Below are positions 1 through 64,000 of a stretch of 64,000 nt of DNA, piece after piece. The stretch is taken from the NCBI GenBank assembly GCA_026982705.1, contig JALSGP010000033.1:124001-188000 (forward strand), read 5' to 3'. Below the pieces are notes generated by a model. It was not told where the DNA came from, did no database searches, and saw only the letters and a list, made by a program, of their open reading frames with translations. Position numbers and translations under genes: made by a program. Every line of letters starts with the position of its first letter. Position 1 is the first letter of the stretch. The stretch comes from Alphaproteobacteria bacterium (GTDB taxonomy: Bacteria; Pseudomonadota; Alphaproteobacteria; Geminicoccales; Geminicoccaceae).

Positions 1-64
1 GCGCGATCCCCGGACGGTCCCGTGGGGAGATGGCGCGCCGGCGTCCGTGCGCAAGCGCCGCCGC

Positions 65-1645
65 TCAGACGGCCGGCGGCAGCTCCCGGCTCCCGCCCCC
101 CTCCCGGGTGCGTTCGGCCGCGCGCAACAGCCGGTCGAGGGCGGCGAGATAGGCCTTGGCCGCCGCCACGATGGTGTCGGTGTCGGAGGCGTGCCCGTGG
201 AAGACGCGATGGTCGCGGGCGAGGCGCACCGTCACCGCGGCCTGGGCGTCGGTGCCGCCGGTGATGGCGTGGATCTGGAAGAGGCGGAGTTCCGCCTCGT
301 GGGGCACGGCCTCGCGGATGGCGCGGAAGGCGGCGTCCACCGGCCCGTCACCGGTGGCCTCGGCGCGCCGTACGGCGCCGTCGACGGCGAGGGCCACTTC
401 CGCCCGGGGCGTGCACTCGGTTCCGCATTCCACCCGCAGGGACTCGAGGCGCACCCGCTGGTCCAGGTCCTGGATCTCCTGGTCCACGAGGGCCACGATG
501 TCCTCGTCGTAGACCTGCTTCTTGCGGTCGGCCAGGTCCTTGAAGCGGCGGAAGGCCTCTTCGAGGGCGTTGTCGCCCAGGTGGTAGCCGAGCTCCTCCA
601 GCTTGCGGCGGAAGGCGTGACGGCCCGAGTGTTTGCCCAGCACCAGACTGGAGCGGGCGAGGCCCACGTCCTCGGGGCGCATGATCTCGTAGGTCTGCGC
701 GTGCTTGAGGACGCCATCCTGGTGGATGCCGCTCTCGTGGGCGAAGGCGTTGGCGCCGACGATGGCCTTGTTGGGCTGGACGGTGAAGCCGGTGACGGCC
801 GAGACCAGCCGCGAGGCGGCCATGATCTTGGTGGTGTCGATGTTGGTGCGGAAGGGGAGGAGATCGGCGCGGGTGCGGATGGCCATGACGATCTCCTCCA
901 GCGCCGCATTGCCGGCCCGTTCGCCGATGCCGTTGACGGTGCACTCCACCTGGCGGGCGCCCGCCTCGATGGCCCGCAGGCTGTTGGCCACGGCGAGACC
1001 GAGATCGTTGTGGCAGTGGACCGAGATCACGGCCCGGTCGATGTTGGGCACGTGGTCGCGGATGTAGCGGATCAGATCGGCGAACTCCTCGGGATGGGCA
1101 TAGCCGACGGTGTCGGGGATGTTGACGGTGGTGGCACCGGCGGCGATGGCGGTCTCGATGCAGCGACAGAGGAAGTCGCGGTCGCTGCGCGAGGCGTCCT
1201 CGCCCGACCATTCCACGTCGTCGGTCCAGCGACGGGCCCGCCGCACGCTGTCCCGCACCCGCTCCAGCACCTCCTCCGGGGTCATCTGGAGCTTGTACTT
1301 CATGTGGAGGGGGCTGGTAGCGATGAAGGTGTGGATGCGCCCGCGCTCGGCCGGACGCAGGGCCTCGCCGGCCCGGTCGATGTCGGCGGCGGTGGCGCGG
1401 GCGAGGCCGCAGACGACGCTGCGCTTGACCCTCTTCGCGATCTCGTGGACGGCGCGGAAGTCGCCCTCGGAGGCGATGGGAAAGCCGGCCTCGATGACGT
1501 CCACGCCCATCTCCTCGAGGATCTCGGCCACCCGCAGCTTCTCCTCCACCGTCATGGAGGCGCCGGGGGATTGTTCGCCGTCGCGGAGGGTGGTGTCGAA
1601 GATGAGGACGGTCTCGCGTTCGAAGGTGGATTCCTTTGCGGTCAT
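65..1645 (-). CDS. leuA: 2-isopropylmalate synthase
   Basis: Condenses 2-oxoisovalerate with acetyl-CoA to 2-isopropylmalate, the committed step of leucine synthesis, in the cytoplasm. The product is 526 aa, normal for the long bacterial form. An N-terminal HMGL-type TIM barrel shows DTTLRDGEQSPGASM near residue 20, the metal-binding SVHCHND and the signature GIGERAGN; the C-terminal third is the LeuA dimer/allosteric domain expected to bind leucine. The start is the ATG at 1645, with GAGGA about 9 nt upstream; an upstream GTG in the same frame would run through the leader structure and was not used. The gene stands alone behind a leader of roughly 260 nt with its own promoter and a leucine-rich leader peptide, so attenuation by leucyl-tRNA supply is likely. 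Confidence 0.96.
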   Translation of the reverse strand: MTAKESTFERETVLIFDTTLRDGEQSPGASMTVEEKLRVAEILEEMGVDVIEAGFPIASEGDFRAVHEIAKRVKRSVVCGLARATAADIDRAGEALRPAERGRIHTFIATSPLHMKYKLQMTPEEVLERVRDSVRRARRWTDDVEWSGEDASRSDRDFLCRCIETAIAAGATTVNIPDTVGYAHPEEFADLIRYIRDHVPNIDRAVISVHCHNDLGLAVANSLRAIEAGARQVECTVNGIGERAGNAALEEIVMAIRTRADLLPFRTNIDTTKIMAASRLVSAVTGFTVQPNKAIVGANAFAHESGIHQDGVLKHAQTYEIMRPEDVGLARSSLVLGKHSGRHAFRRKLEELGYHLGDNALEEAFRRFKDLADRKKQVYDEDIVALVDQEIQDLDQRVRLESLRVECGTECTPRAEVALAVDGAVRRAEATGDGPVDAAFRAIREAVPHEAELRLFQIHAITGGTDAQAAVTVRLARDHRVFHGHASDTDTIVAAAKAYLAALDRLLRAAERTREGGGSRELPPAV

Positions 1646-1724
1646 GGCGTCGGGGTCCTCGTGGTGGGACGGGAGCGACCTGCGGGAGTGCGACACGGAC
1701 CCTGCGGGGCACGTGCCGGGCTTC

Positions 1725-1758
1725 GCCCTGAGCGCGCCGGAACCGGCGGGCTCAGGGC
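1725..1758 (-). promoter_or_regulatory. leuA leader hairpin (attenuator element)
   Basis: A strong inverted repeat: 1725-1732 (GCCCTGAG) pairs with 1751-1758 (CTCAGGGC), continued by a C-G pair, one mismatch and an inner CGCCGG/CCGGCG arm. The stop codon of the leader peptide lies inside the 5' arm, so a translating ribosome must change the folding. No run of U follows, so this is not a textbook intrinsic terminator. A second possible pairing, 1697-1702 with 1653-1658, would cover part of the leuA ribosome-binding site. Whether control is by termination or by hiding that site cannot be decided from sequence. Confidence 0.7.
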
Positions 1759-1859
1759 CGGCTAAGTCGAAGCAGGTGCAGGGAGAGGATGCACACCGAC
1801 GCCGCACCGTTCGGGGTGCGACCCACCACGGGGACTTCGATCGGACGCGCGGCGTGCAT
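1752..1859 (-). CDS. leuL: leuA leader peptide
   Basis: A 35-aa open frame in the transcribed leader of leuA. Residues 25-32 read LSLHLLRL, five leucines in eight codons (CTC, CTG, CTG, CTT, CTT), only a few codons before the TGA at 1754-1752. That stop sits inside the 5' arm of the hairpin at 1725-1758. This is the arrangement of a ribosome-mediated attenuator: scarce leucyl-tRNA stalls the ribosome at the Leu run and changes downstream folding. The ATG at 1859 has only a weak GAGA upstream; a later GTG at 1796 is an alternative start that keeps the Leu run. The N-terminal part is not expected to matter. Confidence 0.75.
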   Translation of the reverse strand: MHAARPIEVPVVGRTPNGAASVCILSLHLLRLSRP

Positions 1860-1912
1860 GACGATCTCGAGACACCCTGGACGGTCCGGCCCCGACGGCC
1901 GCACCGCGGTGG

Positions 1913-1941
1913 AATATGCGCCGGCCGTCCGCCCCTGTAAA
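1913..1941 (-). promoter_or_regulatory. leuA promoter
   Basis: A -35 TTTACA (1941-1936), exactly 17 nt, and a -10 CATATT (1918-1913) read leftward. Predicted transcription starts near 1906, giving a leader that contains the whole leader peptide before leuA. Confidence 0.65.
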
Positions 1942-1960
1942 CCCCGGTCGTGGTTTCCCC

Positions 1961-2665
1961 TCAGAAGGCATAGCCGCCGGTGGCGAGACCCAGGAGTTCC
2001 CGGAGGCGACGTTCGAGGCCGAGGGTGCGGGCGAAGGTCTCGAGGGTCTCGCGGTCACGCCGGTGGGCGATCGTCAGCTCCCGCAGCGCCCAGGGCCGCA
2101 GATCCTCGGCCAGTCCTTCCCACAGCACCAGGGCGAGGCGAGCCCGGCTGGGCGCGAGCGGGGGGACGTAGCGGCCGGTGCGGTAGGACATGGCGAGGGC
2201 CACCACCGCCCGCTCGGGCCGGGCGGCGTAGAGGTGGGCGTAGGCGAGTTCGTGCCAGGCATAGGGATCGACGGGTTCGCGGGAAAGGCCGCGGACGAAG
2301 GCGGCGACGGCCTCCTCCAGTTCCGCCCGCGCCTCCGGGAGATCGCCCCGTTCGTTGGCGAGGAGGGCGCGACGGAGATGGAGATAGCCGAGATCGATGC
2401 GGGCGCGGGGCAGGTCGAGCCAGGCGAGGGCCGTCTCGCGGGACCGTCGGACGCGTTCCAGCCCGGCTTCCGTCAGCATCTCGCCCCGACGCAGCTTGTC
2501 GAGGCCGGGATTGCCGACGGTCATGGCGAGATGCGCACCGAGGCGCGGCACCGCCAGGAGCAGCAGCAGCAGCGCCGGCAGGGCCGGCCAGAGGGAAGCG
2601 AAGGAGCGGCTCCGACGAGCCGCTCCCCCGCTTCCGGAAGGTGACGAGGATGTGGTGTCCGGCAT
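1961..2665 (-). CDS. membrane-anchored TPR-like protein
   Basis: A 234-aa protein with a short Ser/Arg-rich N-terminus, one hydrophobic segment (about residues 27-44, with ALPALLLLLLAVP) and a long alpha-helical part. Two stretches resemble tetratricopeptide repeats, around RARIDLGYLHLRRALLANER and DPYAWHELAYAHLYAARPER, so a role in protein-protein contacts is plausible. I do not recognise the family. The ATG at 2665 follows the stop of the upstream gene (TGA at 2671-2669) by only 3 nt, so it is the second gene of a two-gene operon with the secreted Gly/Ala-rich protein. Function unknown. Confidence 0.7.
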   Translation of the reverse strand: MPDTTSSSPSGSGGAARRSRSFASLWPALPALLLLLLAVPRLGAHLAMTVGNPGLDKLRRGEMLTEAGLERVRRSRETALAWLDLPRARIDLGYLHLRRALLANERGDLPEARAELEEAVAAFVRGLSREPVDPYAWHELAYAHLYAARPERAVVALAMSYRTGRYVPPLAPSRARLALVLWEGLAEDLRPWALRELTIAHRRDRETLETFARTLGLERRLRELLGLATGGYAF

Positions 2666-2668
2666 GCC

Positions 2669-3310
2669 TCAGGGGCTGGCGGGCCGCTCCGGCGAGGAGG
2701 TGGGCGCCGCACCCGCCGCCGGCAGACCGAAACCGAAGGCGAGCGCCCGCGCCGCCGGTCCGACACCGCCGGGCGCCGCACCGCCGCCGGGCAGGCCGCC
2801 GGGTGCCGCGCCGAGCCCGCTCTCCTGAGCGATCTGGCCGACATTGCCACCGAAACCGGCCGCGGCATCGGCGAAGCCGCCGGAGAGGTTGGGATCGCCG
2901 CTGGCGGCGGCGTTGGCGAAGAGCTCGCGCAGATAGGCCTCGTCGCCGGTTCCGGCACCGATGGCGGCGTTGGCCGCGGTCCGCGCCGCCTGCTGCGGAT
3001 CGATGCCGGCCATGGCCGCCGCCTGGGTGGCACCCTGGACCGCGGCGAAGGCGAGATCCGCCAGCTGATCGCCCGGCAGACCCAGGGCCTGCAGGGTTCC
3101 CATGATCTCGCCCATGACCACGTCGAGGGGCCGGAAGGCGGCCAGTTCGGCCTGGACGATGGCCTGCACCTGGTTCTGCACCGCGTTGGGACCGGTCTGG
3201 GCCGCCTGCTGCAGCGCCTGTTCCTGCTGCGGAGTCAACGCCAATGCCGGCGCCCCGGTGACGAGGAGACCGATCGCCGCCACACCCAACCATCGCCGCC
3301 AGCTACGCAT
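2669..3310 (-). CDS. secreted Ala/Gly-rich protein
   Basis: 213 aa with a clear Sec signal peptide (MRSWRR, then a hydrophobic core and an APALA cleavage region near residue 25). The mature part is rich in Gln and Ala at first (TPQQEQALQQAAQTG), then Ala-rich helical, and ends in a Gly/Ala/Pro-rich low-complexity tail. There are no cysteines in the mature chain and no catalytic motif that I can name. It is the first gene of a pair with the membrane-anchored TPR-like protein and has its own promoter. Likely periplasmic or surface-located; function unknown. Confidence 0.75.
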   Translation of the reverse strand: MRSWRRWLGVAAIGLLVTGAPALALTPQQEQALQQAAQTGPNAVQNQVQAIVQAELAAFRPLDVVMGEIMGTLQALGLPGDQLADLAFAAVQGATQAAAMAGIDPQQAARTAANAAIGAGTGDEAYLRELFANAAASGDPNLSGGFADAAAGFGGNVGQIAQESGLGAAPGGLPGGGAAPGGVGPAARALAFGFGLPAAGAAPTSSPERPASP

Positions 3311-3345
3311 GTCCGTCTCCCATCTCGCCGAATTGCCCTCACCTT

Positions 3346-3374
3346 CCTCTATCACGGTGCACCCGGGTGGGCAA
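3346..3374 (-). promoter_or_regulatory. promoter of the secreted/TPR gene pair
   Basis: TTGCCC (3374-3369), 17 nt, TAGAGG (3351-3346), about 30 nt upstream of the ATG at 3310. Confidence 0.5.
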
Positions 3375-3459
3375 GTCGCTTCCCCGCGTACCGGGTTGTC
3401 GCCCACGGGCGGGCCGGGGTGGTGGACGGATCCTGTGTCGTGGAGGCCACACCCGGGGA

Positions 3460-4461
3460 TCAACCGTCGCCCCGCACCCGCACCACCAGCCGACCGCGCA
3501 CCCGCCCCGCGAGGAAGTCGGGGGCGCGACGCGGTGCCTCCTCCAGTGGGATCTCGGTGGTGATGCGGTCGAGGAGATCGGGATCGAGGTCGCGGGCGAG
3601 CCGCTGCCAGGCGGCGAGACGCTCCTCGCGCGGGCTGTACACGGAGTCGATGCCGTGGAGCCTCACGCCCCGGAGGATGAAGGGGAAGACGGTGGTGTGC
3701 AGTTCGGCGCCGCCGGCGAGGCCGCAGGCCGCCACCGTCCCGCGGTAGGCCGTGGCCTTCAGGAGATTGGCGAGGACGGTGCCGCCCACCGTGTCGATCC
3801 CGCCGGCCCAGCGCTGGGAAGCGAGGGGGGCCTCGTCGGGCTCGGCGAGGGTCGCCCGGTCCAACACCTCCATCGCCCCGAGGCCGCGCAGCCACGCCTC
3901 CGCCTCGCGCTTGCCGGTGACCGCCGCCACCCGGTAGCCGGCGCGGGCCAGCAGGGCGGTGGCGATGGAGCCGACGCCGCCGGTGGCGCCGGTCACCACC
4001 ACCTCCCCCTTCTCCGGCGTCACGCCGGTCGCCTCCAGGGCCATGACGCAAAGGGCCGCGGTGAAGCCGGCGGTGCCGATGGCCATGGCGCGCCTGAGGG
4101 TGAGGCCCTCCGGGAGCGGCACCAGCCAGTCGCCGGAAACGCGGGCGAGCTCGGCGAGGCCACCCCAGTGGCGCTCCCCCACGCCCCAGCCCGTCAGGAT
4201 CACGGGGTCGCCGGGGCGGAAGCGGGGATCGGCGGACTCGCGCACGGTGCCGGCGAAGTCGATGCCGGGGACGAAGGGAAAGCGGCGGATGATCTTGCCG
4301 GCGCCGGTGATGGCGAGGGCGTCCTTGTAGTTGAGGGTGGACCAGTGCACCTCCACCAGCACCTCGCCCTCGGGCAGACGGTCGACGGGAATGTCCTCGA
4401 AGCGCCAGACGGTGCGGCCGTCCTCGCGATCCACCACCAGCGCGCGGAAGGTCTCGCTCAT
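3460..4461 (-). CDS. acuI: acrylyl-CoA reductase-like MDR oxidoreductase
   Basis: 333 aa, zinc-free medium-chain dehydrogenase/reductase of the YhdH/AcuI type. These NADPH-dependent enzymes reduce acrylyl-CoA to propionyl-CoA, a detoxification step in dimethylsulfoniopropionate and 3-hydroxypropionate metabolism. Seen here: the family opening STLNYKDALAITGAGKI, FVPGIDFAGTV, the nucleotide-binding VVTGATGGVGSIA near residue 150, and SVYSPREERLAAW near the C-terminus. The ATG at 4461 is the only start that begins at the family N-terminus (MSETFRALVV). It is a single gene, divergent from the hydratase operon. Substrate assignment rests on family similarity; other quinone-reductase-like activities are possible. 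Confidence 0.85.
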   Translation of the reverse strand: MSETFRALVVDREDGRTVWRFEDIPVDRLPEGEVLVEVHWSTLNYKDALAITGAGKIIRRFPFVPGIDFAGTVRESADPRFRPGDPVILTGWGVGERHWGGLAELARVSGDWLVPLPEGLTLRRAMAIGTAGFTAALCVMALEATGVTPEKGEVVVTGATGGVGSIATALLARAGYRVAAVTGKREAEAWLRGLGAMEVLDRATLAEPDEAPLASQRWAGGIDTVGGTVLANLLKATAYRGTVAACGLAGGAELHTTVFPFILRGVRLHGIDSVYSPREERLAAWQRLARDLDPDLLDRITTEIPLEEAPRRAPDFLAGRVRGRLVVRVRGDG

Positions 4462-4506
4462 GGCTCGCTGCCTCCTCCGTCTCGTGCGGCGTCCGCCGCC
4501 ACGGGC

Positions 4507-4535
4507 CTCATAGGCGGCGGACCGGAGCCGGTCCA
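4507..4535 (-). promoter_or_regulatory. acuI promoter
   Basis: TGGACC (4535-4530), 17 nt, TATGAG (4512-4507), reading toward acuI; it lies back-to-back with the hydratase-operon promoter candidate. Confidence 0.45.
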
Positions 4536-4550
4536 GTCCGCCGCCGGGGG

Positions 4551-4579
4551 TTGCGGCGGATCGCCGGATGGGTGATAGG
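4551..4579 (+). promoter_or_regulatory. candidate promoter of the split hydratase operon
   Basis: TTGCGG (4551-4556), 17 nt, GATAGG (4574-4579). The -10 is weak; it is proposed because of its position and the spacing shared with other promoters in this window. Confidence 0.35.
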
Positions 4580-4634
4580 GCGGAGGGAGCGGACCGGTCG
4601 GGGGAGGACGGGATTGCGGAGGCGACATCACGAC

Positions 4635-4934
4635 ATGGGCGGACTGCCCGCCGGGCCCGTCGAACGGCACGAGCACGAGCCGCTGCCGTGGGAGAAGAAG
4701 GTGGACGCCATCCTGCGGCTGCTGGTGGGCAAGGGGGTGATGACTCTGGACGAGCTGCGTCGCGGCATCGAGGAACTGGGGCCCGGCGCCTACGACGAAC
4801 TCTCCTACTTCGAGCGCTGGATCTCCTCCATCGCCAACGTGCTGCTGGAGAAGGGCGTGGTGACGCCGCGCGAGCTGGGCGAGGCGATGGAGCGGGTGCG
4901 GGCGCGACGGGCGGCGGCGGAGGCGCTGCGATGA
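4635..4934 (+). CDS. split nitrile hydratase/thiocyanate hydrolase subunit, beta N-terminal type
   Basis: 99 aa matching the helical N-terminal half of nitrile hydratase beta subunits: LPWEKKVDAILRLL and AYDELSYFERWISSIANVLLEKG, followed by TPRELGEAMERVRAR. In thiocyanate hydrolase (SCNase) and toyocamycin-type nitrile hydratases the beta chain is split into two genes in just this way. The ATG at 4635 has GGAGG 12 nt upstream. The stop overlaps the next start (ATGA), so the three genes are translationally coupled. Small metallochaperone activators of nitrile hydratase belong to the same fold, and no separate activator gene is present here, so a dual role is possible. Confidence 0.8.
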   Translation: MGGLPAGPVERHEHEPLPWEKKVDAILRLLVGKGVMTLDELRRGIEELGPGAYDELSYFERWISSIANVLLEKGVVTPRELGEAMERVRARRAAAEALR

Positions 4935-5245
4935 CGGCACCGCGTTTCGGGCCCGGGGACCGGGTGCGGGTCAAGCGATGGGATCCGCCGGGTCACGTCC
5001 GCACGCCCTTCTACGTGCGCGGCCACGTGGGCGAGGTGGTGACGGTGGTCGGTCCCATGCCCGATCCCGAGCAGATGGCCTACGGCCGCACCGATGCCCC
5101 GCCGGTGGTGGTCTACCGGGTCCGCTTCCGCCGGCGGGAGCTGTGGCCTGAGGACGCCGACCCGCACGAGGACACGGTGGTGGTGGACCTGGGCGAGACC
5201 TGGCTGGAGCCCGCCGGAACGGGAGAGGAGGCGCGCGCGGCATGA
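4931..5245 (+). CDS. split nitrile hydratase/thiocyanate hydrolase subunit, beta C-terminal type
   Basis: 104 aa, equal to the SH3-like C-terminal half of nitrile hydratase beta subunits. Diagnostic stretches are FGPGDRVRVKRWDPPGHVRTP, with the conserved Arg that contacts the modified cysteines of the catalytic subunit, then FYVRGHVGEVVTVVG, VVYRVRFRRRELWPEDAD and VVVDLGETWLEP. It starts at the ATG at 4931, overlapping the previous stop by 4 nt, and its own TGA overlaps the ATG of the catalytic subunit. The split into two reading frames is genuine: each half has its own start and a clean stop, not a frameshift in a fused gene. Confidence 0.85.
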   Translation: MTAPRFGPGDRVRVKRWDPPGHVRTPFYVRGHVGEVVTVVGPMPDPEQMAYGRTDAPPVVVYRVRFRRRELWPEDADPHEDTVVVDLGETWLEPAGTGEEARAA

Positions 5246-5868
5246 GGGGACACGATCATCGACCGAAACAGCCGGATCTCGAGGATCTGCCCTATACCTG
5301 GCACATGGCGCTGACCGATGCCCTGGCCGATCTGCTGATGGCCAAGGGGATCTTCGGCGCCGACGAGCTGCGGGCGACGCTGGAGACCATCGACCAGGCG
5401 ACGCCGGCCCAGGGGACGCGGCTGGTGGCGCGGGCGTGGGTGGATCCGGCCTTCCGGGCGCGACTCCTGGAGGACGTCAACGCGGCGGCGGCCGAGCTCG
5501 GGATCGACGCGGGCGCCATCCCCATCAGGGCGGTGGCCGACACGCCCGAGGTCCACAACGTGGTGGTGTGCACCCTCTGCTCCTGCTATCCGCGCTTCCT
5601 GCTGGGGCCGCCGCCGGACTGGTACAAGCAGCGGGCCTATCGCTCCCGGGTGGTCCGCGAGCCGCGGGCGGTGCTGGCCGAGTTCGGCTTGGTGCTGCCG
5701 GACGAAATCCGCATCGAAGTCCACGACAGTACTGCCGAGCTCCGTTACATGGTTTTACCGATGCGGCCCGAGGGCACGGCGCACATGGACGAGGAGGCCC
5801 TGGCGGCGCTGGTGACCCGCGACTGCCTCATCGGCACCGCCCTGCCGCGGGCGCCGCAGCGGGCGTGA
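5242..5868 (+). CDS. cobalt-type nitrile hydratase alpha / thiocyanate hydrolase gamma subunit
   Basis: 208-aa catalytic subunit. The metal claw VVCTLCSCYPR holds Cys110, Cys113, Ser114 and Cys115; the Thr after the first Cys is typical of the cobalt form (Ser in iron enzymes). Also seen are DWYKQRAYRSRVVREPRAVL, VHDSTAELRYMVLP and the C-terminal ALVTRDCLIG. The enzyme hydrates nitriles to amides or hydrolyses thiocyanate to carbonyl sulfide and ammonia; the three-subunit architecture favours the SCNase or toyocamycin-hydratase group over classic two-subunit enzymes. Arg118 follows CYP where many nitrile hydratases have Trp, which may affect the pocket. Third gene of a coupled operon. The substrate cannot be decided from sequence. 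Confidence 0.85.
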   Translation: MRGHDHRPKQPDLEDLPYTWHMALTDALADLLMAKGIFGADELRATLETIDQATPAQGTRLVARAWVDPAFRARLLEDVNAAAAELGIDAGAIPIRAVADTPEVHNVVVCTLCSCYPRFLLGPPPDWYKQRAYRSRVVREPRAVLAEFGLVLPDEIRIEVHDSTAELRYMVLPMRPEGTAHMDEEALAALVTRDCLIGTALPRAPQRA

Positions 5869-5871
5869 TCC

Positions 5872-5901
5872 CTTGCATCGAGGCTCCCCGGGCCCCCATA
5901 T
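5872..5901 (+). promoter_or_regulatory. RpoH-like promoter upstream of hupB
   Basis: CTTGCA (5872-5877), 16 nt, CCCCATAT (5894-5901). This fits the heat-shock consensus CTTGAA / CCCCATnT of enterobacterial sigma-32 well, with spacing at the long end. The same bases also allow a sigma-70 reading, TTGCAT-17-CCATAT. It leaves a 5' leader of about 135 nt before hupB. A second -10-like TATGAT at 5997-6002 has no convincing -35. Confidence 0.4.
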
Positions 5902-6044
5902 GGCGGCGAGATCGATGGTATCGTGGCAACACTCGTAGGACGTCAAATCGCGCGAGACTGGATCCTCTCCACCGATGGTTTTCAACCGACGTTCTTTATG
6001 ATACGGCGTCGGTGAGCCCGGTCGGAGCCATGGGAGTAAGGGAC

Positions 6045-6320
6045 ATGACGCTGGAGGAGCTCATCAACGCGGTCGCCCGCGAGACGGGCATGACCAAGGC
6101 GAACGCCAACAAGGCGGTGCACGCGGTGCTGCATGCGGTGCAGGATGCGCTGAGCCGGGGAGAACGGGTGGCCATCGCCGGCTTCGGCGTCTTCGAGGTG
6201 GCCCAGCGTGCCGCCCGCAAGGGCCGCAATCCCCGCACGGGCGAGACCATCGACATCCCGCCCACCAAGGCGGTCCGCTTCCGCCCCGGCAAGACGCTGC
6301 GCGAGGCGGTCAACCGCTAG
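6045..6320 (+). CDS. hupB: DNA-binding protein HU
   Basis: 91-aa histone-like nucleoid protein that bends DNA as a dimer. The family is clear from MTLEELINAVARETG, the core ERVAIAGFGVFEVAQRAARKG, the DNA-arm signature GRNPRTGETIDIPPTKAVRFRPGKTL and the expected length. The ATG at 6045 is preferred over the in-frame ATG at 6030 because GGGAG sits 8 nt before it and the protein then begins at the usual residue. In many alphaproteobacteria hupB follows lon downstream of clpX; here no lon is present and hupB reads the opposite way to clpX. The upstream region has a heat-shock-like promoter. Confidence 0.95.
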   Translation: MTLEELINAVARETGMTKANANKAVHAVLHAVQDALSRGERVAIAGFGVFEVAQRAARKGRNPRTGETIDIPPTKAVRFRPGKTLREAVNR

Positions 6321-6345
6321 ATCCGTCGGGACGGCGACATCCCGC

Positions 6346-7317
6346 TCACGCCCCGGCGTGCCGCGGTGCGCCGGGGCGTCCCCTTTCCAGCGCGAGGGTG
6401 GCGGCCACCAGATCCGCCACCGCCGTGCCCACCGACTTGAAGACGGTGATCTCGTCGGCGCGTCGCCGTCCCGGGACGCGGCCGGCGCAGAGGTCGGAGA
6501 GGTCGCCGGCGAGGGCTCCGGCCGTGAAGGCACCCTCCTTGATGGCACGGAGCAGATCGCCGGCCTCGGCGAGGGCGCCCTCGCGCGTGTCCACGAACAC
6601 CCGCGCCCGCGCCAGCAGGGCCGCGTCGCTCTCGCGCATGGCCGGCGTGAAGGCCCCCACCAGGTCCACGTGGGTACCGGGCCGCACCCGATCCCCCTCC
6701 ACCAGCGGTTCGGTGCTGCGGGTGGCGCAGGTGACGACGTCGGCCTCGGCGAGGGCGGTGTGGCGGTCCTCCACCACGCGCACCGAGGCGAAATCGGCGG
6801 CGAGCGCGCGGGCGAGACGTTCGGCCCGCGGCCGGCTGCGGTTCCAGACGAGGCAGTGCCGCAGGGGGCGCACGGCGGCGTGGGCGCGGGCGAGATGGGG
6901 CGCGAGGGCGCCGGCGCCGAAGACGGCGAGGGTGTGGCTGTCGGGTCGGGCCAGATGGCGGGCGGCGAGGGCCGAGATGGCGGCGGTACGACGCAGGGTG
7001 AGGGCGGTGCCGTCGAGGACCGCCCGCGGCGTGCCGGTGGGACCGTCGAAGAGGAGGTAGAGGCCCTGGACCACCGGCAGGCCGAGGGCCTCGTTGCCGG
7101 GGGCGACGTGGACCAGTTTGACGCCGGTCTCGTGACCCGGTCGCCAGGCGGGCATCAGCAGCAGCACCGCCGGCTCGCGGCCGGGCCGGGGGACCTCGTG
7201 GTGGTGGCGCGGCGGCGCCCGCAGACCTTCCGCGAAGGCATCGGCCAGGGCGTCGGCGAGACGGTCGTAGGGCAGGGCGGCATGGACGGCGGCGCCGTCG
7301 AGCCAGTGAAGCCTCAT
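6346..7317 (-). CDS. ornithine cyclodeaminase/mu-crystallin family protein
   Basis: 323 aa of the OCD/mu-crystallin family: NAD(P)-dependent enzymes such as ornithine cyclodeaminase, alanine dehydrogenase or ketimine reductase. It shows GVKLVHVAPGNEALGLPVVQG, the segment GTALTLRRTAAISALAARHLA and a Rossmann motif VFGAGALAPHLARA near residue 135, then VTCATRSTEPLVEG and VGAFTPAMRESD. The ATG at 7317 lies 5 nt after the lapA stop, so it is the third gene of an ihfB-lapA-OCD operon, an unusual partner for that pair. The substrate (ornithine, a cyclic imino acid or an alanine-type amino acid) is not determinable here. Confidence 0.85.
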   Translation of the reverse strand: MRLHWLDGAAVHAALPYDRLADALADAFAEGLRAPPRHHHEVPRPGREPAVLLLMPAWRPGHETGVKLVHVAPGNEALGLPVVQGLYLLFDGPTGTPRAVLDGTALTLRRTAAISALAARHLARPDSHTLAVFGAGALAPHLARAHAAVRPLRHCLVWNRSRPRAERLARALAADFASVRVVEDRHTALAEADVVTCATRSTEPLVEGDRVRPGTHVDLVGAFTPAMRESDAALLARARVFVDTREGALAEAGDLLRAIKEGAFTAGALAGDLSDLCAGRVPGRRRADEITVFKSVGTAVADLVAATLALERGRPGAPRHAGA

Positions 7318-7322
7318 GCCCC

Positions 7323-7709
7323 TCAGACGGAGGCGGGCAGGGCCGCCGGACCGCCGGCCGCCGGCGCGCTCCCGCCGCCTTCCCGGGCGGCCACGGCCGC
7401 CTGGAGGCGCCGCAGCCGGGCCTCCGCCGCCGCCTCCTCGCGGGCCCGGGCCTCCTGCTCGTAGCGCCGGAGACGCCGGCGCAGCTCGCGGTTCTCCCAC
7501 AGCAGCCACAGCAGACGGCCGCCCAGGACCGCCACCGCCAGCAGCGCGCCGAGGCCGAGACCCACCAGCAGCACCCCGTAGACCGGCAGATCCAGCACCA
7601 CCGGCGTCGGCCAGAAGGACACCGGCACCGGCGTGCGGTTGGCGACGGAGAAGGTCACCACCGCCACGAAGACGGCGAGGGCGAGGAGTGCGCGCAGGAC
7701 ACGCATCAT
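7323..7709 (-). CDS. lapA: LapA-domain (DUF1049) inner-membrane protein
   Basis: 128 aa with two membrane segments: one at residues 5-22 and one around VYGVLLVGLGLGALLAVAVLGG, joined by the family motif SVANRTPVPVSFWPTP. A cytoplasmic coiled coil follows (NRELRRRLRRYEQEARAREEAA), then an Ala/Gly-rich tail. LapA/YciS proteins work in the inner membrane with LapB in control of lipopolysaccharide synthesis in enterobacteria; in alphaproteobacteria the gene usually sits next to ihfB, as here. The start is 3 nt after the ihfB stop. Two adjacent Met codons (7709 and 7706) are equally possible starts. Confidence 0.85.
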   Translation of the reverse strand: MMRVLRALLALAVFVAVVTFSVANRTPVPVSFWPTPVVLDLPVYGVLLVGLGLGALLAVAVLGGRLLWLLWENRELRRRLRRYEQEARAREEAAAEARLRRLQAAVAAREGGGSAPAAGGPAALPASV

Positions 7710-7712
7710 GGG

Positions 7713-8009
7713 TCATTCCCCTCCGGCCGGCACGGCGTTGAGGCGCTCGCGGAGGTCCTTGCCCGGCTTGAAGCGGGGCACCCGCCGGGGCGGCACCTCC
7801 ACCACCCGGCCGGTGCGGGGATTGCGCCCGCGGCGGCCCCGGCGCAGGTGGACGGTGAAGGCGCCGAAACCGCGCAGCTCCACCCGCTGGCCGCGCTCGA
7901 GAGCGGCGGCGATGGTCTCGAACACCGTGTCGACCATCCGTTCGATGTCGCGCTTGTAGAGATGGGGATGGGCGGCCGCAAGCCGCCGCAGGAGCTCCGA
8001 GCGCGTCAT
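7713..8009 (-). CDS. ihfB: integration host factor beta subunit
   Basis: 98 aa of the HU/IHF family, distinguished from hupB by its IHF-beta-like N-terminus ([25 protein letters not shown]) and the core [26 protein letters not shown] followed by [15 protein letters not shown]. It bends DNA at specific sites as a heterodimer with IHF-alpha, which is not in this window. It is the first gene of the ihfB-lapA-OCD operon. A perfect-looking -35 TTGACC lies upstream (8074-8069), but its 17-nt-spaced -10 (CAGCCC) is poor, so I do not annotate it as a promoter. Confidence 0.93.
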
Positions 8010-8089
8010 GGTGTCCCTCTCTCCGGGCCGCTCCCGCCCACGGCAGGGCTGGCAGAAAGGGGGCGGCCGGTCAAGCGGGCGCGGGGCGA

Positions 8090-8704
8090 TCAGACCGTCA
8101 CCGCCTCGCGTACGCCGTCGATCACGTACTGGGCGGCCAGGGCCCCCAGCAGCAGGCCGAGGATGCGGGAGAGGACGGCCACCGGCTCGCCCCCCACGAG
8201 TCCGTGGAGATGCTGGGCGAGGCGGAAGGCGAGCCAGGTGAGGGCGAGGACCAGGAGCAGCGCCGCCAGGACGGCGAGGCGGCCGCCGGTGACGGCGGCA
8301 TAGCGTTCGCCCACCAGGATGGCGCTGGTCATGGCGGCCGGACCCGCCACCAGCGGGATGGCGAGGGGGAACACCGCCACCTCCTCGGCCCGCCGGCGCC
8401 CGGCGGCACCCTCGCGGCGCTCGCGCCGGCGCTCGAAGACCATCTCCAAGGCCACCAGGAAGAGGAAGATGCCGCCGGCGATGCGGAAGGCGGGGATGGA
8501 GATGCCCAGCACCCTAAGCGTCGCCTCGCCGGCGAGGGCGAAGAGCAGCAGCACCACCGTCGCCACCAGCAGGGCCCGGTCGACGGTGCGACGGCGCTCC
8601 CCCGGGGGCATGGCGGCGGTGAGGGCCACGCAGAGGGGCACGAGGCCCAGGGGGTCGATGGTGACGAAGAAGGCCACCAGCGCCGTGGTGAAGGCGTCGA
8701 GCAT
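8090..8704 (-). CDS. MarC family integral membrane protein
   Basis: 204 aa with about six membrane segments and the MarC/UPF0056 signatures [17 protein letters not shown] near the N-terminus, [18 protein letters not shown] in the middle and [17 protein letters not shown] after the cytoplasmic Arg-rich loop. The family is widespread, once named for antibiotic resistance, and its transport role remains unproven. The ATG at 8704 gives the family N-terminus ([13 protein letters not shown]); upstream in-frame codons add an unlikely charged tail. Single gene between ihfB and clpX. Confidence 0.9.
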
Positions 8705-8798
8705 AGAGACGGTCCCGCGGTCGTCACCGCCGGCCCGGGCGTTCCTCCGCCGGAAGCCCACCGGCGCCGGACGGGCCGGTGCGCCCCGGGCCCCGCCC

Positions 8799-10058
8799 TC
8801 AGCTGGCGGCGCTGTCGGCCTTGCGCTCGGCGTAGATGAGCAGCGGCTTGGCGCGCCCCTCCACCACCTCGCGGTTGACCACCACCTCCTCGACGCCCGT
8901 CATGGAGGGCAGCTCGAACATGGTCTCGAGGAGGATGTTCTCCATGATGGACCGCAGCCCGCGGGCACCGGTCTTGCGCTCGATGGCCTTGTCGGCGATG
9001 GCGTGGAGGGCGTCCTCGGTGAAGGTGAGCTTCACGCCCTCCATCTCGAACAGCTTCTGGTACTGCTTGACCAGGGCGTTCTTGGGTTCCTTGAGGATGC
9101 GGACCAGGGCCGTGTGGTCCAGATCCTCGAGGGTGGCGATCACCGGCAGGCGTCCCACGAATTCGGGGATGAGGCCGTAGCGCAGGAGGTCCTCGGGCTC
9201 CACCTCCTTGAGGAGCTCGCCGGTCCGCCGGTCGTCCGGACTCTCCACCTCCGCGCCGAAGCCCATGGAACGCCTGCGGGTGCGCTGGGCGATGATCTTC
9301 TCGAGGCCGGCGAAGGCGCCGCCGCAGATGAAGAGGATGTTGGTGGTGTCCACCTGCAGGAATTCCTGCTGGGGGTGCTTGCGTCCGCCCTGGGGCGGCA
9401 CCGAGGCCACCGTGCCCTCGACGATCTTGAGCAGCGCCTGCTGGACTCCTTCGCCGGAGACGTCGCGGGTGATGGAGGGATTCTCGGACTTGCGGCTGAT
9501 CTTGTCGATCTCGTCGATGTAGACGATGCCGCGCTGGGCGCGCTCGACGTTGTAGTCGGCCGCCTGCAGCAGTCGGAGGATGATGTTCTCCACGTCCTCG
9601 CCCACATAGCCGGCCTCGGTGAGGGTGGTGGCGTCGGCCATGGTGAAGGGCACGTCGAGGATGCGGGCGAGGGTCTGGGCCAGCAGCGTCTTGCCCGAGC
9701 CGGTGGGGCCGATGAGGAGGATGTTGGACTTGGCCAGCTCCACGTCACCGGTCCGGCCGCCGTGGGCGAGGCGCTTGTAGTGATTGTGGACCGCCACCGA
9801 GAGCACGCGCTTGGCGTGCTCCTGGCCGATCACATAGTCGTCGAGGACGGCCTTGATCTCCGCCGGGGTGGGGACGCCGGACTTGCTCTTCGCGACGGAC
9901 GCCTTGCTGTTCTCCTCGTGGATGATGTCCATGCACAGCTCGACGCACTCGTCGCAGATGAACACGGTGGGCCCGGCGATGAGTTTCCGCACCTCGTGCT
10001 GGCTCTTGCCGCAGAAGGAGCAGTAGAGGGTGCCCTTGTTCTCGGTGATCTTGCTCAT
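8799..10058 (-). CDS. clpX: ATP-dependent Clp protease ATP-binding subunit ClpX
   Basis: 419-aa AAA+ unfoldase that feeds substrates to ClpP. It carries the N-terminal zinc-binding domain ([11 protein letters not shown] and ICDECVELC), Walker A GPTGSGKT, the pore-loop region [12 protein letters not shown], Walker [11 protein letters not shown], the family stretch [21 protein letters not shown] and sensor-2 [13 protein letters not shown]. Length and start are typical. It lies downstream of clpP with a 168-nt gap holding its own promoter candidate, so clpP and clpX can be expressed separately. The usual lon gene does not follow. Confidence 0.97.
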
Positions 10059-10087
10059 CGCCGCGTCCGATCCCGTTCACCTCGGCA

Positions 10088-10116
10088 AGCCTATCCGGCT
10101 TCGGGCGGCCGGGCAA
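10088..10116 (-). promoter_or_regulatory. clpX promoter
   Basis: TTGCCC (10116-10111), 17 nt, TAGGCT (10093-10088), about 30 nt upstream of the ATG. An identical -10 occurs before the NDUFA9-like gene at 19271. Confidence 0.5.
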
Positions 10117-10226
10117 GCGCCGCGTGGACGCCGAAGCCCGCCGCCGCTCCCATACCTAGGGCGGGGCGGGAGAGGTGCAAGCGGTGGAGGGCGCGGCGGG
10201 CGGATCGCGCGTCGGTGGAAACGGGG

Positions 10227-10874
10227 TCAGCCCTCCTGCGGCTTGCCCGGCCGCTTCTCGATCACGTGGTCGACGATGCCGAACTCGCGCGCTTCCTCGG
10301 CGCTCATGAAGGTGTCCCGCTCCATCTTGGCCTCCACCTCCTCGAGCGGGCGGCCGGTGTGCTTCACGTAGATCTGATTGAGGCGACGCTTGAGGTTGAG
10401 GATCTCGCGGGCGTGGATCTCGATGTCGGTGGCCTGTCCCTGGAAGCCGCCCGAGGGCTGGTGGGTCATGATGCGGGCATGGGGCAGCGCGTAGCGCTTG
10501 CCGGGGGCGCCCGCGGCCAGCAGCAGCGAGCCCATGCTGGCCGCCTGGCCGATGCAGATGGTCACCACGTCCGGGCGGATGTACTGCATGGTATCGTAGA
10601 TGGCGAGCCCGGAGGTGACGATGCCGCCCGGGGAATTGATGTAGAGACTGATGTCCTTGTCCGGGTTCTCCGCCTCCAGGAACAGGAGCTGGGCGGTGAC
10701 GAGACTGGCCATGTGGTCGTCGATGGGTCCCGTCAGGAAGATGATCCGCTCCTTGAGCATGCGCGAATAGATGTCGTACGCACGCTCACCCCGCGGAGTC
10801 TGTTCGACGACGATGGGAACCAGTTGGGCATGGGGGCGCATGGTCACGCGGTCGTGCTCCTCGCTCGCGTTCAT
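10227..10874 (-). CDS. clpP: ATP-dependent Clp protease proteolytic subunit
   Basis: 215-aa serine protease subunit that forms the tetradecameric chamber partnered with ClpX. The catalytic triad is visible: Ser in [14 protein letters not shown], His in [11 protein letters not shown] and Asp in [35 protein letters not shown] is the standard N-terminal processing region. I chose the ATG at 10874 because it overlaps the tig stop (ATGA) and has AAGGCGG just upstream; the ATG at 10841, 11 codons later, is also possible and closer to some relatives. Third element of tig-clpP-clpX. Confidence 0.96.
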
Positions 10875-12316
10875 CCGCCTTCGCCGGTGCGGCCGGGCGC
10901 GGCGGCCCCGCCCTCGCCCTCCCGACGGGCCTCCGCCTCGGCGCCCGCACCGGTGGCAGCCGCGGTCTCCTCCGCCACCGCCGCCGCGCCGCCGGGCTCC
11001 TCCTCGTCCTCCTCGCGGAAGAGCTCCTCGGGCGTGACCGTCTCCTCGCGCACCCGGGCCAGTTCGAAGATCAGGTCCACCACCTTGTCCTCGAAGATGG
11101 GGGCGCGGAGCTGCTCGAGGGCGGGCGGGTTGCGGCGGAAGAACTCCAGCACCTCGCGCTCGCGGCCGGGATAGCGCTGGGCCTCGCGCATCATGGCCTG
11201 CTGCAGCTCCTGGCCCGTCACCTCGACGCCGTGCCGGCGGCCGATCTCGGCCAGGATCAGGCCGAGACGCACCCGCCGTTCGGCGATGGCCCGGTATTCC
11301 GCCTCCATCTCCTCGCGGCTGCGGCCGAGCTTCTCGAAATCGGTGCCGCTCTGCTGCATCTCGCGTTCGAGCTGTTCCCAGATGGTGCGGAACTCCAGGT
11401 CCACCATCCCCTGCGGCACCTCGAAGCGCACGTGTTCCGCGAGCCAGTCGAGGAGCTGGCGCTTCATCCGCTCCCGTGCCCGCCGGCGGAACTCCTCCCG
11501 GAGGCGCTCGCGCACCGCCTTCTCCAGCTCCACGAGATTCTCGTATCCGTAGGTCTTCGCCAGCTGGTCGTCGATGGCCGGCTCCCGCGGCGCGGCCACC
11601 TCCTCGACGGTGCCCTCGAACACCACGGTGCGACCGCGCAGTTCCTCGCGGGGATGGTCCTCCGGCACCACCACCTCGGCGCGGAAGGCCTCGCCGGCGC
11701 GCCGGCCCACCAGCGCCTCCTCGAAGCCGGGCAAGAGCCGCCCCTCGCCCAGCACCACCTGGACCTTCTCGCCGGAGCCGCCCTCGAAGGGCTCGCCGCC
11801 CACGGTCCCGGTGAAGGTGATGGTGACCCGATCCCCCGTCTCGGCCGGCCGGTCCACCGGCTCGAAGGTGCGGCGGGCGGCCGCCAGATTGCGGAGGCTT
11901 CCCTGGACGCGTTCCTCGTCGGGTTCGGCCACGTGGCGCACCAGCTCGATCTCGCCGAGCGCCACCTCGGGCACCTCGGGCAGCACCTCCAGATCGACGC
12001 GGAGTTCGAGGTCCCGTCCCTCCTCGAAGGCGGTGATCTCCACCCTGGGTCGCAGCGCCGGGCGCAGTTCGTGTTCCTCCACCACCCGCCGGGCGCTTTC
12101 CTCCACGGCCTTCTGGACCACCTCGCCGAGGACGGCCTGGCCGTAACGGGCGCGCAGCAGCCTGAGGGGCACCCGGCCGGGGCGGAAGCCGGGGATGCGG
12201 GCGGTGCGGCGGATCTCCTCGAGGCGGCGGGTGATCTCCGCCTCGATCTCGTCGGCCCCGTACGTCACCCGGAACTCCCGCCGGAGGCCCTCGGCGGCGA
12301 CCTGTGTGATGTCCAT
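10871..12316 (-). CDS. tig: trigger factor
   Basis: 481-aa ribosome-associated chaperone and peptidyl-prolyl isomerase. The ribosome-docking loop is visible as [19 protein letters not shown] near residue 40, the FKBP-type domain around [20 protein letters not shown] with [16 protein letters not shown], and the helical C-terminal arms ([20 protein letters not shown]). The extreme C-terminus is an acidic then Ala/Gly-rich tail ([10 protein letters not shown]), longer than in E. coli. The start is the ATG at 12316, where the conserved opening begins. It overlaps clpP by 4 nt, implying coupled translation of chaperone and protease. Confidence 0.95.
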
Positions 12317-12351
12317 CGTCGTCTCGCTCTCGTGTTCCGCGGCTCCGATGC

Positions 12352-12436
12352 TGGTGCGGGCGGCGAGACTCGAACTCGCACGGCTTGCGCCACGGGAACC
12401 TAAATCCCGCGTGTCTACCGGTTCCACCACGCCCGC
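12352..12436 (-). tRNA. tRNA-Leu (anticodon UAG)
   Basis: 85 nt including an encoded CCA. The acceptor GCGGGCG pairs with CGCCCGC; the anticodon stem CGGGA/TCCCG encloses TTTAGGT, anticodon TAG. The long variable arm (TGGCGCAAGCCGT) is the class II shape of tRNA-Leu, and the T arm is GCGAG-TTCGAGT-CTCGC. It sits between folC and tig. Confidence 0.95.
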
Positions 12437-12447
12437 CCGCGGCCGAC

Positions 12448-12477
12448 GCTATAGCGCGACAGCGAAGTCCGCGCCAA
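12448..12477 (-). promoter_or_regulatory. tRNA-Leu promoter
   Basis: TTGGCG (12477-12472), 18 nt, TATAGC (12453-12448), or CTATAG with 17 nt. Predicted initiation is only a few nt before the mature 5' end at 12436. Confidence 0.5.
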
Positions 12478-12495
12478 GCGGTCCGCCCGCGCGAA

Positions 12496-13800
12496 TCATG
12501 GAACGCGGCGGTTCTCCCGCAAGACCGCGCCGGCGAGATAGAGCGACCCGCACACGAGGACCAGCCCCGGCCCCGCGGGCGGAAGTGCCGCCAGGGCCGC
12601 GGCCACGTCGGGAAAGGCGCGCGCCGGTGTCCCCCGCGCCCGCCAGCGGGCCGCCGCGGCATGGGGATCGTGGCCGCGGTGGTCGTCCGGCACCGGCACG
12701 AAGGCGAGGCCGCGCACACGGGTGGCCAGCGGCGCGAGGAAGCCGTCCAGGTCCTTGGCGGCGAGCATGCCCACCACGAGATGGACCGGCCGGCCGGCGG
12801 CGATGCCGTCCAGCGAGCGGGCGAGTGCCTCCCCCGCATCGGGATTGTGGCCGCCGTCCAGCCACAGCTCGAAGCCCCGGGGCAGGCGGGCGACCAGGGG
12901 GCCCTCCGTGAGCCGCTGCAGCCGCGCCGGCCAGTGCACCCGCCGGAGACCGGCGGCGAGGGCGGCGGTGTCGATGCCGGGGAAGTCGCGGGCGAGGCGG
13001 CGGGCCGCCGCCACCGCGAGGCCGGCGTTGTCGATCTGGTGGACGCCGGCCAGCGCCGGCCGCGGCAGCAGCAGCGCGCCGTCCCCGTCGCGGAAGCGGA
13101 GGCCGTCCGCCGTCTCCGTCACCTCGAAGTCGCGGCCCATGAGGGAGAGGGGCGCCCCGAGGAGAGAGGCCCGGTGTTCCAGCACCTCCACCGCCTCGGC
13201 GAAGCGTTGGCGCCCCACCAGCACCGGCACGTCCGGCCGCAGGATCCCCGCCTTCTCGAAGGCGATCTCGCGCACGGTGCGGCCCAGGTGCCGTTCGTGG
13301 TCGCGGCCGATGGGCGCGATCAGCACGAGGCGCGGCCGCGGCACCACGTTGGTGGCGTCCAGCCGGCCGCCCAGTCCCGTCTCCAGCAGCACCACGTCCG
13401 CCGGGGTCTCGGCGAAGGCGAGGAGGGCGGCGGCGGTGGTGATCTCGAAGAAGGTGACGGGCCGTCCCGCATTGGCCCGTTCGCAGCGCGCGAGGAGATC
13501 GGCGAGGCGGGCGGGTGCGATCGGTCGGCCGGCCAGCAGGATGCGTTCGCGGAATTCCACGAGGTGGGGCGAGACGTAGCGGTGGACCACCAGTCCCGCC
13601 GCCTCGAGGACGGCGTGGAGGATGGCGAGGGTGCTGCCCTTGCCGTTGGTGCCGGCGATGTGGACCACCGGTGGCAGCCGGCGCTCGGGATGGCCGAGGG
13701 CGGCGAGGAGCCGCCACATGCGATCCAGCGAGAGATCGATGGTGCGGGGATGGAGCGCCTGCAGCCGCGCCAGCAGCAGCGCGCAGCCGGCGTCAGTCAT
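12496..13800 (-). CDS. folC: dihydrofolate synthase/folylpolyglutamate synthase
   Basis: 434 aa. Adds glutamate to dihydropteroate and then to tetrahydrofolates. The Mur-ligase-type P-loop is [21 protein letters not shown] near residue 50; [37 protein letters not shown], the glutamate-ligase domain WPARLQRL and [10 protein letters not shown] follow. The ATG at 13800 overlaps the accD stop by 8 nt, so the gene is coupled to accD as the last gene of the trp-accD-folC chain, the standard alphaproteobacterial order. Confidence 0.95.
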
Positions 13801-14752
13801 CGGCGGCCTCGTCCAGGGCCTCGAGGTCCTGTTCCGGTGCCGGCGGCGGCAGCGCCGCCGGACCCTCGTCCCCCGCCGTCGGCTCCGCCGCTGCGGCGGC
13901 GCGCGGGCGCATCAGCAGGTCCAGCACCCGCGCCAGGGTGGCGGGCAGTTCGAAGCGATGCACCACCATGTCCACCATGCCGTGCTCGCGCAGATATTCG
14001 GCGGTCTGGAAGCCGTCGGGCAGGCGCTCGCGGATGGTCTGCTCGATCACCCGCCGGCCGGCGAAACCGATGAGCGCCCCCGGCTCGGCGATGTGGACGT
14101 CGCCCAGCATGGCGAAGGAGGCGGTGACGCCGCCGGTGGTGGGATCGGTGAGGACCACCACGTAGGGAAGCCCCGCCTCCTTCACCTCCTGCACGGCGGC
14201 GGTGGTGCGGGCCATCTGCACCAGCGAGAACATGCCCTCCTGCATGCGGGCGCCGCCGGAGGCGGTGAACACCACGAAGGCGGCACGGCGACGGACCGCC
14301 TCACGGGCGGCGGTGACGATGGCCTCGCCCACCGCCCGGCCCATGGAACCGCCCATGAAGGCGAAGTCCATCACCGCCACCACCACCGGCAGACCGGCCA
14401 GCTCCCCCGCCGCCGCCGCGACGGCGTCGTGGGTCCCGCAGCGGCTCTGGGCGTCCCTCAGGCGGTCGGTGTAGCGCTTGAGGTCACGGAAGCGCAGTGG
14501 ATCCACCGCCACCCGCGGCAGCTCCAGCACTTCCCACGTCTCGCCGAACAGCTCGCGGAAGCGGAAGTCGGCGCCCACGCGGAAGTGGTGGTCGCAGTGG
14601 GGGCACACCCGCCGATTGGCGTCGAGGTCGCGGTGGAAGATCATACGCTCGCAGGCCGGGCACGGGTGCCAGAGATTCTCCGGCACCTCCACGCGGCGCC
14701 GCTCCACCAGCGCCCTGAGACGCGGGCGGACGTAGTTGGTGAGCCAGTTCAT
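13793..14752 (-). CDS. accD: acetyl-CoA carboxylase carboxyltransferase subunit beta
   Basis: 319 aa. With AccA it transfers carboxyl from biotin to acetyl-CoA to make malonyl-CoA for fatty acid synthesis. The N-terminal four-cysteine zinc ribbon is CPAC...CPHC around residues 30-55; the crotonase-fold core shows [61 protein letters not shown] and [14 protein letters not shown]. An acidic, Ala/Pro-rich tail of about 35 residues ends the protein. The ATG at 14752 overlaps the trpA stop by 4 nt. Confidence 0.96.
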
Positions 14753-15579
14753 CCCCTGCGTACCTCCCGGATCGCGGCGGCCAGTGCCCGCACCCGGCCG
14801 AGGACCGCCGCCTCCAGACCGGCGCGCGGGCGTCCCCGTCCGTCGAGATGTTCCGCCACCGTCCGCACCAGTGCCGAACCCACCACCACCCCGTCGGCGA
14901 TGCGGGCGAGGGCCGCCGCCTGCGCCGGCTCGCGGATGCCGAAGCCGACGGCGAGGGGCAGGTCGGTGTGGCGGCGGATCTCCGCCAGCGCCGTCTCCAC
15001 CTCGCCGAGATCGGGCGCGCGCGAGCCGGTGATGCCGGTGATGGAGACATAGTAGAGGAAGCCCGAGGCCCCCTCCAGCACCCGCGCGAGCCGCCCGCCG
15101 CGGGTGGTGGGGGTGAGCAGGCGCACGAGGTGCAGCCCTGCCGCCTCGGCCGGCACCCGGAGCTCGGCGTCCTCCTCCGGCGGCAGGTCCACCACGATGA
15201 GCCCGTCCACGCCGGCGACCCGGGCGTCGGCGGCGAAGCGCTCCGGACCGTAGCGGTGAATGGGGTTGTAGTAGCCCATGAGCACCAGCGGGGTGGACGT
15301 GTCGCGACGACGGAAGTCGGCCACCGCCGCCAGCACGTCGGCGAGGCGGGTGCCGGCGGCGAGGGCCCGGCCGTAGCCCTCCTCGATGGTGGGCCCGTCG
15401 GCCATGGGATCGGAGAAGGGCATGCCCACCTCGAGGAGATCGGCCCCCGCTTCGGGCAGTCCCGCCAGCAGGCGCCCGAAGGTGGCCATGTCGGGATCGC
15501 CCGCCACCAGGAAGGTGACGAGACCGGCCCGGCCCTCCGCGCGCAGGGCGGCGAAACGCCGTCGGATGCGGTCGCTCAA
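14749..15579 (-). CDS. trpA: tryptophan synthase alpha chain
   Basis: 276 aa. Cleaves indole-3-glycerol phosphate to indole and glyceraldehyde-3-phosphate. Catalytic Glu lies in [19 protein letters not shown] and catalytic Asp in [12 protein letters not shown]; the phosphate site is [12 protein letters not shown] and [11 protein letters not shown] place the start at TTG 15579, whose last two bases form the trpB stop (TTGA overlap) with GGAG just upstream; no ATG or GTG in frame gives the family N-terminus ([22 protein letters not shown]). Coupled to trpB upstream and accD downstream. Confidence 0.94.
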
Positions 15580-16796
15580 GGCTCCACTCCCGTGACCCGG
15601 GCGACGGTGTCGAGGTCCTTGTCGCCGCGGCCGGAGAGATTGACCACCACGAGGGCCTCGCGCGGCAGGCGCGGGGCCAGGTCCAGCACGTGGGCGAGGG
15701 CGTGGGCGCTCTCGAGGGCGGGGAGGATGCCCTCCGTGCGACCCAGCACCTCGAAGGCGCGCAGGGCCTCCCGGTCGGTGGCGGTGACCACCTGGATGCG
15801 GCCCAGATCCCTGAGCCAGGCGTGCTCCGGGCCGATGCCGGGATAGTCGAGGCCGGCGGAGATGGAATGGGGTTCGCGCACCTGGCCGTCCTCGTCCTGG
15901 AGGAGATAGGAGCGGGAGCCGTGGAGGACGCCGGGCGCACCGCCGGTGAGGGCGGCGGCGTGGCGGCCGGTCTCCAGCCCCTCGCCGGCGGCCTCCACCG
16001 CCACCAGCCGCACCTCCGGTTCGTCCAGGAAGGGGTGGAAGAGGCCCATGGCGTTGGAGCCGCCGCCGACACAGGCCACCAGCACGTCCGGCAGCCGTCC
16101 CTCGCGCGCCAGGATCTGCTCGCGGGTCTCCTCGCCGATGACGCACTGGAGATCGCGCACCATGGCGGGATAGGGGTGGGGGCCGGCCACCGAACCGATG
16201 AGGTAGAAGGTGTCGCGGACGTTGGTGACCCAGTCCCGGAGCGCCTCGTTCATGGCATCCTTGAGGGTGCGCGCGCCGGTCCGCACCGGCCGCACCTGGG
16301 CGCCCAGGAGCCTCATGCGGAACACGTTGGGCCGCTGGCGTGCCATGTCGCGCTCGCCCATGTAGATGACGCATTCCATGCCGAAGCGGGCGGCGACGGT
16401 GGCGGTGGCCACGCCGTGCTGGCCCGCCCCGGTCTCGGCGATGACGCGGCGCTTGCCCATGCGCCGGGCCAGCAGGATCTGGCCGAGGCAGTTGTTGATC
16501 TTGTGGGAACCGGTGTGGTTGAGGTCCTCGCGCTTGAGGTAGATGCGGGCGCCCCCGAGCTCGGCCGTGAGGCGCTCGGCGGGATAGAGGGGCGAGGGGC
16601 GGCCGGCGTAGTCGGCGAGCAGGGCCCGGTACTCGGCCCAGAAGGCGGGATCGGCGCGCGCCTCCCGCCACGCCCGTTCCAGGTCCAGCACCAGCGGCAT
16701 CAGCGTCTCGGCCACGTAGCGGCCGCCGTAGATGCCGAAGTGGCCGCGCTCGTCCGGCCCGGTGCGGTAGGAGTTGGGGCGTGGCGTCGCGGTCAT
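15576..16796 (-). CDS. trpB: tryptophan synthase beta chain
   Basis: 406 aa, PLP-dependent; joins indole and serine to tryptophan in the alpha2-beta2 complex. The PLP lysine is in [22 protein letters not shown], the catalytic Glu in [16 protein letters not shown], the phosphate clamp in [17 protein letters not shown], and [16 protein letters not shown] is present. The ATG at 16796 overlaps the trpF stop (ATGA). Standard length and N-terminus. Confidence 0.97.
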
Positions 16797-17479
16797 GGTC
16801 CGGCTTCCGTGGACCCGCGGGGCATGTGGTCGGGATCGAGCCCACGGGCAAGGGCGAGGAGGGCGCGGATCCGCTCCGGATCCTTGATCCCGGGCGCGCG
16901 CTCGACGCCCGAGGAGACGTCCACGCGCCGCGCGCCGGAAACCCGCACCGCCCGGGCCAGATTGCCGGCGTGCAGACCGCCGGCGAGCAGCCAGGGCAGG
17001 CCCGGATCGAAGCCGGCGAGGATCCGCCAGTCGAAGGCGACGGCGTTGCCGCCGGGAAGGCGGGCGCCCCGCGGCGGGCGGGCATCGAACAGGAGGAGGT
17101 CGGCCGCTCCGCGATAGGCGTGGGCGGCGGCGAGGTCCTCCGCCGTCGCCACCTGCAGCGCCTTGATCACCGGGAGGCCGAAGCGGGCTCGCAGCGCCCG
17201 CACCCGCGCCGGCGGTTCGCGACCGTGGAGCTGGAGGAGGTCGAGGGGGGCGGCGTCCAGCACGCGGGCGATCTCCTCGTCGGCGGGATCGACGAAGACG
17301 CCGACGGTGGCGGGACCCGCCGGCACCCGCCCCCGCAGCGCGCGGAAGGAGTCCGGCGTCAGATGGCGGGGCGAGGGCGGATAGAAGACGAAGCCGAGCC
17401 AGCGGGCGCCGCCGGCCACGGCGGCCTCCACCGCCGCCGCGTCGGTGAGTCCGCAGATCTTGACCGCGATTCCGCTCAC
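16793..17479 (-). CDS. trpF: phosphoribosylanthranilate isomerase
   Basis: 228 aa, third step of the tryptophan branch. The TIM barrel has the catalytic Cys in [27 protein letters not shown], catalytic Asp in LLLFDARPP, and [11 protein letters not shown] and [19 protein letters not shown] for phosphate binding. The start is GTG at 17479, overlapping the pyrF stop as GTGA; no better start exists and the frame begins exactly at the family N-terminus. An extra stretch after the last helix makes it slightly longer than usual. Confidence 0.94.
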
Positions 17480-18180
17480 GCCGCCTCCAGCTCGGCGAGG
17501 AGGGCGCGGGCGGCGGCGGGCGGATCGGCGGCGCGGGTGACGGGTCGGCCCACCACCAGCAGATCGGCGCCGGCGGCCCGGGCGGCGGCGGCGGTGGCGG
17601 TGCGCTTCTGATCGTCGGCGGAGGCCGCGGGGCGGATGCCCGGGACCACCAGGAGCGGCGCCGGACCGAAGCGGGCGCGCAGCATGGCGACCTCCCGCGG
17701 CGAACAGACGAGACCGTCGACGCCGGCCTCGAGGGCGAGGGCAGCGAGGCGCGCCACCTGTGCCGCCGGGGGATCGCCGATGCCGACGGCATGGAGGTCG
17801 GCGGCATCCAGGCTGGTCAGGACGGTGACGGCCAGGAGACGGAGATCCGGGCGGGTCCGGTCCCGGGCCGCCACCGCCTCCGCCAGCATGGCCGGCCCGC
17901 CGGCGGCGTGGAGGGTGGTGAGGGCGACGGGGAGATCGGCGATGGCGGCCACCGTGCGGGCCACGGTGGCGGGGATGTCGTGGAGCTTGAGGTCGAGGAA
18001 GAGGCCGCGCGCGGGCCCGGCGAGGGCGCGGACCAGCTCGGGACCGCCGCGGGTGAACAGTTCGAGGCCGATCTTGAAGCCGCCGGCGAGGGGGGCGAGG
18101 CGGCGGGCGAGATCGAGGGCCCGCGCCGGCTCGGCGAGGTCGAGGGCGATGCAGAGGGGATTGGCGAAGGATGCGGCCAC
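17476..18180 (-). CDS. pyrF: orotidine 5'-phosphate decarboxylase
   Basis: 234 aa, last step of UMP synthesis. The active-site array [11 protein letters not shown] (Asp-Lys...Asp) is intact; [40 protein letters not shown] and [14 protein letters not shown] also fit. The start is GTG at 18180 with a poor ribosome-binding site; the frame starts at the family N-terminus ([14 protein letters not shown]). It heads the pyrF-trpF-trpB-trpA-accD-folC chain. Confidence 0.94.
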
Positions 18181-18475
18181 CGGCGGCGTCCGTCCGTCGC
18201 GGCGCTATCTAGCCGTCCCGCCGCGCCCCGGCAACGCGGCCGGGGCCGGCGGCCGCCGGCGGGGACGCGAGCGCCCGCCGTTCCGCGGCGGATCCGCCCG
18301 GCCCGGTTCGCGCGGGGACCGCGTGGCGTGTCCGGGGGCGGGGACGCGGGCGATCCGCGGGCCGGGACGGCACCGGGCGCGCGCTCCGGCCGCCGTCCGT
18401 GATCCGGGTGGCGGATGCGATGGTGGACGGGCGTTTCCGGAAGTGGCGCGATTCCTCGCGGCCGTGTGCATTCTC
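18181..18475. other. intergenic gap with no recognisable gene
   Basis: Between the pyrF start and tRNA-Thr. Very GC-rich with several short inverted repeats; frames of up to about 100 codons exist on both strands but have Arg/Pro/Ala-only composition typical of shadow frames. I see no convincing gene and no clear pyrF promoter. Confidence 0.5.
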
Positions 18476-18551
18476 TGGTGCTGCCGAGAGGACTCGAACC
18501 TCCGACCCCGTCCTTACCAAGGACGTGCTCTACCGACTGAGCTACGGCAGC
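18476..18551 (-). tRNA. tRNA-Thr (anticodon GGU)
   Basis: 76 nt with encoded CCA. Acceptor GCTGCCG/CGGCAGC; D arm GCTC...GAGC; anticodon stem CGTCC/GGACG around TTGGTAA (anticodon GGT); T arm GGAGG-TTCGAGT-CCTCT with one G-U pair. Confidence 0.95.
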
Positions 18552-18613
18552 GTCTCGACGGAACCCCGCCGACACGCCATATCGGCGCCGGTTCCGCGAC
18601 CTATGTAGCGGTC

Positions 18614-18808
18614 ATGACGCAGGAGACAAGCCACCCCGCACCCCGCCTCACGCCCGGAACCGCCCGCGCCCGCGCCCGCGCCGAGCGCGAGGCCCGCCTC
18701 GCCGCCGCCATGCGCGAGAACCTGAGGCGCCGCAAGGCCCAGCAGCGGGCGCGCCGGGCCGTGGCCGAGCGCGCCTCGCGGCCGGATCCGGGGGAGACGG
18801 GCCGGTGA
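18614..18808 (+). CDS. small basic protein upstream of mutT
   Basis: 64 aa, Arg-rich and helical, with RARAEREARLAAAMRENLRRRKAQQRARR in two halves around residues 22-50. Short proteins with an MRENLRRRKAQQR-like segment are, from memory, a conserved hypothetical of alphaproteobacteria found beside mutT. The ATG at 18614 is in a short gap after a candidate promoter, TCGACG (18555-18560), 17 nt, CATATC (18578-18583). The stop overlaps the mutT start as GTGA, which supports real, coupled translation. Function unknown. Confidence 0.65.
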   Translation: MTQETSHPAPRLTPGTARARARAEREARLAAAMRENLRRRKAQQRARRAVAERASRPDPGETGR

Positions 18809-19224
18809 ACACCGCGCCGGCCCGCCCGCTGGTGCTGGTGGTGGCCTGTGCGCTGGTGGACGGGGACGGTCGCGTCCTCGTCACCCGCCGGCCGCCGGGC
18901 CGGCCCATGGCCGGGCTCTGGGAGTTCCCGGGCGGCAAGCCGGAGCCGGGCGAGACGCCCGAGGCGGCGCTGATCCGGGAGCTGGAGGAGGAGCTGGGCA
19001 TCCGCACCCACGCCCGCTGCCTCGCCCCCTTCACCTTCGCCTCCCACGCCTATCCCGACTTCCACCTGCTCATGCCTCTCTATGTCTGCCGCGTCTTCGA
19101 CGGCATCCCGCGGCCACGGGAGGGGCAGGAGCTGCGTTGGGTGCGCCCGCGGGAGCTCACCCGTCTTCCCATGCCGGCGGCCGACCGGCCGCTGGTGGCC
19201 ATGCTGCGCGATCTCCTGGGCTGA
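18805..19224 (+). CDS. mutT: (deoxy)nucleoside triphosphate pyrophosphohydrolase, MutT type
   Basis: 139-aa NUDIX hydrolase. The NUDIX box is complete: GGKPEPGETPEAALIRELEEELG, spanning residues near 45-67, preceded by RPPGRPMAGLWEFPGG. This matches the 8-oxo-dGTP-cleaning MutT group that prevents A-C transversions. The start is GTG at 18805, overlapping the upstream stop by 4 nt. Another NUDIX protein with a zinc ribbon lies at 54380 and is of a different group. Confidence 0.9.
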   Translation: MNTAPARPLVLVVACALVDGDGRVLVTRRPPGRPMAGLWEFPGGKPEPGETPEAALIRELEEELGIRTHARCLAPFTFASHAYPDFHLLMPLYVCRVFDGIPRPREGQELRWVRPRELTRLPMPAADRPLVAMLRDLLG

Positions 19225-19247
19225 GGGCGGGTGCGGCAGCGGGCGCG

Positions 19248-19276
19248 TTGAGCGCGCCGGCGGGAGGGGCTAGGCT
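19248..19276 (+). promoter_or_regulatory. promoter of the NDUFA9-like gene
   Basis: TTGAGC (19248-19253), 17 nt, TAGGCT (19271-19276), 34 nt before the ATG at 19311. Confidence 0.5.
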
Positions 19277-19310
19277 CGTGGCGGTGCCGCAGTCACGGGG
19301 ACCCCGCCCC

Positions 19311-20255
19311 ATGCGCAACGCCATCGCCACCCTCTTCGGCGGATCCGGCTTCATCGGCCGCTACGTGGTCCAGCGGCTGGCCGCCCGCGGTGTGCGCATC
19401 AAGGTGGTGACGCGCGATCCCCACACCGCCCTCCACCTCAAGCCCCTGGGGGAGGTGGGACAGATCGTGCCGGTGGCCTGGCCACGGGAGATCACCGCCG
19501 AGGCGTTGACCCCGCTGGTGGCGGGTTCCCGCCTGGTGGTGAACTTCGTGGGCATCCTCCACGAGCGCCGGCGCGGCGACTTCCGCCGGGTCCACGAGGA
19601 GCTGGCCGGGGCGGTGGCGGCAGCCGCCCGTGCGGCCGGAGTGGCGCGGCTGGTCCACATTTCCGCCCTCGGTGCCGATCCCGCCTCGCCCTCCGCCTAC
19701 GCCCGCACCAAGGCGCTGGGGGAGGTGCGGGTGCGGGACGCCTTCCCCGGCGCCACCATCCTGAGGCCGAGCGTGGTCTTCGGCCCGGAGGACCGCTTCT
19801 TCAACCGCTTCGCCGCCATGAGCCAGATCTCGCCGGTGCTGCCGGTGGTGGGGCCGGAGACCCGCTTCCAGCCGGTCTACGTGGGCGACGTGGCCGATGC
19901 GGTGGTGGCGGCCCTCGCGGGAGAGGAGGCGGTGGAGGGACCGTTCGAGCTGGGCGGGCCGCGGGTCTACACCTTCGCCGAACTGCTGCGCTACGTGCTG
20001 GCGGTGACCGGACGCCGGCGGCTGCTGCTGCCCGTCCCCTTCGGCCTCGCCGAGGTGCTCGCCGGCTTCCTGGAGTGGCTGCCGGAGCCGCCGCTCACCC
20101 GCGACCAGGTGCGGCTGCTGCGGCGCGACAACGTGGTCTCCGGCACCTGCCCCGGGCTGGACGCGCTCGGGGTGGCGGCGACGCCGGTGGAGGTGGTGGT
20201 GCCGCGCTATCTCGCCGCCTTCCGGCGGGGCGGGGTGCGGCTGCGGACGGTGTGA
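19311..20255 (+). CDS. complex I NDUFA9-like NAD(P)-binding protein
   Basis: 314-aa atypical short-chain dehydrogenase. The Rossmann motif is FGGSGFIGRYVVQRLAARG at the N-terminus, then VVNFVGILHERRRGDF, LVHISALGADPASPSAYARTKALGE (Tyr-x-x-x-Lys) and LRPSVVFGPEDRFFNRFA. Alphaproteobacterial members are close relatives of the mitochondrial complex I accessory subunit NDUFA9; some take part in ubiquinone-related processes. ATG at 19311, first of a two-gene unit with the M20 peptidase (5 nt apart). Confidence 0.85.
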   Translation: MRNAIATLFGGSGFIGRYVVQRLAARGVRIKVVTRDPHTALHLKPLGEVGQIVPVAWPREITAEALTPLVAGSRLVVNFVGILHERRRGDFRRVHEELAGAVAAAARAAGVARLVHISALGADPASPSAYARTKALGEVRVRDAFPGATILRPSVVFGPEDRFFNRFAAMSQISPVLPVVGPETRFQPVYVGDVADAVVAALAGEEAVEGPFELGGPRVYTFAELLRYVLAVTGRRRLLLPVPFGLAEVLAGFLEWLPEPPLTRDQVRLLRRDNVVSGTCPGLDALGVAATPVEVVVPRYLAAFRRGGVRLRTV

Positions 20256-20260
20256 GGGCG

Positions 20261-21760
20261 ATGGCGGAGGGATCGGCTCTGCTCGCGCGAGTCCGCGCCC
20301 GGGCCGAGGCGGCCTTCGAGGAATCGGTCCGCCGTCTCGTCGACTTCCTGCGGATCCCCTCGGTGGGGACCGATCCCGCCCGTGCCGCCGACACCCGGCG
20401 GGCGGCCGAATGGCTCGCCCGCGAGCTGGCCGGACTGGGCCTCGCCGTGGAACTGGCCGAGACCGGCGGCCATCCGGTGGTGCTGGCGCGCGGTGGCCCG
20501 GACCGCGGACCGCGGGTGCTCTACTACGGCCACTACGACGTCCAGCCGCCGGATCCGGTGGAGGCCTGGAGCGGCGATCCCTTCAACCCGCGCATCGTCG
20601 ACGGCCCCCACGGCCCGCGCGTCGTCGCCCGCGGCGCCTCCGACGACAAGGGCCAGCTCATGACCATCGTCGAGGCGCTGCGGGCCTGGATGGCGGAGAC
20701 GGGCGGCCTGCCGGTGCCGGTGACGCTGATGGTGGAGGGCGAGGAGGAGAGCGGCAGTGCCCATCTGCCGGCCTTCGTGCGGGCCCGCCGCGAGGCGCTC
20801 GCGGCCGACGTGGCGGTGATCTCCGACACCGCCATGATGGATCCCGACACGCCGGCCATCACCGCCTCGCTGCGCGGCATCGTCTATGTGGAACTGCGCC
20901 TCCGCGGGCCCGCCCGCGACCTCCACTCCGGTCTCTACGGCGGCGTCGCCCCCAATCCCCTCCACGCCCTCGCCGCCTTCCTCGCGGGGCTCCACGACGC
21001 GCGCGGCCGGGTCACCCTCCCCGGCTTCTACGACCGGGTGCGGCCGCCGGATCCGGCCCTGCGCGAGGCCTGGGCCCGGCTGCCCTTCGACGAGGCGGCC
21101 TTCTTCCGCGAGGGCGGTTTCGAGGTGCCGGTGGGCGAGGAGGGCCACGACACGCTCGCACGGCTGTGGGCCCGTCCCTGCCTCGACGTCAACGGCATCG
21201 CGGGCGGCTATGTGGGCGAGGGGGCGAAGACGGTGATCCCGGCCGAGGCGCGGGCCAAGTTCAGCTGCCGGCTGGTGCCGGACCAGCGGGCGGACGAGGT
21301 CTTCGCCGCCATCGAACGGGCCTGCCGCGAACGGCTGCCCGCATGGGCGCGCTTCGAGCTCCTGGATCTGGGGCGGGGCGATCCGCTGGCGGTGGATCCG
21401 GAATCGCCCGCGTTCGCGGTGGCCCGCGAGGCGCTGGCGGCGGTCTTCGGCCGCGCGCCCGTCGCCATCGGCTGCGGCGGCTCCATTCCGGTCGCGGGCG
21501 TGCTGGCCGCGGAGCTCGGGCTGGTGCCGCTGCTGGTGGGCTTCGGACTCGAGGACGATCGCGTGCACGCCCCGGACGAGAAGTTCGAGCTCGTGAACTT
21601 CCGCCGGGGCATCCTCACCCACGTGCACATGCTGGCGGGCTTCGCCACCCGCGGCGGCTCGGGATCCGGGGAGATGCCGGCGACCGGGCGGCGTCAGCCG
21701 GCATCGGCGACGCGGGCCGCCAGGGCGCGCCGCTCCAGCACGAAACCCTCCACCACCTGA
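20261..21760 (+). CDS. M20 family dipeptidase/metallopeptidase
   Basis: 499 aa, cytosolic zinc peptidase of the M20 family (CNDP/ArgE-DapE-like). Metal ligands are visible: His in VLYYGHYDVQPPDP, bridging Asp in GASDDKGQLM, the catalytic/ligand Glu pair in VEGEEESGSAHL, Asp in AVISDTAMMD and the last His in DDRVHAPDEKF; the dimerisation insert carries RDLHSGLYGG. About 25 residues beyond the natural end (GSGSGEMPATG and onward) are low-complexity and overlap the 3' end of the convergent rodZ-like gene by 67 nt, suggesting the original stop was lost. Substrate dipeptide unknown. Confidence 0.9.
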   Translation: MAEGSALLARVRARAEAAFEESVRRLVDFLRIPSVGTDPARAADTRRAAEWLARELAGLGLAVELAETGGHPVVLARGGPDRGPRVLYYGHYDVQPPDPVEAWSGDPFNPRIVDGPHGPRVVARGASDDKGQLMTIVEALRAWMAETGGLPVPVTLMVEGEEESGSAHLPAFVRARREALAADVAVISDTAMMDPDTPAITASLRGIVYVELRLRGPARDLHSGLYGGVAPNPLHALAAFLAGLHDARGRVTLPGFYDRVRPPDPALREAWARLPFDEAAFFREGGFEVPVGEEGHDTLARLWARPCLDVNGIAGGYVGEGAKTVIPAEARAKFSCRLVPDQRADEVFAAIERACRERLPAWARFELLDLGRGDPLAVDPESPAFAVAREALAAVFGRAPVAIGCGGSIPVAGVLAAELGLVPLLVGFGLEDDRVHAPDEKFELVNFRRGILTHVHMLAGFATRGGSGSGEMPATGRRQPASATRAARARRSSTKPSTT

Positions 21761-22689
21761 CCGCGTCCCCCGACGGTGCCGAGGCTGCGGCCGTCCACCA
21801 GCAGTTCCACGGCCCCGCCGTCGCCCGTCCACAGCCGGAGACCCGGCCGGTCCGGGACCTCCAGTTCCTGACCCGCCTCGAGCGTGCGGGTGTCGGTGAA
21901 GCTGCCGTCCTCGGTATAGAGCTGCACCCAGGTGGTGGCGCGGGCCCGCAGCACCACCCGCCGGGGCAGCACCACGTCGGCGGGCGTCGCCGGCGCCGCC
22001 TCCTCCACCAGCGTCTGCGGCAGCTCGGCGGCGGTGGCGCTGGCGGCGCTGCCCTCGCCGGTGGTGGCGGCCACCACGATGGCGGCCATGTCGTCGGGGC
22101 CGAGACGGGCGAGCACGGTGGGGGCGCCGTCCTCGGCGGCGAGGCGGACCAGCCGGGGCGAGGGCGTCTCGCGGGCCGGGCGGTCGTCCCCGCCCTCCAT
22201 CAGCCGGTCGGTGGCCCGCGCCACCTCGCCCGGCACCTCGCCCACCCGCGTCAGCAGTTCCGGTCCCAGCGCCCGGAAGGCGTACCAGCCCCAGTAGCCG
22301 GCGCCCACCGCCAGCACCAGGGCGGTGGCGGCCAGCGCCGTCGGCCGGTGGCGCTCCACGAAGGGGCGGCGTACCTCCGGCACGGGGGGCGGCTCGTCGG
22401 CGGCGAGCCGCTCGCGCACGCGGCGCACCACCTCGGGCCCGTCGAAGCCGAGATAGTCGGCATAGGCGCGCAGGAATCCGAAGGCATAGGCGCGCCCGGG
22501 AAAGACGGCATAGTCGCCGCTCTCGAGGGCCTGCAGATAGGCCGGCTTGATCCGGAGCGTCCCGGCCACGTCGTGCAGGTCCTCGCCGGCCTCGATGCGC
22601 GCCTCGCGGAGCGCGGCACCGATGCGGGCGAGATAGTCGCGGGCCTCCGAGGTCAAGGCACCCAACTCCGGTTGCGCACGCGTGTCCAT
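21694..22689 (-). CDS. rodZ: RodZ-like helix-turn-helix membrane protein (DUF4115)
   Basis: 331 aa. N-terminal HTH_25 domain ([22 protein letters not shown], then IKPAYLQALESGDYAVFPGRAYAFGFLRAYADYLG), one membrane helix near residues 118-135 (LAATALVLAVGAGYWGWYAF), a linker, and a C-terminal DUF4115 beta domain ending in GQELEVPDRPGLRLWTGDGG. RodZ connects MreB to the elongation machinery and supports rod shape. In many alphaproteobacteria this gene precedes ispG; here ispG is absent and a convergent peptidase follows. ATG at 22689. Confidence 0.88.
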   Translation of the reverse strand: MDTRAQPELGALTSEARDYLARIGAALREARIEAGEDLHDVAGTLRIKPAYLQALESGDYAVFPGRAYAFGFLRAYADYLGFDGPEVVRRVRERLAADEPPPVPEVRRPFVERHRPTALAATALVLAVGAGYWGWYAFRALGPELLTRVGEVPGEVARATDRLMEGGDDRPARETPSPRLVRLAAEDGAPTVLARLGPDDMAAIVVAATTGEGSAASATAAELPQTLVEEAAPATPADVVLPRRVVLRARATTWVQLYTEDGSFTDTRTLEAGQELEVPDRPGLRLWTGDGGAVELLVDGRSLGTVGGRGQVVEGFVLERRALAARVADAG

Positions 22690-22795
22690 GGGGATTCCCC
22701 CTGTACCGATGTGGTCGTGTCCGGGCGGTTCCACTCGAGGCGGTTCCCCCTTACCACGAAGGACACGGGGCCGTCGAGACGAGCGCGGCGGAATC

Positions 22796-25141
22796 TCACG
22801 TGACGGTCGAGGCTTGGGGCAGGCCGGGCGGCAATACGATGCCGTGGTCCGCGGCATAGCCCGAGAGGGCCTCCCGCAGGCTGCGCACCGGCCAGTCGAG
22901 GGCGCGGTCGAGGAAGGCGGCGAGCCGGCCCACGTCGAGGCTGCGCACCATGGCCTTGACCGGCAGCACCTCCGGCGGCGAGACGGAGAGCGAGCGCACC
23001 CCCACGCCCACCAGCGCCATGGCCTCCAGCGGCCGGCTCGCCATCTCGCCGCACACCGACAGCGCGACTCCGGCCGCCCGGCAGCGCTCCGCCAGATCGC
23101 GGAAGAAGCGCAGCGCCGCCGGTGCCAGCACGTCGTAGCGGTCGGCCAGGGCCGCGTCGGTGCGGTCCACGGCGAAGAGGAACTGCACCAGATCGTTGCT
23201 GCCCACCGAGACGAAGTCCACCTGCGGCAGCAGCCGGTCGAGCTGCCAGAACAGCGCCGGCACCTCGAACATGACCCCCACCTCGACGGCGCGCGGCAGG
23301 GGGAGGCCGGCCGCGCGCCGCGCCGCCAGCACCCGCTCCAGGAGCGCCCGGGCCCGGACGAACTCCTCCACCTCCGTCACCACCGGGAACATGAGGCGCA
23401 GGCGGCGGTCGGCCGCCGCCTCCACCAGCGCGGCCAGCTGGGTGTGCAGCACCCGCGGCCGGTGGAGGGTGAGGCGGAGGCCGCGCCAGCCGAGGGCGGG
23501 ATTGTCGGAATCGGGTATGCGGAAGTACGGCAGGCGCTTGTCGCCGCCCACGTCGAGGGTGCGGAAGGTGACGGGTCGCGCGCCGGCGTGTTCCAGCACG
23601 CGTCGGTAGAAGCCCGCCTGGGTGGCGCGGTCGGGCCAGCGCTCGCGGTCGAGGAACAGCATCTCGGTGCGGAAGAGGCCGCAGCCCTCGGCGCCGAAGG
23701 TGTCCATGTGGGCCACGTCCACGAGGAAGGCGGCGTTCATCTCCACCCGCACCCGCACCCCGTCGCGGCTCAGGGCCGGCAGCGTCCGCAGCCCCTCCAG
23801 CGCCCGCACCCGTTCCTCGCGCAGGCGGGCGGCGCGGGCGAAGGCCTCCAGCACCTCCTCGCCCGGACGCACGAAGCACTGGGCATGATCGGCGTCCACC
23901 GCCACGAGATCGCCCGGCTCGATCTGGACCATGGCCCCGCGGCACTGGCCGAGGGTGGGGATGCCGAAGGCGCGGGCGACGATCACCACATGGGCGGTGG
24001 GTGAACCCTCCTCCAGCACGATGGCGCGGATGCGGGCGCGATCGAACTGGAGGAGTTCGGCCACGGTGAGCTGGCGGGCGACGATCACCGAGTCCGGCGG
24101 CAGGCGCTGGGCCTCGGCGACCGGATCGCGGCCGGAGAGGTGGAGGAGCAGGCGTTCGGCCAGCTCGTCCAGATCCACCAACCGCTCGCGCAGATAGGGG
24201 TCGCTGGCGCGGCCGAGGCGCAGCCGGGTCTCGTCCTGGACGCGCCGCACCGCCGCCTCGGCGGTGAGGCCGGTGGCGATGGCCTCCTCGATGCGCCGCC
24301 GCCAGCCGGTGTCCTCGAGGAACATGCGGTAGAGCTCCACCACCTCCCGTTCCTCGCCCGGGCCGAACTCGTGACGGGCCAGGGCCCGGTCGAGGGAGCG
24401 GCGCAGCTCGGCCAGCGCCCGGTGGAGCCGCTCGCGCTCCCGGGCGGGGTCGTCGGCGAGGATGCGGGTGACGTCGATGCGCGGCGCGTGCATCCACGCC
24501 CGGCCGACGCCGACGCCGGCCACCAGCCGCACCCCCTCGAGCCGCAGCGATTCCACGGACCGCCCGGCCACGTCGGCGTAGCGCGAACGGTCGAGGATGT
24601 CGCTGGAGGCCAGCATCTCCGCCAGCACCGAGGCGACGATCTGGAGCGCCTCCACCTCGTCCTCGGCATAGTGGCGGCGGGTCCGGTTCTGGACGGTGAG
24701 CACGCCGATGACACGTCCGCCCCGCACCACCGGCACGCCGAGGAAGGAGTGGTAGACCTCCTCACCCGTCTCCGGCCGGTAGACGAAGCGGGGATGGCTC
24801 TGGGCGTCGCTGGTGGCGATCACCGATCCCTCGGCGGCGATGGTGCCCACCAGCCCCTCGCCCACGGCGAGACGGGTGACGTGGACCGCCTGGGGCCGGA
24901 GACCGTGGGTGGCGAACAGCTCGAGCACGTCGCCGGCGCGCAGGATGTAGAGGGAGCAGACCTCGGCCACCAGATTGGACGCGATCACCTCGACGATGCG
25001 GTCGAGGCGGGTCTGGGGCGGCAGCGGCTGGGCCACCAGCTCGACGATGCGGCGCAGCAGCCGCCGCGCCGGCGACGGCTCGCCTATGCCGTGGCGCCGG
25101 ATCTCCTCGGCTCCCGGTCGGCCTCGGGCCGCAGCACTCAC
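22796..25141 (-). CDS. ptsP: phosphoenolpyruvate-protein phosphotransferase, EI-Ntr
   Basis: 781 aa, first enzyme of the nitrogen PTS, passing phosphate from PEP to NPr. An N-terminal GAF domain (about residues 30-165, LYILRAGDVLELFATHG ... VLTVQNRTRRHYAEDE) senses a small ligand, glutamine in characterised relatives. The phosphohistidine domain has the active His in EGSPTAHVVIVARAFGIPTLG; the PEP-binding barrel shows GLFRTEMLFLDRE, FRTLDVGGDKRLPYF, VDFVSVGSNDLVQFLFAVDR and the catalytic Cys in VSVCGEMASRP. The start is GTG at 25141, 24 nt after the preceding stop, so it is in the lysC operon. Confidence 0.95.
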   Translation of the reverse strand: MSAAARGRPGAEEIRRHGIGEPSPARRLLRRIVELVAQPLPPQTRLDRIVEVIASNLVAEVCSLYILRAGDVLELFATHGLRPQAVHVTRLAVGEGLVGTIAAEGSVIATSDAQSHPRFVYRPETGEEVYHSFLGVPVVRGGRVIGVLTVQNRTRRHYAEDEVEALQIVASVLAEMLASSDILDRSRYADVAGRSVESLRLEGVRLVAGVGVGRAWMHAPRIDVTRILADDPARERERLHRALAELRRSLDRALARHEFGPGEEREVVELYRMFLEDTGWRRRIEEAIATGLTAEAAVRRVQDETRLRLGRASDPYLRERLVDLDELAERLLLHLSGRDPVAEAQRLPPDSVIVARQLTVAELLQFDRARIRAIVLEEGSPTAHVVIVARAFGIPTLGQCRGAMVQIEPGDLVAVDADHAQCFVRPGEEVLEAFARAARLREERVRALEGLRTLPALSRDGVRVRVEMNAAFLVDVAHMDTFGAEGCGLFRTEMLFLDRERWPDRATQAGFYRRVLEHAGARPVTFRTLDVGGDKRLPYFRIPDSDNPALGWRGLRLTLHRPRVLHTQLAALVEAAADRRLRLMFPVVTEVEEFVRARALLERVLAARRAAGLPLPRAVEVGVMFEVPALFWQLDRLLPQVDFVSVGSNDLVQFLFAVDRTDAALADRYDVLAPAALRFFRDLAERCRAAGVALSVCGEMASRPLEAMALVGVGVRSLSVSPPEVLPVKAMVRSLDVGRLAAFLDRALDWPVRSLREALSGYAADHGIVLPPGLPQASTVT

Positions 25142-25165
25142 GCCCCGCCGTCCCCTTTCCCGATC

Positions 25166-26191
25166 TCAGCCCGGCCAGCGCCGGGCGAGCGCGCGTTCCG
25201 CCTGTTCGGCGAGTTCCGCGAGAATCGATTCGACCGGCTCGATCTTCTTCACCATACCCACGCTCTGACCCGCCATCAACGAGCCGGTCTCCACGTCGCC
25301 CTCCACCACCGCCCGCCGGAGCGCGCCGGCCCAATAGTGTTCGATGGCCAGCGCCGCCTCCTCGTAGCTGGTCTCGCCGGCGCGGTAGCGGGCGATCACC
25401 TCCTGCTGGAAGCGGACGAAGCGGCGGGTTCCCTCGTTCTGCAGGGCCCGCACCGGCACCACCCGGAACTCCGGATCCACCTGCACGGAGGGGACGGCAT
25501 CGCGGGCGCCGGCCCGCAGATAGGCGCGCTTGGTCCGGGGATGGACGATGCTCTCCTCGGCACAAACGAAGCGGGTGCCCATCTGCACGCCGGCGGCGCC
25601 CATGGCCATGAAGGCGGCGATCATCTCGCCGTGGCCGATGCCGCCGGCCACGAACACCGGCACCCCGTCGAGATGGGGGAGGATCTCCTGGGCCAGCACC
25701 GCGGTGGAGACGGGGCCGATGTGGCCGCCGGCCTCCGATCCCTCCACCACGAGGGCGTCGACGCCGCCGCGGACCAGCTTGCGGGCGACGGCGAGGGCCG
25801 GGGCGAAGGCCATCACCCGCACCCCCGCCGCCCGCAGCCGCGCCACCGCCTCGCGGGGCGGCAGGCCGCCGGCCAGCACCACGTGCCCCACCTCCTCGGC
25901 GATGCACACCTCCACCAGCCGGTCGAGCTCGGGATGGACGACGATGAGGTTGACGCCGAAGGGTCGGTCGGTGAGCAGGCGGGTGGCGCGGATCTCCTCG
26001 GCGAGGCGCTCGGAGTCCATGGCACCGCAGGCCAGCACGCCGAAGCCGCCGGCGTTGGAGATGGCGGAGACCAGCCGGCGCTCGGAGACCCAGGTCATGG
26101 CGCCGCCGAGGAAGGGCAGCTCGCTGCCGAGGAAGGTGCGGGCGCGACCGGAGAGGGCCTTGAGGCGCGGGAAATCGTCGGCGCGCAGCAT
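25166..26191 (-). CDS. nitronate monooxygenase-like flavoprotein
   Basis: 341 aa, FMN TIM-barrel of the nitronate monooxygenase/2-nitropropane dioxygenase family. Typical signatures: PFLGGAMTWVSERRLVSAISNAGGFGVLA, FGVNLIVVHPE, the family histidine segment VVEGSEAGGHIGPV, VFVAGGIGHGEMIAAFMAMGAAGVQMGTRFV. It detoxifies alkyl nitronates in known cases; the fold also includes enoyl-ACP reductase FabK. It sits 2 nt after lysC and just before ptsP, an insertion into the common lysC-ptsP pair. Substrate unproven. Confidence 0.87.
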   Translation of the reverse strand: MLRADDFPRLKALSGRARTFLGSELPFLGGAMTWVSERRLVSAISNAGGFGVLACGAMDSERLAEEIRATRLLTDRPFGVNLIVVHPELDRLVEVCIAEEVGHVVLAGGLPPREAVARLRAAGVRVMAFAPALAVARKLVRGGVDALVVEGSEAGGHIGPVSTAVLAQEILPHLDGVPVFVAGGIGHGEMIAAFMAMGAAGVQMGTRFVCAEESIVHPRTKRAYLRAGARDAVPSVQVDPEFRVVPVRALQNEGTRRFVRFQQEVIARYRAGETSYEEAALAIEHYWAGALRRAVVEGDVETGSLMAGQSVGMVKKIEPVESILAELAEQAERALARRWPG

Positions 26192-26193
26192 GG

Positions 26194-27417
26194 TCAGGCG
26201 CGGTCGAGGCCGTAGGCGGCGTGGAGGGCGCGCAGGGCCAGCTCGGCGTACTCCTCGGCGATCAGCACCGAGATCTTGATCTCGGAGGTGGAGATGGCCT
26301 GGATGTTGATGCCCCGCTCGGCCAGGGTGCGGAACATGCGGTGGGCGACGCCGGCGTGGCTGCGCATGCCCACGCCCACCACCGACACCTTGACCACGTC
26401 GGGATCGGCGGCCACCCGTTCGAAGCCCACCTCCCCGCGGATGCGCTCCAGGATCTCCACCGTGCGCGGCAGATCCGCCCGCGAGACGGTGAAGGTGATG
26501 TTGGCGTGGCGGCCGTCGCGGGAGACGGACTGCACGATCATGTCCACGTTGATGTGGGCGTCGGCGAGGGGTCCGAAGAGGGCGGCGGCGATGCCCGGCC
26601 GGTCCTCCACCCGCAGCACCGACACCTTGGCCTCGTCGCGGCTGTAGGTGACGCCGCTCACGATCTGCGATTCCATGATCTCGTCCTCGTCCACCACGAG
26701 CGTTCCGGGCACGTCCTCGAAGCTGGAGAGCACCTGCAGGCGCACGCGGTAGCGCATGGCCAGCGCCACCGACCGGGTCTGCAGCACCTTGGCCCCCAGC
26801 GAGGCCATCTCCAGCATCTCCTCGTAGGTGATACGCTCGAGCTTGCGGGCCTTGGGCACCACCCGCGGATCGCTGGTGTAGACGCCGTCCACGTCGGTGA
26901 AGATGTCGCAGCGGTCGGCGCCGAGGGCGGCGGCCACCGCCACCGCCGAGGTGTCCGAGCCGCCGCGGCCGAGGGTGGTCACCCGCCCGTCCGGCCCCAG
27001 TCCCTGGAAGCCCGCCACCACCGGCACCACGCCCGCCTCGAGACAGGCGCGGAGCGGCGCCGGGTCGATCTCGACGATGCGGGCCTTGCCGTGGGCGCCG
27101 TCGGTGCGGATGCCGGCCTGCCAGCCGAGGAAGCTGCGGGCGGGGACGCCGAGCCGCTGGAGGGCGATGGCGAGGAGGCCGACGGTCACCTGCTCGCCGC
27201 TCGCCACCACCGTGTCGTACTCGGCCCGGTCGTAGTGGACCGGCTCGATGCCGGTGACCCACTCCACCAGCCGGTTGGTGGTGCCGGCCATGGCGGAGAC
27301 CACCACACAGACCCGTTCGCCGGCGCGCACGTGCCGTGCCACGCGCCCGGCCACGTGGCGGATGCGGTCGAGATTGGCGACGGAGGTGCCGCCGAACTTC
27401 TGGACCACCAGAGTCAC
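26194..27417 (-). CDS. lysC: aspartate kinase
   Basis: 407 aa. Phosphorylates aspartate, opening the lysine/threonine/methionine pathway. Catalytic domain with [20 protein letters not shown], the conserved [20 protein letters not shown] and [14 protein letters not shown]; two C-terminal ACT domains ([21 protein letters not shown] and [19 protein letters not shown]) for feedback by lysine and threonine. The start is GTG at 27417, the first residue of the family N-terminus. Heads an operon with the flavoprotein and ptsP. Confidence 0.96.
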
Positions 27418-27470
27418 GGGAGACGTCCCTCGCGCCGGGAAGGATCCGCTGCGGCCCCGAGGCCGCGCCC

Positions 27471-27499
27471 CAGATAGGCCCGTGCCCGGGGTCCGGCAA
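27471..27499 (-). promoter_or_regulatory. lysC promoter
   Basis: TTGCCG (27499-27494), 17 nt, TATCTG (27476-27471), about 55 nt upstream of the GTG. Confidence 0.5.
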
Positions 27500-27524
27500 C
27501 CGCCACCGCCGGCCCGCCCGCGGA

Positions 27525-27553
27525 TTGCCGGAAGAGGATTAGGAATGTAGTCT
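27525..27553 (+). promoter_or_regulatory. promoter of the DUF900 hydrolase
   Basis: TTGCCG (27525-27530), 17 nt, TAGTCT (27548-27553); GGGGAG precedes the ATG at 27581. Confidence 0.45.
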
Positions 27554-27580
27554 TATGACGGTCCGCCCGGGGAGCCGTCC

Positions 27581-28660
27581 ATGCTGTTCGTCACCAACCA
27601 TCCCGTCCTCACGGGGCCGGAGACGCCGGAGGGCCGGAGCCTGCGCTTCCATCCCGAGGATCGCGAGCCGCGGGCCTCGCTGGTCTACGGCGAACGTCTC
27701 GGACCCGGCCGCTACCGCGAGATCGGCGCCGAGCGCCTGTTCGCCCGCCTCGCCGCCGGGGACGCCCGCCACATCCTGCTCTACGTCCACGGCTTCTCCA
27801 ACCCGCCGGAGGAGCGGGTCTTCCCCACCGCCCGCCACCTCGAGCGACGGCTGCGCGAGCTGGGAGCGGCGGTGACGGTGGTGCCGCTGATCTGGCCCTG
27901 CGGCATCCGCCTCGGCTATCTGCGCGACTATTTCGCCGATCAGGATTCCGCCGACATGAGCGGCTTCGCCTTCGCCCGCCTGCTGGGCCGCTTCCTCGAC
28001 TGGCGCGAGGGACAGTCGCGTCCGTGTCTGCGCCATCTGGAGGTGCTGGCCCATTCCATGGGCAACCGGGTGCTGCGCGCCGCCCTCGTCCGCTTCGTCG
28101 AACGGCACGGGGCGGTGCCCGCCGTCTTCCGCAACGTCTTCATGATGGCCGCCGACGTGGCCAACGAGACGCTGGAGCCGGGCCGTGCCGGCCACACCAT
28201 CACCCGCGCCGCCCGCAACGTGCTGGTCTACTATGCACCGGACGACTTCGCGCTGCGCACCAGCAAGCTGGTCAATCTCGCCAACCGGGTGGTGAGCCGG
28301 CGCCTCGGCCACACCGGTCCGGAGAGTCTCGAGCGCACTCCCCGCAACGTGGTCGCCATCGACTGCGATCTCGTCAACGACGAGAGCGATCCCCTCGGCC
28401 ACACCTATTTCCTCGACGACGGCGAGGGCCGGCCGGGCGCCGTGCTCCACCATCTCGCCTTCGTCCTGCGCACCGGCACCGCCGCCCGCCGGCCGGGGTT
28501 GCGCCATCTGCGGCTGCTGCCGCCCTACCGGCGCCGGCGCGGGGCGGAGCCCTCCCCCTCCAGCACCGCCAGCAGCCGCGCGAGCGCCGTCTCCAGCCGC
28601 TCGGGGGCGATGGCGAAGCAGAGCCGCACGTGGGCGGCGTTGCCCTCGCCGAAGCCGTAG
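27581..28660 (+). CDS. DUF900-type alpha/beta hydrolase
   Basis: 359 aa. Oxyanion-side strand LLYVHGFSNPPEERVF, nucleophile elbow LAHSMGNRVLRAAL (Ser in AHSMGN), acid candidate VYYAPDDFALRTSK and His in DPLGHTYFL fit a serine hydrolase related to DUF900/GrpB-unrelated esterase families; no signal peptide. After residue about 310 the sequence becomes Ser/Arg-rich (SPSSTASSRASAVSSRSG) and lies entirely antisense to the end of the aminotransferase gene (136-nt overlap), so this tail is probably a read-through extension. Substrate unknown. Confidence 0.8.
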   Translation: MLFVTNHPVLTGPETPEGRSLRFHPEDREPRASLVYGERLGPGRYREIGAERLFARLAAGDARHILLYVHGFSNPPEERVFPTARHLERRLRELGAAVTVVPLIWPCGIRLGYLRDYFADQDSADMSGFAFARLLGRFLDWREGQSRPCLRHLEVLAHSMGNRVLRAALVRFVERHGAVPAVFRNVFMMAADVANETLEPGRAGHTITRAARNVLVYYAPDDFALRTSKLVNLANRVVSRRLGHTGPESLERTPRNVVAIDCDLVNDESDPLGHTYFLDDGEGRPGAVLHHLAFVLRTGTAARRPGLRHLRLLPPYRRRRGAEPSPSSTASSRASAVSSRSGAMAKQSRTWAALPSPKP

Positions 28661-29724
28661 CCGGCGGCGATCCCCACCCGCGCCTCGGCCAGCACCCGCC
28701 GGCAGAAGGCGAGGCCGTCGTCGAGGCCCTCGATCCGGGGAAAGGCATAGAAGGCCCCCTCCGGCCGCAGCAGCCGCACCCGCGGATGGGCGCCCAGGAC
28801 CGCCATGACCCGGTCGCGGTTGCGGGCGCAGCGGGCGACGAAGTCGCGCACGAAGGCCTCGCCCTCGGGTTCCTCGAGGGCGGCGAGGGCACCCCACTGG
28901 GCGAAGACGGTGGCGCCGGTGTTGTCGCACTCGGCCAGCACCGCCAGCGGCTCCACCAGCCGCCGCGGTGCCACCATCCAGCCGATGCGCCAGCCGGTCA
29001 TGGCCCAGGCCTTGGAGAAGCCGTTGAGGACGAAGACCGGCTCGTCCTCCTCCACCAGCGGCAGCACCGAGGGCGCCACCCCGCCCGGATCGTCCAGCAC
29101 GTGCCGATGGTAGACCTCGTCGGAGATCAGGCCGAGGCCGTGACGACGGCAGAGGGCCACCAGCGCCGCCAGCTCTTCCCGGCTGGCGATCCAGCCGGTG
29201 GGATTGGAGGGCGAGTTGACGTAGACGGCGCGGGTGCGGGGACCGATGGCCGCCGCCACCCGGTCGAGATCCAGCCACCACCGATCCGGCCCCTCTTCCA
29301 GGCGCACCTCCCGCACCGCCGCCCCGCACACCCGCGCCACGTTGCGGATGTTGGGCCAGTAGGGTCCGATCAGCAGGATCTCGCGTCCGGGCGCCAGCAG
29401 GCACTGGCCGGCGACGGTCACCGTGAGCATGGTGGAACCGGGCACGTGGATGCGGTCCGGATGGACCGCGATCCCGTACAGTCGTTCCAGATAGCGGCGG
29501 ATGGCCTCGCGCAGGGGCACGATGCCGCGAGGGTGGGCGTAGAAGGTGCGCCCCGCCTCGAGGGCCCGCACGGCGGCCCGGCGCACGAACTCCGGGGTCA
29601 CCAGATCGCTCTCGCCGAACCACAGCGGGATCACCTCCGGATCCTCCAGCGCCGTGGCGGCGATCTTCATGATGCCCGAGAGCTCCAGCGCGCGGATCTC
29701 GTCCCGGATCGGATCCGACGACAC
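28525..29724 (-). CDS. class I/II PLP-dependent aminotransferase
   Basis: 399 aa, fold type I. The PLP lysine is in VLNGFSKAWAMTGWRIGW; substrate and cofactor contacts NSPSNPTGWI and GLISDEVYHRHV are present; LWFGESDLVTPEFVRRAA resembles aspartate aminotransferases. The start is the third of three consecutive GTG codons (29724), which places CGGGGAG 6-7 nt upstream; upstream in-frame codons would extend through the promoter region of the divergent transporter. Amino-acid specificity cannot be told. Divergent from the TAXI/TRAP genes. Confidence 0.88.
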   Translation of the reverse strand: MSSDPIRDEIRALELSGIMKIAATALEDPEVIPLWFGESDLVTPEFVRRAAVRALEAGRTFYAHPRGIVPLREAIRRYLERLYGIAVHPDRIHVPGSTMLTVTVAGQCLLAPGREILLIGPYWPNIRNVARVCGAAVREVRLEEGPDRWWLDLDRVAAAIGPRTRAVYVNSPSNPTGWIASREELAALVALCRRHGLGLISDEVYHRHVLDDPGGVAPSVLPLVEEDEPVFVLNGFSKAWAMTGWRIGWMVAPRRLVEPLAVLAECDNTGATVFAQWGALAALEEPEGEAFVRDFVARCARNRDRVMAVLGAHPRVRLLRPEGAFYAFPRIEGLDDGLAFCRRVLAEARVGIAAGYGFGEGNAAHVRLCFAIAPERLETALARLLAVLEGEGSAPRRRR

Positions 29725-29760
29725 CACCACCTCCCCGCTCGAAGTCACCCGTGGGACGGG

Positions 29761-29789
29761 CTGACACCGCTCCCGCCCCGTGCTAGGGC
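29761..29789 (+). promoter_or_regulatory. promoter of the TAXI-TRAP-dihydropyrimidinase operon
   Basis: CTGACA (29761-29766), 17 nt, TAGGGC (29784-29789), 33 nt before the ATG; GGGAGGGAAGG ribosome-binding site follows. Confidence 0.5.
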
Positions 29790-29822
29790 CGATCGCGGGG
29801 AAAATCGAGGGGAGGGAAGGGC

Positions 29823-30779
29823 ATGTTCCGGCCGTTCGCGAGATTCGCACTGTCCGTCGCACTGGCCCTCGGCCTCGCCGCCGGTCCGGCCGCCGCCGAG
29901 ATCCGCATCACCTACAAGTCCGCCAAGACCGGCACCTCCTACTATCAGATGGCGGTGCAGCTGGCCGAGGCGGTGCGGGCGGCCACCGGCGGGGCGGTGG
30001 TGGTCACCGTGGAGGAGAGCCAGGGCTCGGTCCAGAACGTGAAGGAGGCGGCGATCCGCCCCGGCAACTACGTCTTCACGAGCCCGCCGGGGCTGATCCG
30101 GCGCGCGGTGGAGGGCGAGAAGCCCTTCGCGCCGCGCGACCCCGCCTTCGCCGAGATCCGCGCCCTCTTCCCGATCCCGGCGCTCACCATGCATTTCGTG
30201 GTGCGGGCCGACCGCGGCGTCGACGACTTCGCCGATCTCGCCGGCCGTCGCATCCTCATCGGCAAGGGGAGTTTCGGCGCACGCGAGGCGAGGCGGCTGC
30301 TGGAGCTCTTCGGCGTCGCCGGCGTGGAGCTGGTGGAGGCGGAGCTCTCCAACGCCGTGCCGGCGCTCCGCGACGGCAGCATCGACGGCTTCGTCACCGC
30401 CGGCTCCTGGCCGGCGCCCAACGTGATCGAGGCGGCCGCCGCCGTGGGGGTGCGGGTCCTTTCCATGAGCGACGCGCAGGTGGCGAGGACGGGCCGCGCC
30501 CGCACGGTGATCCCGGCCGGCACCTATCCGGGCCAGAGCGAACCGGTGGTGACCACCTCGCTGCCGGTGGGAGCCTACACCACCACCCGCATGGACGCGG
30601 AGGCCGCCTATCGCCTCACCCGCGCCTACTGGGAGGGCAAGGACCGGATGGCCGAAACGGCGCCCTGGTGGCGGAGCGTGACGACGGCCGATCTCGCCAC
30701 CCTCGGCGCCCCGCTCCATCCCGGTGCCCGCCGCTGGTACGAGGAGGCGGGGGTGGAGCTGCCGGCGGCGCTGCGCTGA
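29823..30779 (+). CDS. TAXI family TRAP transporter solute-binding protein
   Basis: 318 aa with a Sec signal peptide ending in AGPAAAE near residue 26. The mature start ITYKSAKTGTSYYQMAVQLAEAV, VTVEESQGSVQNV, ADLAGRRILIGKGSFGAREARRLLELFGV, DGFVTAGSWPAPNV and GQSEPVVTTSLPVGAYTTTRMD identify the TAXI class of periplasmic binding proteins. It delivers a solute to the fused TRAP permease encoded 9 nt downstream. Operon context with a dihydropyrimidinase suggests a ring compound of the hydantoin or dihydropyrimidine kind, by inference only. Confidence 0.9.
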   Translation: MFRPFARFALSVALALGLAAGPAAAEIRITYKSAKTGTSYYQMAVQLAEAVRAATGGAVVVTVEESQGSVQNVKEAAIRPGNYVFTSPPGLIRRAVEGEKPFAPRDPAFAEIRALFPIPALTMHFVVRADRGVDDFADLAGRRILIGKGSFGAREARRLLELFGVAGVELVEAELSNAVPALRDGSIDGFVTAGSWPAPNVIEAAAAVGVRVLSMSDAQVARTGRARTVIPAGTYPGQSEPVVTTSLPVGAYTTTRMDAEAAYRLTRAYWEGKDRMAETAPWWRSVTTADLATLGAPLHPGARRWYEEAGVELPAALR

Positions 30780-30788
30780 CGGCGGACG

Positions 30789-32564
30789 GTGGCACCACGG
30801 GCGCTGCGGGCGGCCCGGATCGTCGCGGCGCTGACGCTGGTCGGCTTCCACCTGTGGCTGGCCTTCGCGCCGCTGGTCTCGAACCTGCTGAGCCGGCCGC
30901 TGCACATGGCGCTGCTGCTGCCGTGGCTGTTCGTCTTCGCCCCGGCGCGCCATCCCGCGGCCCGCGCGGTGGGCTGGCTGCTGGGCGCCGCCGGCCTCGC
31001 CCTCGCCCTCGGGATCGTCGCCGTCCGCGAGGCCCTCGACGAACAGTACGGCATCCTCCAGGGGCCGTTCCAGCTCGCCGCCGCCGGGGTGCTGATCCTG
31101 TGCGTGCTGGAGATGGCGCGGCGGGCGGTGGGGCCGGCGCTGCCGCTGGTGGCGGTGGCGGCCCTCGCCTACGGGCTCTTCGGCCAGCATCTGCCGGGCC
31201 GTTTCGGTCATCCCGGCATCCCCCTCGAGAGCTTCCTCGGGGCCCTCACCATCGCCGAGGCCGGGCTCTGGGGTCCGCTCACCGGCATCTCCGCCACCAT
31301 CGTCGCCCTCTACGTGCTGCTGGGGGCGCTGCTGTCGGCGGGCGAGGCCGCGCGTGCCTTCATCGGCCTCGCGCTGACGGTTGCGGGACGATGGCGCGCC
31401 GGCGCCGCCAAGGTGGCGGTGGTGGCCTCCGCCCTCTTCGGTTCCCTTTCCGGCTCGGCCAGCGCCAATGTCGCCTCCACCGGGGCCGTCACCCTCCCCA
31501 TGATGGTGCGTCTCGGCTATCCGCGGCCGCTGGCGGCGGCGGTGGAGGCGGTGGCCTCCACCGGCGGCCAGATCATGCCGCCGCTCATGGGCGCCGGGGC
31601 CTTCGTCATGGCCGAGCTGCTGCGCCTGCCCTATCCGCGCGTCATGGAGGCGGCGCTGCTGCCAGCACTCCTGTTCTTCCTCGCCTGCTGGCTGGCCCTC
31701 GACGCCCTCGCCCGCCACGCCCGGCTGGAACGGGTGGACCCCCGCGATCTGCCGCCGGCGACGGAGCTCCTCCGCACGCTCCCCTTCTTCCTGCTGCCGC
31801 TGGCCCTGCTGCTGTGGATGCTGCTCGTCGAACGGGTCACGCCCGGGCGGGCGGCGGTCTGGACCGCACTGCTCGCGGCCCTGCTGCTGCTCACCGACCG
31901 CCGCCTCGCCCTCGATCCGCGGGCCGCCCTCGGCCGCCTCGAGCGGGCGGTGGTGGACGCCGCCCGCCAGACCGCCACCATCGGCTCGGTGATCCTCTGC
32001 GCCGGTCTGGTGGTGGGCGCCCTCAATCTCACCGGCCTCGGCGTCAAGGTCACCGGCGCCATCCTCGATCTCTCCGGCGGCCGACTGCCCGCGGCCCTCG
32101 CCCTCACCGCCCTCGCCTGTCTCCTCCTCGGCATGGAGGTGCCCACCACCGCCGCCTACGTGGTGGCGGTGGCCGTGGCGGGGCCGGCGCTGCAGGAGCT
32201 GGGCCTGCCGGCGCTGGTGGTGCACATGTTCGTCTTCTGGTACGCGTTGCTCTCCACCATCACCCCACCCGTCTGTGGCACCGTCTTCATCGCCGCCGGC
32301 ATGGTGGGGGCACCCTGGCTGACCGCCGCCCGCCACGCCCTGGTGCTGGGCGGCGGCCTCTATCTGGTCCCGGTGGCCTTCGTGCGCACGCCGGCGCTGC
32401 TCGCGCCCCTCGACGATCCCTGGGGGGCCCTCCTCGGCTTCGCCCGCATCGCCCTCGCCCTCGCCCTTCTGGCGCGGGGTGCCGCCGATCTCGGCCACGC
32501 CCCCCTCCGCGCCCTGCCGGCGGCCGCGGCCGGCCTCCTCCTGCTCCTGCTGCCGCTGCCCTGA
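30789..32564 (+). CDS. TRAP transporter fused permease (4TM-12TM)
   Basis: 591 aa, mostly hydrophobic. The first part corresponds to the small DctQ-type subunit and the rest to the DctM-type large subunit, fused as usual for TAXI systems. Signatures include GLWGPLTGISATIVALYVLLGALL, SGSASANVASTGAVTLPMMVRLGY, AVASTGGQIMPPLMGAGAFVMAE, LLGMEVPTTAAYVVAVAVAGPAL and VFWYALLSTITPPVCG. GTG start at 30789 directly after the binding protein. Sodium- or proton-coupled uptake is expected. Confidence 0.92.
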   Translation: MAPRALRAARIVAALTLVGFHLWLAFAPLVSNLLSRPLHMALLLPWLFVFAPARHPAARAVGWLLGAAGLALALGIVAVREALDEQYGILQGPFQLAAAGVLILCVLEMARRAVGPALPLVAVAALAYGLFGQHLPGRFGHPGIPLESFLGALTIAEAGLWGPLTGISATIVALYVLLGALLSAGEAARAFIGLALTVAGRWRAGAAKVAVVASALFGSLSGSASANVASTGAVTLPMMVRLGYPRPLAAAVEAVASTGGQIMPPLMGAGAFVMAELLRLPYPRVMEAALLPALLFFLACWLALDALARHARLERVDPRDLPPATELLRTLPFFLLPLALLLWMLLVERVTPGRAAVWTALLAALLLLTDRRLALDPRAALGRLERAVVDAARQTATIGSVILCAGLVVGALNLTGLGVKVTGAILDLSGGRLPAALALTALACLLLGMEVPTTAAYVVAVAVAGPALQELGLPALVVHMFVFWYALLSTITPPVCGTVFIAAGMVGAPWLTAARHALVLGGGLYLVPVAFVRTPALLAPLDDPWGALLGFARIALALALLARGAADLGHAPLRALPAAAAGLLLLLLPLP

Positions 32565-32625
32565 GGCGCTGGACATCGCCCGCCGGCGGGGGCATCTCGC
32601 GGCCGGCACGGTGCGGGGACGGACC

Positions 32626-34086
32626 ATGAGCGGCTTCGATCGGGTGCTGCGCGGCGGCACCGTCGTCACGGCGACGGGGGTGCGGGAGGCGGACGTGGCC
32701 ATCCGCGGGGAGCGGATCGCCGCCCTCGGCCGCGATCTGCCGCCGGGACGGGAGGAGGTGGACGTGCGCGGCCGCATCCTCACGCCGGGCGGCGTCGATC
32801 CCCACTGCCACATCGAGCAGCTCGCCGCCACCGGTCTCTACAATGCCGACACCTTCGAGACCGCCACCCGCGCCGCCCTCGCCGGCGGCACCACGACGGT
32901 GATCCCCTTCGCCGCCCAGCACCGCGGCATGTCCCTGCGGGAGGTGGTGGAGGACTACCACGCCCGCGCCGCCCGCGGCGCCATGGCCGACTACGCCTTC
33001 CACATGATCGTCACCGATCCGCGGCCGGAGGTGCTGGAGGAGGAGCTGCCGCCGCTGGTGCGCGCCGGCCATGCCTCCCTCAAGGTGTTCATGACCTACG
33101 ACCGGCTGCGGGTGGACGACGAACAGCTGCTGGACGTGCTGGCCGCCGCCCGCGCCCACGGCTGCCTCGTGTGCGTGCACGCCGAGAACCACGGCATGAT
33201 CTCCTGGATGCGGAAGCGGCTGGTGGCGCGCGGCTATCTGGCGCCGAAATACCACGGGGTGAGCCACCCGCGGGCGGCCGAGGCCGAGGCCATCCAGCGG
33301 CTGGCGGTGATGAGCGCCTTCCTCGACCAGCCGGTGATGGTCTTCCACATCTCCACCCGCGAGGGGCTGCGCGCCTTCGCCCGCGCCCGCGCCGACGGCG
33401 TCAAGATCTTCGGCGAGACCTGCACCCAGTACCTGCTGCTGGACGCCCGCGACCTCGACCGGCCGGGGGTGGAGGGGGCGAAGTGGATCTGCAGTCCGCC
33501 CCTGCGCGGTCCGGAGGATCGCAAGGCCCTGTGGGACGCCCTCGCCACCGGCCTCCTCGACTGCGTCTCCTCCGACCACGCCCCCTACCGCATGGACGAG
33601 ACGGGCAAGCTCGCCCGCGGACCGAACCCCGGCTTCCACGAGATCGCGAACGGCCTGCCCGGCATCGAGCTCAGACTGCCGCTCCTCTTCGACGCCGCCC
33701 TCGAGGGCCGCCACATCGATCTGCCCGCCTTCGTTCGGCTCACCGCCACCGCGCCCGCCCGCATCTACCATCTCCCCGCCAAGGGCGATCTCACGCCGGG
33801 CGCGGACGCCGACATCGTGGTGTGGGATCCCGAGGTCACTTGGGAGATCCCGGAGGGCCCCCGGTTCGACGACGCCGGCTACACCCCCTACGCGGGCCGG
33901 CGGCTGCGCGGCCGCATCCGCACCGTCTACCGCCGGGGGGAGCCGGTGGTGGTGGAGGGCGAGGTCAGGGCCGCCCCGGGCAGCGGCCGGTTCCTGCCGC
34001 GGACCGGCGGCGAGGCGGCGCGGCCGCTGGGCCGGCCCGCTCCCGAGTTCGACCCCGCCCGCAACTTCGGTGCCGAGCTCCTCTGA
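32626..34086 (+). CDS. hydA: dihydropyrimidinase/hydantoinase
   Basis: 486 aa, amidohydrolase that opens dihydrouracil, dihydrothymine or hydantoin rings. Binuclear-metal ligands are all visible: His-x-His in GGVDPHCHIEQL, the carboxylated Lys in ASLKVFMTYDRLRVDD, His in VCVHAENH, His in MVFHISTREG and Asp in LDCVSSDHAPYRMD. The family ending RVYRRGEP-like segment and PARNFGAELL are present. ATG at 32626. It closes the transporter operon; no beta-ureidopropionase or dihydropyrimidine dehydrogenase is nearby, so the rest of the pathway lies elsewhere. Confidence 0.92.
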   Translation: MSGFDRVLRGGTVVTATGVREADVAIRGERIAALGRDLPPGREEVDVRGRILTPGGVDPHCHIEQLAATGLYNADTFETATRAALAGGTTTVIPFAAQHRGMSLREVVEDYHARAARGAMADYAFHMIVTDPRPEVLEEELPPLVRAGHASLKVFMTYDRLRVDDEQLLDVLAAARAHGCLVCVHAENHGMISWMRKRLVARGYLAPKYHGVSHPRAAEAEAIQRLAVMSAFLDQPVMVFHISTREGLRAFARARADGVKIFGETCTQYLLLDARDLDRPGVEGAKWICSPPLRGPEDRKALWDALATGLLDCVSSDHAPYRMDETGKLARGPNPGFHEIANGLPGIELRLPLLFDAALEGRHIDLPAFVRLTATAPARIYHLPAKGDLTPGADADIVVWDPEVTWEIPEGPRFDDAGYTPYAGRRLRGRIRTVYRRGEPVVVEGEVRAAPGSGRFLPRTGGEAARPLGRPAPEFDPARNFGAELL

Positions 34087-34129
34087 GCGGGCCGGGCACG
34101 TCCGGGTCCTCACGCCCCGGTGAGCCTCG

Positions 34130-34158
34130 TCGACAGCGACGGCCCCTCCCGCCATATT
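34130..34158 (+). promoter_or_regulatory. promoter of the thioredoxin/CC-membrane operon
   Basis: TCGACA (34130-34135), 17 nt, CATATT (34153-34158): one of the best matches in the window; GGAGG precedes the ATG at 34190. Confidence 0.6.
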
Positions 34159-34189
34159 CGGGAACGGTGATCGACGGTCGGGAGGATCC

Positions 34190-34744
34190 ATGGGCGTGCG
34201 CGCGATGTTCCGGCGACGGTGCCTGGCGATGCTGGGAGCGGCACTGCTGCTGGCGGCGGGGCCGCTGTGGGCCGCCGGCGACGGAGAGCCGCCGCGGGCG
34301 GAAGCGGGGCGTCCCGCGCCCGACGTCACCTTCACCACCCTCGACGGTCGGACCCTGCGTCTCTCGGACTTCCGCGGCCGGCCGGTGATGCTGTGGTTCA
34401 TCACCACCTGGTGTCCCTCCTGTACCGCCTCGGCACGGGAACTCGACCGGCGCATCGAGGAGCTGGACGAGACCGACCTCGCGATCGTGGTGCTGAAGCT
34501 CTACGAGAATCTGGGCTACGAGGGGCCGCCCCTCGCGCGTTTCGTGGAGGACAACGCACCAGGTCTGCGCGATCACCCGCGGGTCGTCTGGGGCGAGGCG
34601 GATTTCGAGACGAGCCGCATCTACGATCCCCAGGCCATCACGGATCTCTACTGGCTGATCGACCGTGACGGGATCCTCTGGGGATCGGAACGGGCACCCG
34701 CCGCCACGTTCACCACCATCCTGGATTTCGCGGAGATGCAGTAG
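34190..34744 (+). CDS. TlpA-like thiol-disulfide oxidoreductase
   Basis: 184 aa, exported (signal peptide about residues 1-28, ending LLAAGPLWAAG). Thioredoxin-like fold of the AhpC-TSA/redoxin group: GRPAPDVTFTTLDGRTLRLSDFRGRPVMLWFITTWCPSC in pieces, with the active pair Cys75-Pro-Ser-Cys78. The later part (IYDPQAITDLYWLIDRDG) has the cis-Pro region less typical than in TlpA. Probably periplasmic or membrane-tethered. Its stop is 2 nt before the start of a membrane protein with two adjacent cysteines, suggesting a redox pair. Confidence 0.82.
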   Translation: MGVRAMFRRRCLAMLGAALLLAAGPLWAAGDGEPPRAEAGRPAPDVTFTTLDGRTLRLSDFRGRPVMLWFITTWCPSCTASARELDRRIEELDETDLAIVVLKLYENLGYEGPPLARFVEDNAPGLRDHPRVVWGEADFETSRIYDPQAITDLYWLIDRDGILWGSERAPAATFTTILDFAEMQ

Positions 34745-34746
34745 GG

Positions 34747-35289
34747 ATGTACGAGATCGCCGATCGATACCGGATCGTCTTCCGCGGCGTGTTCCACGAG
34801 AGGCGATATCGCAGGCTCGCGCTCGTCCTTTTCGTGCTGCTGGCGGCGTTCTATCTGTCGGTGTTGCCGGCCACCTTCACCGGTGGATATGTGGGCTGGG
34901 TCAGTCTCCGCTTCCTGACGCCCACCCTCGCCTTCTTCGCGCTGGCGCTGGCGGCGGCCGCCGCCCTCACCTTCACCCTCGCCGTCCACGGCTTCCGCAC
35001 CGCGGCCGGGGCCGGCGCCCGGGGGACCGGCGTCCTCGGCGGTGTGCTGGCGATCCTGCCGAGCATGCTGTGCTGCACGCCGGTGATCCCGACGCTGCTG
35101 GCCCTGCTCGGCGCCACCACCCCCACCCTCTTCACCCTGAGCGGTCGCATCCAGGGTTTCTTCGCCACCTGGGAGATCCCGCTGCTCGCCGCGGCCCTGC
35201 TGCTCCTGCTGGGGGCGCTGCACCGCACCGTGCTGCGTCTCTCGGGGAGCTGCGCCAGGCGCCCGGCCCTCCGGGCGCACGGCGTCTGA
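34747..35289 (+). CDS. membrane protein with vicinal cysteines (LCCTPVIP)
   Basis: 180 aa with about four membrane segments (residues 24-41, 55-80, 96-122 and 142-163). The third begins LPSMLCCTPVIPTLLALLG, with adjacent Cys109-Cys110 next to Pro residues; this recalls the PCxxP motifs of CcdA/DsbD and the vicinal cysteines of MerT, but the protein is neither by length or layout. Located directly after a thioredoxin-like gene with which it shares a promoter, it may pass electrons across the membrane or bind metal. I do not recognise a characterised family. Confidence 0.75.
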   Translation: MYEIADRYRIVFRGVFHERRYRRLALVLFVLLAAFYLSVLPATFTGGYVGWVSLRFLTPTLAFFALALAAAAALTFTLAVHGFRTAAGAGARGTGVLGGVLAILPSMLCCTPVIPTLLALLGATTPTLFTLSGRIQGFFATWEIPLLAAALLLLLGALHRTVLRLSGSCARRPALRAHGV

Positions 35290-35293
35290 CCGC

Positions 35294-36709
35294 TCATCCG
35301 GCGGCGGGTTCGGGGGCGGCCGGCACCGGCGCGGCGGCGCGAGCGGGAAAGCGGATGCGCGCGATCAACCCCGGCGCCGCATCGTCCAGCTCGAGCTCGG
35401 CACCGTGCAGATGGGCGACCGCTTCCACCAGTGACAGACCGAGACCGTTGCCCGGGGTGGAGCGGTCGGGGTCCAGCCGGACGAAGCGCTTGCGGGCGCG
35501 CTCGCGCTGGTCGGGCGGAATGCCCGGACCGTTGTCCACCACCTCCACCACCGGCGGCGGGCCGCGCCGCACCCTGAGCTCCACCCGCCCGCCCTCGGGC
35601 GTGTACTTGACGGCGTTGTCCACGAGATTGGCCACCGCCTGGGCCAGCAACTGGCGGTGTCCCGAGACGCAGGCGGGCGATTCCAGGCTCTGGACCAGCC
35701 GGATGGCGCGTTCCTCGGCGAGGGGTTCGTAGAGCTCGGCCACGTCGGCGGCGACGGCGGCGAGGTCCACCGGCTCCAGCTCCGCCTCCAGCGTGCCGGA
35801 TTCGGCGCGGGCGATGGCCAGCAGCGCGTCGAAGGTGGCGATCAGCCCCTCGATGTCGCGCATGGCCTCCTCCAGCACCTCGCGGGCCTTGCCCACGTCC
35901 AGCTCGCCCATGAGGGCCAGTTCGATGCGCGCGTGGAGACGGGTCAGCGGCGTGCGCAGATCGTGGGCCACGTTGTCCGTCACCTCGCGCATCGCCCGCA
36001 CCAGCTCCTCGATGCGATCCAGCATGGCGTTGAGATTGCGGGCCAGTTCGTCGAACTCGTCGTCGCTGCCCTCGGTGCGGATGCGCCGGGACAGGTCCCC
36101 CGCCATGATGCGCTCGGTGGCGCGATTGATTCCCTCGAGGCGGGCGAGTGTCCAGCGCGAGAGGGCGAAGCCGCCCAGCACGCCGATCACGAGGATGAGA
36201 CCGCCGCCCAGCATGATGGCGTTGGCCAGCATGTGCTGGACGCCGATGCGGTCGGAGACGTCGCGTCCCACCAGCAGCCGCCAGCGGCCGGCCACCAGGA
36301 AGCGGCGGGCCAGGGCCTCGCGGCGCAGGACCTCGCCGTCGCGGCCACGGCGCTCGAAGGTGAAGCGGATGGTCCCGTCCTCGTTCTCCTCCCCCTGCGG
36401 CCAGCGGTCGAGATTGCCGGCGATCCAGCGCCCGTCGGCGTCGATCAGCAGATAGAGGCTGGCGCGGTCGCGGGCCGCCTCGGCACGGCGGCGGATGACC
36501 TCGGTGAGGCCGCGGATGCCGCGCTGGCGGAACTGCTCCTCGAGGCCGGTGATCTCGGCGGCGATGGTCTCGCGGGTCTGGCGCTCCATGAAGCCCACCG
36601 CCGATTCGTAGACGAAGGCGAGGAGCGCCAGGGCCGAGATGCCGAACACCCCGAGATAGGCGAGGGTGAGCCTAAAGGTCGCCGTGCGGAGAAGTCTTCC
36701 GAGGATCAC
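35294..36709 (-). CDS. sensor histidine kinase
   Basis: 471 aa. Two membrane helices (residues about 13-33 and 160-185) frame a periplasmic sensor of roughly 125 residues; a HAMP domain follows (LEGINRATERIMAGDLSRRI), then the phospho-acceptor His in VTDNVAHDLRTPLTRLHARIE and the ATPase motifs N (LLAQAVANLVDNAVKYTPEGG), G1 (VVEVVDNGPGIPP) and G2 (STPGNGLGLSLVEAV). GTG start at 36709, 38 nt inside the end of the response-regulator gene, so the two are coupled. Confidence 0.93.
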   Translation of the reverse strand: MILGRLLRTATFRLTLAYLGVFGISALALLAFVYESAVGFMERQTRETIAAEITGLEEQFRQRGIRGLTEVIRRRAEAARDRASLYLLIDADGRWIAGNLDRWPQGEENEDGTIRFTFERRGRDGEVLRREALARRFLVAGRWRLLVGRDVSDRIGVQHMLANAIMLGGGLILVIGVLGGFALSRWTLARLEGINRATERIMAGDLSRRIRTEGSDDEFDELARNLNAMLDRIEELVRAMREVTDNVAHDLRTPLTRLHARIELALMGELDVGKAREVLEEAMRDIEGLIATFDALLAIARAESGTLEAELEPVDLAAVAADVAELYEPLAEERAIRLVQSLESPACVSGHRQLLAQAVANLVDNAVKYTPEGGRVELRVRRGPPPVVEVVDNGPGIPPDQRERARKRFVRLDPDRSTPGNGLGLSLVEAVAHLHGAELELDDAAPGLIARIRFPARAAAPVPAAPEPAAG

Positions 36710-37382
36710 GCAGCGAGTACCCCGCCCCGCGGATGGTCTGGATCAGGGGCACCTCGAATCCCCTGTCGATCTTCTGCCTGAGGCGGCTGATGTGGACGTC
36801 GATGACGTTGGTCTGGGGATCGAAGCGATAGTCCCACACCTTCTCCAGCAGCATGGTGCGGGTCATCACCTGCTCGGCGTGGCGCATCAGCACCTCGAGC
36901 AGCTTGAACTCCCGCGGCTGCAGCTCGATGGTGCGCCCCGCCCGCGTCACCTTGCGGGTGAGCAGGTCCATCTCGAGATCGGCATAGCGCAGCACCGTCT
37001 CCCGCGCCTCCGCCGCCGGCGCCATCCGCCGTCGCGCCAGCACCTCGAGGCGCGCCAGCAGTTCGGCGAAGGCGTATGGCTTGACCAGATAGTCGTCGCC
37101 GCCGGCGCGCAGACCCTTGACCCGGTCGTCCACCTGGCCGAGGGCGGAGAGGAACAGCACCGGCGTGGTGTTGCCGGTGGCGCGCAGGGTCTGGACGAGG
37201 GCGAGGCCGTCGAGACCCGGCAGCAGCCGGTCCACCACCAGCACGTCGTAGTCGCCGGTCTGGGCCATGAGCAGTCCGTCGCGGCCGTCGTGGGCCACGT
37301 CCACCACATGCCCGGCCTCGCGCAGGCCCTTGGCCATGTACGAGGCGGCCTCGCGGTCGTCCTCGATCACCAGCACCCGCAT
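36672..37382 (-). CDS. OmpR-family response regulator
   Basis: 236 aa. The receiver domain has the acidic pair after VLVIEDD, the phosphorylated Asp51 in VLVVDRLLPGLDG, the Thr/Ser position in VLFLSALGQ and Lys in DDYLVKPYAF. The C-terminal winged helix shows ELQPREFKLLEVLMRHAEQVMTR and VIDVHISRLRQKID with IQTIRGAGYSL. It is placed between a DegP-type protease and its kinase, so it probably responds to envelope stress; that link is inference from position. Confidence 0.94.
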   Translation of the reverse strand: MRVLVIEDDREAASYMAKGLREAGHVVDVAHDGRDGLLMAQTGDYDVLVVDRLLPGLDGLALVQTLRATGNTTPVLFLSALGQVDDRVKGLRAGGDDYLVKPYAFAELLARLEVLARRRMAPAAEARETVLRYADLEMDLLTRKVTRAGRTIELQPREFKLLEVLMRHAEQVMTRTMLLEKVWDYRFDPQTNVIDVHISRLRQKIDRGFEVPLIQTIRGAGYSLRDPRKTSPHGDL

Positions 37383-37404
37383 GGCAGCCCGTGAGATAGG
37401 GCGG

Positions 37405-37444
37405 CGGGGAGCCGGCGGGAGGGGCGGGATCCCCCGGCTCCCCG
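37405..37444 (-). promoter_or_regulatory. strong hairpin between degP and the response regulator
   Basis: An 11-bp perfect stem (37405-37415 with 37434-37444, CGGGGAGCCGG against its complement) and an 18-nt loop lie in the 68-nt gap between the degP stop and the response-regulator start. No T-run follows, so it may be a processing or stabilising element that sets different protease and regulator levels. Confidence 0.5.
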
Positions 37445-37450
37445 ACGCGC

Positions 37451-38974
37451 TCACTCCTGCTCCAGCGGCAGCGCCACGAAGCGCGGCTGCTCGCCCCGGA
37501 ACACCCTCAGCAGCACCGCCCTGCGCCCGGCCTTCTCGGCCGCCCGCACCGCCGCCCGGAGATCGGCGACGCTGCGCACCGGCCGGCCGCCGGCATCGGC
37601 GATCACGTCACCCGGCTGCAGTCCCTTCTCCGCCGCCGGGCCCTCCGGATCCACCTCGAGGATCACGAGCCCCTCCACCCCTTCGGGAATCCGGAAGCGG
37701 GCCCTGAGTTCCGCGTCGAGGACGGCCACCCGCAGACCGAGAGCGGCGGTGCCGGCCGTCCGCTCCTCCGGCGGGGCCTCCGCCCGCTCCACCTCCGCCG
37801 GCATCTCGCCCAGCTCCACCCTCAGGGTGCGGCGTTCGCCGTCGCGGACGACGTCGATGCGCGCCACGTGGCCGGGGCCGGCACGGGCCACCTTCTTGGC
37901 GAGATCGCGGGGATCCTCCACCGGCGCGCCGTCGAAGCCCACCACCACGTCGCCCGGCCGGATGCCGGCCTCGGCGGCGGGCGTGTCCGGCTCCACCCGG
38001 CTGACCAGCGCCCCGCGCGCCTCCTCGAGGCCGAGGGCCCGGGCGATGTCCTCGTCCACCGGCTGGATCAGCACTCCCAGCCAGCCGCGCTCCACCTTCC
38101 CCTTCTCGATGAGCTGGGCCACCACCTCCTTCGCGAGATTGGCGGCGATGGCGAAGCCGATGCCCACATTGCCGCCGGTGGGCGAGAAGATCATGGAATT
38201 GACCCCGATCACCTCGCCGTCGAGGTTGAAGGTGGGACCGCCGGAATTGCCCCGGTTGATGGGGGCGTCGATCTGGATGAAGTCGTCGTAGGGCCCGACG
38301 CCCAGCTCGCGCTTGGTGGCGGAGACGATGCCCGCCGTCACCGTCCCGCCGAGCCCGAAGGGATTGCCCACGGCGACGATCTTGTCGCCGACCCGCACCC
38401 GGTCGCTGTCCCCGAACTCCACGTAGGGGAAGGGGCCGTCGCTCTCGAGCTTGAGGACGGCGAGATCCGTCTTCTCGTCCAGTCCCACCACCTCGGCGGC
38501 GAGCTTGGTGCCGTCGTCGAGGGTGACGGTGATGCGCTCGGCCTCCCGTGCCACGTGCGCGTTGGTGACCACGTGGCCCACCTCGTCGATGATGAAGCCG
38601 GAGCCCACCGCCTCCAGCCGCCGTTCCGGCGGCCGCGGCCCCGGCGGCCGGCCGAAGGGATCGAAATCCGGTCCGAAGAAGCGCCGGAAGAAACGGCGCA
38701 GCTCCGGCGGGATCGGCATCTCCTCCGGCCCCTCCGCCATCTGCTGGCGACGCTCCACCTCCACGTACACCACCGCCGGCACCACCGCCTCCACCAGATC
38801 GGCGTAGCTGCGCTCGAAGTCGGCGCCGGCGCGCACCGCCTCCAGCCGTTCGGCCACCAGATTGCGTCCGGCCCACACGCCGGCGCCCGCCGCCGTGCCG
38901 AGGGCCAGGACCAGGACCCCGATCCGCACCGCTCTCCGGGCGGTGCAGGGGAAACCTCCCCGGATCTCCAGCAT
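37451..38974 (-). CDS. degP: DegP/HtrA-type periplasmic serine protease
   Basis: 507 aa. N-terminal signal anchor (VRIGVLVLALGTAAGAGVWAG), then the trypsin-like domain with His in VVTNAHVAREAE, Asp in DEKTDLAVLKLE and Ser in PINRGNSGGPTFNLDG, followed by two PDZ domains (RGWLGVLIQPVDEDIARALG and EVDPEGPAAEKGLQPGDVIADAGG). It degrades misfolded envelope proteins. The ATG at 38974 has GGGGAGAG upstream; the 27 codons before it in frame lie in the divergent promoter region and were excluded. First gene of degP-regulator-kinase. Confidence 0.94.
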   Translation of the reverse strand: MLEIRGGFPCTARRAVRIGVLVLALGTAAGAGVWAGRNLVAERLEAVRAGADFERSYADLVEAVVPAVVYVEVERRQQMAEGPEEMPIPPELRRFFRRFFGPDFDPFGRPPGPRPPERRLEAVGSGFIIDEVGHVVTNAHVAREAERITVTLDDGTKLAAEVVGLDEKTDLAVLKLESDGPFPYVEFGDSDRVRVGDKIVAVGNPFGLGGTVTAGIVSATKRELGVGPYDDFIQIDAPINRGNSGGPTFNLDGEVIGVNSMIFSPTGGNVGIGFAIAANLAKEVVAQLIEKGKVERGWLGVLIQPVDEDIARALGLEEARGALVSRVEPDTPAAEAGIRPGDVVVGFDGAPVEDPRDLAKKVARAGPGHVARIDVVRDGERRTLRVELGEMPAEVERAEAPPEERTAGTAALGLRVAVLDAELRARFRIPEGVEGLVILEVDPEGPAAEKGLQPGDVIADAGGRPVRSVADLRAAVRAAEKAGRRAVLLRVFRGEQPRFVALPLEQE

Positions 38975-39092
38975 GGTCTCTCCCCGCTCGTCCGTTGCGA
39001 CCCGCGTCGTGGTGGCGGATCCGACTGACCGCCGCCTTGTCGCGGGGTGAAACATCGGTCATGGACGGCGCGAACGCAACGGACCCCCCACG

Positions 39093-39809
39093 GTGCGCAT
39101 CGCCCTTTTCCGGCCTCCACCGGCGACGGAACGCGTCACGTTGCTGGCAGCGGTGGACGGGGCGGCGGCGGTGGCGGCCGCCGACCGTGCCCGGCTGCTG
39201 CTGCTGCCGGCCGGCGTGTGGCCGCCGCGGGGTGGCGAGAGCGCCGACGGCCCCTTCGCCGAGGGGCTCGCCACCGTCGCCGCCCGGCATCGCCTAGCGC
39301 TGATCGCCGGACTGGTGGAGGAGGCCTTCGGGCACCGCTTCGATTCCGCCCTCGTCTTCGGCGCCGACGGCCGTGCCCGCGGCCACTACCGCCGGGTCCA
39401 CCTGGCGGCGGAGGGGGAGCGCTTCGCCGCCGGCCGCTGGGGCCTGGTGGCGCCGCTGGAATGCGGCCCCACCGCGGTGGTGATGGGGGCGGATCTGTGG
39501 GTGCCGGAATACATCCGCGCGCTGGTGCTGACGGGGGCGCGGCTGGTGGTGGGCTTGGACCGCGCCGCCGCGGCGGCGACGGCCGTGCTGGCCGCGGCCC
39601 GCGCGCTGGAGAACGGCGTACCCCTGGTCTGGGCCGCCGTGAGCGGCCCCGCGGGTCTGTGGAGACCGGACGGCACGCACGTCTCCGTCGAGGAGGCCCC
39701 GGGGACCGTCCGCCTCGTCACGGTGACGGGGACCACCCCGGCCCTCCGTCCCGTCCGCCGCCATCCCCGGCTCTACCGGCCGGTGTGCGGGGAGGAGGAC
39801 CGGGACTGA
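39093..39809 (+). CDS. nitrilase-fold protein lacking the catalytic triad
   Basis: 238 aa that follows the carbon-nitrogen hydrolase fold along its length (LALIAGLVEEAFGHRFDSALVFGADGRARGHYRRVHL in two parts, and the RALENGVPLVWA segment). All three catalytic residues are replaced: the Glu of the PE motif is Ala40 (LLLLPAGVW), the Lys of YRKVHL is Arg101, and the Cys of the C-Y-D motif is Gly132 (VVMGADLWVPEY). The structural Glu in AAEGERF remains. The reading frame is intact and codon use matches neighbours, so this looks like a maintained pseudoenzyme, perhaps a binding protein. GTG start at 39093; divergent from degP. Confidence 0.72.
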   Translation: MRIALFRPPPATERVTLLAAVDGAAAVAAADRARLLLLPAGVWPPRGGESADGPFAEGLATVAARHRLALIAGLVEEAFGHRFDSALVFGADGRARGHYRRVHLAAEGERFAAGRWGLVAPLECGPTAVVMGADLWVPEYIRALVLTGARLVVGLDRAAAAATAVLAAARALENGVPLVWAAVSGPAGLWRPDGTHVSVEEAPGTVRLVTVTGTTPALRPVRRHPRLYRPVCGEEDRD

Positions 39810-39816
39810 TCGGCAC

Positions 39817-39984
39817 TCACGAAGGGGACGCGGTCCCGTCCCCGCGTCCCGCTTCCGGCACCGCCGTGCCGACGGGTGGCAGCAGCGCCAGCACCCAGCA
39901 CGGCGGACAGGTCCAGAACAGCCAGGGTGCGGCCGCGAGCGAGGTCACCAGCCACGCCCGCGGCGCCGGCCAGGGCCCCGCCAT
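39817..39984 (-). CDS. small membrane protein with CPPC motif, coupled to hsp20
   Basis: 55 aa; the ATG at 39984 overlaps the hsp20 stop as TGATG, a classic coupling arrangement. Residues 11-37 form one hydrophobic segment, WLVTSLAAAPWLFWTC then PPCWVLALLPP, with Cys26-Pro-Pro-Cys29 inside it. The tail is Gly/Asp/Pro-rich. GC at third codon positions is high as in real genes here. No known family; metal- or redox-binding is a guess. Confidence 0.5.
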   Translation of the reverse strand: MAGPWPAPRAWLVTSLAAAPWLFWTCPPCWVLALLPPVGTAVPEAGRGDGTASPS

Positions 39985-40475
39985 CACGCCGCCTTCACCT
40001 CGATGCGGCGCACCGGCTGCTGCGCCGTCTCGGGCTTGGGCAGGGTGATGCGCAGGACACCACGGTCGAAGACCGCCTCGGCCCTGTCCGGATCCACCTC
40101 CGCCGGCAGGCGGATGGTGCGCTCGAAGCGGCCGAAGCGGCGCTCGATCAGGTGCCGGTTCTCGCCCCTCTCCTCGTGCTCGTCTCGCTTCTCGCCGCGG
40201 ATCACCAGCAGGTCACCGCGCACCTCCACCTGGACGTCCTTCGGATCGACGCCCGGCAGCTCCACGGTGACGCGGCAGGCCTTCTCGTCCTCCGTCACGT
40301 CCACCTCGGGCAGCAGCGTCGCCGTGCCCGCGGCTCCGAACACCGTGGGCCAGGTGCGGGTGAACTCGTCGAACAGCCGGTCGATCTCGCGGCGGATGGC
40401 GACGAAGGGATCCTCCCACGCCTCGCGGTTGGCGGGCGTGAGGGTGCGGAAGGGAACGGGCACACGACCCAGCAT
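39984..40475 (-). CDS. small heat shock protein Hsp20
   Basis: 163 aa. The alpha-crystallin domain spans about residues 50-150: LLPEVDVTEDEKACRVTVELPGVDPKDVQVEV, LLVIRGEKRDEHEE, ERRFGRFERTIRLPAEVD and FDRGVLRITLPKPE with the family GVLxIxxPK ending. ATP-independent holdase for unfolding proteins. AAGGAGGA precedes the ATG at 40475. Second gene of an Hsp20 pair. Confidence 0.93.
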   Translation of the reverse strand: MLGRVPVPFRTLTPANREAWEDPFVAIRREIDRLFDEFTRTWPTVFGAAGTATLLPEVDVTEDEKACRVTVELPGVDPKDVQVEVRGDLLVIRGEKRDEHEERGENRHLIERRFGRFERTIRLPAEVDPDRAEAVFDRGVLRITLPKPETAQQPVRRIEVKAA

Positions 40476-40518
40476 GGCTCGTCCTCCTTCGATGGCTCGA
40501 CACCTCGGTACCCGTGGT

Positions 40519-40546
40519 CACCTCGGCATCGTCCGCGGTCGAGGTG
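40519..40546 (-). promoter_or_regulatory. inverted repeat between the two hsp20 genes
   Basis: A 7-bp stem CACCTCG/CGAGGTG (40519-40525 with 40540-40546) in the 74-nt gap. A second copy of CACCTCG at 40501-40507 could compete for the same partner, giving two alternative folds upstream of the second gene's ribosome-binding site. Confidence 0.35.
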
Positions 40547-40549
40547 CGC

Positions 40550-41077
40550 TCAGGCGGCCTGCACCTCGACCCGGCCGGTCTCCGTCGCGGCGGTGTCCGC
40601 GTCCTTCTCCCCGCCGCACGGCTCGCTGCGGCTCTCCACCGCCTGCGCCTCCAGCGTCCGCTCGCCCCGGATGGGGATGCGCCGCGGCTTCAGGGCCTCG
40701 GGGATCTCGCGGACCAGCTCGATCACCAGGAGCCCGTTCTCGAGGCGCGCCTCCACCACCCGCACATGGTCGGCGAGCTGGAAGCGCCGTTCGAAGGCAC
40801 GGCCGGCGATGCCACGGTGGAGATACTCCACCTTCGGCTCCTCCTGCCGCCTGCCGCGCACCACGAGGAGGTTGGGCTCGGTCACCACCTCCAGGTCCTC
40901 GGGCCGGAAACCGGCCACCGCCATCACGATGCGGTAGCGGTCCTCGCCGTGCTTCTCGATGTTGTAGGGCGGATAGGAGCTTCCCTCGTCCACCTGCAGC
41001 GCCTGATCCAGAAGCCGCCACAGATGGTCGAAGCCGACGGTGGACCGCATCAGCGGTGCGAAGTCCAGTGCGGGCAT
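40550..41077 (-). CDS. small heat shock protein, IbpA-like Hsp20
   Basis: 175 aa. N-terminus FAPLMRSTVGFDHLWRLLDQAL and SYPPYNIEKHGEDRYRIVMAVAGFRPEDLEV are typical of the IbpA/HspA class; YLHRGIAGRAFERRFQLADHVRV and LENGLLVIELVREIPE complete the alpha-crystallin domain. The C-terminus has PRRIPI, the I-x-I contact motif. GGAGGA lies before the ATG at 41077; the preceding in-frame 14 codons were excluded on that basis. A heat-shock-type promoter lies just upstream. Confidence 0.94.
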   Translation of the reverse strand: MPALDFAPLMRSTVGFDHLWRLLDQALQVDEGSSYPPYNIEKHGEDRYRIVMAVAGFRPEDLEVVTEPNLLVVRGRRQEEPKVEYLHRGIAGRAFERRFQLADHVRVVEARLENGLLVIELVREIPEALKPRRIPIRGERTLEAQAVESRSEPCGGEKDADTAATETGRVEVQAA

Positions 41078-41134
41078 GACGGGTCCTCCTTCGAGCGACT
41101 CCCACACGGGCGGTCCCATGGCGGCGACCGCCGA

Positions 41135-42385
41135 TCATGATGAAGGAAGCGGAGGGCGACGCTTCAAGAGGGGGCGGGCCGCGGCCAGCACCCCGAGCCC
41201 GGCGGCGAAGGCCGCGGCCTGGGCGGCGAAGGCGGTGGCCGGACCGCCCTCCGTCGCCGTCGCGAGGGCGCCCGCCACCAGTGCCGGCACCACCGTGTGC
41301 AGCACTCCCAGCACCGAGCTCGCCGCTCCGGCGATGCGGGCGTGGGGCTGCATGGCGAGGGCCAGCCCGTTGGCGGTGAGGGTGCTGAAGGCGAAGAGGG
41401 CGAGGCCGAAGAGGGGGAGGGTGGTGGCGACGGAGGCGAGGCCCAGGAGCGTGAGGGCGAGACCGCCGCCGCTCGCGAGGAGCCCCAGCCCCAGCGCCGC
41501 CGGCACCAGCCGCGCCAGCGACCGGTGGCGCACCAGCCGGGCGTTCACCAGATTGCCCGCCACCGAGAAGAGGGCGACACCGGCGAAGGCCAGACCGAAC
41601 CCGCCCGGCCCGAGGCCGAAGCCCTCCATGAACACCACCGGTGCCTCGCTCAGATAGACCAGGAGCACGGTGAAGGCGCAGATGACCACGAGCCCGTAGA
41701 CGCGCGAGCGGGGATGGCCCAGCACCGCCCGCCAGGCGGCGAGCCAGCGGCGCGGGGCCAGGGCCGTCGGATCGGGCGCGGGCAGCGTCTCCGGCAGCCA
41801 GCGATGGACGGCGAGGGCGGTGGCGGTGCCGTAGGCGGCGAGGAACAGGAAGATGGCCCGCCAGCCGCCGAGGGCCAGCAGCAGCGCGCCGAGACCGGGG
41901 GCGACGATGGGGGCGGTGACGAAGACCGCCATCACCAGCGACATCACCCCGGCCATGCGCGGGCCCTCGAACAGATCCCGCACCACCGCCCGCGCCAGCA
42001 CCGGCGCGGCCGCCGCCACCGCGCCCTGCAGCGTCCGCAGGACCAGCAGTCCCGGCAGCGAGCCGGCGGCGGCACAGGCGAGGCTGGTGGCAACGAAGGC
42101 GGCGAGACCGGCGAGCAGCACCGGCCGGCGCCCGAAGCGGTCGGCCAGCGAACCCACCAGCAGTTGCCCCGCGCCGAAGCCCGCGAAGAACAGGCCCACG
42201 GTGAGCTGGGCGAGGTCCACCGACCCGCCGAGATCGGCGGCCAGCGCCGGCACCGCCGGCAGCACGATGTCGGTGGTCATGGCGGAGATGCTCATGATCG
42301 CCGCCAGCAGCGGCACGAAGCCGGCCGGCGCGGCGGCCGGACGGTTCCCCGTGCGGACCGGAGCGGCGGAATCGGCCGGGGTCAA
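41135..42385 (-). CDS. Bcr/CflA-family drug efflux MFS transporter
   Basis: 416 aa with 12 membrane segments. Family signatures are MTTDIVLPAVPALAADLGGS in the first helix pair, QLLVGSLADRFGRRPVLLAG in loop 2-3 and VLRTLQGAVAAAAPVLARAVVRDLFEG. Such proteins export bicyclomycin, sulfonamides or other small molecules. The start is set at TTG 42385; an ATG start 30 residues in would cut into helix 1. No regulator gene is adjacent. Confidence 0.88.
   Translation of the reverse strand: MTPADSAAPVRTGNRPAAAPAGFVPLLAAIMSISAMTTDIVLPAVPALAADLGGSVDLAQLTVGLFFAGFGAGQLLVGSLADRFGRRPVLLAGLAAFVATSLACAAAGSLPGLLVLRTLQGAVAAAAPVLARAVVRDLFEGPRMAGVMSLVMAVFVTAPIVAPGLGALLLALGGWRAIFLFLAAYGTATALAVHRWLPETLPAPDPTALAPRRWLAAWRAVLGHPRSRVYGLVVICAFTVLLVYLSEAPVVFMEGFGLGPGGFGLAFAGVALFSVAGNLVNARLVRHRSLARLVPAALGLGLLASGGGLALTLLGLASVATTLPLFGLALFAFSTLTANGLALAMQPHARIAGAASSVLGVLHTVVPALVAGALATATEGGPATAFAAQAAAFAAGLGVLAAARPLLKRRPPLPSS
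41140..41168 (-). promoter_or_regulatory. RpoH-like promoter of the hsp20 pair
   Basis: CTTG (41168-41165), 18 nt, CCTTCAT (41146-41140), against the alphaproteobacterial RpoH pattern CTTG-N17/18-CYTATnT. It overlaps the end of the MFS gene and would give a leader of about 55 nt. Confidence 0.4.
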
Positions 42386-42413
42386 GCGGGACTCCCACGG
42401 GCGGACCGCCTCC

Positions 42414-42443
42414 GGCTTAGGCGAGGGATGTCGGCGCTGTCGA
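42414..42443 (-). promoter_or_regulatory. candidate promoter of the MFS transporter
   Basis: TCGACA (42443-42438), 18 nt, TAAGCC (42419-42414), about 28 nt before the TTG start. Confidence 0.4.
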
Positions 42444-42480
42444 GCGCGGGCGGCGCACGGCCGCCCCGCGCCCGTGGCGG

Positions 42481-42509
42481 TTGACAGCGCTCCGCCGCCG
42501 CCACAGCTT
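42481..42509 (+). promoter_or_regulatory. candidate thrS promoter
   Basis: A perfect -35 TTGACA (42481-42486) with a weak -10 CAGCTT (42504-42509) at 17 nt. A GC-rich inverted repeat precedes it (about 42450-42473). Confidence 0.35.
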
Positions 42510-42549
42510 CGCCATCGCGCAGATCCACGCCGGATCGAGGATTTCCGCC

Positions 42550-44550
42550 ATGAACGAGCACCGCGGCGCCACGGCCGAGGAGGTGCGGCGGGACGGAGCC
42601 GGAGGGGCCCGCCCCGTGTCCGTGACCCTGCCCGACGGGCGCATCCTCACCTTCGACCGTCCGCCCACCGGCTTCGAGATCGCCCGGGCCGTCGGCCGGC
42701 GGCTCGCCCGCGACGCGGTGGCGCTGGAGGTGGACGGGGAGATCCGCGATCTGGCGCGGCCGGTGGAGCGCGACGCCCGGGTGCGGATCGTCACCCTCGA
42801 CGATCCGGAGGCGCTGGAGATCATCCGCCACGACGCCGCCCACGTGATGGCGGAGGCGGTGCAGGAACTCTATCCCGGCACCCAGGTGACCATCGGTCCG
42901 CCCATCGAGACCGGCTTCTACTACGACTTCGCCCGTGACGAACCCTTCACGCCGGAGGATCTGGCGCGGATCGAGCGGCGCATGGCGGAGATCGTGCGCG
43001 AGGATCGCCCCTTCGTGCGCGAGGAGGTGTCGAGGGAGGAGGCACGGCGGCGCTTCGCCGAACTGGGGGAGACCTACAAGCTGGAGATCCTCGAGCAGAT
43101 CCCGGAGGATGAGCCCGTCACCATCTACCACCAGGGCGACTGGTTCGATCTCTGCCGCGGGCCCCACGGTCCCTCCACCGGCAAGATCGGCGCCTTCAAG
43201 CTGCTCAAGGTGGCGGGCGCCTACTGGCGCGGCGATCCGCGCAATCCGCAGCTCCAGCGCATCTACGGCACCGCCTTCCCGAAGAAGGAGCAGCTCGAGC
43301 GCTATCTGAAGCAGCTTGAGGAGGCCGAGAAGCGCGACCACCGCCGACTCGGCCGGGAGATGGACCTGTTCCACTTCCAGGAGGAGGCGCCGGGCTCCGC
43401 CTTCTGGCATTCCAGGGGCTGGACCCTGTGGCGGGTGATCGAGGACTACATGCGGCGTCAGCTCGAACGGCACGGGTACATCGAGGTGAAGACGCCGCAG
43501 CTCCTCGACCGCAGCCTGTGGGAGCGGTCCGGCCACTGGGACAAGTTCCGCGACAACATGTTCACGCTCGAATACGAGAACCGGGCCTTCGCCATCAAGC
43601 CCATGAACTGCCCGGGGCACGTGCAGATCTTCAACACGCGTCTGCGCAGCTATCGCGAGCTGCCGCTGCGCATGGCCGAGTTCGGCTCCTGTCACCGCAA
43701 GGAACCCTCGGGCGCCCTCCACGGTCTCATGCGGGTGCGCGCCTTCACCCAGGACGACGCCCACATCTTCTGCACCCCCGAACAGATCGCCGACGAGACC
43801 GCCGCCTTCTGCGATCTGCTGCGTCGGGTCTACCGCGACTTCGGCTTCGAGGAGGTGCACATCAAATTCGCCGACCGGCCGGCGGTGCGCGCCGGCGACG
43901 ACGCCGTGTGGGACCAGGCCGAGGCGGCGCTGTGGCGGGCGGTGCGCGAGACCGGCCTCGAGGTCGCCCTCAACCCGGGCGAGGGGGCCTTCTACGGTCC
44001 CAAGCTCGAATTCGTGCTCAAGGACGCCATCGGCCGCGACTGGCAGTGCGGCACCCTGCAGGTGGACTTCGTGCTGCCGGAGCGGCTGGACGCCTCCTAC
44101 GTGGGCCCGGACGGCGCCAAACACCGGCCGGTGATGCTGCACCGGGCCATCCTCGGCAGTTTCGAGCGCTTCATCGGCGTGCTGCTGGAGCACTACGCCG
44201 GTCGGCTGCCGCTGTGGCTGGCGCCGGTGCAGGTGGTGGTGGCGACCATCACCAACGACGCGGACTCCTACGCCGGCGAGGTGGCGGCGAAGCTGCGCGC
44301 GGCCGGCCTGCGGGTCGAACTCGACCTGCGTCCGGACAAGATCTCCTACAAGGTCCGTGAGCACAGCCTCGCCAAGGTGCCGGTGATCCTGGCGGTGGGC
44401 CGCCGCGAGGTGGAGGCGCGGAGCGTCGCGCTGCGCCGCCTGGGCGAGAGGGGCCAACGGACCCTCACGCTGGATGCGGCGGTGGAGGCCCTGGTCGCCG
44501 AGGCCACGCCACCGGACCTGCGGGCGGAGGCGCGCGGCGCATCCGGGTGA
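42550..44550 (+). CDS. thrS: threonyl-tRNA synthetase
   Basis: 666 aa. N-terminal TGS domain ([27 protein letters not shown]), editing domain with [25 protein letters not shown], class II core with zinc ligands Cys in [12 protein letters not shown], His in [11 protein letters not shown] and His in [14 protein letters not shown], and a C-terminal anticodon-binding domain ([20 protein letters not shown]). The ATG at 42550 follows CGAGGA; the TTG further upstream in frame is the -35 element. It charges tRNA-Thr; a tRNA-Thr(GGU) gene lies at 18476. Confidence 0.97.
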
Positions 44551-44592
44551 GGCCCGGCGGTCACGGTGGCGTGAGAGGAGAGCCTCCCGCCC

Positions 44593-44623
44593 TTGCGTCC
44601 CGTGCCGGTCGAAGGGATATAAG
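44593..44623 (+). promoter_or_regulatory. candidate promoter of the secreted protein
   Basis: TTGCGT (44593-44598), 19 nt, TATAAG (44618-44623). The spacing is long, but the -10 is the best in the neighbourhood. Confidence 0.3.
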
Positions 44624-44639
44624 ACTGGGTCGTGTTCCG

Positions 44640-45239
44640 ATGGGAGAGTGGACCGTGCGCTGGGCCCGGGTGGTCGTGACCCTGGCAGGACTGGCGGCGG
44701 CGTGGCCGGGTCACGCGGCGGCGGTCGACATGGTCGCCGGTGACTATGTCTATCTCGCCACCGGTCCCGCGCCGGCGAGCGTGGACGAGCCGGGCCTGGT
44801 GTTCGCCTTCACGCCGCGCAGCCGCGTCTGGCTCACGCTCGGCTCCGACCGCGCCCTGCGGCGCAGCACGGATCGGCTCGCCCTCGCCACGCCGCGGCCC
44901 GGGGCCGCGGGCGCCCCGGGCGAGACGCGTCACGGCCTCGTGGTGGGCGGGGCCTTCGCCACCGGCGGTGTCGTCGTCGGCGCCTTCTACGCCCGCCCCG
45001 AGGTGGGCGGGGTGCCGGGGGATCTGGTGGGTGCCGGGCTGCGCATGGGCCCGCTGGTGGCGCGCCTCGGCGTCGTCCATCCCGATCCCGCCGCCGGCGA
45101 AGCCGGCGACATCCTCCTCTTCGGCACCGAGCTCGCCGCCACCTCGTGGCTCGCCCTCGAGAGCGACTTCGCCCTCGGCCTCGGCGAGGCCGACCGCTCC
45201 ATGGCGGCGGGACGGATCGGCATCCGCGTCGACTTCTGA
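44640..45239 (+). CDS. secreted protein of unknown function
   Basis: 199 aa with a Sec signal peptide (VRWARVVVTLAGLAAAWPGHAAA, cleaved near residue 27). The mature part alternates Gly and hydrophobic residues (GLVVGGAFATGGVVVGAFYARPEVGG, GAGLRMGPLVARLGVVHP) and ends in a terminal Phe (GRIGIRVDF), features of an outer-membrane beta-barrel. No cysteines and no recognised domain. The ATG at 44640 was chosen from the signal peptide. Function not known. Confidence 0.72.
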   Translation: MGEWTVRWARVVVTLAGLAAAWPGHAAAVDMVAGDYVYLATGPAPASVDEPGLVFAFTPRSRVWLTLGSDRALRRSTDRLALATPRPGAAGAPGETRHGLVVGGAFATGGVVVGAFYARPEVGGVPGDLVGAGLRMGPLVARLGVVHPDPAAGEAGDILLFGTELAATSWLALESDFALGLGEADRSMAAGRIGIRVDF

Positions 45240-45294
45240 CCTTTCCCGGCCGCACGCGGCACGCCACATCCGCTCCGGCCGAGAGGAGCGGATC

Positions 45295-46203
45295 ATGGGC
45301 GTGCTGTTCTGTTTCGGCTGCGGCTACGTGGCCTCGCATCTGGCCCGGCGGCTGCGGGCGCGGGGATGGAATGTGCGCGGGACCGTGCGCGATCCCGCCC
45401 GTCTCGCCGCCCTGCGCGAGGCCGGCATCGAGGGCTGGGTGTTCCGCCGCGACCGTCCCCTCGCCGATCCCGCCCGCGCCCTCGCCGGCGTCACCCATGT
45501 GCTCCATTCCATTCCGCCGGACGAGGCCGGCGATCCCGTGCTCGATGTCCACGGCGATCATCTGCGGCGCCTCGCGACGCTGCGCTGGGTGGGCTGGCTC
45601 GGCACCACCGCCGTCTATGGGGATCGCGGCGGCGCGTGGGTGGACGAGGAGGACGAGCCCCGTCCCACCCTGGCCCGGGCGCGGCGGCGGCTCGCGGCGG
45701 AGCGGGCCTGGCTCGCGAGCGGCCTTCCCGTCCATGTCTTTCGCCTCGCCGGCATCTACGGCCCCGGTCGCAATCCGCTCCGCAATCTCCTGGACGGGCG
45801 GGCCCATCGCATCGTCAAGCCCGGCCAGGTCTTCGGCCGCATCCACGTGGAGGATCTGGTGCGGGTGCTGGAGGCCAGCATGGCCCGCCCCCATCCGGGC
45901 CGCGTCTACAACGTGGCCGACGACGAGCCGGCACCGCCGCAGGACGTGGTGGCCTTCGCGGCGGCCCTGCTGGGGGTCGAGCCGCCGCCGGAGATCCCCT
46001 TCGAAGAGGCGGAGCTCTCGCCGGCGGCCCGCGCCTTCTACGCCGACTGCCGACGCGTGCGCAACGACCGCATCAAGCGGGAGTTGGGCGTGGTGCTGCG
46101 CTATCCCACCTATCGTGAGGGACTGCGGGCGCTGCTCGCGGTGGAGCGGGCGGCCGGCGCCGGCGGCGGCTCCACCGAGAGCCCCAGCCGCGCCAACACG
46201 TAG
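45295..46203 (+). CDS. NAD-dependent epimerase/dehydratase family protein (YeeZ-like)
   Basis: 302 aa. N-terminal dinucleotide motif VLFCFGCGYVASHLARRLRARG, VTHVLHSIPPDE, WLGTTAVYGDRGGAWVDE, FRLAGIYGPGRNPLRNLLDG and RIHVEDLVRVLEASM mark an extended SDR. The usual catalytic Tyr-x-x-x-Lys is not obvious, as in YeeZ-type members. Its last 31 codons overlap the convergent ampG end by 94 nt; the tail (AGAGGGSTESPSRANT) looks like an extension. Substrate unknown. Confidence 0.82.
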   Translation: MGVLFCFGCGYVASHLARRLRARGWNVRGTVRDPARLAALREAGIEGWVFRRDRPLADPARALAGVTHVLHSIPPDEAGDPVLDVHGDHLRRLATLRWVGWLGTTAVYGDRGGAWVDEEDEPRPTLARARRRLAAERAWLASGLPVHVFRLAGIYGPGRNPLRNLLDGRAHRIVKPGQVFGRIHVEDLVRVLEASMARPHPGRVYNVADDEPAPPQDVVAFAAALLGVEPPPEIPFEEAELSPAARAFYADCRRVRNDRIKRELGVVLRYPTYREGLRALLAVERAAGAGGGSTESPSRANT

Positions 46204-48086
46204 AGCAGCGCCAGCGCCGGCAGCGCCGCGAGGGCGGAGCCGGCGAAGAAGGCCTCCCAGCCGAGGGCGTCCACGAAGAAGCCGGAGCTCGGCACGATCA
46301 CGAACTTGCCGAAGAGCTGCATGAAGGAGGTCAGCAGCGCGTACTGCACCGCCGTGTAGTGGACGTTGCAGAGGGAGGACAGATAGGCGACGAACACCGC
46401 CGTGCCGAGCCCACCCGAGAGGTTCTCGATCAGGATCACCAGGTGGAAGAGCGCCAGCATCAGCGTCCCGAAGCCGGCCTCGTCGAGGCCCAGCGCGGCG
46501 GCGCCCAGGGCGTGGGCGCGGGCCAGCAGCAGGAAGGCCAGGTTGGAGGCCGCCATCACCACCACCGCCAGCGCCATGGAACGTATGAGACCGAGGCGGT
46601 AGACCACGGCACCGCCCACGAGTCCGCCGAGGAGCGTCATCCACAGGCCGAAGGTCTTGGACACCCAGGCGATCTGGGCCTTGGTGAAGCCCATCTCGAT
46701 GTAGAAGGGATTGGCCATGAGGGTGAGCAGCACGTCGCTGGCCTTGAACACCGAGATCAGCGCCAGCACCAGGACCGCCGCCGCCACGCCGTGGCGGGCG
46801 AAGAAGTCGTAGAAGGGCTCCACCACCGCCCGCCTCACCCACAGATGGAGACGCGATTCCCGCTCCACCGGCGTGAGACCGAAGACGGCGACGAAGCTCC
46901 GCGAGAAATAGGGCACGCCGTAGGCCCAGACGGCCACCAGGAAGCGGATCCAGAAGCCCGCCACCAACAGCCAGATCGGGGCGGTGAACGCGGCGGGATC
47001 GAAGCCGGTCCCGCCCAGCAGCAGGGCGGTGCCGTCGGCCAGGAGGAACAGCGCGCCGAGGAACAGCCAGGCATAGGGCTTCGCCAGCACCAGCGGGGCC
47101 TCGGCCAGGAGGTGGGCGAGGACCGCCAGCACCGACCAGGCCATGGCCACCAGTGCCCAGTTGCGCAGCAGGCGGGGCGCGTCCTCGACCCGGCGCAGCA
47201 GGGCGAGGGCGGTGGCGATCCCCAGGGCCACCACCGCGCCGTCGAGGATCGCCACCGGAGTCCACAGGCGCGATCGCGGGCCGAGGTCGTAGAGAAGGGT
47301 GAAGAGCCAGGAGAGGGGTTCCACCAGCAGCAGCCAGCCCACCACCAGCAGCGGGACGAGGCCGAGGGCGGTCCCGCGGTCGCCCCGCACCGCCCGTTCC
47401 CGGCCCAGCCGGTCGGGATCCCCGGGACCGGCCGCCGCCACCCCGGGCCCCTCCTCGGCGGGCTCGCGCACCAGCAGCACCGTGCCCACACCCACCAGCA
47501 CCAGGAGCGCCATGGCGGTATAGGCGGTGGACCAGCCGAAGGCGTCGGCCACCAGCAGCGCCCCGGCCGTCGCCACCCACATGCCGATGCGATAGCCCAG
47601 CACCACCACGCCGGCACCGGCGCCCAGCTCCTCACGGGGCAGGATCTCGATGCGGTAGGCGTCGATGGCGATGTCCTGGGTGGCGGAACAGAAGGCCACC
47701 AGCAGGGCGCAGACGGCGGTGGCGGCGAGGCCGGTGGCGGGATCGGTCCGGCCCAGGGCGAAGATGGAGGCGATGAGGCCGATCTGGGCGGCGAGGATCC
47801 AGCCGCGGCGGCGGCCGAGCAGGGTGGTGAGGGGCGGCAGCGGCAGGCGGTCCACCAGCGGCGCCCAGGCGAACTTGAAGGTGTAGGGGGCGAAGACGTA
47901 GGCGAAGAGACCGATGGCGCTCTTGGAGGTGCCCACCTCGGCGAGCCAGGTGGAGAGGGTGGTGGCCACCAGCATGATGGGGAGGCCGCTGGAGAAGCCG
48001 AGGGCGAGGATGGCGATCACCCGCGGATCGCGATAGACCCGCCACGCTTCCCGCCAGCCCGCCACGCGCGCCGCCACCGAGGCCAT
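46110..48086 (-). CDS. ampG: AmpG family muropeptide MFS permease
   Basis: 658 aa, longer than E. coli AmpG (491) by extra membrane segments and a central loop. Hallmarks: LGFSSGLPIMLVATTLSTWLAEVG, YTFKFAWAPLVDRLPLP, AFCSATQDIAIDAYRIEILP, VLGYRIGMWVATAGA, FIEMGFTKAQIAWVSK-like segment and GLGTAVFVAYLSSLCN. It imports anhydro-muropeptides for cell-wall recycling and beta-lactamase induction. ATG at 48086; about 14 hydrophobic segments. Confidence 0.9.
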   Translation of the reverse strand: MASVAARVAGWREAWRVYRDPRVIAILALGFSSGLPIMLVATTLSTWLAEVGTSKSAIGLFAYVFAPYTFKFAWAPLVDRLPLPPLTTLLGRRRGWILAAQIGLIASIFALGRTDPATGLAATAVCALLVAFCSATQDIAIDAYRIEILPREELGAGAGVVVLGYRIGMWVATAGALLVADAFGWSTAYTAMALLVLVGVGTVLLVREPAEEGPGVAAAGPGDPDRLGRERAVRGDRGTALGLVPLLVVGWLLLVEPLSWLFTLLYDLGPRSRLWTPVAILDGAVVALGIATALALLRRVEDAPRLLRNWALVAMAWSVLAVLAHLLAEAPLVLAKPYAWLFLGALFLLADGTALLLGGTGFDPAAFTAPIWLLVAGFWIRFLVAVWAYGVPYFSRSFVAVFGLTPVERESRLHLWVRRAVVEPFYDFFARHGVAAAVLVLALISVFKASDVLLTLMANPFYIEMGFTKAQIAWVSKTFGLWMTLLGGLVGGAVVYRLGLIRSMALAVVVMAASNLAFLLLARAHALGAAALGLDEAGFGTLMLALFHLVILIENLSGGLGTAVFVAYLSSLCNVHYTAVQYALLTSFMQLFGKFVIVPSSGFFVDALGWEAFFAGSALAALPALALLYVLARLGLSVEPPPAPAARSTASSARSPSR

Positions 48087-48201
48087 GGTCCGCTCCCGCC
48101 CGACGGTTCCCGTCCGGTGGTACGACGGATCGCACCGGATGCGAAGGGGGCGGCCGCCGCCGCCCCCCGATCGCCGGACCGGCTCCTTCGCGCCGGTACC
48201 A

Positions 48202-48801
48202 TCAGAAGAACCGCTCGGGCACGGTGATGATGTCGCCCGGCTGGATGGGCGTGTTGCCCGGCACCACCACCGGCGGCGCGTCGGCCCCGCCGCGCTGGAG
48301 CAGGATGCCGTTCTGCTTGGCGCGGAAGGTGAAGCCGCCGGCCTTGGCGACGGCGTTGAGGACCGTCATGCCCGGTTCGTAGGGGTACTGTCCGGGCTCT
48401 TTGACCTCGCCGAGGATGTAGAAGGGGCGATAGTTGAGGATCTCGACGCTGATCTTGGGATTGACGAGATAGCCGTCGCCGTAGCGGCGCTCCAGCTCGT
48501 CCTCCAGTTCGCGGGCGGTGAGCCCCTCGGCCCTGACCTCGCCGATGAGCGGCAACGACAGGTAGCCGTTGCCGTCCACCTCGAATTCGCCGGACAGATC
48601 CTCGTGGCGGAAGACGGTGATCTTGACCTTGTCGCCGGTACCGAGCCGGTAGGGTTCCTCCTTCAGTTTCACCGCCTTGCCCGTCACCGGATCCACCGGC
48701 ACCGGCGCGATCTCCGGTGCGCTGGTACAGCCGGCCAGGCCTCCCAGCGCCGTACCCGCGATCACCGTCGCCCCCAGTCGCAGGATTCCACGCCGTTTCA
48801 T
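48202..48801 (-). CDS. Wza-like polysaccharide export lipoprotein
   Basis: 199 aa, lipoprotein with lipobox LAGC (Cys about residue 25). Poly_export domain YRLGTGDKVKITVFRHEDLSGEFEVDGNGYLSLPLIGEV and ELERRYGDGYLVNPKISVEIL, then one SLBB domain FYILGEVKEPGQYPYEPGMTVLNAVAKAGGFTFRA. It lacks the C-terminal membrane helix of E. coli Wza. It forms the outer-membrane side of an exopolysaccharide secretion channel; the usual Wzc kinase and glycosyltransferases are not in this window. Confidence 0.9.
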   Translation of the reverse strand: MKRRGILRLGATVIAGTALGGLAGCTSAPEIAPVPVDPVTGKAVKLKEEPYRLGTGDKVKITVFRHEDLSGEFEVDGNGYLSLPLIGEVRAEGLTARELEDELERRYGDGYLVNPKISVEILNYRPFYILGEVKEPGQYPYEPGMTVLNAVAKAGGFTFRAKQNGILLQRGGADAPPVVVPGNTPIQPGDIITVPERFF

Positions 48802-48870
48802 CGACCGTCCCCCCTCGCGTCGCTCCGGTCAACCGGCTGAATACACGCCCTTTTCCGCCTCGACCGGCCT

Positions 48871-48899
48871 CACCTAAGCGAAGGGGGCGGACGGGACAA
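48871..48899 (-). promoter_or_regulatory. promoter of the Wza-like gene
   Basis: TTGTCC (48899-48894), 17 nt, TAGGTG (48876-48871), in the gap between the barrel gene and the lipoprotein gene, so the two can be expressed independently. Confidence 0.5.
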
Positions 48900-48934
48900 G
48901 CCCGGCCGCCCCGTTACCGGAAGCATGGTCCCGT

Positions 48935-50149
48935 TCAGCGCTGCAGGCGGATGCCACCGCGCACGACGTGACGATCGTACTCGGCGTTGTTGTCGTCGGA
49001 GGAGCGGGTCTGGAAGTTGTAGCTCACGCCCACCGCCAGCCAGCGGTTGACGGTGTAGTTGACGCCCGCCCCCAGGGAGATGGTGTCGTCGGAGCGGGCC
49101 GTGTCCTCGAAGTCGTCGCGCATGTAGCTGGCCGAACCCACGAGTTCCACGTTGCGGCGGAGCTGGTGGCTCACCGACACCGACACCTGCTTGCGGAAGC
49201 GGGCCGAGGCGGTGTTGCCGCCGAAGGTGACCGTGGTCTCCTGGAGATCGGCCAGCGCGCCGATGGCGACGGTGGTGAGCGGCGTCGGCGTCCAGGTCAG
49301 ATTGACGACCGCGTTGAAGCCGGTGGTGGAGTCGAGGGCATTGTCGTCGGGGTCGTGGTGGGCGATGCCGACGGCCGCCTCGCCGATCAGCAGACGGCTC
49401 ATCTCCACCTCGACGCCGACACGGGCCGCCCACGCCTTGCTCTCGCGGTCGACACCGTTGTCGTCCGGCGTCTGATCGTAGTCGGTGATCCGGTATTCAC
49501 CCTCGCCGAAGACGCCGATGGCCGGCGAGACGCGCACGCCGCCGCGGAGGCTGAAGGCGTAGCGGTTGTGGTCGCGGTCGTCGTTGTTGAAGCCCGGCAC
49601 GTCCTCGTAGTCGTTGCGCGAGACGGTGATGCCCGGCTGGACGAAGAAGCGGTTGAACTCGTGCCGGTAGGTGAGGCTGCCGACCAGGTTCAGATACTTG
49701 GTGACGTCGGAATTGTTGCCGGGGGTCCGATCGGGCGCGGCGGCGTCCTCGTGCAGCCGGGCGGCGCGCAGACCGATCCGGAGCGCCTGCATGCGGGAGA
49801 TGTCGACCCGCCCCAGCACGCTGGCGCCGAAGTCGAGATAGTTCTGGGAGGTCTCGTCGAGATAGAAACCACCCTCGGCGAAGATCAGCGCCTCCAGCGC
49901 GTGGCGCGACCAGGTGGAGCGGGCCTCGAGTTCCGGCCGCACCACGAAGGCGAGGTCACTGTTCTCATGGTTGGGCTCGGCGTAGACGTTGCTGTCGAAC
50001 TGGGCGCTCGCGTTCAGCCGCGGATAGAGCAGGAAGGCCCCGGCGCGCATGCCGAGGGGCTCCAGCGGACCGGCTTCCTGTGCCATGGCGGCCAGCGGCG
50101 TCACCAGGACGCCCGAGGCGAGGAGAGCGGATGCCAGGGATCTGCGCAC
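48935..50149 (-). CDS. outer-membrane beta-barrel protein of exopolysaccharide type
   Basis: 404 aa. GTG start at 50149 with GGAGG spaced 9 nt; MRRSLASALLASGVLVTPLAAMAQE is then a clean signal peptide (cleavage at AMA-Q). The mature chain has many amphipathic strands ending with a terminal aromatic-poor RLQR, and contains YPRLNASAQFDSNVYAEPNHENSDLAFVVRPELEARS, typical of the beta-barrel proteins that sit with Wza in alphaproteobacterial capsule clusters. An upstream ATG (50212) in frame gives no signal peptide at the right place. Probably a porin or polysaccharide channel accessory. Confidence 0.83.
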   Translation of the reverse strand: MRRSLASALLASGVLVTPLAAMAQEAGPLEPLGMRAGAFLLYPRLNASAQFDSNVYAEPNHENSDLAFVVRPELEARSTWSRHALEALIFAEGGFYLDETSQNYLDFGASVLGRVDISRMQALRIGLRAARLHEDAAAPDRTPGNNSDVTKYLNLVGSLTYRHEFNRFFVQPGITVSRNDYEDVPGFNNDDRDHNRYAFSLRGGVRVSPAIGVFGEGEYRITDYDQTPDDNGVDRESKAWAARVGVEVEMSRLLIGEAAVGIAHHDPDDNALDSTTGFNAVVNLTWTPTPLTTVAIGALADLQETTVTFGGNTASARFRKQVSVSVSHQLRRNVELVGSASYMRDDFEDTARSDDTISLGAGVNYTVNRWLAVGVSYNFQTRSSDDNNAEYDRHVVRGGIRLQR

Positions 50150-50368
50150 GGCGACACCTCCGACGGTTGAGCTATGGTCCCACAGGCGGGCTCGACGGAC
50201 CGCGACCCGCATGGCGCCACCCCTTGAGTAGAACCGCGAGGTGGACGATGGCAAGCATCGTGACCACCGTCACGCGATGGAGACACCGGGCGCGCATGCG
50301 GTTCCCGCACGCTTGTCGCAGCCGTGCAACACTCCCAGCTAGGAGGACGGCAGCGACGGAGGCTCGGC

Positions 50369-51175
50369 GTGTTCTCGCGCTGGTTCCGACGGCCGGAGGC
50401 GGTCGGGACGGCCGCGGTCGAACGGCCACGGGTGGACGGCCGCCCCGCCCGGGTGCCGGCCGGCGTGCGCGTCTACGCCATCGGCGACGTCCACGGTCGG
50501 CTCGATCTCTACCGGGAGCTCGAGGAACGGATCCTCGAGGACCTCGCCCGCGACCGGCGTCTGGTGGATCCGGTGGTGGTCCATCTCGGCGACTATGTCG
50601 ATCGCGGTCTCCACAGCCGCCAGCTCCTCGATCACATCCTTCACCAGAGCCGCCTCGCCGACTGTCCGCGAGTGTTCCTGCGCGGCAACCACGATCTCTG
50701 GATGCGTCTGTTCGTGGGCGGCGAGCTGGCGGTGGGCGCGGACTGGCTCGGCTGGGGCGGCGATGCCACCGTCGCCAGCTACGGCGTTCCGCCCCGGCCC
50801 GATCTCCCGGAGGAGGAGCGGATCGCGGAGCTGCAGCGCCGCTTCGCCGAGCGGGTCCCCCCGGCCCATCTCCGCTTCCTCGATGCCCTCGAGGATGCCT
50901 TCGTGCTGGGAGACTATTTCTTCTGTCACGCCGGCGTCCGGCCGGGGGTGCCGCTCGCCGAGCAGAGCCCGGAGGACCTGCTGTGGATCCGCGAACCCTT
51001 CCTGAGCTGGCGCGGGGATCCGGGCAAGGTGATCGTCCACGGCCACACGGTGAGCGAACAGCCGGTGGTACGGCGCAACCGCATCGGCATCGACACCGGC
51101 GCCTACATCACCAACCGCCTCACCGCGCTGGTGCTGGAGGGGGAGGAATTCCGTTTCCTCACCGCCGGCGGTTGA
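50369..51175 (+). CDS. PPP-family serine/threonine or tetraphosphate phosphatase
   Basis: 268 aa metallophosphoesterase. The metal-ligand motifs of the PPP family are complete: YAIGDVHGRLDLYREL, VVHLGDYVDRGLHSRQ, VFLRGNHDLWMRL, FFCHAGVRPGVPL and VIVHGHTVSEQP. GTG start at 50369 with GGAGG 7 nt before; a longer ATG start at 50324 is possible. The substrate may be a phosphoprotein or a dinucleoside polyphosphate. Divergent from the barrel gene, convergent with ubiA. Confidence 0.9.
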   Translation: MFSRWFRRPEAVGTAAVERPRVDGRPARVPAGVRVYAIGDVHGRLDLYRELEERILEDLARDRRLVDPVVVHLGDYVDRGLHSRQLLDHILHQSRLADCPRVFLRGNHDLWMRLFVGGELAVGADWLGWGGDATVASYGVPPRPDLPEEERIAELQRRFAERVPPAHLRFLDALEDAFVLGDYFFCHAGVRPGVPLAEQSPEDLLWIREPFLSWRGDPGKVIVHGHTVSEQPVVRRNRIGIDTGAYITNRLTALVLEGEEFRFLTAGG

Positions 51176-51182
51176 CGGGGCC

Positions 51183-52142
51183 TCAGTCGAGAAGGCGCCC
51201 CAGCAGGATCGCCGCCAGCACCGCGAGGCCCACTTCGCGGTGGAAGCGGAAGTGGCGCAAACAGGAGACACGGTCGTCGAGATCGACGGTCCGCACGTGC
51301 CACACGAGCAGCCCCGCCGGCACCCCCAGGGCGGCGAGATGGGCGATCCCGAGACCGGCGGCGAGGCCGGCGGCGGCCAGCAGGAGCAGCATCGCCGCGT
51401 AGAAGCCGGCGATCCAGCGGCGGCTCGCGGCGCCCAGCCAGAGGGCGGTGGAACGGACGCCCACCCGCCGGTCGTCCTCGCGGTCCTGGTGGGCGTAGAC
51501 GGTGTCGTAGCCCAGCGTCCAGAAGACGCCGGCCAGGTAGAGGAGCAGGGCCGGGAGCTCGAGGGTGCCGCGCGCCGCCGCCCAGCCCACCAGCGCCCCC
51601 CAGTTGAAGGTGACGCCCAGCACCGCCTGCGGCCACCAGGTCACCCGCTTGGCCAGCGGATAGAGCAGGATCAGCGGCACGCTCGCCAGCGCCACCCATC
51701 GCGCCGTCGGCGGCAGCGCCAGCAGCACCGCGAGGCCCACCGCCGACTGGAGGAGGAAGAAGACCACCGCCTGCCGGGGGCGCAGGCGGCCGGCGGCGAG
51801 GGGGCGGTCGCGGGTGCGCGCCACCTGCCGGTCGATGTCGCGGTCCCACAGGTCGTTCACGGTACATCCCGCCCCGCGCATGGCCACGGCCCCCACGGTG
51901 AAGAGGGCGGCATGCAGGAGGCGGGTGGCGGGGTCGCCGCCGGGCGCCAGCGCCAGGCCCCACCAGCAGGGCAGCAGCAGGAGCCAGGTGCCGATGGGCC
52001 GGTCCCAGCGCGCCAGCAGGGCGTAGTCCCGCAGCCGCGGCGGCAGGTGCCGGATCCAGCCGAGCTGCTGATCGGCGACGAACGGTTGCCCGGACACGAG
52101 CGGAGGTCTACCCGTGGAGGCGGACGAGACCACGGAGATCAT
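51183..52142 (-). CDS. ubiA: 4-hydroxybenzoate polyprenyltransferase
   Basis: 319 aa, integral membrane prenyltransferase of ubiquinone synthesis. First Asp-rich motif NDLWDRDIDRQVARTRDRPL, second DTVYAHQDREDDRRVG; DRPIGTWLLLLPCWWGLAL is the standard opening helix. The start is uncertain: ATG at 52142 overlaps the divergent rsmE start by 29 nt, GTG at 52097 does not and begins closer to the family N-terminus (SGQPFVADQQLGW). I keep the longer one, with the shorter a serious alternative. Confidence 0.93.
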   Translation of the reverse strand: MISVVSSASTGRPPLVSGQPFVADQQLGWIRHLPPRLRDYALLARWDRPIGTWLLLLPCWWGLALAPGGDPATRLLHAALFTVGAVAMRGAGCTVNDLWDRDIDRQVARTRDRPLAAGRLRPRQAVVFFLLQSAVGLAVLLALPPTARWVALASVPLILLYPLAKRVTWWPQAVLGVTFNWGALVGWAAARGTLELPALLLYLAGVFWTLGYDTVYAHQDREDDRRVGVRSTALWLGAASRRWIAGFYAAMLLLLAAAGLAAGLGIAHLAALGVPAGLLVWHVRTVDLDDRVSCLRHFRFHREVGLAVLAAILLGRLLD

Positions 52143-52872
52143 GCGCGCGCCGCGGCTCCATGTCGAGGATCTGGACCCGGGACGGGGGCGGGTCGTGTTG
52201 TCGCGTCCGCGCGCCCACTATCTCGGCACCGTCCTGCGGCTGGGCGTCGGCGATCCCGTCCGGGTCTTCTCCGCCGCGACCGGTGAGTTCGCCGCCCGGA
52301 TCCACGCCCTCGACCGCCGGCAGGCGGTGCTGGAGCTGGGGGAACGGCTGCGGGCGCCGGCTCCGGTGCGTGGGCCGGAGCTCTGGTTCGCGCCCATCCG
52401 TCGTACCCGGCTGGAGTGGCTGGTGGAGAAGGCCACCGAACTCGGTGCGGTGCGGCTGGTGCCGGTGCTCACCCGTCGCACGGTGGTGACGCTGCGCCGG
52501 CCCGAGCGTCTCGCCGCCATCGCCGAGGAGGCGGCGGAACAGTGCGAGCGGCTGGACGTGCCGGAGGTGGCGGCACCGCGCCCGCTGTGCGCGGCGCTGG
52601 CCGAGCGGCCCGCCGGCCGGCCGCTGCTGTTCGCGGAGGAGCGGAGCGCCGCGCCGCCGCTGGCCCGGGTGCTGGCGGATCTCGCCACGGACGAGGTGAC
52701 GGTGCTGGTCGGCCCCGAGGGGGGCTTCGCGCCGGAGGAGCGGGAGGCGCTCGGCGCGCGGGCGGACGTCCGTCCCGTCTCCCTCGGCCCTGCCATCCTG
52801 CGCAGTGAGACGGCGGCGATCTGCGCCCTCGCCGGCATCCGTCTGCTGACGGAGGGGGAGGTGCTCCCATGA
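52114..52872 (+). CDS. rsmE: 16S rRNA (uracil1498-N3)-methyltransferase
   Basis: 252 aa SPOUT methyltransferase. PUA-like N-terminal part (HYLGTVLRLGVGDPVRVFSAATGEF), then APIRRTRLEWLVEKATELGAVRLVPVLTRRTV, the knot motifs VLVGPEGGFAPEEREAL and LGPAILRSETAAICAL. The GTG start at 52114 has GGAGG spaced 7 nt; the internal ATG at 52141 is less well supported. First gene of the rsmE-DUF3422-DUF1192-NUDIX operon. Confidence 0.94.
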   Translation: MEADETTEIMRAPRLHVEDLDPGRGRVVLSRPRAHYLGTVLRLGVGDPVRVFSAATGEFAARIHALDRRQAVLELGERLRAPAPVRGPELWFAPIRRTRLEWLVEKATELGAVRLVPVLTRRTVVTLRRPERLAAIAEEAAEQCERLDVPEVAAPRPLCAALAERPAGRPLLFAEERSAAPPLARVLADLATDEVTVLVGPEGGFAPEEREALGARADVRPVSLGPAILRSETAAICALAGIRLLTEGEVLP

Positions 52873-54173
52873 CGCCGGACCCCCGGATCGCGACGCCACC
52901 TCCGCTGCCGTTCCATCCCGACTATCGCCGGGTGGCCGACGAGCTGCACAGCCGGCCGGCCCCGCGCATCACCGCGCCCGTCACCATCTCCCATCTGGCG
53001 CTGAGCACCGATGCCGGCGGCTTCGAGCGGGCGCTGGAGCGGGTGGCCGAGCTGTGCCGCGACTACGGGGCGCCGCCGCCCTTCCGCGAGCACTTCCACA
53101 GCGTCGACCTCGGCCGGCTGGAGATCCGGTTCGAGCGCCACACCGAGTTCTACACCCTCACCGCCGTCCGTCCCGGCCGGGGGCTCCGTCCCTTCGAGGA
53201 CCGGGCCCTCGACCTGCTGCCGGAGGAATGGGTGGCGGCGCTGCCCGGCGAGGTGACGGCGGCCTGCCATCTGGTGCTGGAACGGCGCGAGCCGCCACCG
53301 CCCGCCGAGATCGACGCCCTCTTCGAGGGCGCGCGGGTGCGGGCCAGCCGGGTGATGGACGGGGCGGCGGTGGTGTGGACCGACTGGCGTCCCCACGGCG
53401 ACGGCTTCTGCCGCTTCTACGCGGTGGACACCGGCATGGACCGCTTCCGCGCCGGCCGCTTCGTCCAGCGCATCCTCGAGCTCGACACCTATCGCATGAT
53501 GGCGCTGGTGGGGTTGCCGGTGGCGCGACGGGTGGCCCCCACCCTGCTGGAGGTGGAGCGGGGGCTCATGGAGGTGACCCGCGAGATCGCCACCGTGCGC
53601 GGGCTCGACGGGGAACGGGAACTGCTGGCCCGGCTCTTCGCCCTCGCCGCCACCAGCGCCCGCCTCGTCGCCGAGACCGCCTTCCGCTTCGGGGCCACCC
53701 GGGCCTACGCCCAGCTCGTGGCCGACCGTCTCGCCGAGCTGCGCGAGGAGCGCTTCGATCCCTATCAGCCCCTGGGCCAGTTCCTGCTGCGCCGCTTCGA
53801 GCCGGCGGTGCGCACCTGCGAGTCCGTGGCCGAACGCATGCAGACCGCCAACGACCGCGTGGCGCGGGCGGCCAATCTGGTGCGCACCCGCGTCGACGTG
53901 GAGATCCAGGAACAGAACCAGAAGCTGCTCGCCTCCATGGAGCGGCGGGCGGCGCTGCAGCTGCGGCTGCAGGAGACCGTCGAGGGGCTGTCGGTGGTGG
54001 TGCTGAGCTATTATGCCCTGGGGCTGCTGGGCTATGTGGTGAAGGCGCTGCCGCTTTCCGCCGACATCCGCAAGACGGTGCTGGGAGTGGCGGTGCCGCT
54101 GGTGGTGGGCGCGGTGTGGCTGGGCATCCAGCGCTTCCGCCGGCGGGTGCTGGGTCGACACGGAGGAGCGTGA
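52869..54173 (+). CDS. DUF3422 family membrane protein
   Basis: 434 aa. Opening PPLPFHPDYRRVADELHSRPAPRI is typical of DUF3422. The C-terminal third is a helical stalk (RTCESVAERMQTANDRVARAANLVRTRVDVEIQEQNQKLLASMERRA, in two halves) followed by two membrane helices (GLSVVVLSYYALGLLGYVVKAL and VLGVAVPLVVGAVWLGI). Starts with an ATGA overlap after rsmE. Cellular role unknown; restricted mostly to alphaproteobacteria and relatives. Confidence 0.88.
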   Translation: MTPDPRIATPPPLPFHPDYRRVADELHSRPAPRITAPVTISHLALSTDAGGFERALERVAELCRDYGAPPPFREHFHSVDLGRLEIRFERHTEFYTLTAVRPGRGLRPFEDRALDLLPEEWVAALPGEVTAACHLVLERREPPPPAEIDALFEGARVRASRVMDGAAVVWTDWRPHGDGFCRFYAVDTGMDRFRAGRFVQRILELDTYRMMALVGLPVARRVAPTLLEVERGLMEVTREIATVRGLDGERELLARLFALAATSARLVAETAFRFGATRAYAQLVADRLAELREERFDPYQPLGQFLLRRFEPAVRTCESVAERMQTANDRVARAANLVRTRVDVEIQEQNQKLLASMERRAALQLRLQETVEGLSVVVLSYYALGLLGYVVKALPLSADIRKTVLGVAVPLVVGAVWLGIQRFRRRVLGRHGGA

Positions 54174-54176
54174 GCG

Positions 54177-54383
54177 ATGGAGGAGGACGACGTCCGCCGG
54201 TCCCCCGGCCGCGTGGTGGGCGCCTCGCTGGAGGGGCTCTCCGTGGCGGAGCTGGAGAGCTATCTGGCCGAGCTGCGCGCCGAGATCGCCCGCGTGGAGG
54301 CGGAGCTCGCCCGCCGCCGCGCCGTGCGCGGGGCCGCCGAGGCCCTCTTCGGTCCGCCGCCGGATGCCGCCGGCACGCGATGA
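54177..54383 (+). CDS. DUF1192 small coiled-coil protein
   Basis: 68 aa; LEGLSVAELESYLAELRAEIARVEAELARRRA is the DUF1192 core, a short coiled coil common in alphaproteobacteria. Placed 3 nt after the DUF3422 gene and overlapping the NUDIX start by 4 nt, so it is coupled to both. Function unknown. Confidence 0.85.
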   Translation: MEEDDVRRSPGRVVGASLEGLSVAELESYLAELRAEIARVEAELARRRAVRGAAEALFGPPPDAAGTR

Positions 54384-54973
54384 CCATCCGCTTCTGTCCC
54401 CGCTGCGGCGGGGAGGTGATCTACCGGGTGCCGGCCGGCGACGAGCGGCCGCGGGCGGTGTGCACCGCCTGCGGGCGCATCCACTACGAGAACCCGCGGG
54501 TGGTGGTGGGGTCCGTCTGTCTCTGGCGGGGACGGGTCCTGCTGTGCCGGCGCGCCATCGAGCCGCGGGCGGGACTGTGGACCATCCCCGCCGGCTATCT
54601 GGAGCTGGGCGAGACGGTGGAGGAGGGCGCGGTGCGCGAGGCGCGGGAGGAGGCGTGTGTCACCATTCGTCCGCGCCATCTGCTGGCCGTCTACAGTCTG
54701 CCGCGGATCGGCCAGGTGCAGATGATGTTCCTGGCCGAGGTGGTGGCGGGCGAGCCGGCGCCGGGTCACGAGACGCTGGAGGTGGGGCTGTTCGACTTCG
54801 CCACCATTCCCTGGGCGGAGCTGGCCTTTCCCACCGTGACGCGGATCCTGCGGCGGGCGCGGGCGGTGTGCGAGGAGGGTGCCGCGCCGGTGCCGGTGCT
54901 GGAGACGGAGCGCGGCGGCGTGGGCGATCCCCTCAGCCCTCCCGCGGCGTCACCTCCTCGAGGATCGTCCTGA
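54380..54973 (+). CDS. NUDIX hydrolase with zinc ribbon
   Basis: 197 aa. N-terminal zinc ribbon CPRCGGEVIYRVP with CTACGRIHYENPRVVVG, then the NUDIX box GYLELGETVEEGAVREAREEACV preceded by GLWTIPA. This is the NUDIX_4/ADP-ribose or NADH pyrophosphatase-like group with a ribbon. The last 13 codons overlap the convergent suhB end by 41 nt. ATG at 54380. Confidence 0.85.
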   Translation: MTIRFCPRCGGEVIYRVPAGDERPRAVCTACGRIHYENPRVVVGSVCLWRGRVLLCRRAIEPRAGLWTIPAGYLELGETVEEGAVREAREEACVTIRPRHLLAVYSLPRIGQVQMMFLAEVVAGEPAPGHETLEVGLFDFATIPWAELAFPTVTRILRRARAVCEEGAAPVPVLETERGGVGDPLSPPAASPPRGSS

Positions 54974-55739
54974 GACGGGCATAGACCCAGGGGTTGCCGG
55001 CCACCAGCGTGCCGCGCGCGAACGGATCCTCGTCCCCCTCGAGCCGGCCCACGAGACCACCGGCTTCCCGCACCAGCAGGATGCCGGCGGCCATGTCCCA
55101 GGGTTTGAGCCCGAACTCCCAGAAGCCGTCCTGTCGGCCGGCGGCCACATAGGCGAGATCGAGGGACGCGGTGCCCATGCGCCGGATCCCGGCCACTTCG
55201 TCGGCCACCCGGTTCATCTGGGCGGTGAAGTGGCGCCGGCCCTCCCAGTCGCGCACCGGCAGCCCGCAGGCGACGAGCGCCGTGCCCATGTCCCGCCGCG
55301 CCGACACCCGGATGCGGCGATCGTTGAGGAAGGCGCCGCCCCCCTTCTCGGCGGTGAACATCTCGTTCTTGACGGGATCGAAGACGACGCCGGCGAGGAT
55401 CTCGCGGCCGCGCACCAGGGCGATGGAGATGGCCCAGTGGGGCAGGCCGTGGAGGAAGTTGGTGGTGCCGTCCAGGGGATCCACCACCCACAGGAACTCC
55501 CCGTCCTCGCCGGCATGGCGGCCGCTCTCCTCCATCAGCAGCCCCCAGCGCGGCCGCGCACGGCGCAGCTCCTCGTAGAGGATCCGCTCGGCCCGCCGGT
55601 CCGCCGCCGAGACGAAGTCGCCCGGCCCCTTCACCGAGACCTGGAGCTGCTCCACCTCGCCGAAGTCGCGCACCAGCGTGCGGGCGGCACGGATGGCCGC
55701 CCGGACCATGATCTCGAGATTGGCGGAACGACGCGGCAC
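54933..55739 (-). CDS. suhB: inositol-1-monophosphatase family protein
   Basis: 268 aa. Motifs of the Mg-dependent IMPase family: metal ligands in LMEESG, WVVDPLDGTTNFLHGLP and WEFGLKPWDMAAGILLVREAGG. GTG start at 55739; 19 nt downstream of efp, the common alphaproteobacterial pair. In E. coli SuhB also acts on rRNA transcription; whether that holds here is unknown. Confidence 0.93.
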   Translation of the reverse strand: MPRRSANLEIMVRAAIRAARTLVRDFGEVEQLQVSVKGPGDFVSAADRRAERILYEELRRARPRWGLLMEESGRHAGEDGEFLWVVDPLDGTTNFLHGLPHWAISIALVRGREILAGVVFDPVKNEMFTAEKGGGAFLNDRRIRVSARRDMGTALVACGLPVRDWEGRRHFTAQMNRVADEVAGIRRMGTASLDLAYVAAGRQDGFWEFGLKPWDMAAGILLVREAGGLVGRLEGDEDPFARGTLVAGNPWVYARLRTILEEVTPREG

Positions 55740-55758
55740 GGCGGCCTCCCCCGGGGTC

Positions 55759-56325
55759 TCAGGCGCGGGCGCGACCGACGTAGGAGAGATCGCGGGTATC
55801 CACGATCACCTTCTCGCCGACGCCCACGTGGGGCGGCACCATGATGCGCAGACCGTTGTCCAGCACCGCCGGCTTGTAGGAGGCGGCGGCCGTCTGCCCC
55901 TTCACCACCGGCTCGGCCTCCACCACCTCGCACACCACCGTGTCCGGCAGTTCCACGTCCACCGGCCGGCCCTCGTGCATCAGCAGCCGCACCACCACGC
56001 CCTCGCGCAGGAACACCGCCCGTTCCCCGAGGGACTCGCGGGGCAGCGAGATCTGGTCGAAGGTCTCCTGGTTCATGAAGTGGAGCATCTCGCCGTCGTC
56101 GTAGAGGAACTGGAAGGGGACTTCCTCCAGACGCACCCGCTCCACCGGCTCCACCGCACGGAAGCGCTCGTTGAGCTTGGTGCCGTCGACCAGCGCCTTG
56201 AGCTCCACCTGCTGGTAGGCGGGGCCCTTGCCGGGTTTGACGTGCTCGGTCTTCACCACGCGCCACAGCCGGCCCTTGTGCTCGATCACCATGCCGGGGC
56301 GCAGATCGTTCGCCGTGACCTTCAT
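55759..56325 (-). CDS. efp: elongation factor P
   Basis: 188 aa, three beta-barrel domains. The tip lysine is Lys33 in HVKPGKGPAYQQ; LRPGMVIEHKGRLWRVVK and the C-terminal DTRDLSYVGRA are typical. It relieves ribosome stalling at proline runs. The lysine type of tip would need EpmA or an equivalent modifier, not seen in the window. ATG at 56325; operon with suhB. Confidence 0.95.
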   Translation of the reverse strand: MKVTANDLRPGMVIEHKGRLWRVVKTEHVKPGKGPAYQQVELKALVDGTKLNERFRAVEPVERVRLEEVPFQFLYDDGEMLHFMNQETFDQISLPRESLGERAVFLREGVVVRLLMHEGRPVDVELPDTVVCEVVEAEPVVKGQTAAASYKPAVLDNGLRIMVPPHVGVGEKVIVDTRDLSYVGRARA

Positions 56326-56456
56326 CCTCGTCGTCCGTCGGGTGGGAAGGGGACATGCCGTCGCCGCGCCGATCCCCCGTCGGCCGCGGAGGCGATTCGC
56401 ACCGGTGGGAGGGCGGAATGCGACCCGACCGCCGCACGGACCGCGCGGCCACCGCC

Positions 56457-56485
56457 CACATAGTCCGCCCCGGGCGCCCCCGCAA
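56457..56485 (-). promoter_or_regulatory. efp promoter
   Basis: TTGCGG (56485-56480), 17 nt, TATGTG (56462-56457); leader of about 125 nt to the efp ATG. Confidence 0.5.
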
Positions 56486-56516
56486 CCGGCGCGCGACGCC
56501 GCGGTCCCTCGGCCCC

Positions 56517-56544
56517 TCGACAGGGGGGCGGGGCGGGCTACTCT
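56517..56544 (+). promoter_or_regulatory. polA promoter
   Basis: TCGACA (56517-56522), 16 nt, TACTCT (56539-56544), 29 nt before the polA ATG. Confidence 0.45.
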
Positions 56545-56572
56545 CGCCGGCGGAACCAGCGGAAGGGCGTCC

Positions 56573-59329
56573 ATGAGCGAGGCCGCCACCGCCTCCCGCG
56601 CGGACGGCGCCGCCGGCAGCGGACCGCGACGGCTCCTGATCGTCGACGCCCCGGGCTATGTCTACCGGGCCTTCTTCGCCCTGCCGCCCATGACCCGCCC
56701 GGACGGCACCCCGGTCAACGCCGTCTACGGGTTCGCCAACATGATGCTCAGGCTCATGGAGCGCTATCCCGACGACGACATCGTCGTGGTGTTCGACGCC
56801 GGTGGCCCCACCTTCCGGGAGAAGATCTACGAGGACTACAAGGCCCAGCGCGAGCCGCCGCCGGCGGAGATGGAGGTCCAGTTCCCGCTGGTGCGACGGG
56901 CGGCCGAGGCCTTCGACCTGCCGGTGCTGGAGGTGCCGGGCGTCGAGGCCGACGACGTCATCGCCACCCTCGTCCGCATGGCGCGCGAGGCCGGGCGCGA
57001 GGTGATCGTCGTGTCGGCCGACAAGGACCTGATGCAGCTGGTGGGCCCGGGGGTGGTGATGTGGCATCCCATCCGCGAAGCCTTCATCGGCCCCGAGGAA
57101 GTGCGGGCGCGCTTCGGCGTCGGACCCGAGCACGTGCGCGACGTGCTGGCGCTCGCGGGCGATCCCACCGACAACGTTCCGGGGGTGCGCGGCATCGGCG
57201 TCAAGACGGCGGCCCAGCTGGTCCGGGAGTTCGGCTCCCTCGAGGACATCCTCGCCAACGTCCACCGCATCCGCCAGCCCAAGCGGCGCCGCACCCTCGA
57301 GGAGCAGGCCCATCTCGCCCGCCTCTCCTGGGAACTGGTGGGGCTCGACGACCGAGTGCCGCTGCCGGTGACCCTCGACGATCTCCGCCGCCGGCCGCGG
57401 GATCCGAAGAAGCTGCTGGACTTCTTCCGCGAGAACGCCTTCCGTTCGCTGATCGTGCGCCTCGAGGAGGTGGCCGAGATGGCGGCCGCCGAGCGGGCGG
57501 CGGCACGGAGCGGGCCGCGCTTCGCGGCCGTGCGCGACGAGGAGACGCTCCGGCGCATCCTCGCCGAGGCCCACGCCCGCGGGCGGCTCGCCCTCGATCT
57601 CGAGACGGACTCGCTGCGCATCGAACGCGCCCGCATCGTCGGCGTGGGCCTCGCGGTGGAGGAGGAGACGGGCTGGTACGTGCCGGTGGACCATCGCGAC
57701 GAGGCCGGCCAGCGGGTGGCGGACCAGCTCCCGCTGGAGACGGTGCTGCGGCATCTGGCGCCGGTGCTGGGGGATGCCGCCGTCCTCAAGATCGGCCACA
57801 ATCTCAAGTTCGATCTCGCCATCCTCGAACGCCACGGCCTCACGGTGACCCCGGTGGCCGACACCATGCTCGTCTCCTACGCGGTGGCCGGCACCGCCCA
57901 CGGCCACGGGCTCGACGAACTGGCCAAGCGGTATCTCGACTACGACACGGTGAGCTACGCCGAACTGTGCGGCACCGGCCGGCGGCAGATCACCTTCGAC
58001 CGGGTCCCGGTGGGGAAGGCGGTCCGCTACGGGGCGGAGGACGCCGAGGTCACCCTGCGTCTCCATCACGCCCTCGGCCGTCTGATGCTCGACGAGCGGG
58101 TGGCGCGCGTCTACGAGACCCTCGACCGGCCGCTGGTGCCCATCGTCGCCCGCATGGAACGCACCGGCATCCGCATCGACCGGGCGCGGCTGCGCGAACT
58201 CTCCCGCACCTTCGGCGCCCGCATGCGGGAACTGGAGGAGAGGGCGCGGGAGCTCGCCGGCGCGCCGTTCAATCTCGGATCGCCCAAGCAAATCGGCGAG
58301 GTGCTGGCCCGGGAGCTCGCCGGCATCGGCGCCCGCCGCACCGCCACCGGCGGCTTCTCCACCGGCGCCGACGTACTGGAGGAGCTGGCGGCGGAGGGGG
58401 TGGAGCTCGCGCGCGTCGTGCTGGAGTGGCGCCAGCTCCAGAAACTGGTGCGCACCTACTGCGACGCGCTCTTGGAACAGGTGGATCCCGCCACCGGCCG
58501 GGTCCACACCTCCTTCAACCTCGCCGCCACCTCCACCGGCCGGCTGAGCTCCAGCGACCCCAATCTCCAGAACATCCCCGTCCGCACCGAGGAGGGGCGG
58601 ATGATCCGCGCCGCCTTCGTCGCCGACGAGGGCCATCTGCTGCTGTCGGCCGACTATTCGCAGATCGAGCTCCGGGTGGTGGCCCATCTCGCCGACGTGG
58701 CCGGGCTCAGGGAGGCCTTCGCCCGCGGTCTCGACGTCCATTCGGCGGCGGCCGCGGCCATGTTCGGCGTGCCGGTGGAGAGGGTGGACCACGAATATCG
58801 CCGTGCCGCCAAGGTGATCAACTACGGCATCGTCTACGGCATCGGCCCCCAGGGCCTGGCCCAGCGGCTGGGGGTGCCGGTGGCGCGGGCGCGCCGGTAC
58901 ATCGACGCCTATTTCGCCCGCTATCCCGAGCTCAGGGCCTACATGGAGCGGGTGGTGGAGGCGGCCCGTCAGAAGGGCTGGGTGCAGACCCTCTACGGAC
59001 GCCGCTGTTTCGTGGCCGACATCAATCACCGGGTGCCGTCGCGCCGCAACGCCGCCGAACGGCAGGCCATCAACGCGCCGGTCCAGGGCACCGCCGCCGA
59101 CATCATGAAGCGGGCCATGATCCGCCTCGACCGGCGACTGGCGCGCGAGGGGCTCGGGGCGCGCCTGCTGCTGCAGGTGCACGACGAACTGGTGTTGGAG
59201 GTGCCGGAGGCGGAGGTGGAACGCACCGCCGAGGTGGTCCGGGCGGTGATGGCCGACGCCGCCCCCCAGCTCTCGGTGCCGCTGGAGGTGGAGGTGGGCT
59301 TCGGCCGCAACTGGGACGAGGCCCACTGA
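56573..59329 (+). CDS. polA: DNA polymerase I
   Basis: 918 aa with all three domains. 5' nuclease at about residues 20-260 (VFDAGGPTFREKIYEDYKAQR, VEADDVIATL, SADKDLMQLV). 3'-5' exonuclease complete: Exo I LALDLETDSL, Exo II KIGHNLKFDLAIL, Exo III YGAEDAEVTL. Polymerase motifs: A LLLSADYSQIELRVVAHL, B RRAAKVINYGIVYGIGPQG, C LLLQVHDELVLEVP. In motif B residue 751 (TAC at 58823-58825) is Tyr, where E. coli Pol I and Taq have Phe. ATG at 56573. It fills gaps and removes RNA primers. Confidence 0.96.
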   Translation: MSEAATASRADGAAGSGPRRLLIVDAPGYVYRAFFALPPMTRPDGTPVNAVYGFANMMLRLMERYPDDDIVVVFDAGGPTFREKIYEDYKAQREPPPAEMEVQFPLVRRAAEAFDLPVLEVPGVEADDVIATLVRMAREAGREVIVVSADKDLMQLVGPGVVMWHPIREAFIGPEEVRARFGVGPEHVRDVLALAGDPTDNVPGVRGIGVKTAAQLVREFGSLEDILANVHRIRQPKRRRTLEEQAHLARLSWELVGLDDRVPLPVTLDDLRRRPRDPKKLLDFFRENAFRSLIVRLEEVAEMAAAERAAARSGPRFAAVRDEETLRRILAEAHARGRLALDLETDSLRIERARIVGVGLAVEEETGWYVPVDHRDEAGQRVADQLPLETVLRHLAPVLGDAAVLKIGHNLKFDLAILERHGLTVTPVADTMLVSYAVAGTAHGHGLDELAKRYLDYDTVSYAELCGTGRRQITFDRVPVGKAVRYGAEDAEVTLRLHHALGRLMLDERVARVYETLDRPLVPIVARMERTGIRIDRARLRELSRTFGARMRELEERARELAGAPFNLGSPKQIGEVLARELAGIGARRTATGGFSTGADVLEELAAEGVELARVVLEWRQLQKLVRTYCDALLEQVDPATGRVHTSFNLAATSTGRLSSSDPNLQNIPVRTEEGRMIRAAFVADEGHLLLSADYSQIELRVVAHLADVAGLREAFARGLDVHSAAAAAMFGVPVERVDHEYRRAAKVINYGIVYGIGPQGLAQRLGVPVARARRYIDAYFARYPELRAYMERVVEAARQKGWVQTLYGRRCFVADINHRVPSRRNAAERQAINAPVQGTAADIMKRAMIRLDRRLAREGLGARLLLQVHDELVLEVPEAEVERTAEVVRAVMADAAPQLSVPLEVEVGFGRNWDEAH

Positions 59330-59347
59330 GCGGCGGGGACGGTCCGC

Positions 59348-60775
59348 TCACGCGAACCAGATCAGCGTCACCAGCACGAAGACCGGCAGCAGGAAGGCAC
59401 CGGACCACAGCATGTAGCCGAAGAAGCTGGGCATGGGCGTGCCCTGCTCCTCGGCGATGGCCCGCACCATGAAATTGGGGGCATTGCCGATGTAGGTGTT
59501 GGCGCCCATGAAGACCGCCCCGGCCGAGATGGCCAGCAGGGTGCGCTGGAGCTCGCCGGTGAGCACCGCGGGATCGCCGCCGGCCGCGTTGAAGAACACG
59601 AGATAGGTGGGCGCGTTGTCGAGGAAGCTGGAGAGGATCCCCGTCACCCAGAAGTACATGGCGTCGTTCGGCGTGCCGTCGGGGCGGGTGACCAGCGCCA
59701 CCACGGGCGCCAGCACGCCCTCGGTGCCGGCCTTGAGCATGGCGATGACGGGGATGATGGTGACGAAGATGCCGGCGAAGAGCTTGGCCACCTCCTGGAT
59801 GGGGAACCAGGTGAAGTCGTTGGCCTCCCGCACCTCCGGCGGCGTGGTGATCCAGGAGAGGCCGGCGAAGGCGAGCAGCAGCAGATCGCGCACCAGGTTC
59901 TGCAGCTCCACCTCCACGTGGTAGATCTCGAAGGTGATGCCCGGTCGCCAGACGCCGCTCAGCAGCACCGCGCCGACGATGCCGGCGAGGAAGAAGAAAT
60001 TGTGCCAGCCCTCGATGTGGATGGGCTCGTCCACTTCCCGCGGTGGCGGCTTCTCCTCGTGGCGGACGTACCACAGGTCCAGCAGCCAGAAGACCAGCAG
60101 CAGGATCCCCGCCACGAAGAGCATGGGCAGGAACATGTGGACCGTCGGCCAGAAGAAGGGCACGCCCTTGAGGAAGCCCAGGAACAGCGGCGGATCGCCC
60201 AGCGGGGTGAGGGAACCGCCGATGTTGGCCACGAGGAAGATGAAGAAGACGACCACGTGGGCGCGGTGACGGCGCCAGGCGTTGGCCCGCAGCAGGGTGC
60301 GGATCAGGGCCATGGCGGCGCCGGTGGTGCCCATCCAGCTCGCCAGCATCGTGCCGAGGGCGAGGAGGCCGGTGTTGAAGGCGGGCGTGCCCACCACCGA
60401 ACCGGCCACGCGGATGCCGCCGGTGACGGTGAAGAGGGAGAACAGCAGGATGATGAAGGGGATGTACTCGAGCAGCGCCGTGTGGAGCAGCTCGTAGAGG
60501 GTGAAGCCGAAGCCGTGAGCGGCGGTCATGGGCACCAGGATGGCGAGGGCCCAGAACAGGCTCACCTTGCCGAAGTGGTGGTGCCAGAAGACCGGGGCCA
60601 CCAGCGGGAAGACGGCGATGGACAGCAGGATGCCGGCGAAGGGGATGGCCCACCAGAGGGAGAGTGTGCCGCCATCGAGGGCGAAACCCTCCACCGCCGC
60701 CGTCGCCGTCACCGGCCAGACCGTGAGGGCGAAACCCACCACCGAGGCGAGCGCTCCGCCCGCCCACCAGGACAT
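59348..60775 (-). CDS. nhaD: NhaD-type sodium:proton antiporter
   Basis: 475 aa, about 12 membrane segments, ion-transporter superfamily. Typical: ANIGGSLTPLGDPPLFLGFLKGVPFFW, ITTPPEVREANDFTWFPIQEVAKLFAGIFVTIIPV, SSFLDNAPTYLVFFNAAGG and GAVFMGANTYIGNAPNFMVRAIAEE. Start MSWWAGGALASVVGFAL forms the first helix or a signal-like segment. It would extrude Na+ (or Li+) for protons. Convergent with polA, 18 nt apart. Confidence 0.9.
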   Translation of the reverse strand: MSWWAGGALASVVGFALTVWPVTATAAVEGFALDGGTLSLWWAIPFAGILLSIAVFPLVAPVFWHHHFGKVSLFWALAILVPMTAAHGFGFTLYELLHTALLEYIPFIILLFSLFTVTGGIRVAGSVVGTPAFNTGLLALGTMLASWMGTTGAAMALIRTLLRANAWRRHRAHVVVFFIFLVANIGGSLTPLGDPPLFLGFLKGVPFFWPTVHMFLPMLFVAGILLLVFWLLDLWYVRHEEKPPPREVDEPIHIEGWHNFFFLAGIVGAVLLSGVWRPGITFEIYHVEVELQNLVRDLLLLAFAGLSWITTPPEVREANDFTWFPIQEVAKLFAGIFVTIIPVIAMLKAGTEGVLAPVVALVTRPDGTPNDAMYFWVTGILSSFLDNAPTYLVFFNAAGGDPAVLTGELQRTLLAISAGAVFMGANTYIGNAPNFMVRAIAEEQGTPMPSFFGYMLWSGAFLLPVFVLVTLIWFA

Positions 60776-60813
60776 GCGCTCCACCGACCGGATCCTTCGC
60801 CGAGCCCGTCCCG

Positions 60814-60842
60814 CTTGTAGAGGGGCGCGGCCGGCCTGTGAA
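60814..60842 (-). promoter_or_regulatory. nhaD promoter
   Basis: TTCACA (60842-60837), 17 nt, TACAAG (60819-60814), 39 nt before the ATG at 60775. Confidence 0.5.
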
Positions 60843-60880
60843 GGGCGGGACGGGAGCGGCGGGTGTCCGGCCACCGGTGG

Positions 60881-60909
60881 TTGCCCGATGCCGATGCGGC
60901 CTCTAAACG
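60881..60909 (+). promoter_or_regulatory. promoter of the O-antigen ligase-like gene
   Basis: TTGCCC (60881-60886), 17 nt, TAAACG (60904-60909), 35 nt before the ATG; divergent from the nhaD promoter. Confidence 0.5.
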
Positions 60910-60943
60910 CCGGTCGAGCCCGCGGAGCGGAGAAGCGCCGAGG

Positions 60944-62404
60944 ATGCGGACCCTGGGCGATCGGCTGGCACGGCCGCTGCTGGTGATCCTCCTGGTCTGG
61001 GCGCCCCTGCCCTACGGCAGCTTCCTGCCCTGGGCCTGGCACCTGCTGGCGGTGCTGGCCGGCCTCGGGCTGCTGGCGGTGGTGCTGGATCGCGGTCGTC
61101 CCCTGCCCTGGCCGTGGGAGCTCCGGATCGCCGCCGCCGCCTTCCTCGCCGCCGTGGGCTGGGGACTGGTCCAGGGCACCCCGCTCCCCCTCCTCGCGGA
61201 CCTCGCCCATCCCGTCTGGCGCGACGTGGCGGCGAGCGGGCTCGAGGCGGCGCCGACGGTGGCGGTCTCGCCCGAGGGCAGCCGCGACAATGCCGTGCGC
61301 CTTCTGGCCTACGGGGCCGTCTTCCTCCTCGCCTTCCACCAGGCCCGCGAGGGGGCGCGGGCCCGCGACCTCTTCCGCCTTCTCTTCGTCGTGATCGCCC
61401 TCGAGGCGGCCTATGGTCTTCTCAATCATTTCGCCGGCTGGAAGACGGTGCTGTGGGAAGAGGGGCCCAAGGCCTATGCCGGCTACGTGACGGGGACCTT
61501 CATCAACCGCAACACCTTCGCCACCTACACCGGTCTCGGTGTGCTGCTGGGGCTGGCGCTGCTGTTCGAGCGCGTGATGCGGGCGGGCTCCCTCACCGAC
61601 CTCCGCCGGCGGCTGGTCACCCTCGGCGAGGAGATCCTGGGGCGGCGCGGGCCGCTGCTGGTGGGGCTGCTGCTGGTCTTCACCGCCCATCTGCTGACGG
61701 GCTCGCGCGGCGGTTTCCTGTCGCTGGCGGTGGCCTTCCTGGTGTTCGTGGGCGGAGCCCTCGCCGCCGCCCGCCCGCGTCCCCTCGCCGCCGCGGCCGC
61801 CCTCGCCGCCCTCGCCCTCTTCGTGGGCGGGGTGCTGTGGCTCGCCGGCGACGTCACCTTCGCTCGCCTGATGCAGGCGGATACCGTCGACAATCCCCGG
61901 ACCGTCATGTATGCGCGGGCGCTGGAGATGATCGCCGACCGGCCGTGGACCGGCCACGGCCTCGGCGGCTGGGCCGCCACCTTCCAGCTCTACCGCGACG
62001 CGCGCATTCCCGGCTACTGGGACCGCGCCCACGACACCTATCTGGAGCACGCCGTCGAGCTCGGTCTGCCCGCCACCCTGCTGCTCTATCTGGGCCCGCT
62101 GCTGGTGTTCCTCCGCACCTGGCGCGGCCTGCGCACGCGCCGGCGCAACCGCATCTTTCCGCTGGTGGGGGTGAGTGCCGCCGTGCTGGTGGCGGTCCAC
62201 GCGCTCGTGGACTTCTCCCTCCAGATCCCCGGCATGGCGGTGACCTATGCGGCGCTCGCGGGCATCGCCTATGCGCAGTCGCTGCCCCGTCACCTGCGCC
62301 GTCCCGAACCCGCGACGGGAGGACGCCGCCGGCCGCAGCCGGAGGAGTCCTCCCGGAAGGCCGTGTCCGGTGCGGCGCCGCCGCGGACGCCGGTGTCGGC
62401 CTGA
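60944..62404 (+). CDS. O-antigen ligase/polymerase-like membrane protein
   Basis: 486 aa, about 11 membrane segments. The Wzy_C/WaaL region includes VTGTFINRNTFATYTGLGVLLGL, LTGSRGGFLSLAVAFLVFV and the periplasmic loop PWTGHGLGGWAATF ... DRAHDTYLEHAVELGLPATLLLY, with the His and Arg residues characteristic of the family. It probably joins or polymerises surface polysaccharide repeat units. The C-terminal 40 residues are hydrophilic low complexity. Functions of family members differ widely, so ligase versus polymerase is open. Confidence 0.85.
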   Translation: MRTLGDRLARPLLVILLVWAPLPYGSFLPWAWHLLAVLAGLGLLAVVLDRGRPLPWPWELRIAAAAFLAAVGWGLVQGTPLPLLADLAHPVWRDVAASGLEAAPTVAVSPEGSRDNAVRLLAYGAVFLLAFHQAREGARARDLFRLLFVVIALEAAYGLLNHFAGWKTVLWEEGPKAYAGYVTGTFINRNTFATYTGLGVLLGLALLFERVMRAGSLTDLRRRLVTLGEEILGRRGPLLVGLLLVFTAHLLTGSRGGFLSLAVAFLVFVGGALAAARPRPLAAAAALAALALFVGGVLWLAGDVTFARLMQADTVDNPRTVMYARALEMIADRPWTGHGLGGWAATFQLYRDARIPGYWDRAHDTYLEHAVELGLPATLLLYLGPLLVFLRTWRGLRTRRRNRIFPLVGVSAAVLVAVHALVDFSLQIPGMAVTYAALAGIAYAQSLPRHLRRPEPATGGRRRPQPEESSRKAVSGAAPPRTPVSA

Positions 62405-62490
62405 GGGACCGCGCCGGGCCTTGACCGCGGGCGGGGCGATCCGCACCCTCGCCGACGGTCGTGTCCGCGGCGAGGAAAGGGGAGGTCCCC

Positions 62491-62880
62491 ATGGCCCGGC
62501 TGATCGAGTACGAGGAGGCTCCGCCCGAGGTGCGGGCCGTCTTCGACGACATCAAGCGCACCCGCGGTGTCCCCGACGTCAACAATTTCTGGAAGGCGCT
62601 GGCGGTGGATCCGCCGCTGCTGCGCGCCACCTGGGAGCGGCTCAAGGCGGTGATGGCGCCGGGCGCCCTCGATCCCCTCACCAAGGAACTGATCTATCTC
62701 GCGGTGAGCATCGCCCACGGCTGCACCTACTGCATCGCCAGCCACACCGCCGCCGCCCGCGCCCGCGGCATGGACGCGCGCATGTACGGCGAGCTGCTGG
62801 CGGTGGTGGCCATGGCCGCCCAGACCAACCGTCTCGCCCAAGCCCTCGGGGTGCCGGTGGATCCCGCCTTCGAGGCCTGA
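62491..62880 (+). CDS. carboxymuconolactone decarboxylase/AhpD-like protein
   Basis: 129 aa. CMD-family fold with the AhpD-type redox motif HGCTYCIASHTAAAR, giving Cys-Thr-Tyr-Cys and a nearby His, the proton relay of alkylhydroperoxidase-like members. Conserved context PDVNNFWKALAVDPPLLRATWERLKAVM. ATG at 62491 with GGGGAGG upstream. Likely a peroxidase or thiol reductase partner; the partner is not known. Confidence 0.88.
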   Translation: MARLIEYEEAPPEVRAVFDDIKRTRGVPDVNNFWKALAVDPPLLRATWERLKAVMAPGALDPLTKELIYLAVSIAHGCTYCIASHTAAARARGMDARMYGELLAVVAMAAQTNRLAQALGVPVDPAFEA

Positions 62881-62913
62881 ACCGCGGGCGTCCCCCCGGC
62901 CCGGGCCGTCCGC

Positions 62914-62942
62914 TTGTCCCTCGCGTGCACGGCGCTTACTTC
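62914..62942 (+). promoter_or_regulatory. purD promoter
   Basis: TTGTCC (62914-62919), 17 nt, TACTTC (62937-62942), followed by GGAAGGAGG before the ATG at 62969. Confidence 0.55.
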
Positions 62943-62968
62943 CGGCGCGGCGGAAGGAGGTCTCGCCC

Positions 62969-64000
62969 ATGCGCGTGCTGGTGGTGGGCTCGGGCGGGCG
63001 CGAGCACGCCCTCTGCTGGGCGCTCGCCGCCTCGCCCCTCTTCGACGAGGTGATCTGCGCACCCGGCAACGACGGGATCGCCCGCGAGGCGGAGTGCGTG
63101 CCGGTGCCGGTCCACGATCTCGACGGTCTCGTGGACCTCGCCCGCCGCCGGGCGGTGGACCTGGTGGTGGTGGGGCCCGAGGCGCCGCTGGTGGCGGGGC
63201 TGGTGGACCGACTGGAGGCCGCGGGCATCCCCGCCCTCGGGCCCACCGCCGCCGCCGCCCGGCTGGAGGGGTCCAAGGCCTTCGCCAAGGAGATCTGTCG
63301 TCGGGCCGGCATCCCCACCGCCGAGGCCCGGGTGTTCCGGGCCGCGGAGGCGGAGGCCGCCCGCGCCTGGATCCGCCGCCACGGGGCGCCGGTGGTGGTC
63401 AAGGCCGACGGCCTCGCCGCCGGCAAGGGGGTGGTGGTGGCGGAGACGGTGGCGGAGGCGCTGGAGGCGCTGGAGGCCGCCTTCGGCGGGGCCTTCGGCG
63501 AGGCGGGGCGCACCGTGCTCGTGGAGGAGTATCTGGCCGGCGAGGAGGCGAGCCTGTTCGCCGTCACCGACGGGACCACCGTCCGCGAGCTCGGCACCGC
63601 CCAGGACCACAAGCGCGCCTTCGACGGCGACCGCGGCCCCAACACCGGCGGCATGGGTGCCTATTCGCCCACCCCCGTCCTCGACGCGGACCGCACCGCC
63701 GAGGCGATGGCGCGGATCGTCGAGCCGGCGGTGCGGGCGCTCGCCGAGGCGGGCACGCCCTACCGCGGGATCCTCTACGCCGGCCTCATGCTCACCGAGG
63801 CGGGACCGAGGCTGCTGGAATTCAACGTCCGCTTCGGCGATCCCGAGGCCCAGGTGGTGCTGCCGCGGCTCATGAGCGATTTCGGCGAGATCGCCCTGGC
63901 CGCGGCCGAGGGCGGCCTCGCCCACGTGGGGGTGCGCTTCGGTCCCGAACACGCCCTCACCGTGGTGCTGGCGAGCCGCGGCTATCCCGGCGATCATCCG
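62969..64000 (+). CDS. purD: phosphoribosylamine-glycine ligase (5' part)
   Basis: First 344 codons of an expected 420-430; the gene runs off the window. Second step of purine synthesis (GAR synthetase). Seen: N-terminal VLVVGSGGREHALCWAL, VVVGPEAPLVAGLVD, ATP-grasp segments VVVKADGLAAGKGVVVAET and VLVEEYLAGEEASLFAVTDG, AQDHKRAFDGDRGPNTGGMGAYSPTP, and metal-binding LEFNVRFGDPEAQ. A strong GGAGG lies before the ATG. Confidence 0.96.
   Translation, partial: MRVLVVGSGGREHALCWALAASPLFDEVICAPGNDGIAREAECVPVPVHDLDGLVDLARRRAVDLVVVGPEAPLVAGLVDRLEAAGIPALGPTAAAARLEGSKAFAKEICRRAGIPTAEARVFRAAEAEAARAWIRRHGAPVVVKADGLAAGKGVVVAETVAEALEALEAAFGGAFGEAGRTVLVEEYLAGEEASLFAVTDGTTVRELGTAQDHKRAFDGDRGPNTGGMGAYSPTPVLDADRTAEAMARIVEPAVRALAEAGTPYRGILYAGLMLTEAGPRLLEFNVRFGDPEAQVVLPRLMSDFGEIALAAAEGGLAHVGVRFGPEHALTVVLASRGYPGDHP

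Follow-up and report, generated by a model that had tools for sequence, protein, structure and literature searches.

The gene at positions 39093-39809 of the window (the whole 64,000-nucleotide stretch of DNA analyzed here) encodes a protein, pNit, that has the fold of a nitrilase and lacks the catalytic residues of one. It belongs to a clade of orthologs that have all lost the catalytic Cys, and its linkage to genes of envelope stress is conserved. The likely reading is that pNit has been retained as a non-catalytic protein and recruited into an envelope-stress module, its function being surmised from the linkage. The features on which the argument turns are the following:

35294-36709, minus strand: sensor histidine kinase (HK) with HAMP, HisKA and HATPase_c domains (Pfam)
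36672-37454, minus strand: OmpR/PhoB-type response regulator (RR; Pfam Response_reg and Trans_reg_C)
37451-39055, minus strand: DegP/HtrA-type serine protease with PDZ domains (Pfam Trypsin_2, PDZ_2, PDZ_6), divergent from pNit
39048-39062, plus strand: conserved element TGAAANNTNNGTCAT, a candidate control site in the degP/pNit intergenic region (sequence conservation)
39093-39809, plus strand: pNit, nitrilase-fold pseudoenzyme, 238 amino acids (Pfam CN_hydrolase, alignments, AlphaFold2/Foldseek, tree)
39984-40475, minus strand: Hsp20 small heat-shock protein, convergent with pNit (Pfam HSP20)
40550-41119, minus strand: second Hsp20 small heat-shock protein (Pfam HSP20)

A nitrilase fold without its triad

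The pNit reading frame starts with GTG and runs through 238 codons with no internal stop. An open frame is little proof in G+C-rich DNA, where antisense frames are open too; the case for pNit rests on its orthologs. The protein is a homologue within the nitrilase (carbon-nitrogen hydrolase) superfamily, as profile and fold both attest: it matches PF00795 (CN_hydrolase) with E 2.3e-13 and 50.5 bits (Pfam cut-off: 23.2), as do 20 of 20 aligned orthologs, while several nitrilase-type NCBIfam models match it weakly, with scores far under their cut-offs. Its AlphaFold2 model (alignment A1) is a confident one by its global scores (mean pLDDT 90.2, pTM 0.86), the last 30 residues being weaker, and the 50 PDB entries that Foldseek lists as matches to this model are one and all nitrilases or amidases (TM on the query about 0.75-0.81). 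Amidases of the superfamily (PF00795), such as Pyrococcus PH0642 (1j31, 6ypa) and the Nesterenkonia amidase (3hkx, 4izs), have the same fold and order of elements, and share the YR, D-x-x-x-P-E-x-x-R and RA-x-EN landmarks with pNit. They differ from it in possessing the three catalytic residues, in their greater length, in an untrimmed segment near residues 182-187, and in lacking the new, invariant Trp116.

The Glu-Lys-Cys triad that defines the enzymes is missing from pNit. In a MAFFT alignment, Ala40 stands in the Glu column, Arg101 in the Lys column and Gly132 in the Cys column, and each of these columns holds its catalytic residue in 27/27 active relatives; phmmer likewise aligns "vvMGAD" of pNit to "vmICFD" of Pyrococcus 1j31, and "YRR" to "YRK". 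Might the catalytic residues simply have moved? This was considered and rejected: the window's pNit contains no Lys whatever, and Cys occurs in it just twice, at 124 and 232, in columns that are non-Cys across the clade except in the nearest relatives. An earlier note on this DNA had read nitrilase-fold landmarks and these same three substitutions from the sequence, proposing a profile alignment and a structure prediction as checks and naming catalytic residues found elsewhere as grounds for refutation. The Pfam match, the alignments and the predicted structure uphold its reading, and the triad has not migrated.

Much else is retained. Y99, R100, H103, D134, P138, E139, R142, R170, A171, E173 and N174 are kept in pNit and, for the most part, in the active relatives as well; the segment near 182-187, which supplies N, E/G and S in the active family, is trimmed or altered. 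The exception is W116, in the loop that follows the Lys motif: it is present in 23/23 members of the pNit clade and in 0/27 active relatives. Nineteen columns are invariant in a 20-row alignment of pNit orthologs. In known nitrilases certain helices make up the dimer face; pNit keeps the conserved residues of these helices as well and, to judge from them, would act as a dimer. It is presumably cytoplasmic, since no signal peptide is seen by eye. Automatic annotation would probably label these proteins hydrolases, and the label is likely wrong.

One clade, and the probable order of its losses

The pNit clade is found in 23 of the 31 genomes of the window's order (one family code). In the tree, a branch with support 100/99 divides the 23 sequences from all active relatives, and it is recovered in 100% of the sampled bootstrap trees. 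A search of relatives gives 27-62% identity for the homologues of the same family. A scan of the genome contigs with the single pNit protein gave no match. The 20-row alignment is too diverse to serve as a query; a six-row subset of it, used as a profile, retrieves seven records, which by name are Geminicoccaceae metagenome-assembled genomes (MAGs) such as KatS3mg117, or MAGs assigned at the level of Alphaproteobacteria or Pseudomonadota. Outside the order, the best profile hits were read in samples of 385 genomes from the class and 398 from the phylum. No member of the pNit clade was among them, and all but the one described next keep the triad; few candidates were scored per genome and the top-scoring hits were read, so that a distant occurrence could be missed. 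The exception (L161, G463:C1:5829099-5829899) is a nitrilase homologue with one in-frame TGA and with "LNGVD" in place of the "LICFD" of its relatives; it looks like a decaying copy. A 575-residue tandem nitrilase-fold protein from outside the family (L023, G063:C7, 574-2298) has Gly at the Cys position of its second CN_hydrolase domain, with Glu and Lys kept; this is a separate case of nucleophile loss.

The earlier note had Glu, Lys and Cys lost together, and had proposed a search for orthologs with the same substitutions. The search yields the 23-member clade, and the clade contradicts simultaneous loss. Cys is lost in 23/23 members (replaced by Gly in 21, by Ala in 1 and by Asp in 1). Lys is lost in 22/23; L015 of G021 alone retains it, and retains Glu too. 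The loss of Glu, in 9/23, takes no fewer than three changes of state on the tree. Because the losses are graded in this way, the triad looks to have been lost stepwise, Cys going first, Lys second and Glu last, the latter on more than one occasion. The tree placement of the long branches L015 and L020 is unsure. In a midpoint-rooted tree of the HK and RR, G005, G006 and G007, which have no pNit, fall outside, and G021 branches first inside. At the vacated Glu and Lys positions the clade drifts to many different residues.

Orthologs without catalytic residues, under purifying selection and forming one clade, are what mark a pseudoenzyme, and this is what is found. Frames are open in all 23 members, across many genera. 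For pNit, pairs at 60-74% identity give a dN/dS (NG86) of 0.32-0.42; pairs at 46-48% identity, where dS is unreliable, give 0.54-0.75 (the 0.75 is that of G000, the window's own genome, with G003). Its neighbors are more tightly held: the same close pairs give 0.01-0.23 for HK, RR and the universal stress protein (Usp) and 0.06-0.30 for DegP, one DegP comparison that joined non-orthologous genes being ignored; in the pair G000-G002, pNit stands at 0.41 against 0.05-0.14 for HK, RR and DegP. It is the fastest-evolving gene of the set. The earlier note had suggested dN/dS across relatives as a check and frame disruptions as a sign of decay: the ratios are below 1 and the frames intact.

A described clade of bacterial nitrilase-fold pseudoenzymes was not found in the open-access papers that were searched (subscription literature being mostly outside the scope of the search), which is weak evidence that the pNit clade is new. 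Two partial parallels can be cited. BCG_2279c of Mycobacterium bovis, a homologue of Lnt in the nitrilase superfamily, has its nucleophile Cys changed to Ser; it did not replace its active paralogue, and activity under other conditions was left possible (PMC3850990). Like pNit it has a replaced nucleophile; unlike pNit it has one triad residue changed and is a membrane protein. The defense protein DRT1 has a nitrilase domain whose catalytic Cys is present and needed for phage defense (PMC13275509); it resembles pNit in placing the fold outside ordinary metabolism, but is not a pseudoenzyme.

The stress-gene neighborhood

The divergence of pNit from degP, which the earlier note had remarked on, is borne out, with the proviso that translation of DegP probably begins at the ATG that has 38974 as its first base. 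It is part of a wider arrangement. A home-made gene finder overlooked pNit in some loci, and presence was settled by direct tblastn; in all 22 testable genomes (those with a contig that reaches RR and HK) pNit is transcribed away from these two genes, and DegP lies between in 19 of the 22 loci. In the other three (G015, G023 and G027; L046, L110 and L047, respectively), RR and pNit are divergent and about 120-140 bp apart. On the other side, a Usp gene lies downstream of pNit on the same strand in 19/23 loci, mostly within 40-170 bp, with another gene intervening in G021. It is missing there in G000, G002, G003 and G016; the window's own genus, like G016, no longer has it at the pNit locus. 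In the window, the first Hsp20 gene occupies the place that Usp has in most relatives; the two adjacent Hsp20 genes are common to the window and G002. The Usp ortholog of the window's genome is on another contig (L106, G000:C40:61144-61992), beside a CopD-like gene; several relatives have such a gene right after Usp, and in G000 the two look as though they had moved as a pair.

Some genomes have no pNit. G001 (same genus, 99% complete) lacks it, DegP and Usp facing each other directly; we read this absence as a loss. pNit is dispensable in G001, a 99% complete genome of the same genus being without it. G005, G006 and G007 have HK-RR-DegP and no pNit. In G012, G013, G022 and G026, the HK-RR set was not found beside DegP homologues among the sequence fetched, which was partial for some.

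The 2.65-Mb genome has no second exact match to the element TGAAANNTNNGTCAT at 39048-39062. Of the loci fetched, 26 carry it exactly, although many of these overlap and cover the same places; in several pNit genomes it is present only in a looser form. Since an exact copy also lies upstream of degP in G001 and G006, which have no pNit, it is probably a degP control element, within a putative degP control region that has pNit on its other side. Control of pNit transcription by the neighboring two-component system would be in keeping with the linkage and with this conserved element. (TGNC boxes repeated every 11 bp in the intergenic region, resembling a response-regulator site, were considered; they fit only a minority of loci and gave way to the simpler conserved element. 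Neither a σ70 promoter nor a terminator was found.)

What pNit may do

Is pNit on its way out? One could regard it as a weakly constrained relic in slow decay, lost outright in some lines: it is absent from G001, evolves faster than all its neighbors, and lets its Glu and Lys positions wander. Yet 23 open frames across many genera, dN/dS of 0.32-0.42 in close pairs, the 19 invariant columns with a clade-specific invariant Trp, and a confidently predicted fold are not what a relic would be expected to keep. Taken together, the dN/dS values, W116 and the kept residues argue for selection on the fold with a changed loop, and decay is unlikely. A different thought, also unlikely although a little less so, is that the pocket has been re-tooled and catalyzes another reaction through His103, Asp134, Glu139, Arg100 and the new Trp116. 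Polar residues are indeed deeply conserved in pNit, and one source allows that some proteins without canonical motifs may stay active through moved residues (PMC10211241). But the kept residues are landmarks of active nitrilases too, so that they call for no new role, and the segment that carries N, E/G and S in the active family near 182-187 is cut or changed.

It could also be that pNit is kept for a function that has nothing to do with its stress-related neighbors, the linkage reflecting slow rearrangement. The genomes that have HK-RR-DegP without pNit (G001, G005, G006, G007) and those with Usp elsewhere (G000, G016) are compatible with such an arrangement; adjacency to RR/HK in all 22 testable genomes despite large sequence divergence, and its survival in the three in which DegP is absent from between, make it improbable.

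Retention and recruitment of a non-catalytic protein thus remains the preferred account. The earlier note's proposal of a pseudoenzyme selected for a non-catalytic role holds in that the protein is kept by selection (orthologs, dN/dS below 1, invariant Trp), while ligand binding and regulation, the examples it gave, are no more than candidate roles; to this the linkage to the HK/RR/DegP set and the Usp gene adds that a stress-related role is plausible. The course of events might be pictured as follows. A nitrilase- or amidase-like gene would have settled beside an HK-RR-degP operon and in front of a Usp gene, after the split from the G005/G006/G007 lineage. Its Cys nucleophile would already have been missing from the clade's last common ancestor; Lys would have gone next and, in several lines, Glu after it, the protein keeping its fold and the conserved residues of the helices that make up the dimer face in known nitrilases, and gaining an invariant Trp in the loop past the Lys motif. 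pNit would now be made together with DegP and Usp, governed by the neighboring two-component system, and would work as a cytoplasmic dimer, binding a partner protein or a small ligand in place of catalysis. A more specific version, that pNit is a dedicated non-catalytic component of the envelope-stress response, connecting the HK-RR-DegP set as sensor or adaptor with Usp or the small heat-shock proteins, is offered tentatively, as a possibility that we would not bet on.

The fixed linkage to stress genes provides a testable guess at what pNit does. The graded loss within the clade (one member lacking Cys alone, most lacking Cys and Lys, some lacking all three) allows, in addition, the steps from enzyme to non-enzyme to be examined.
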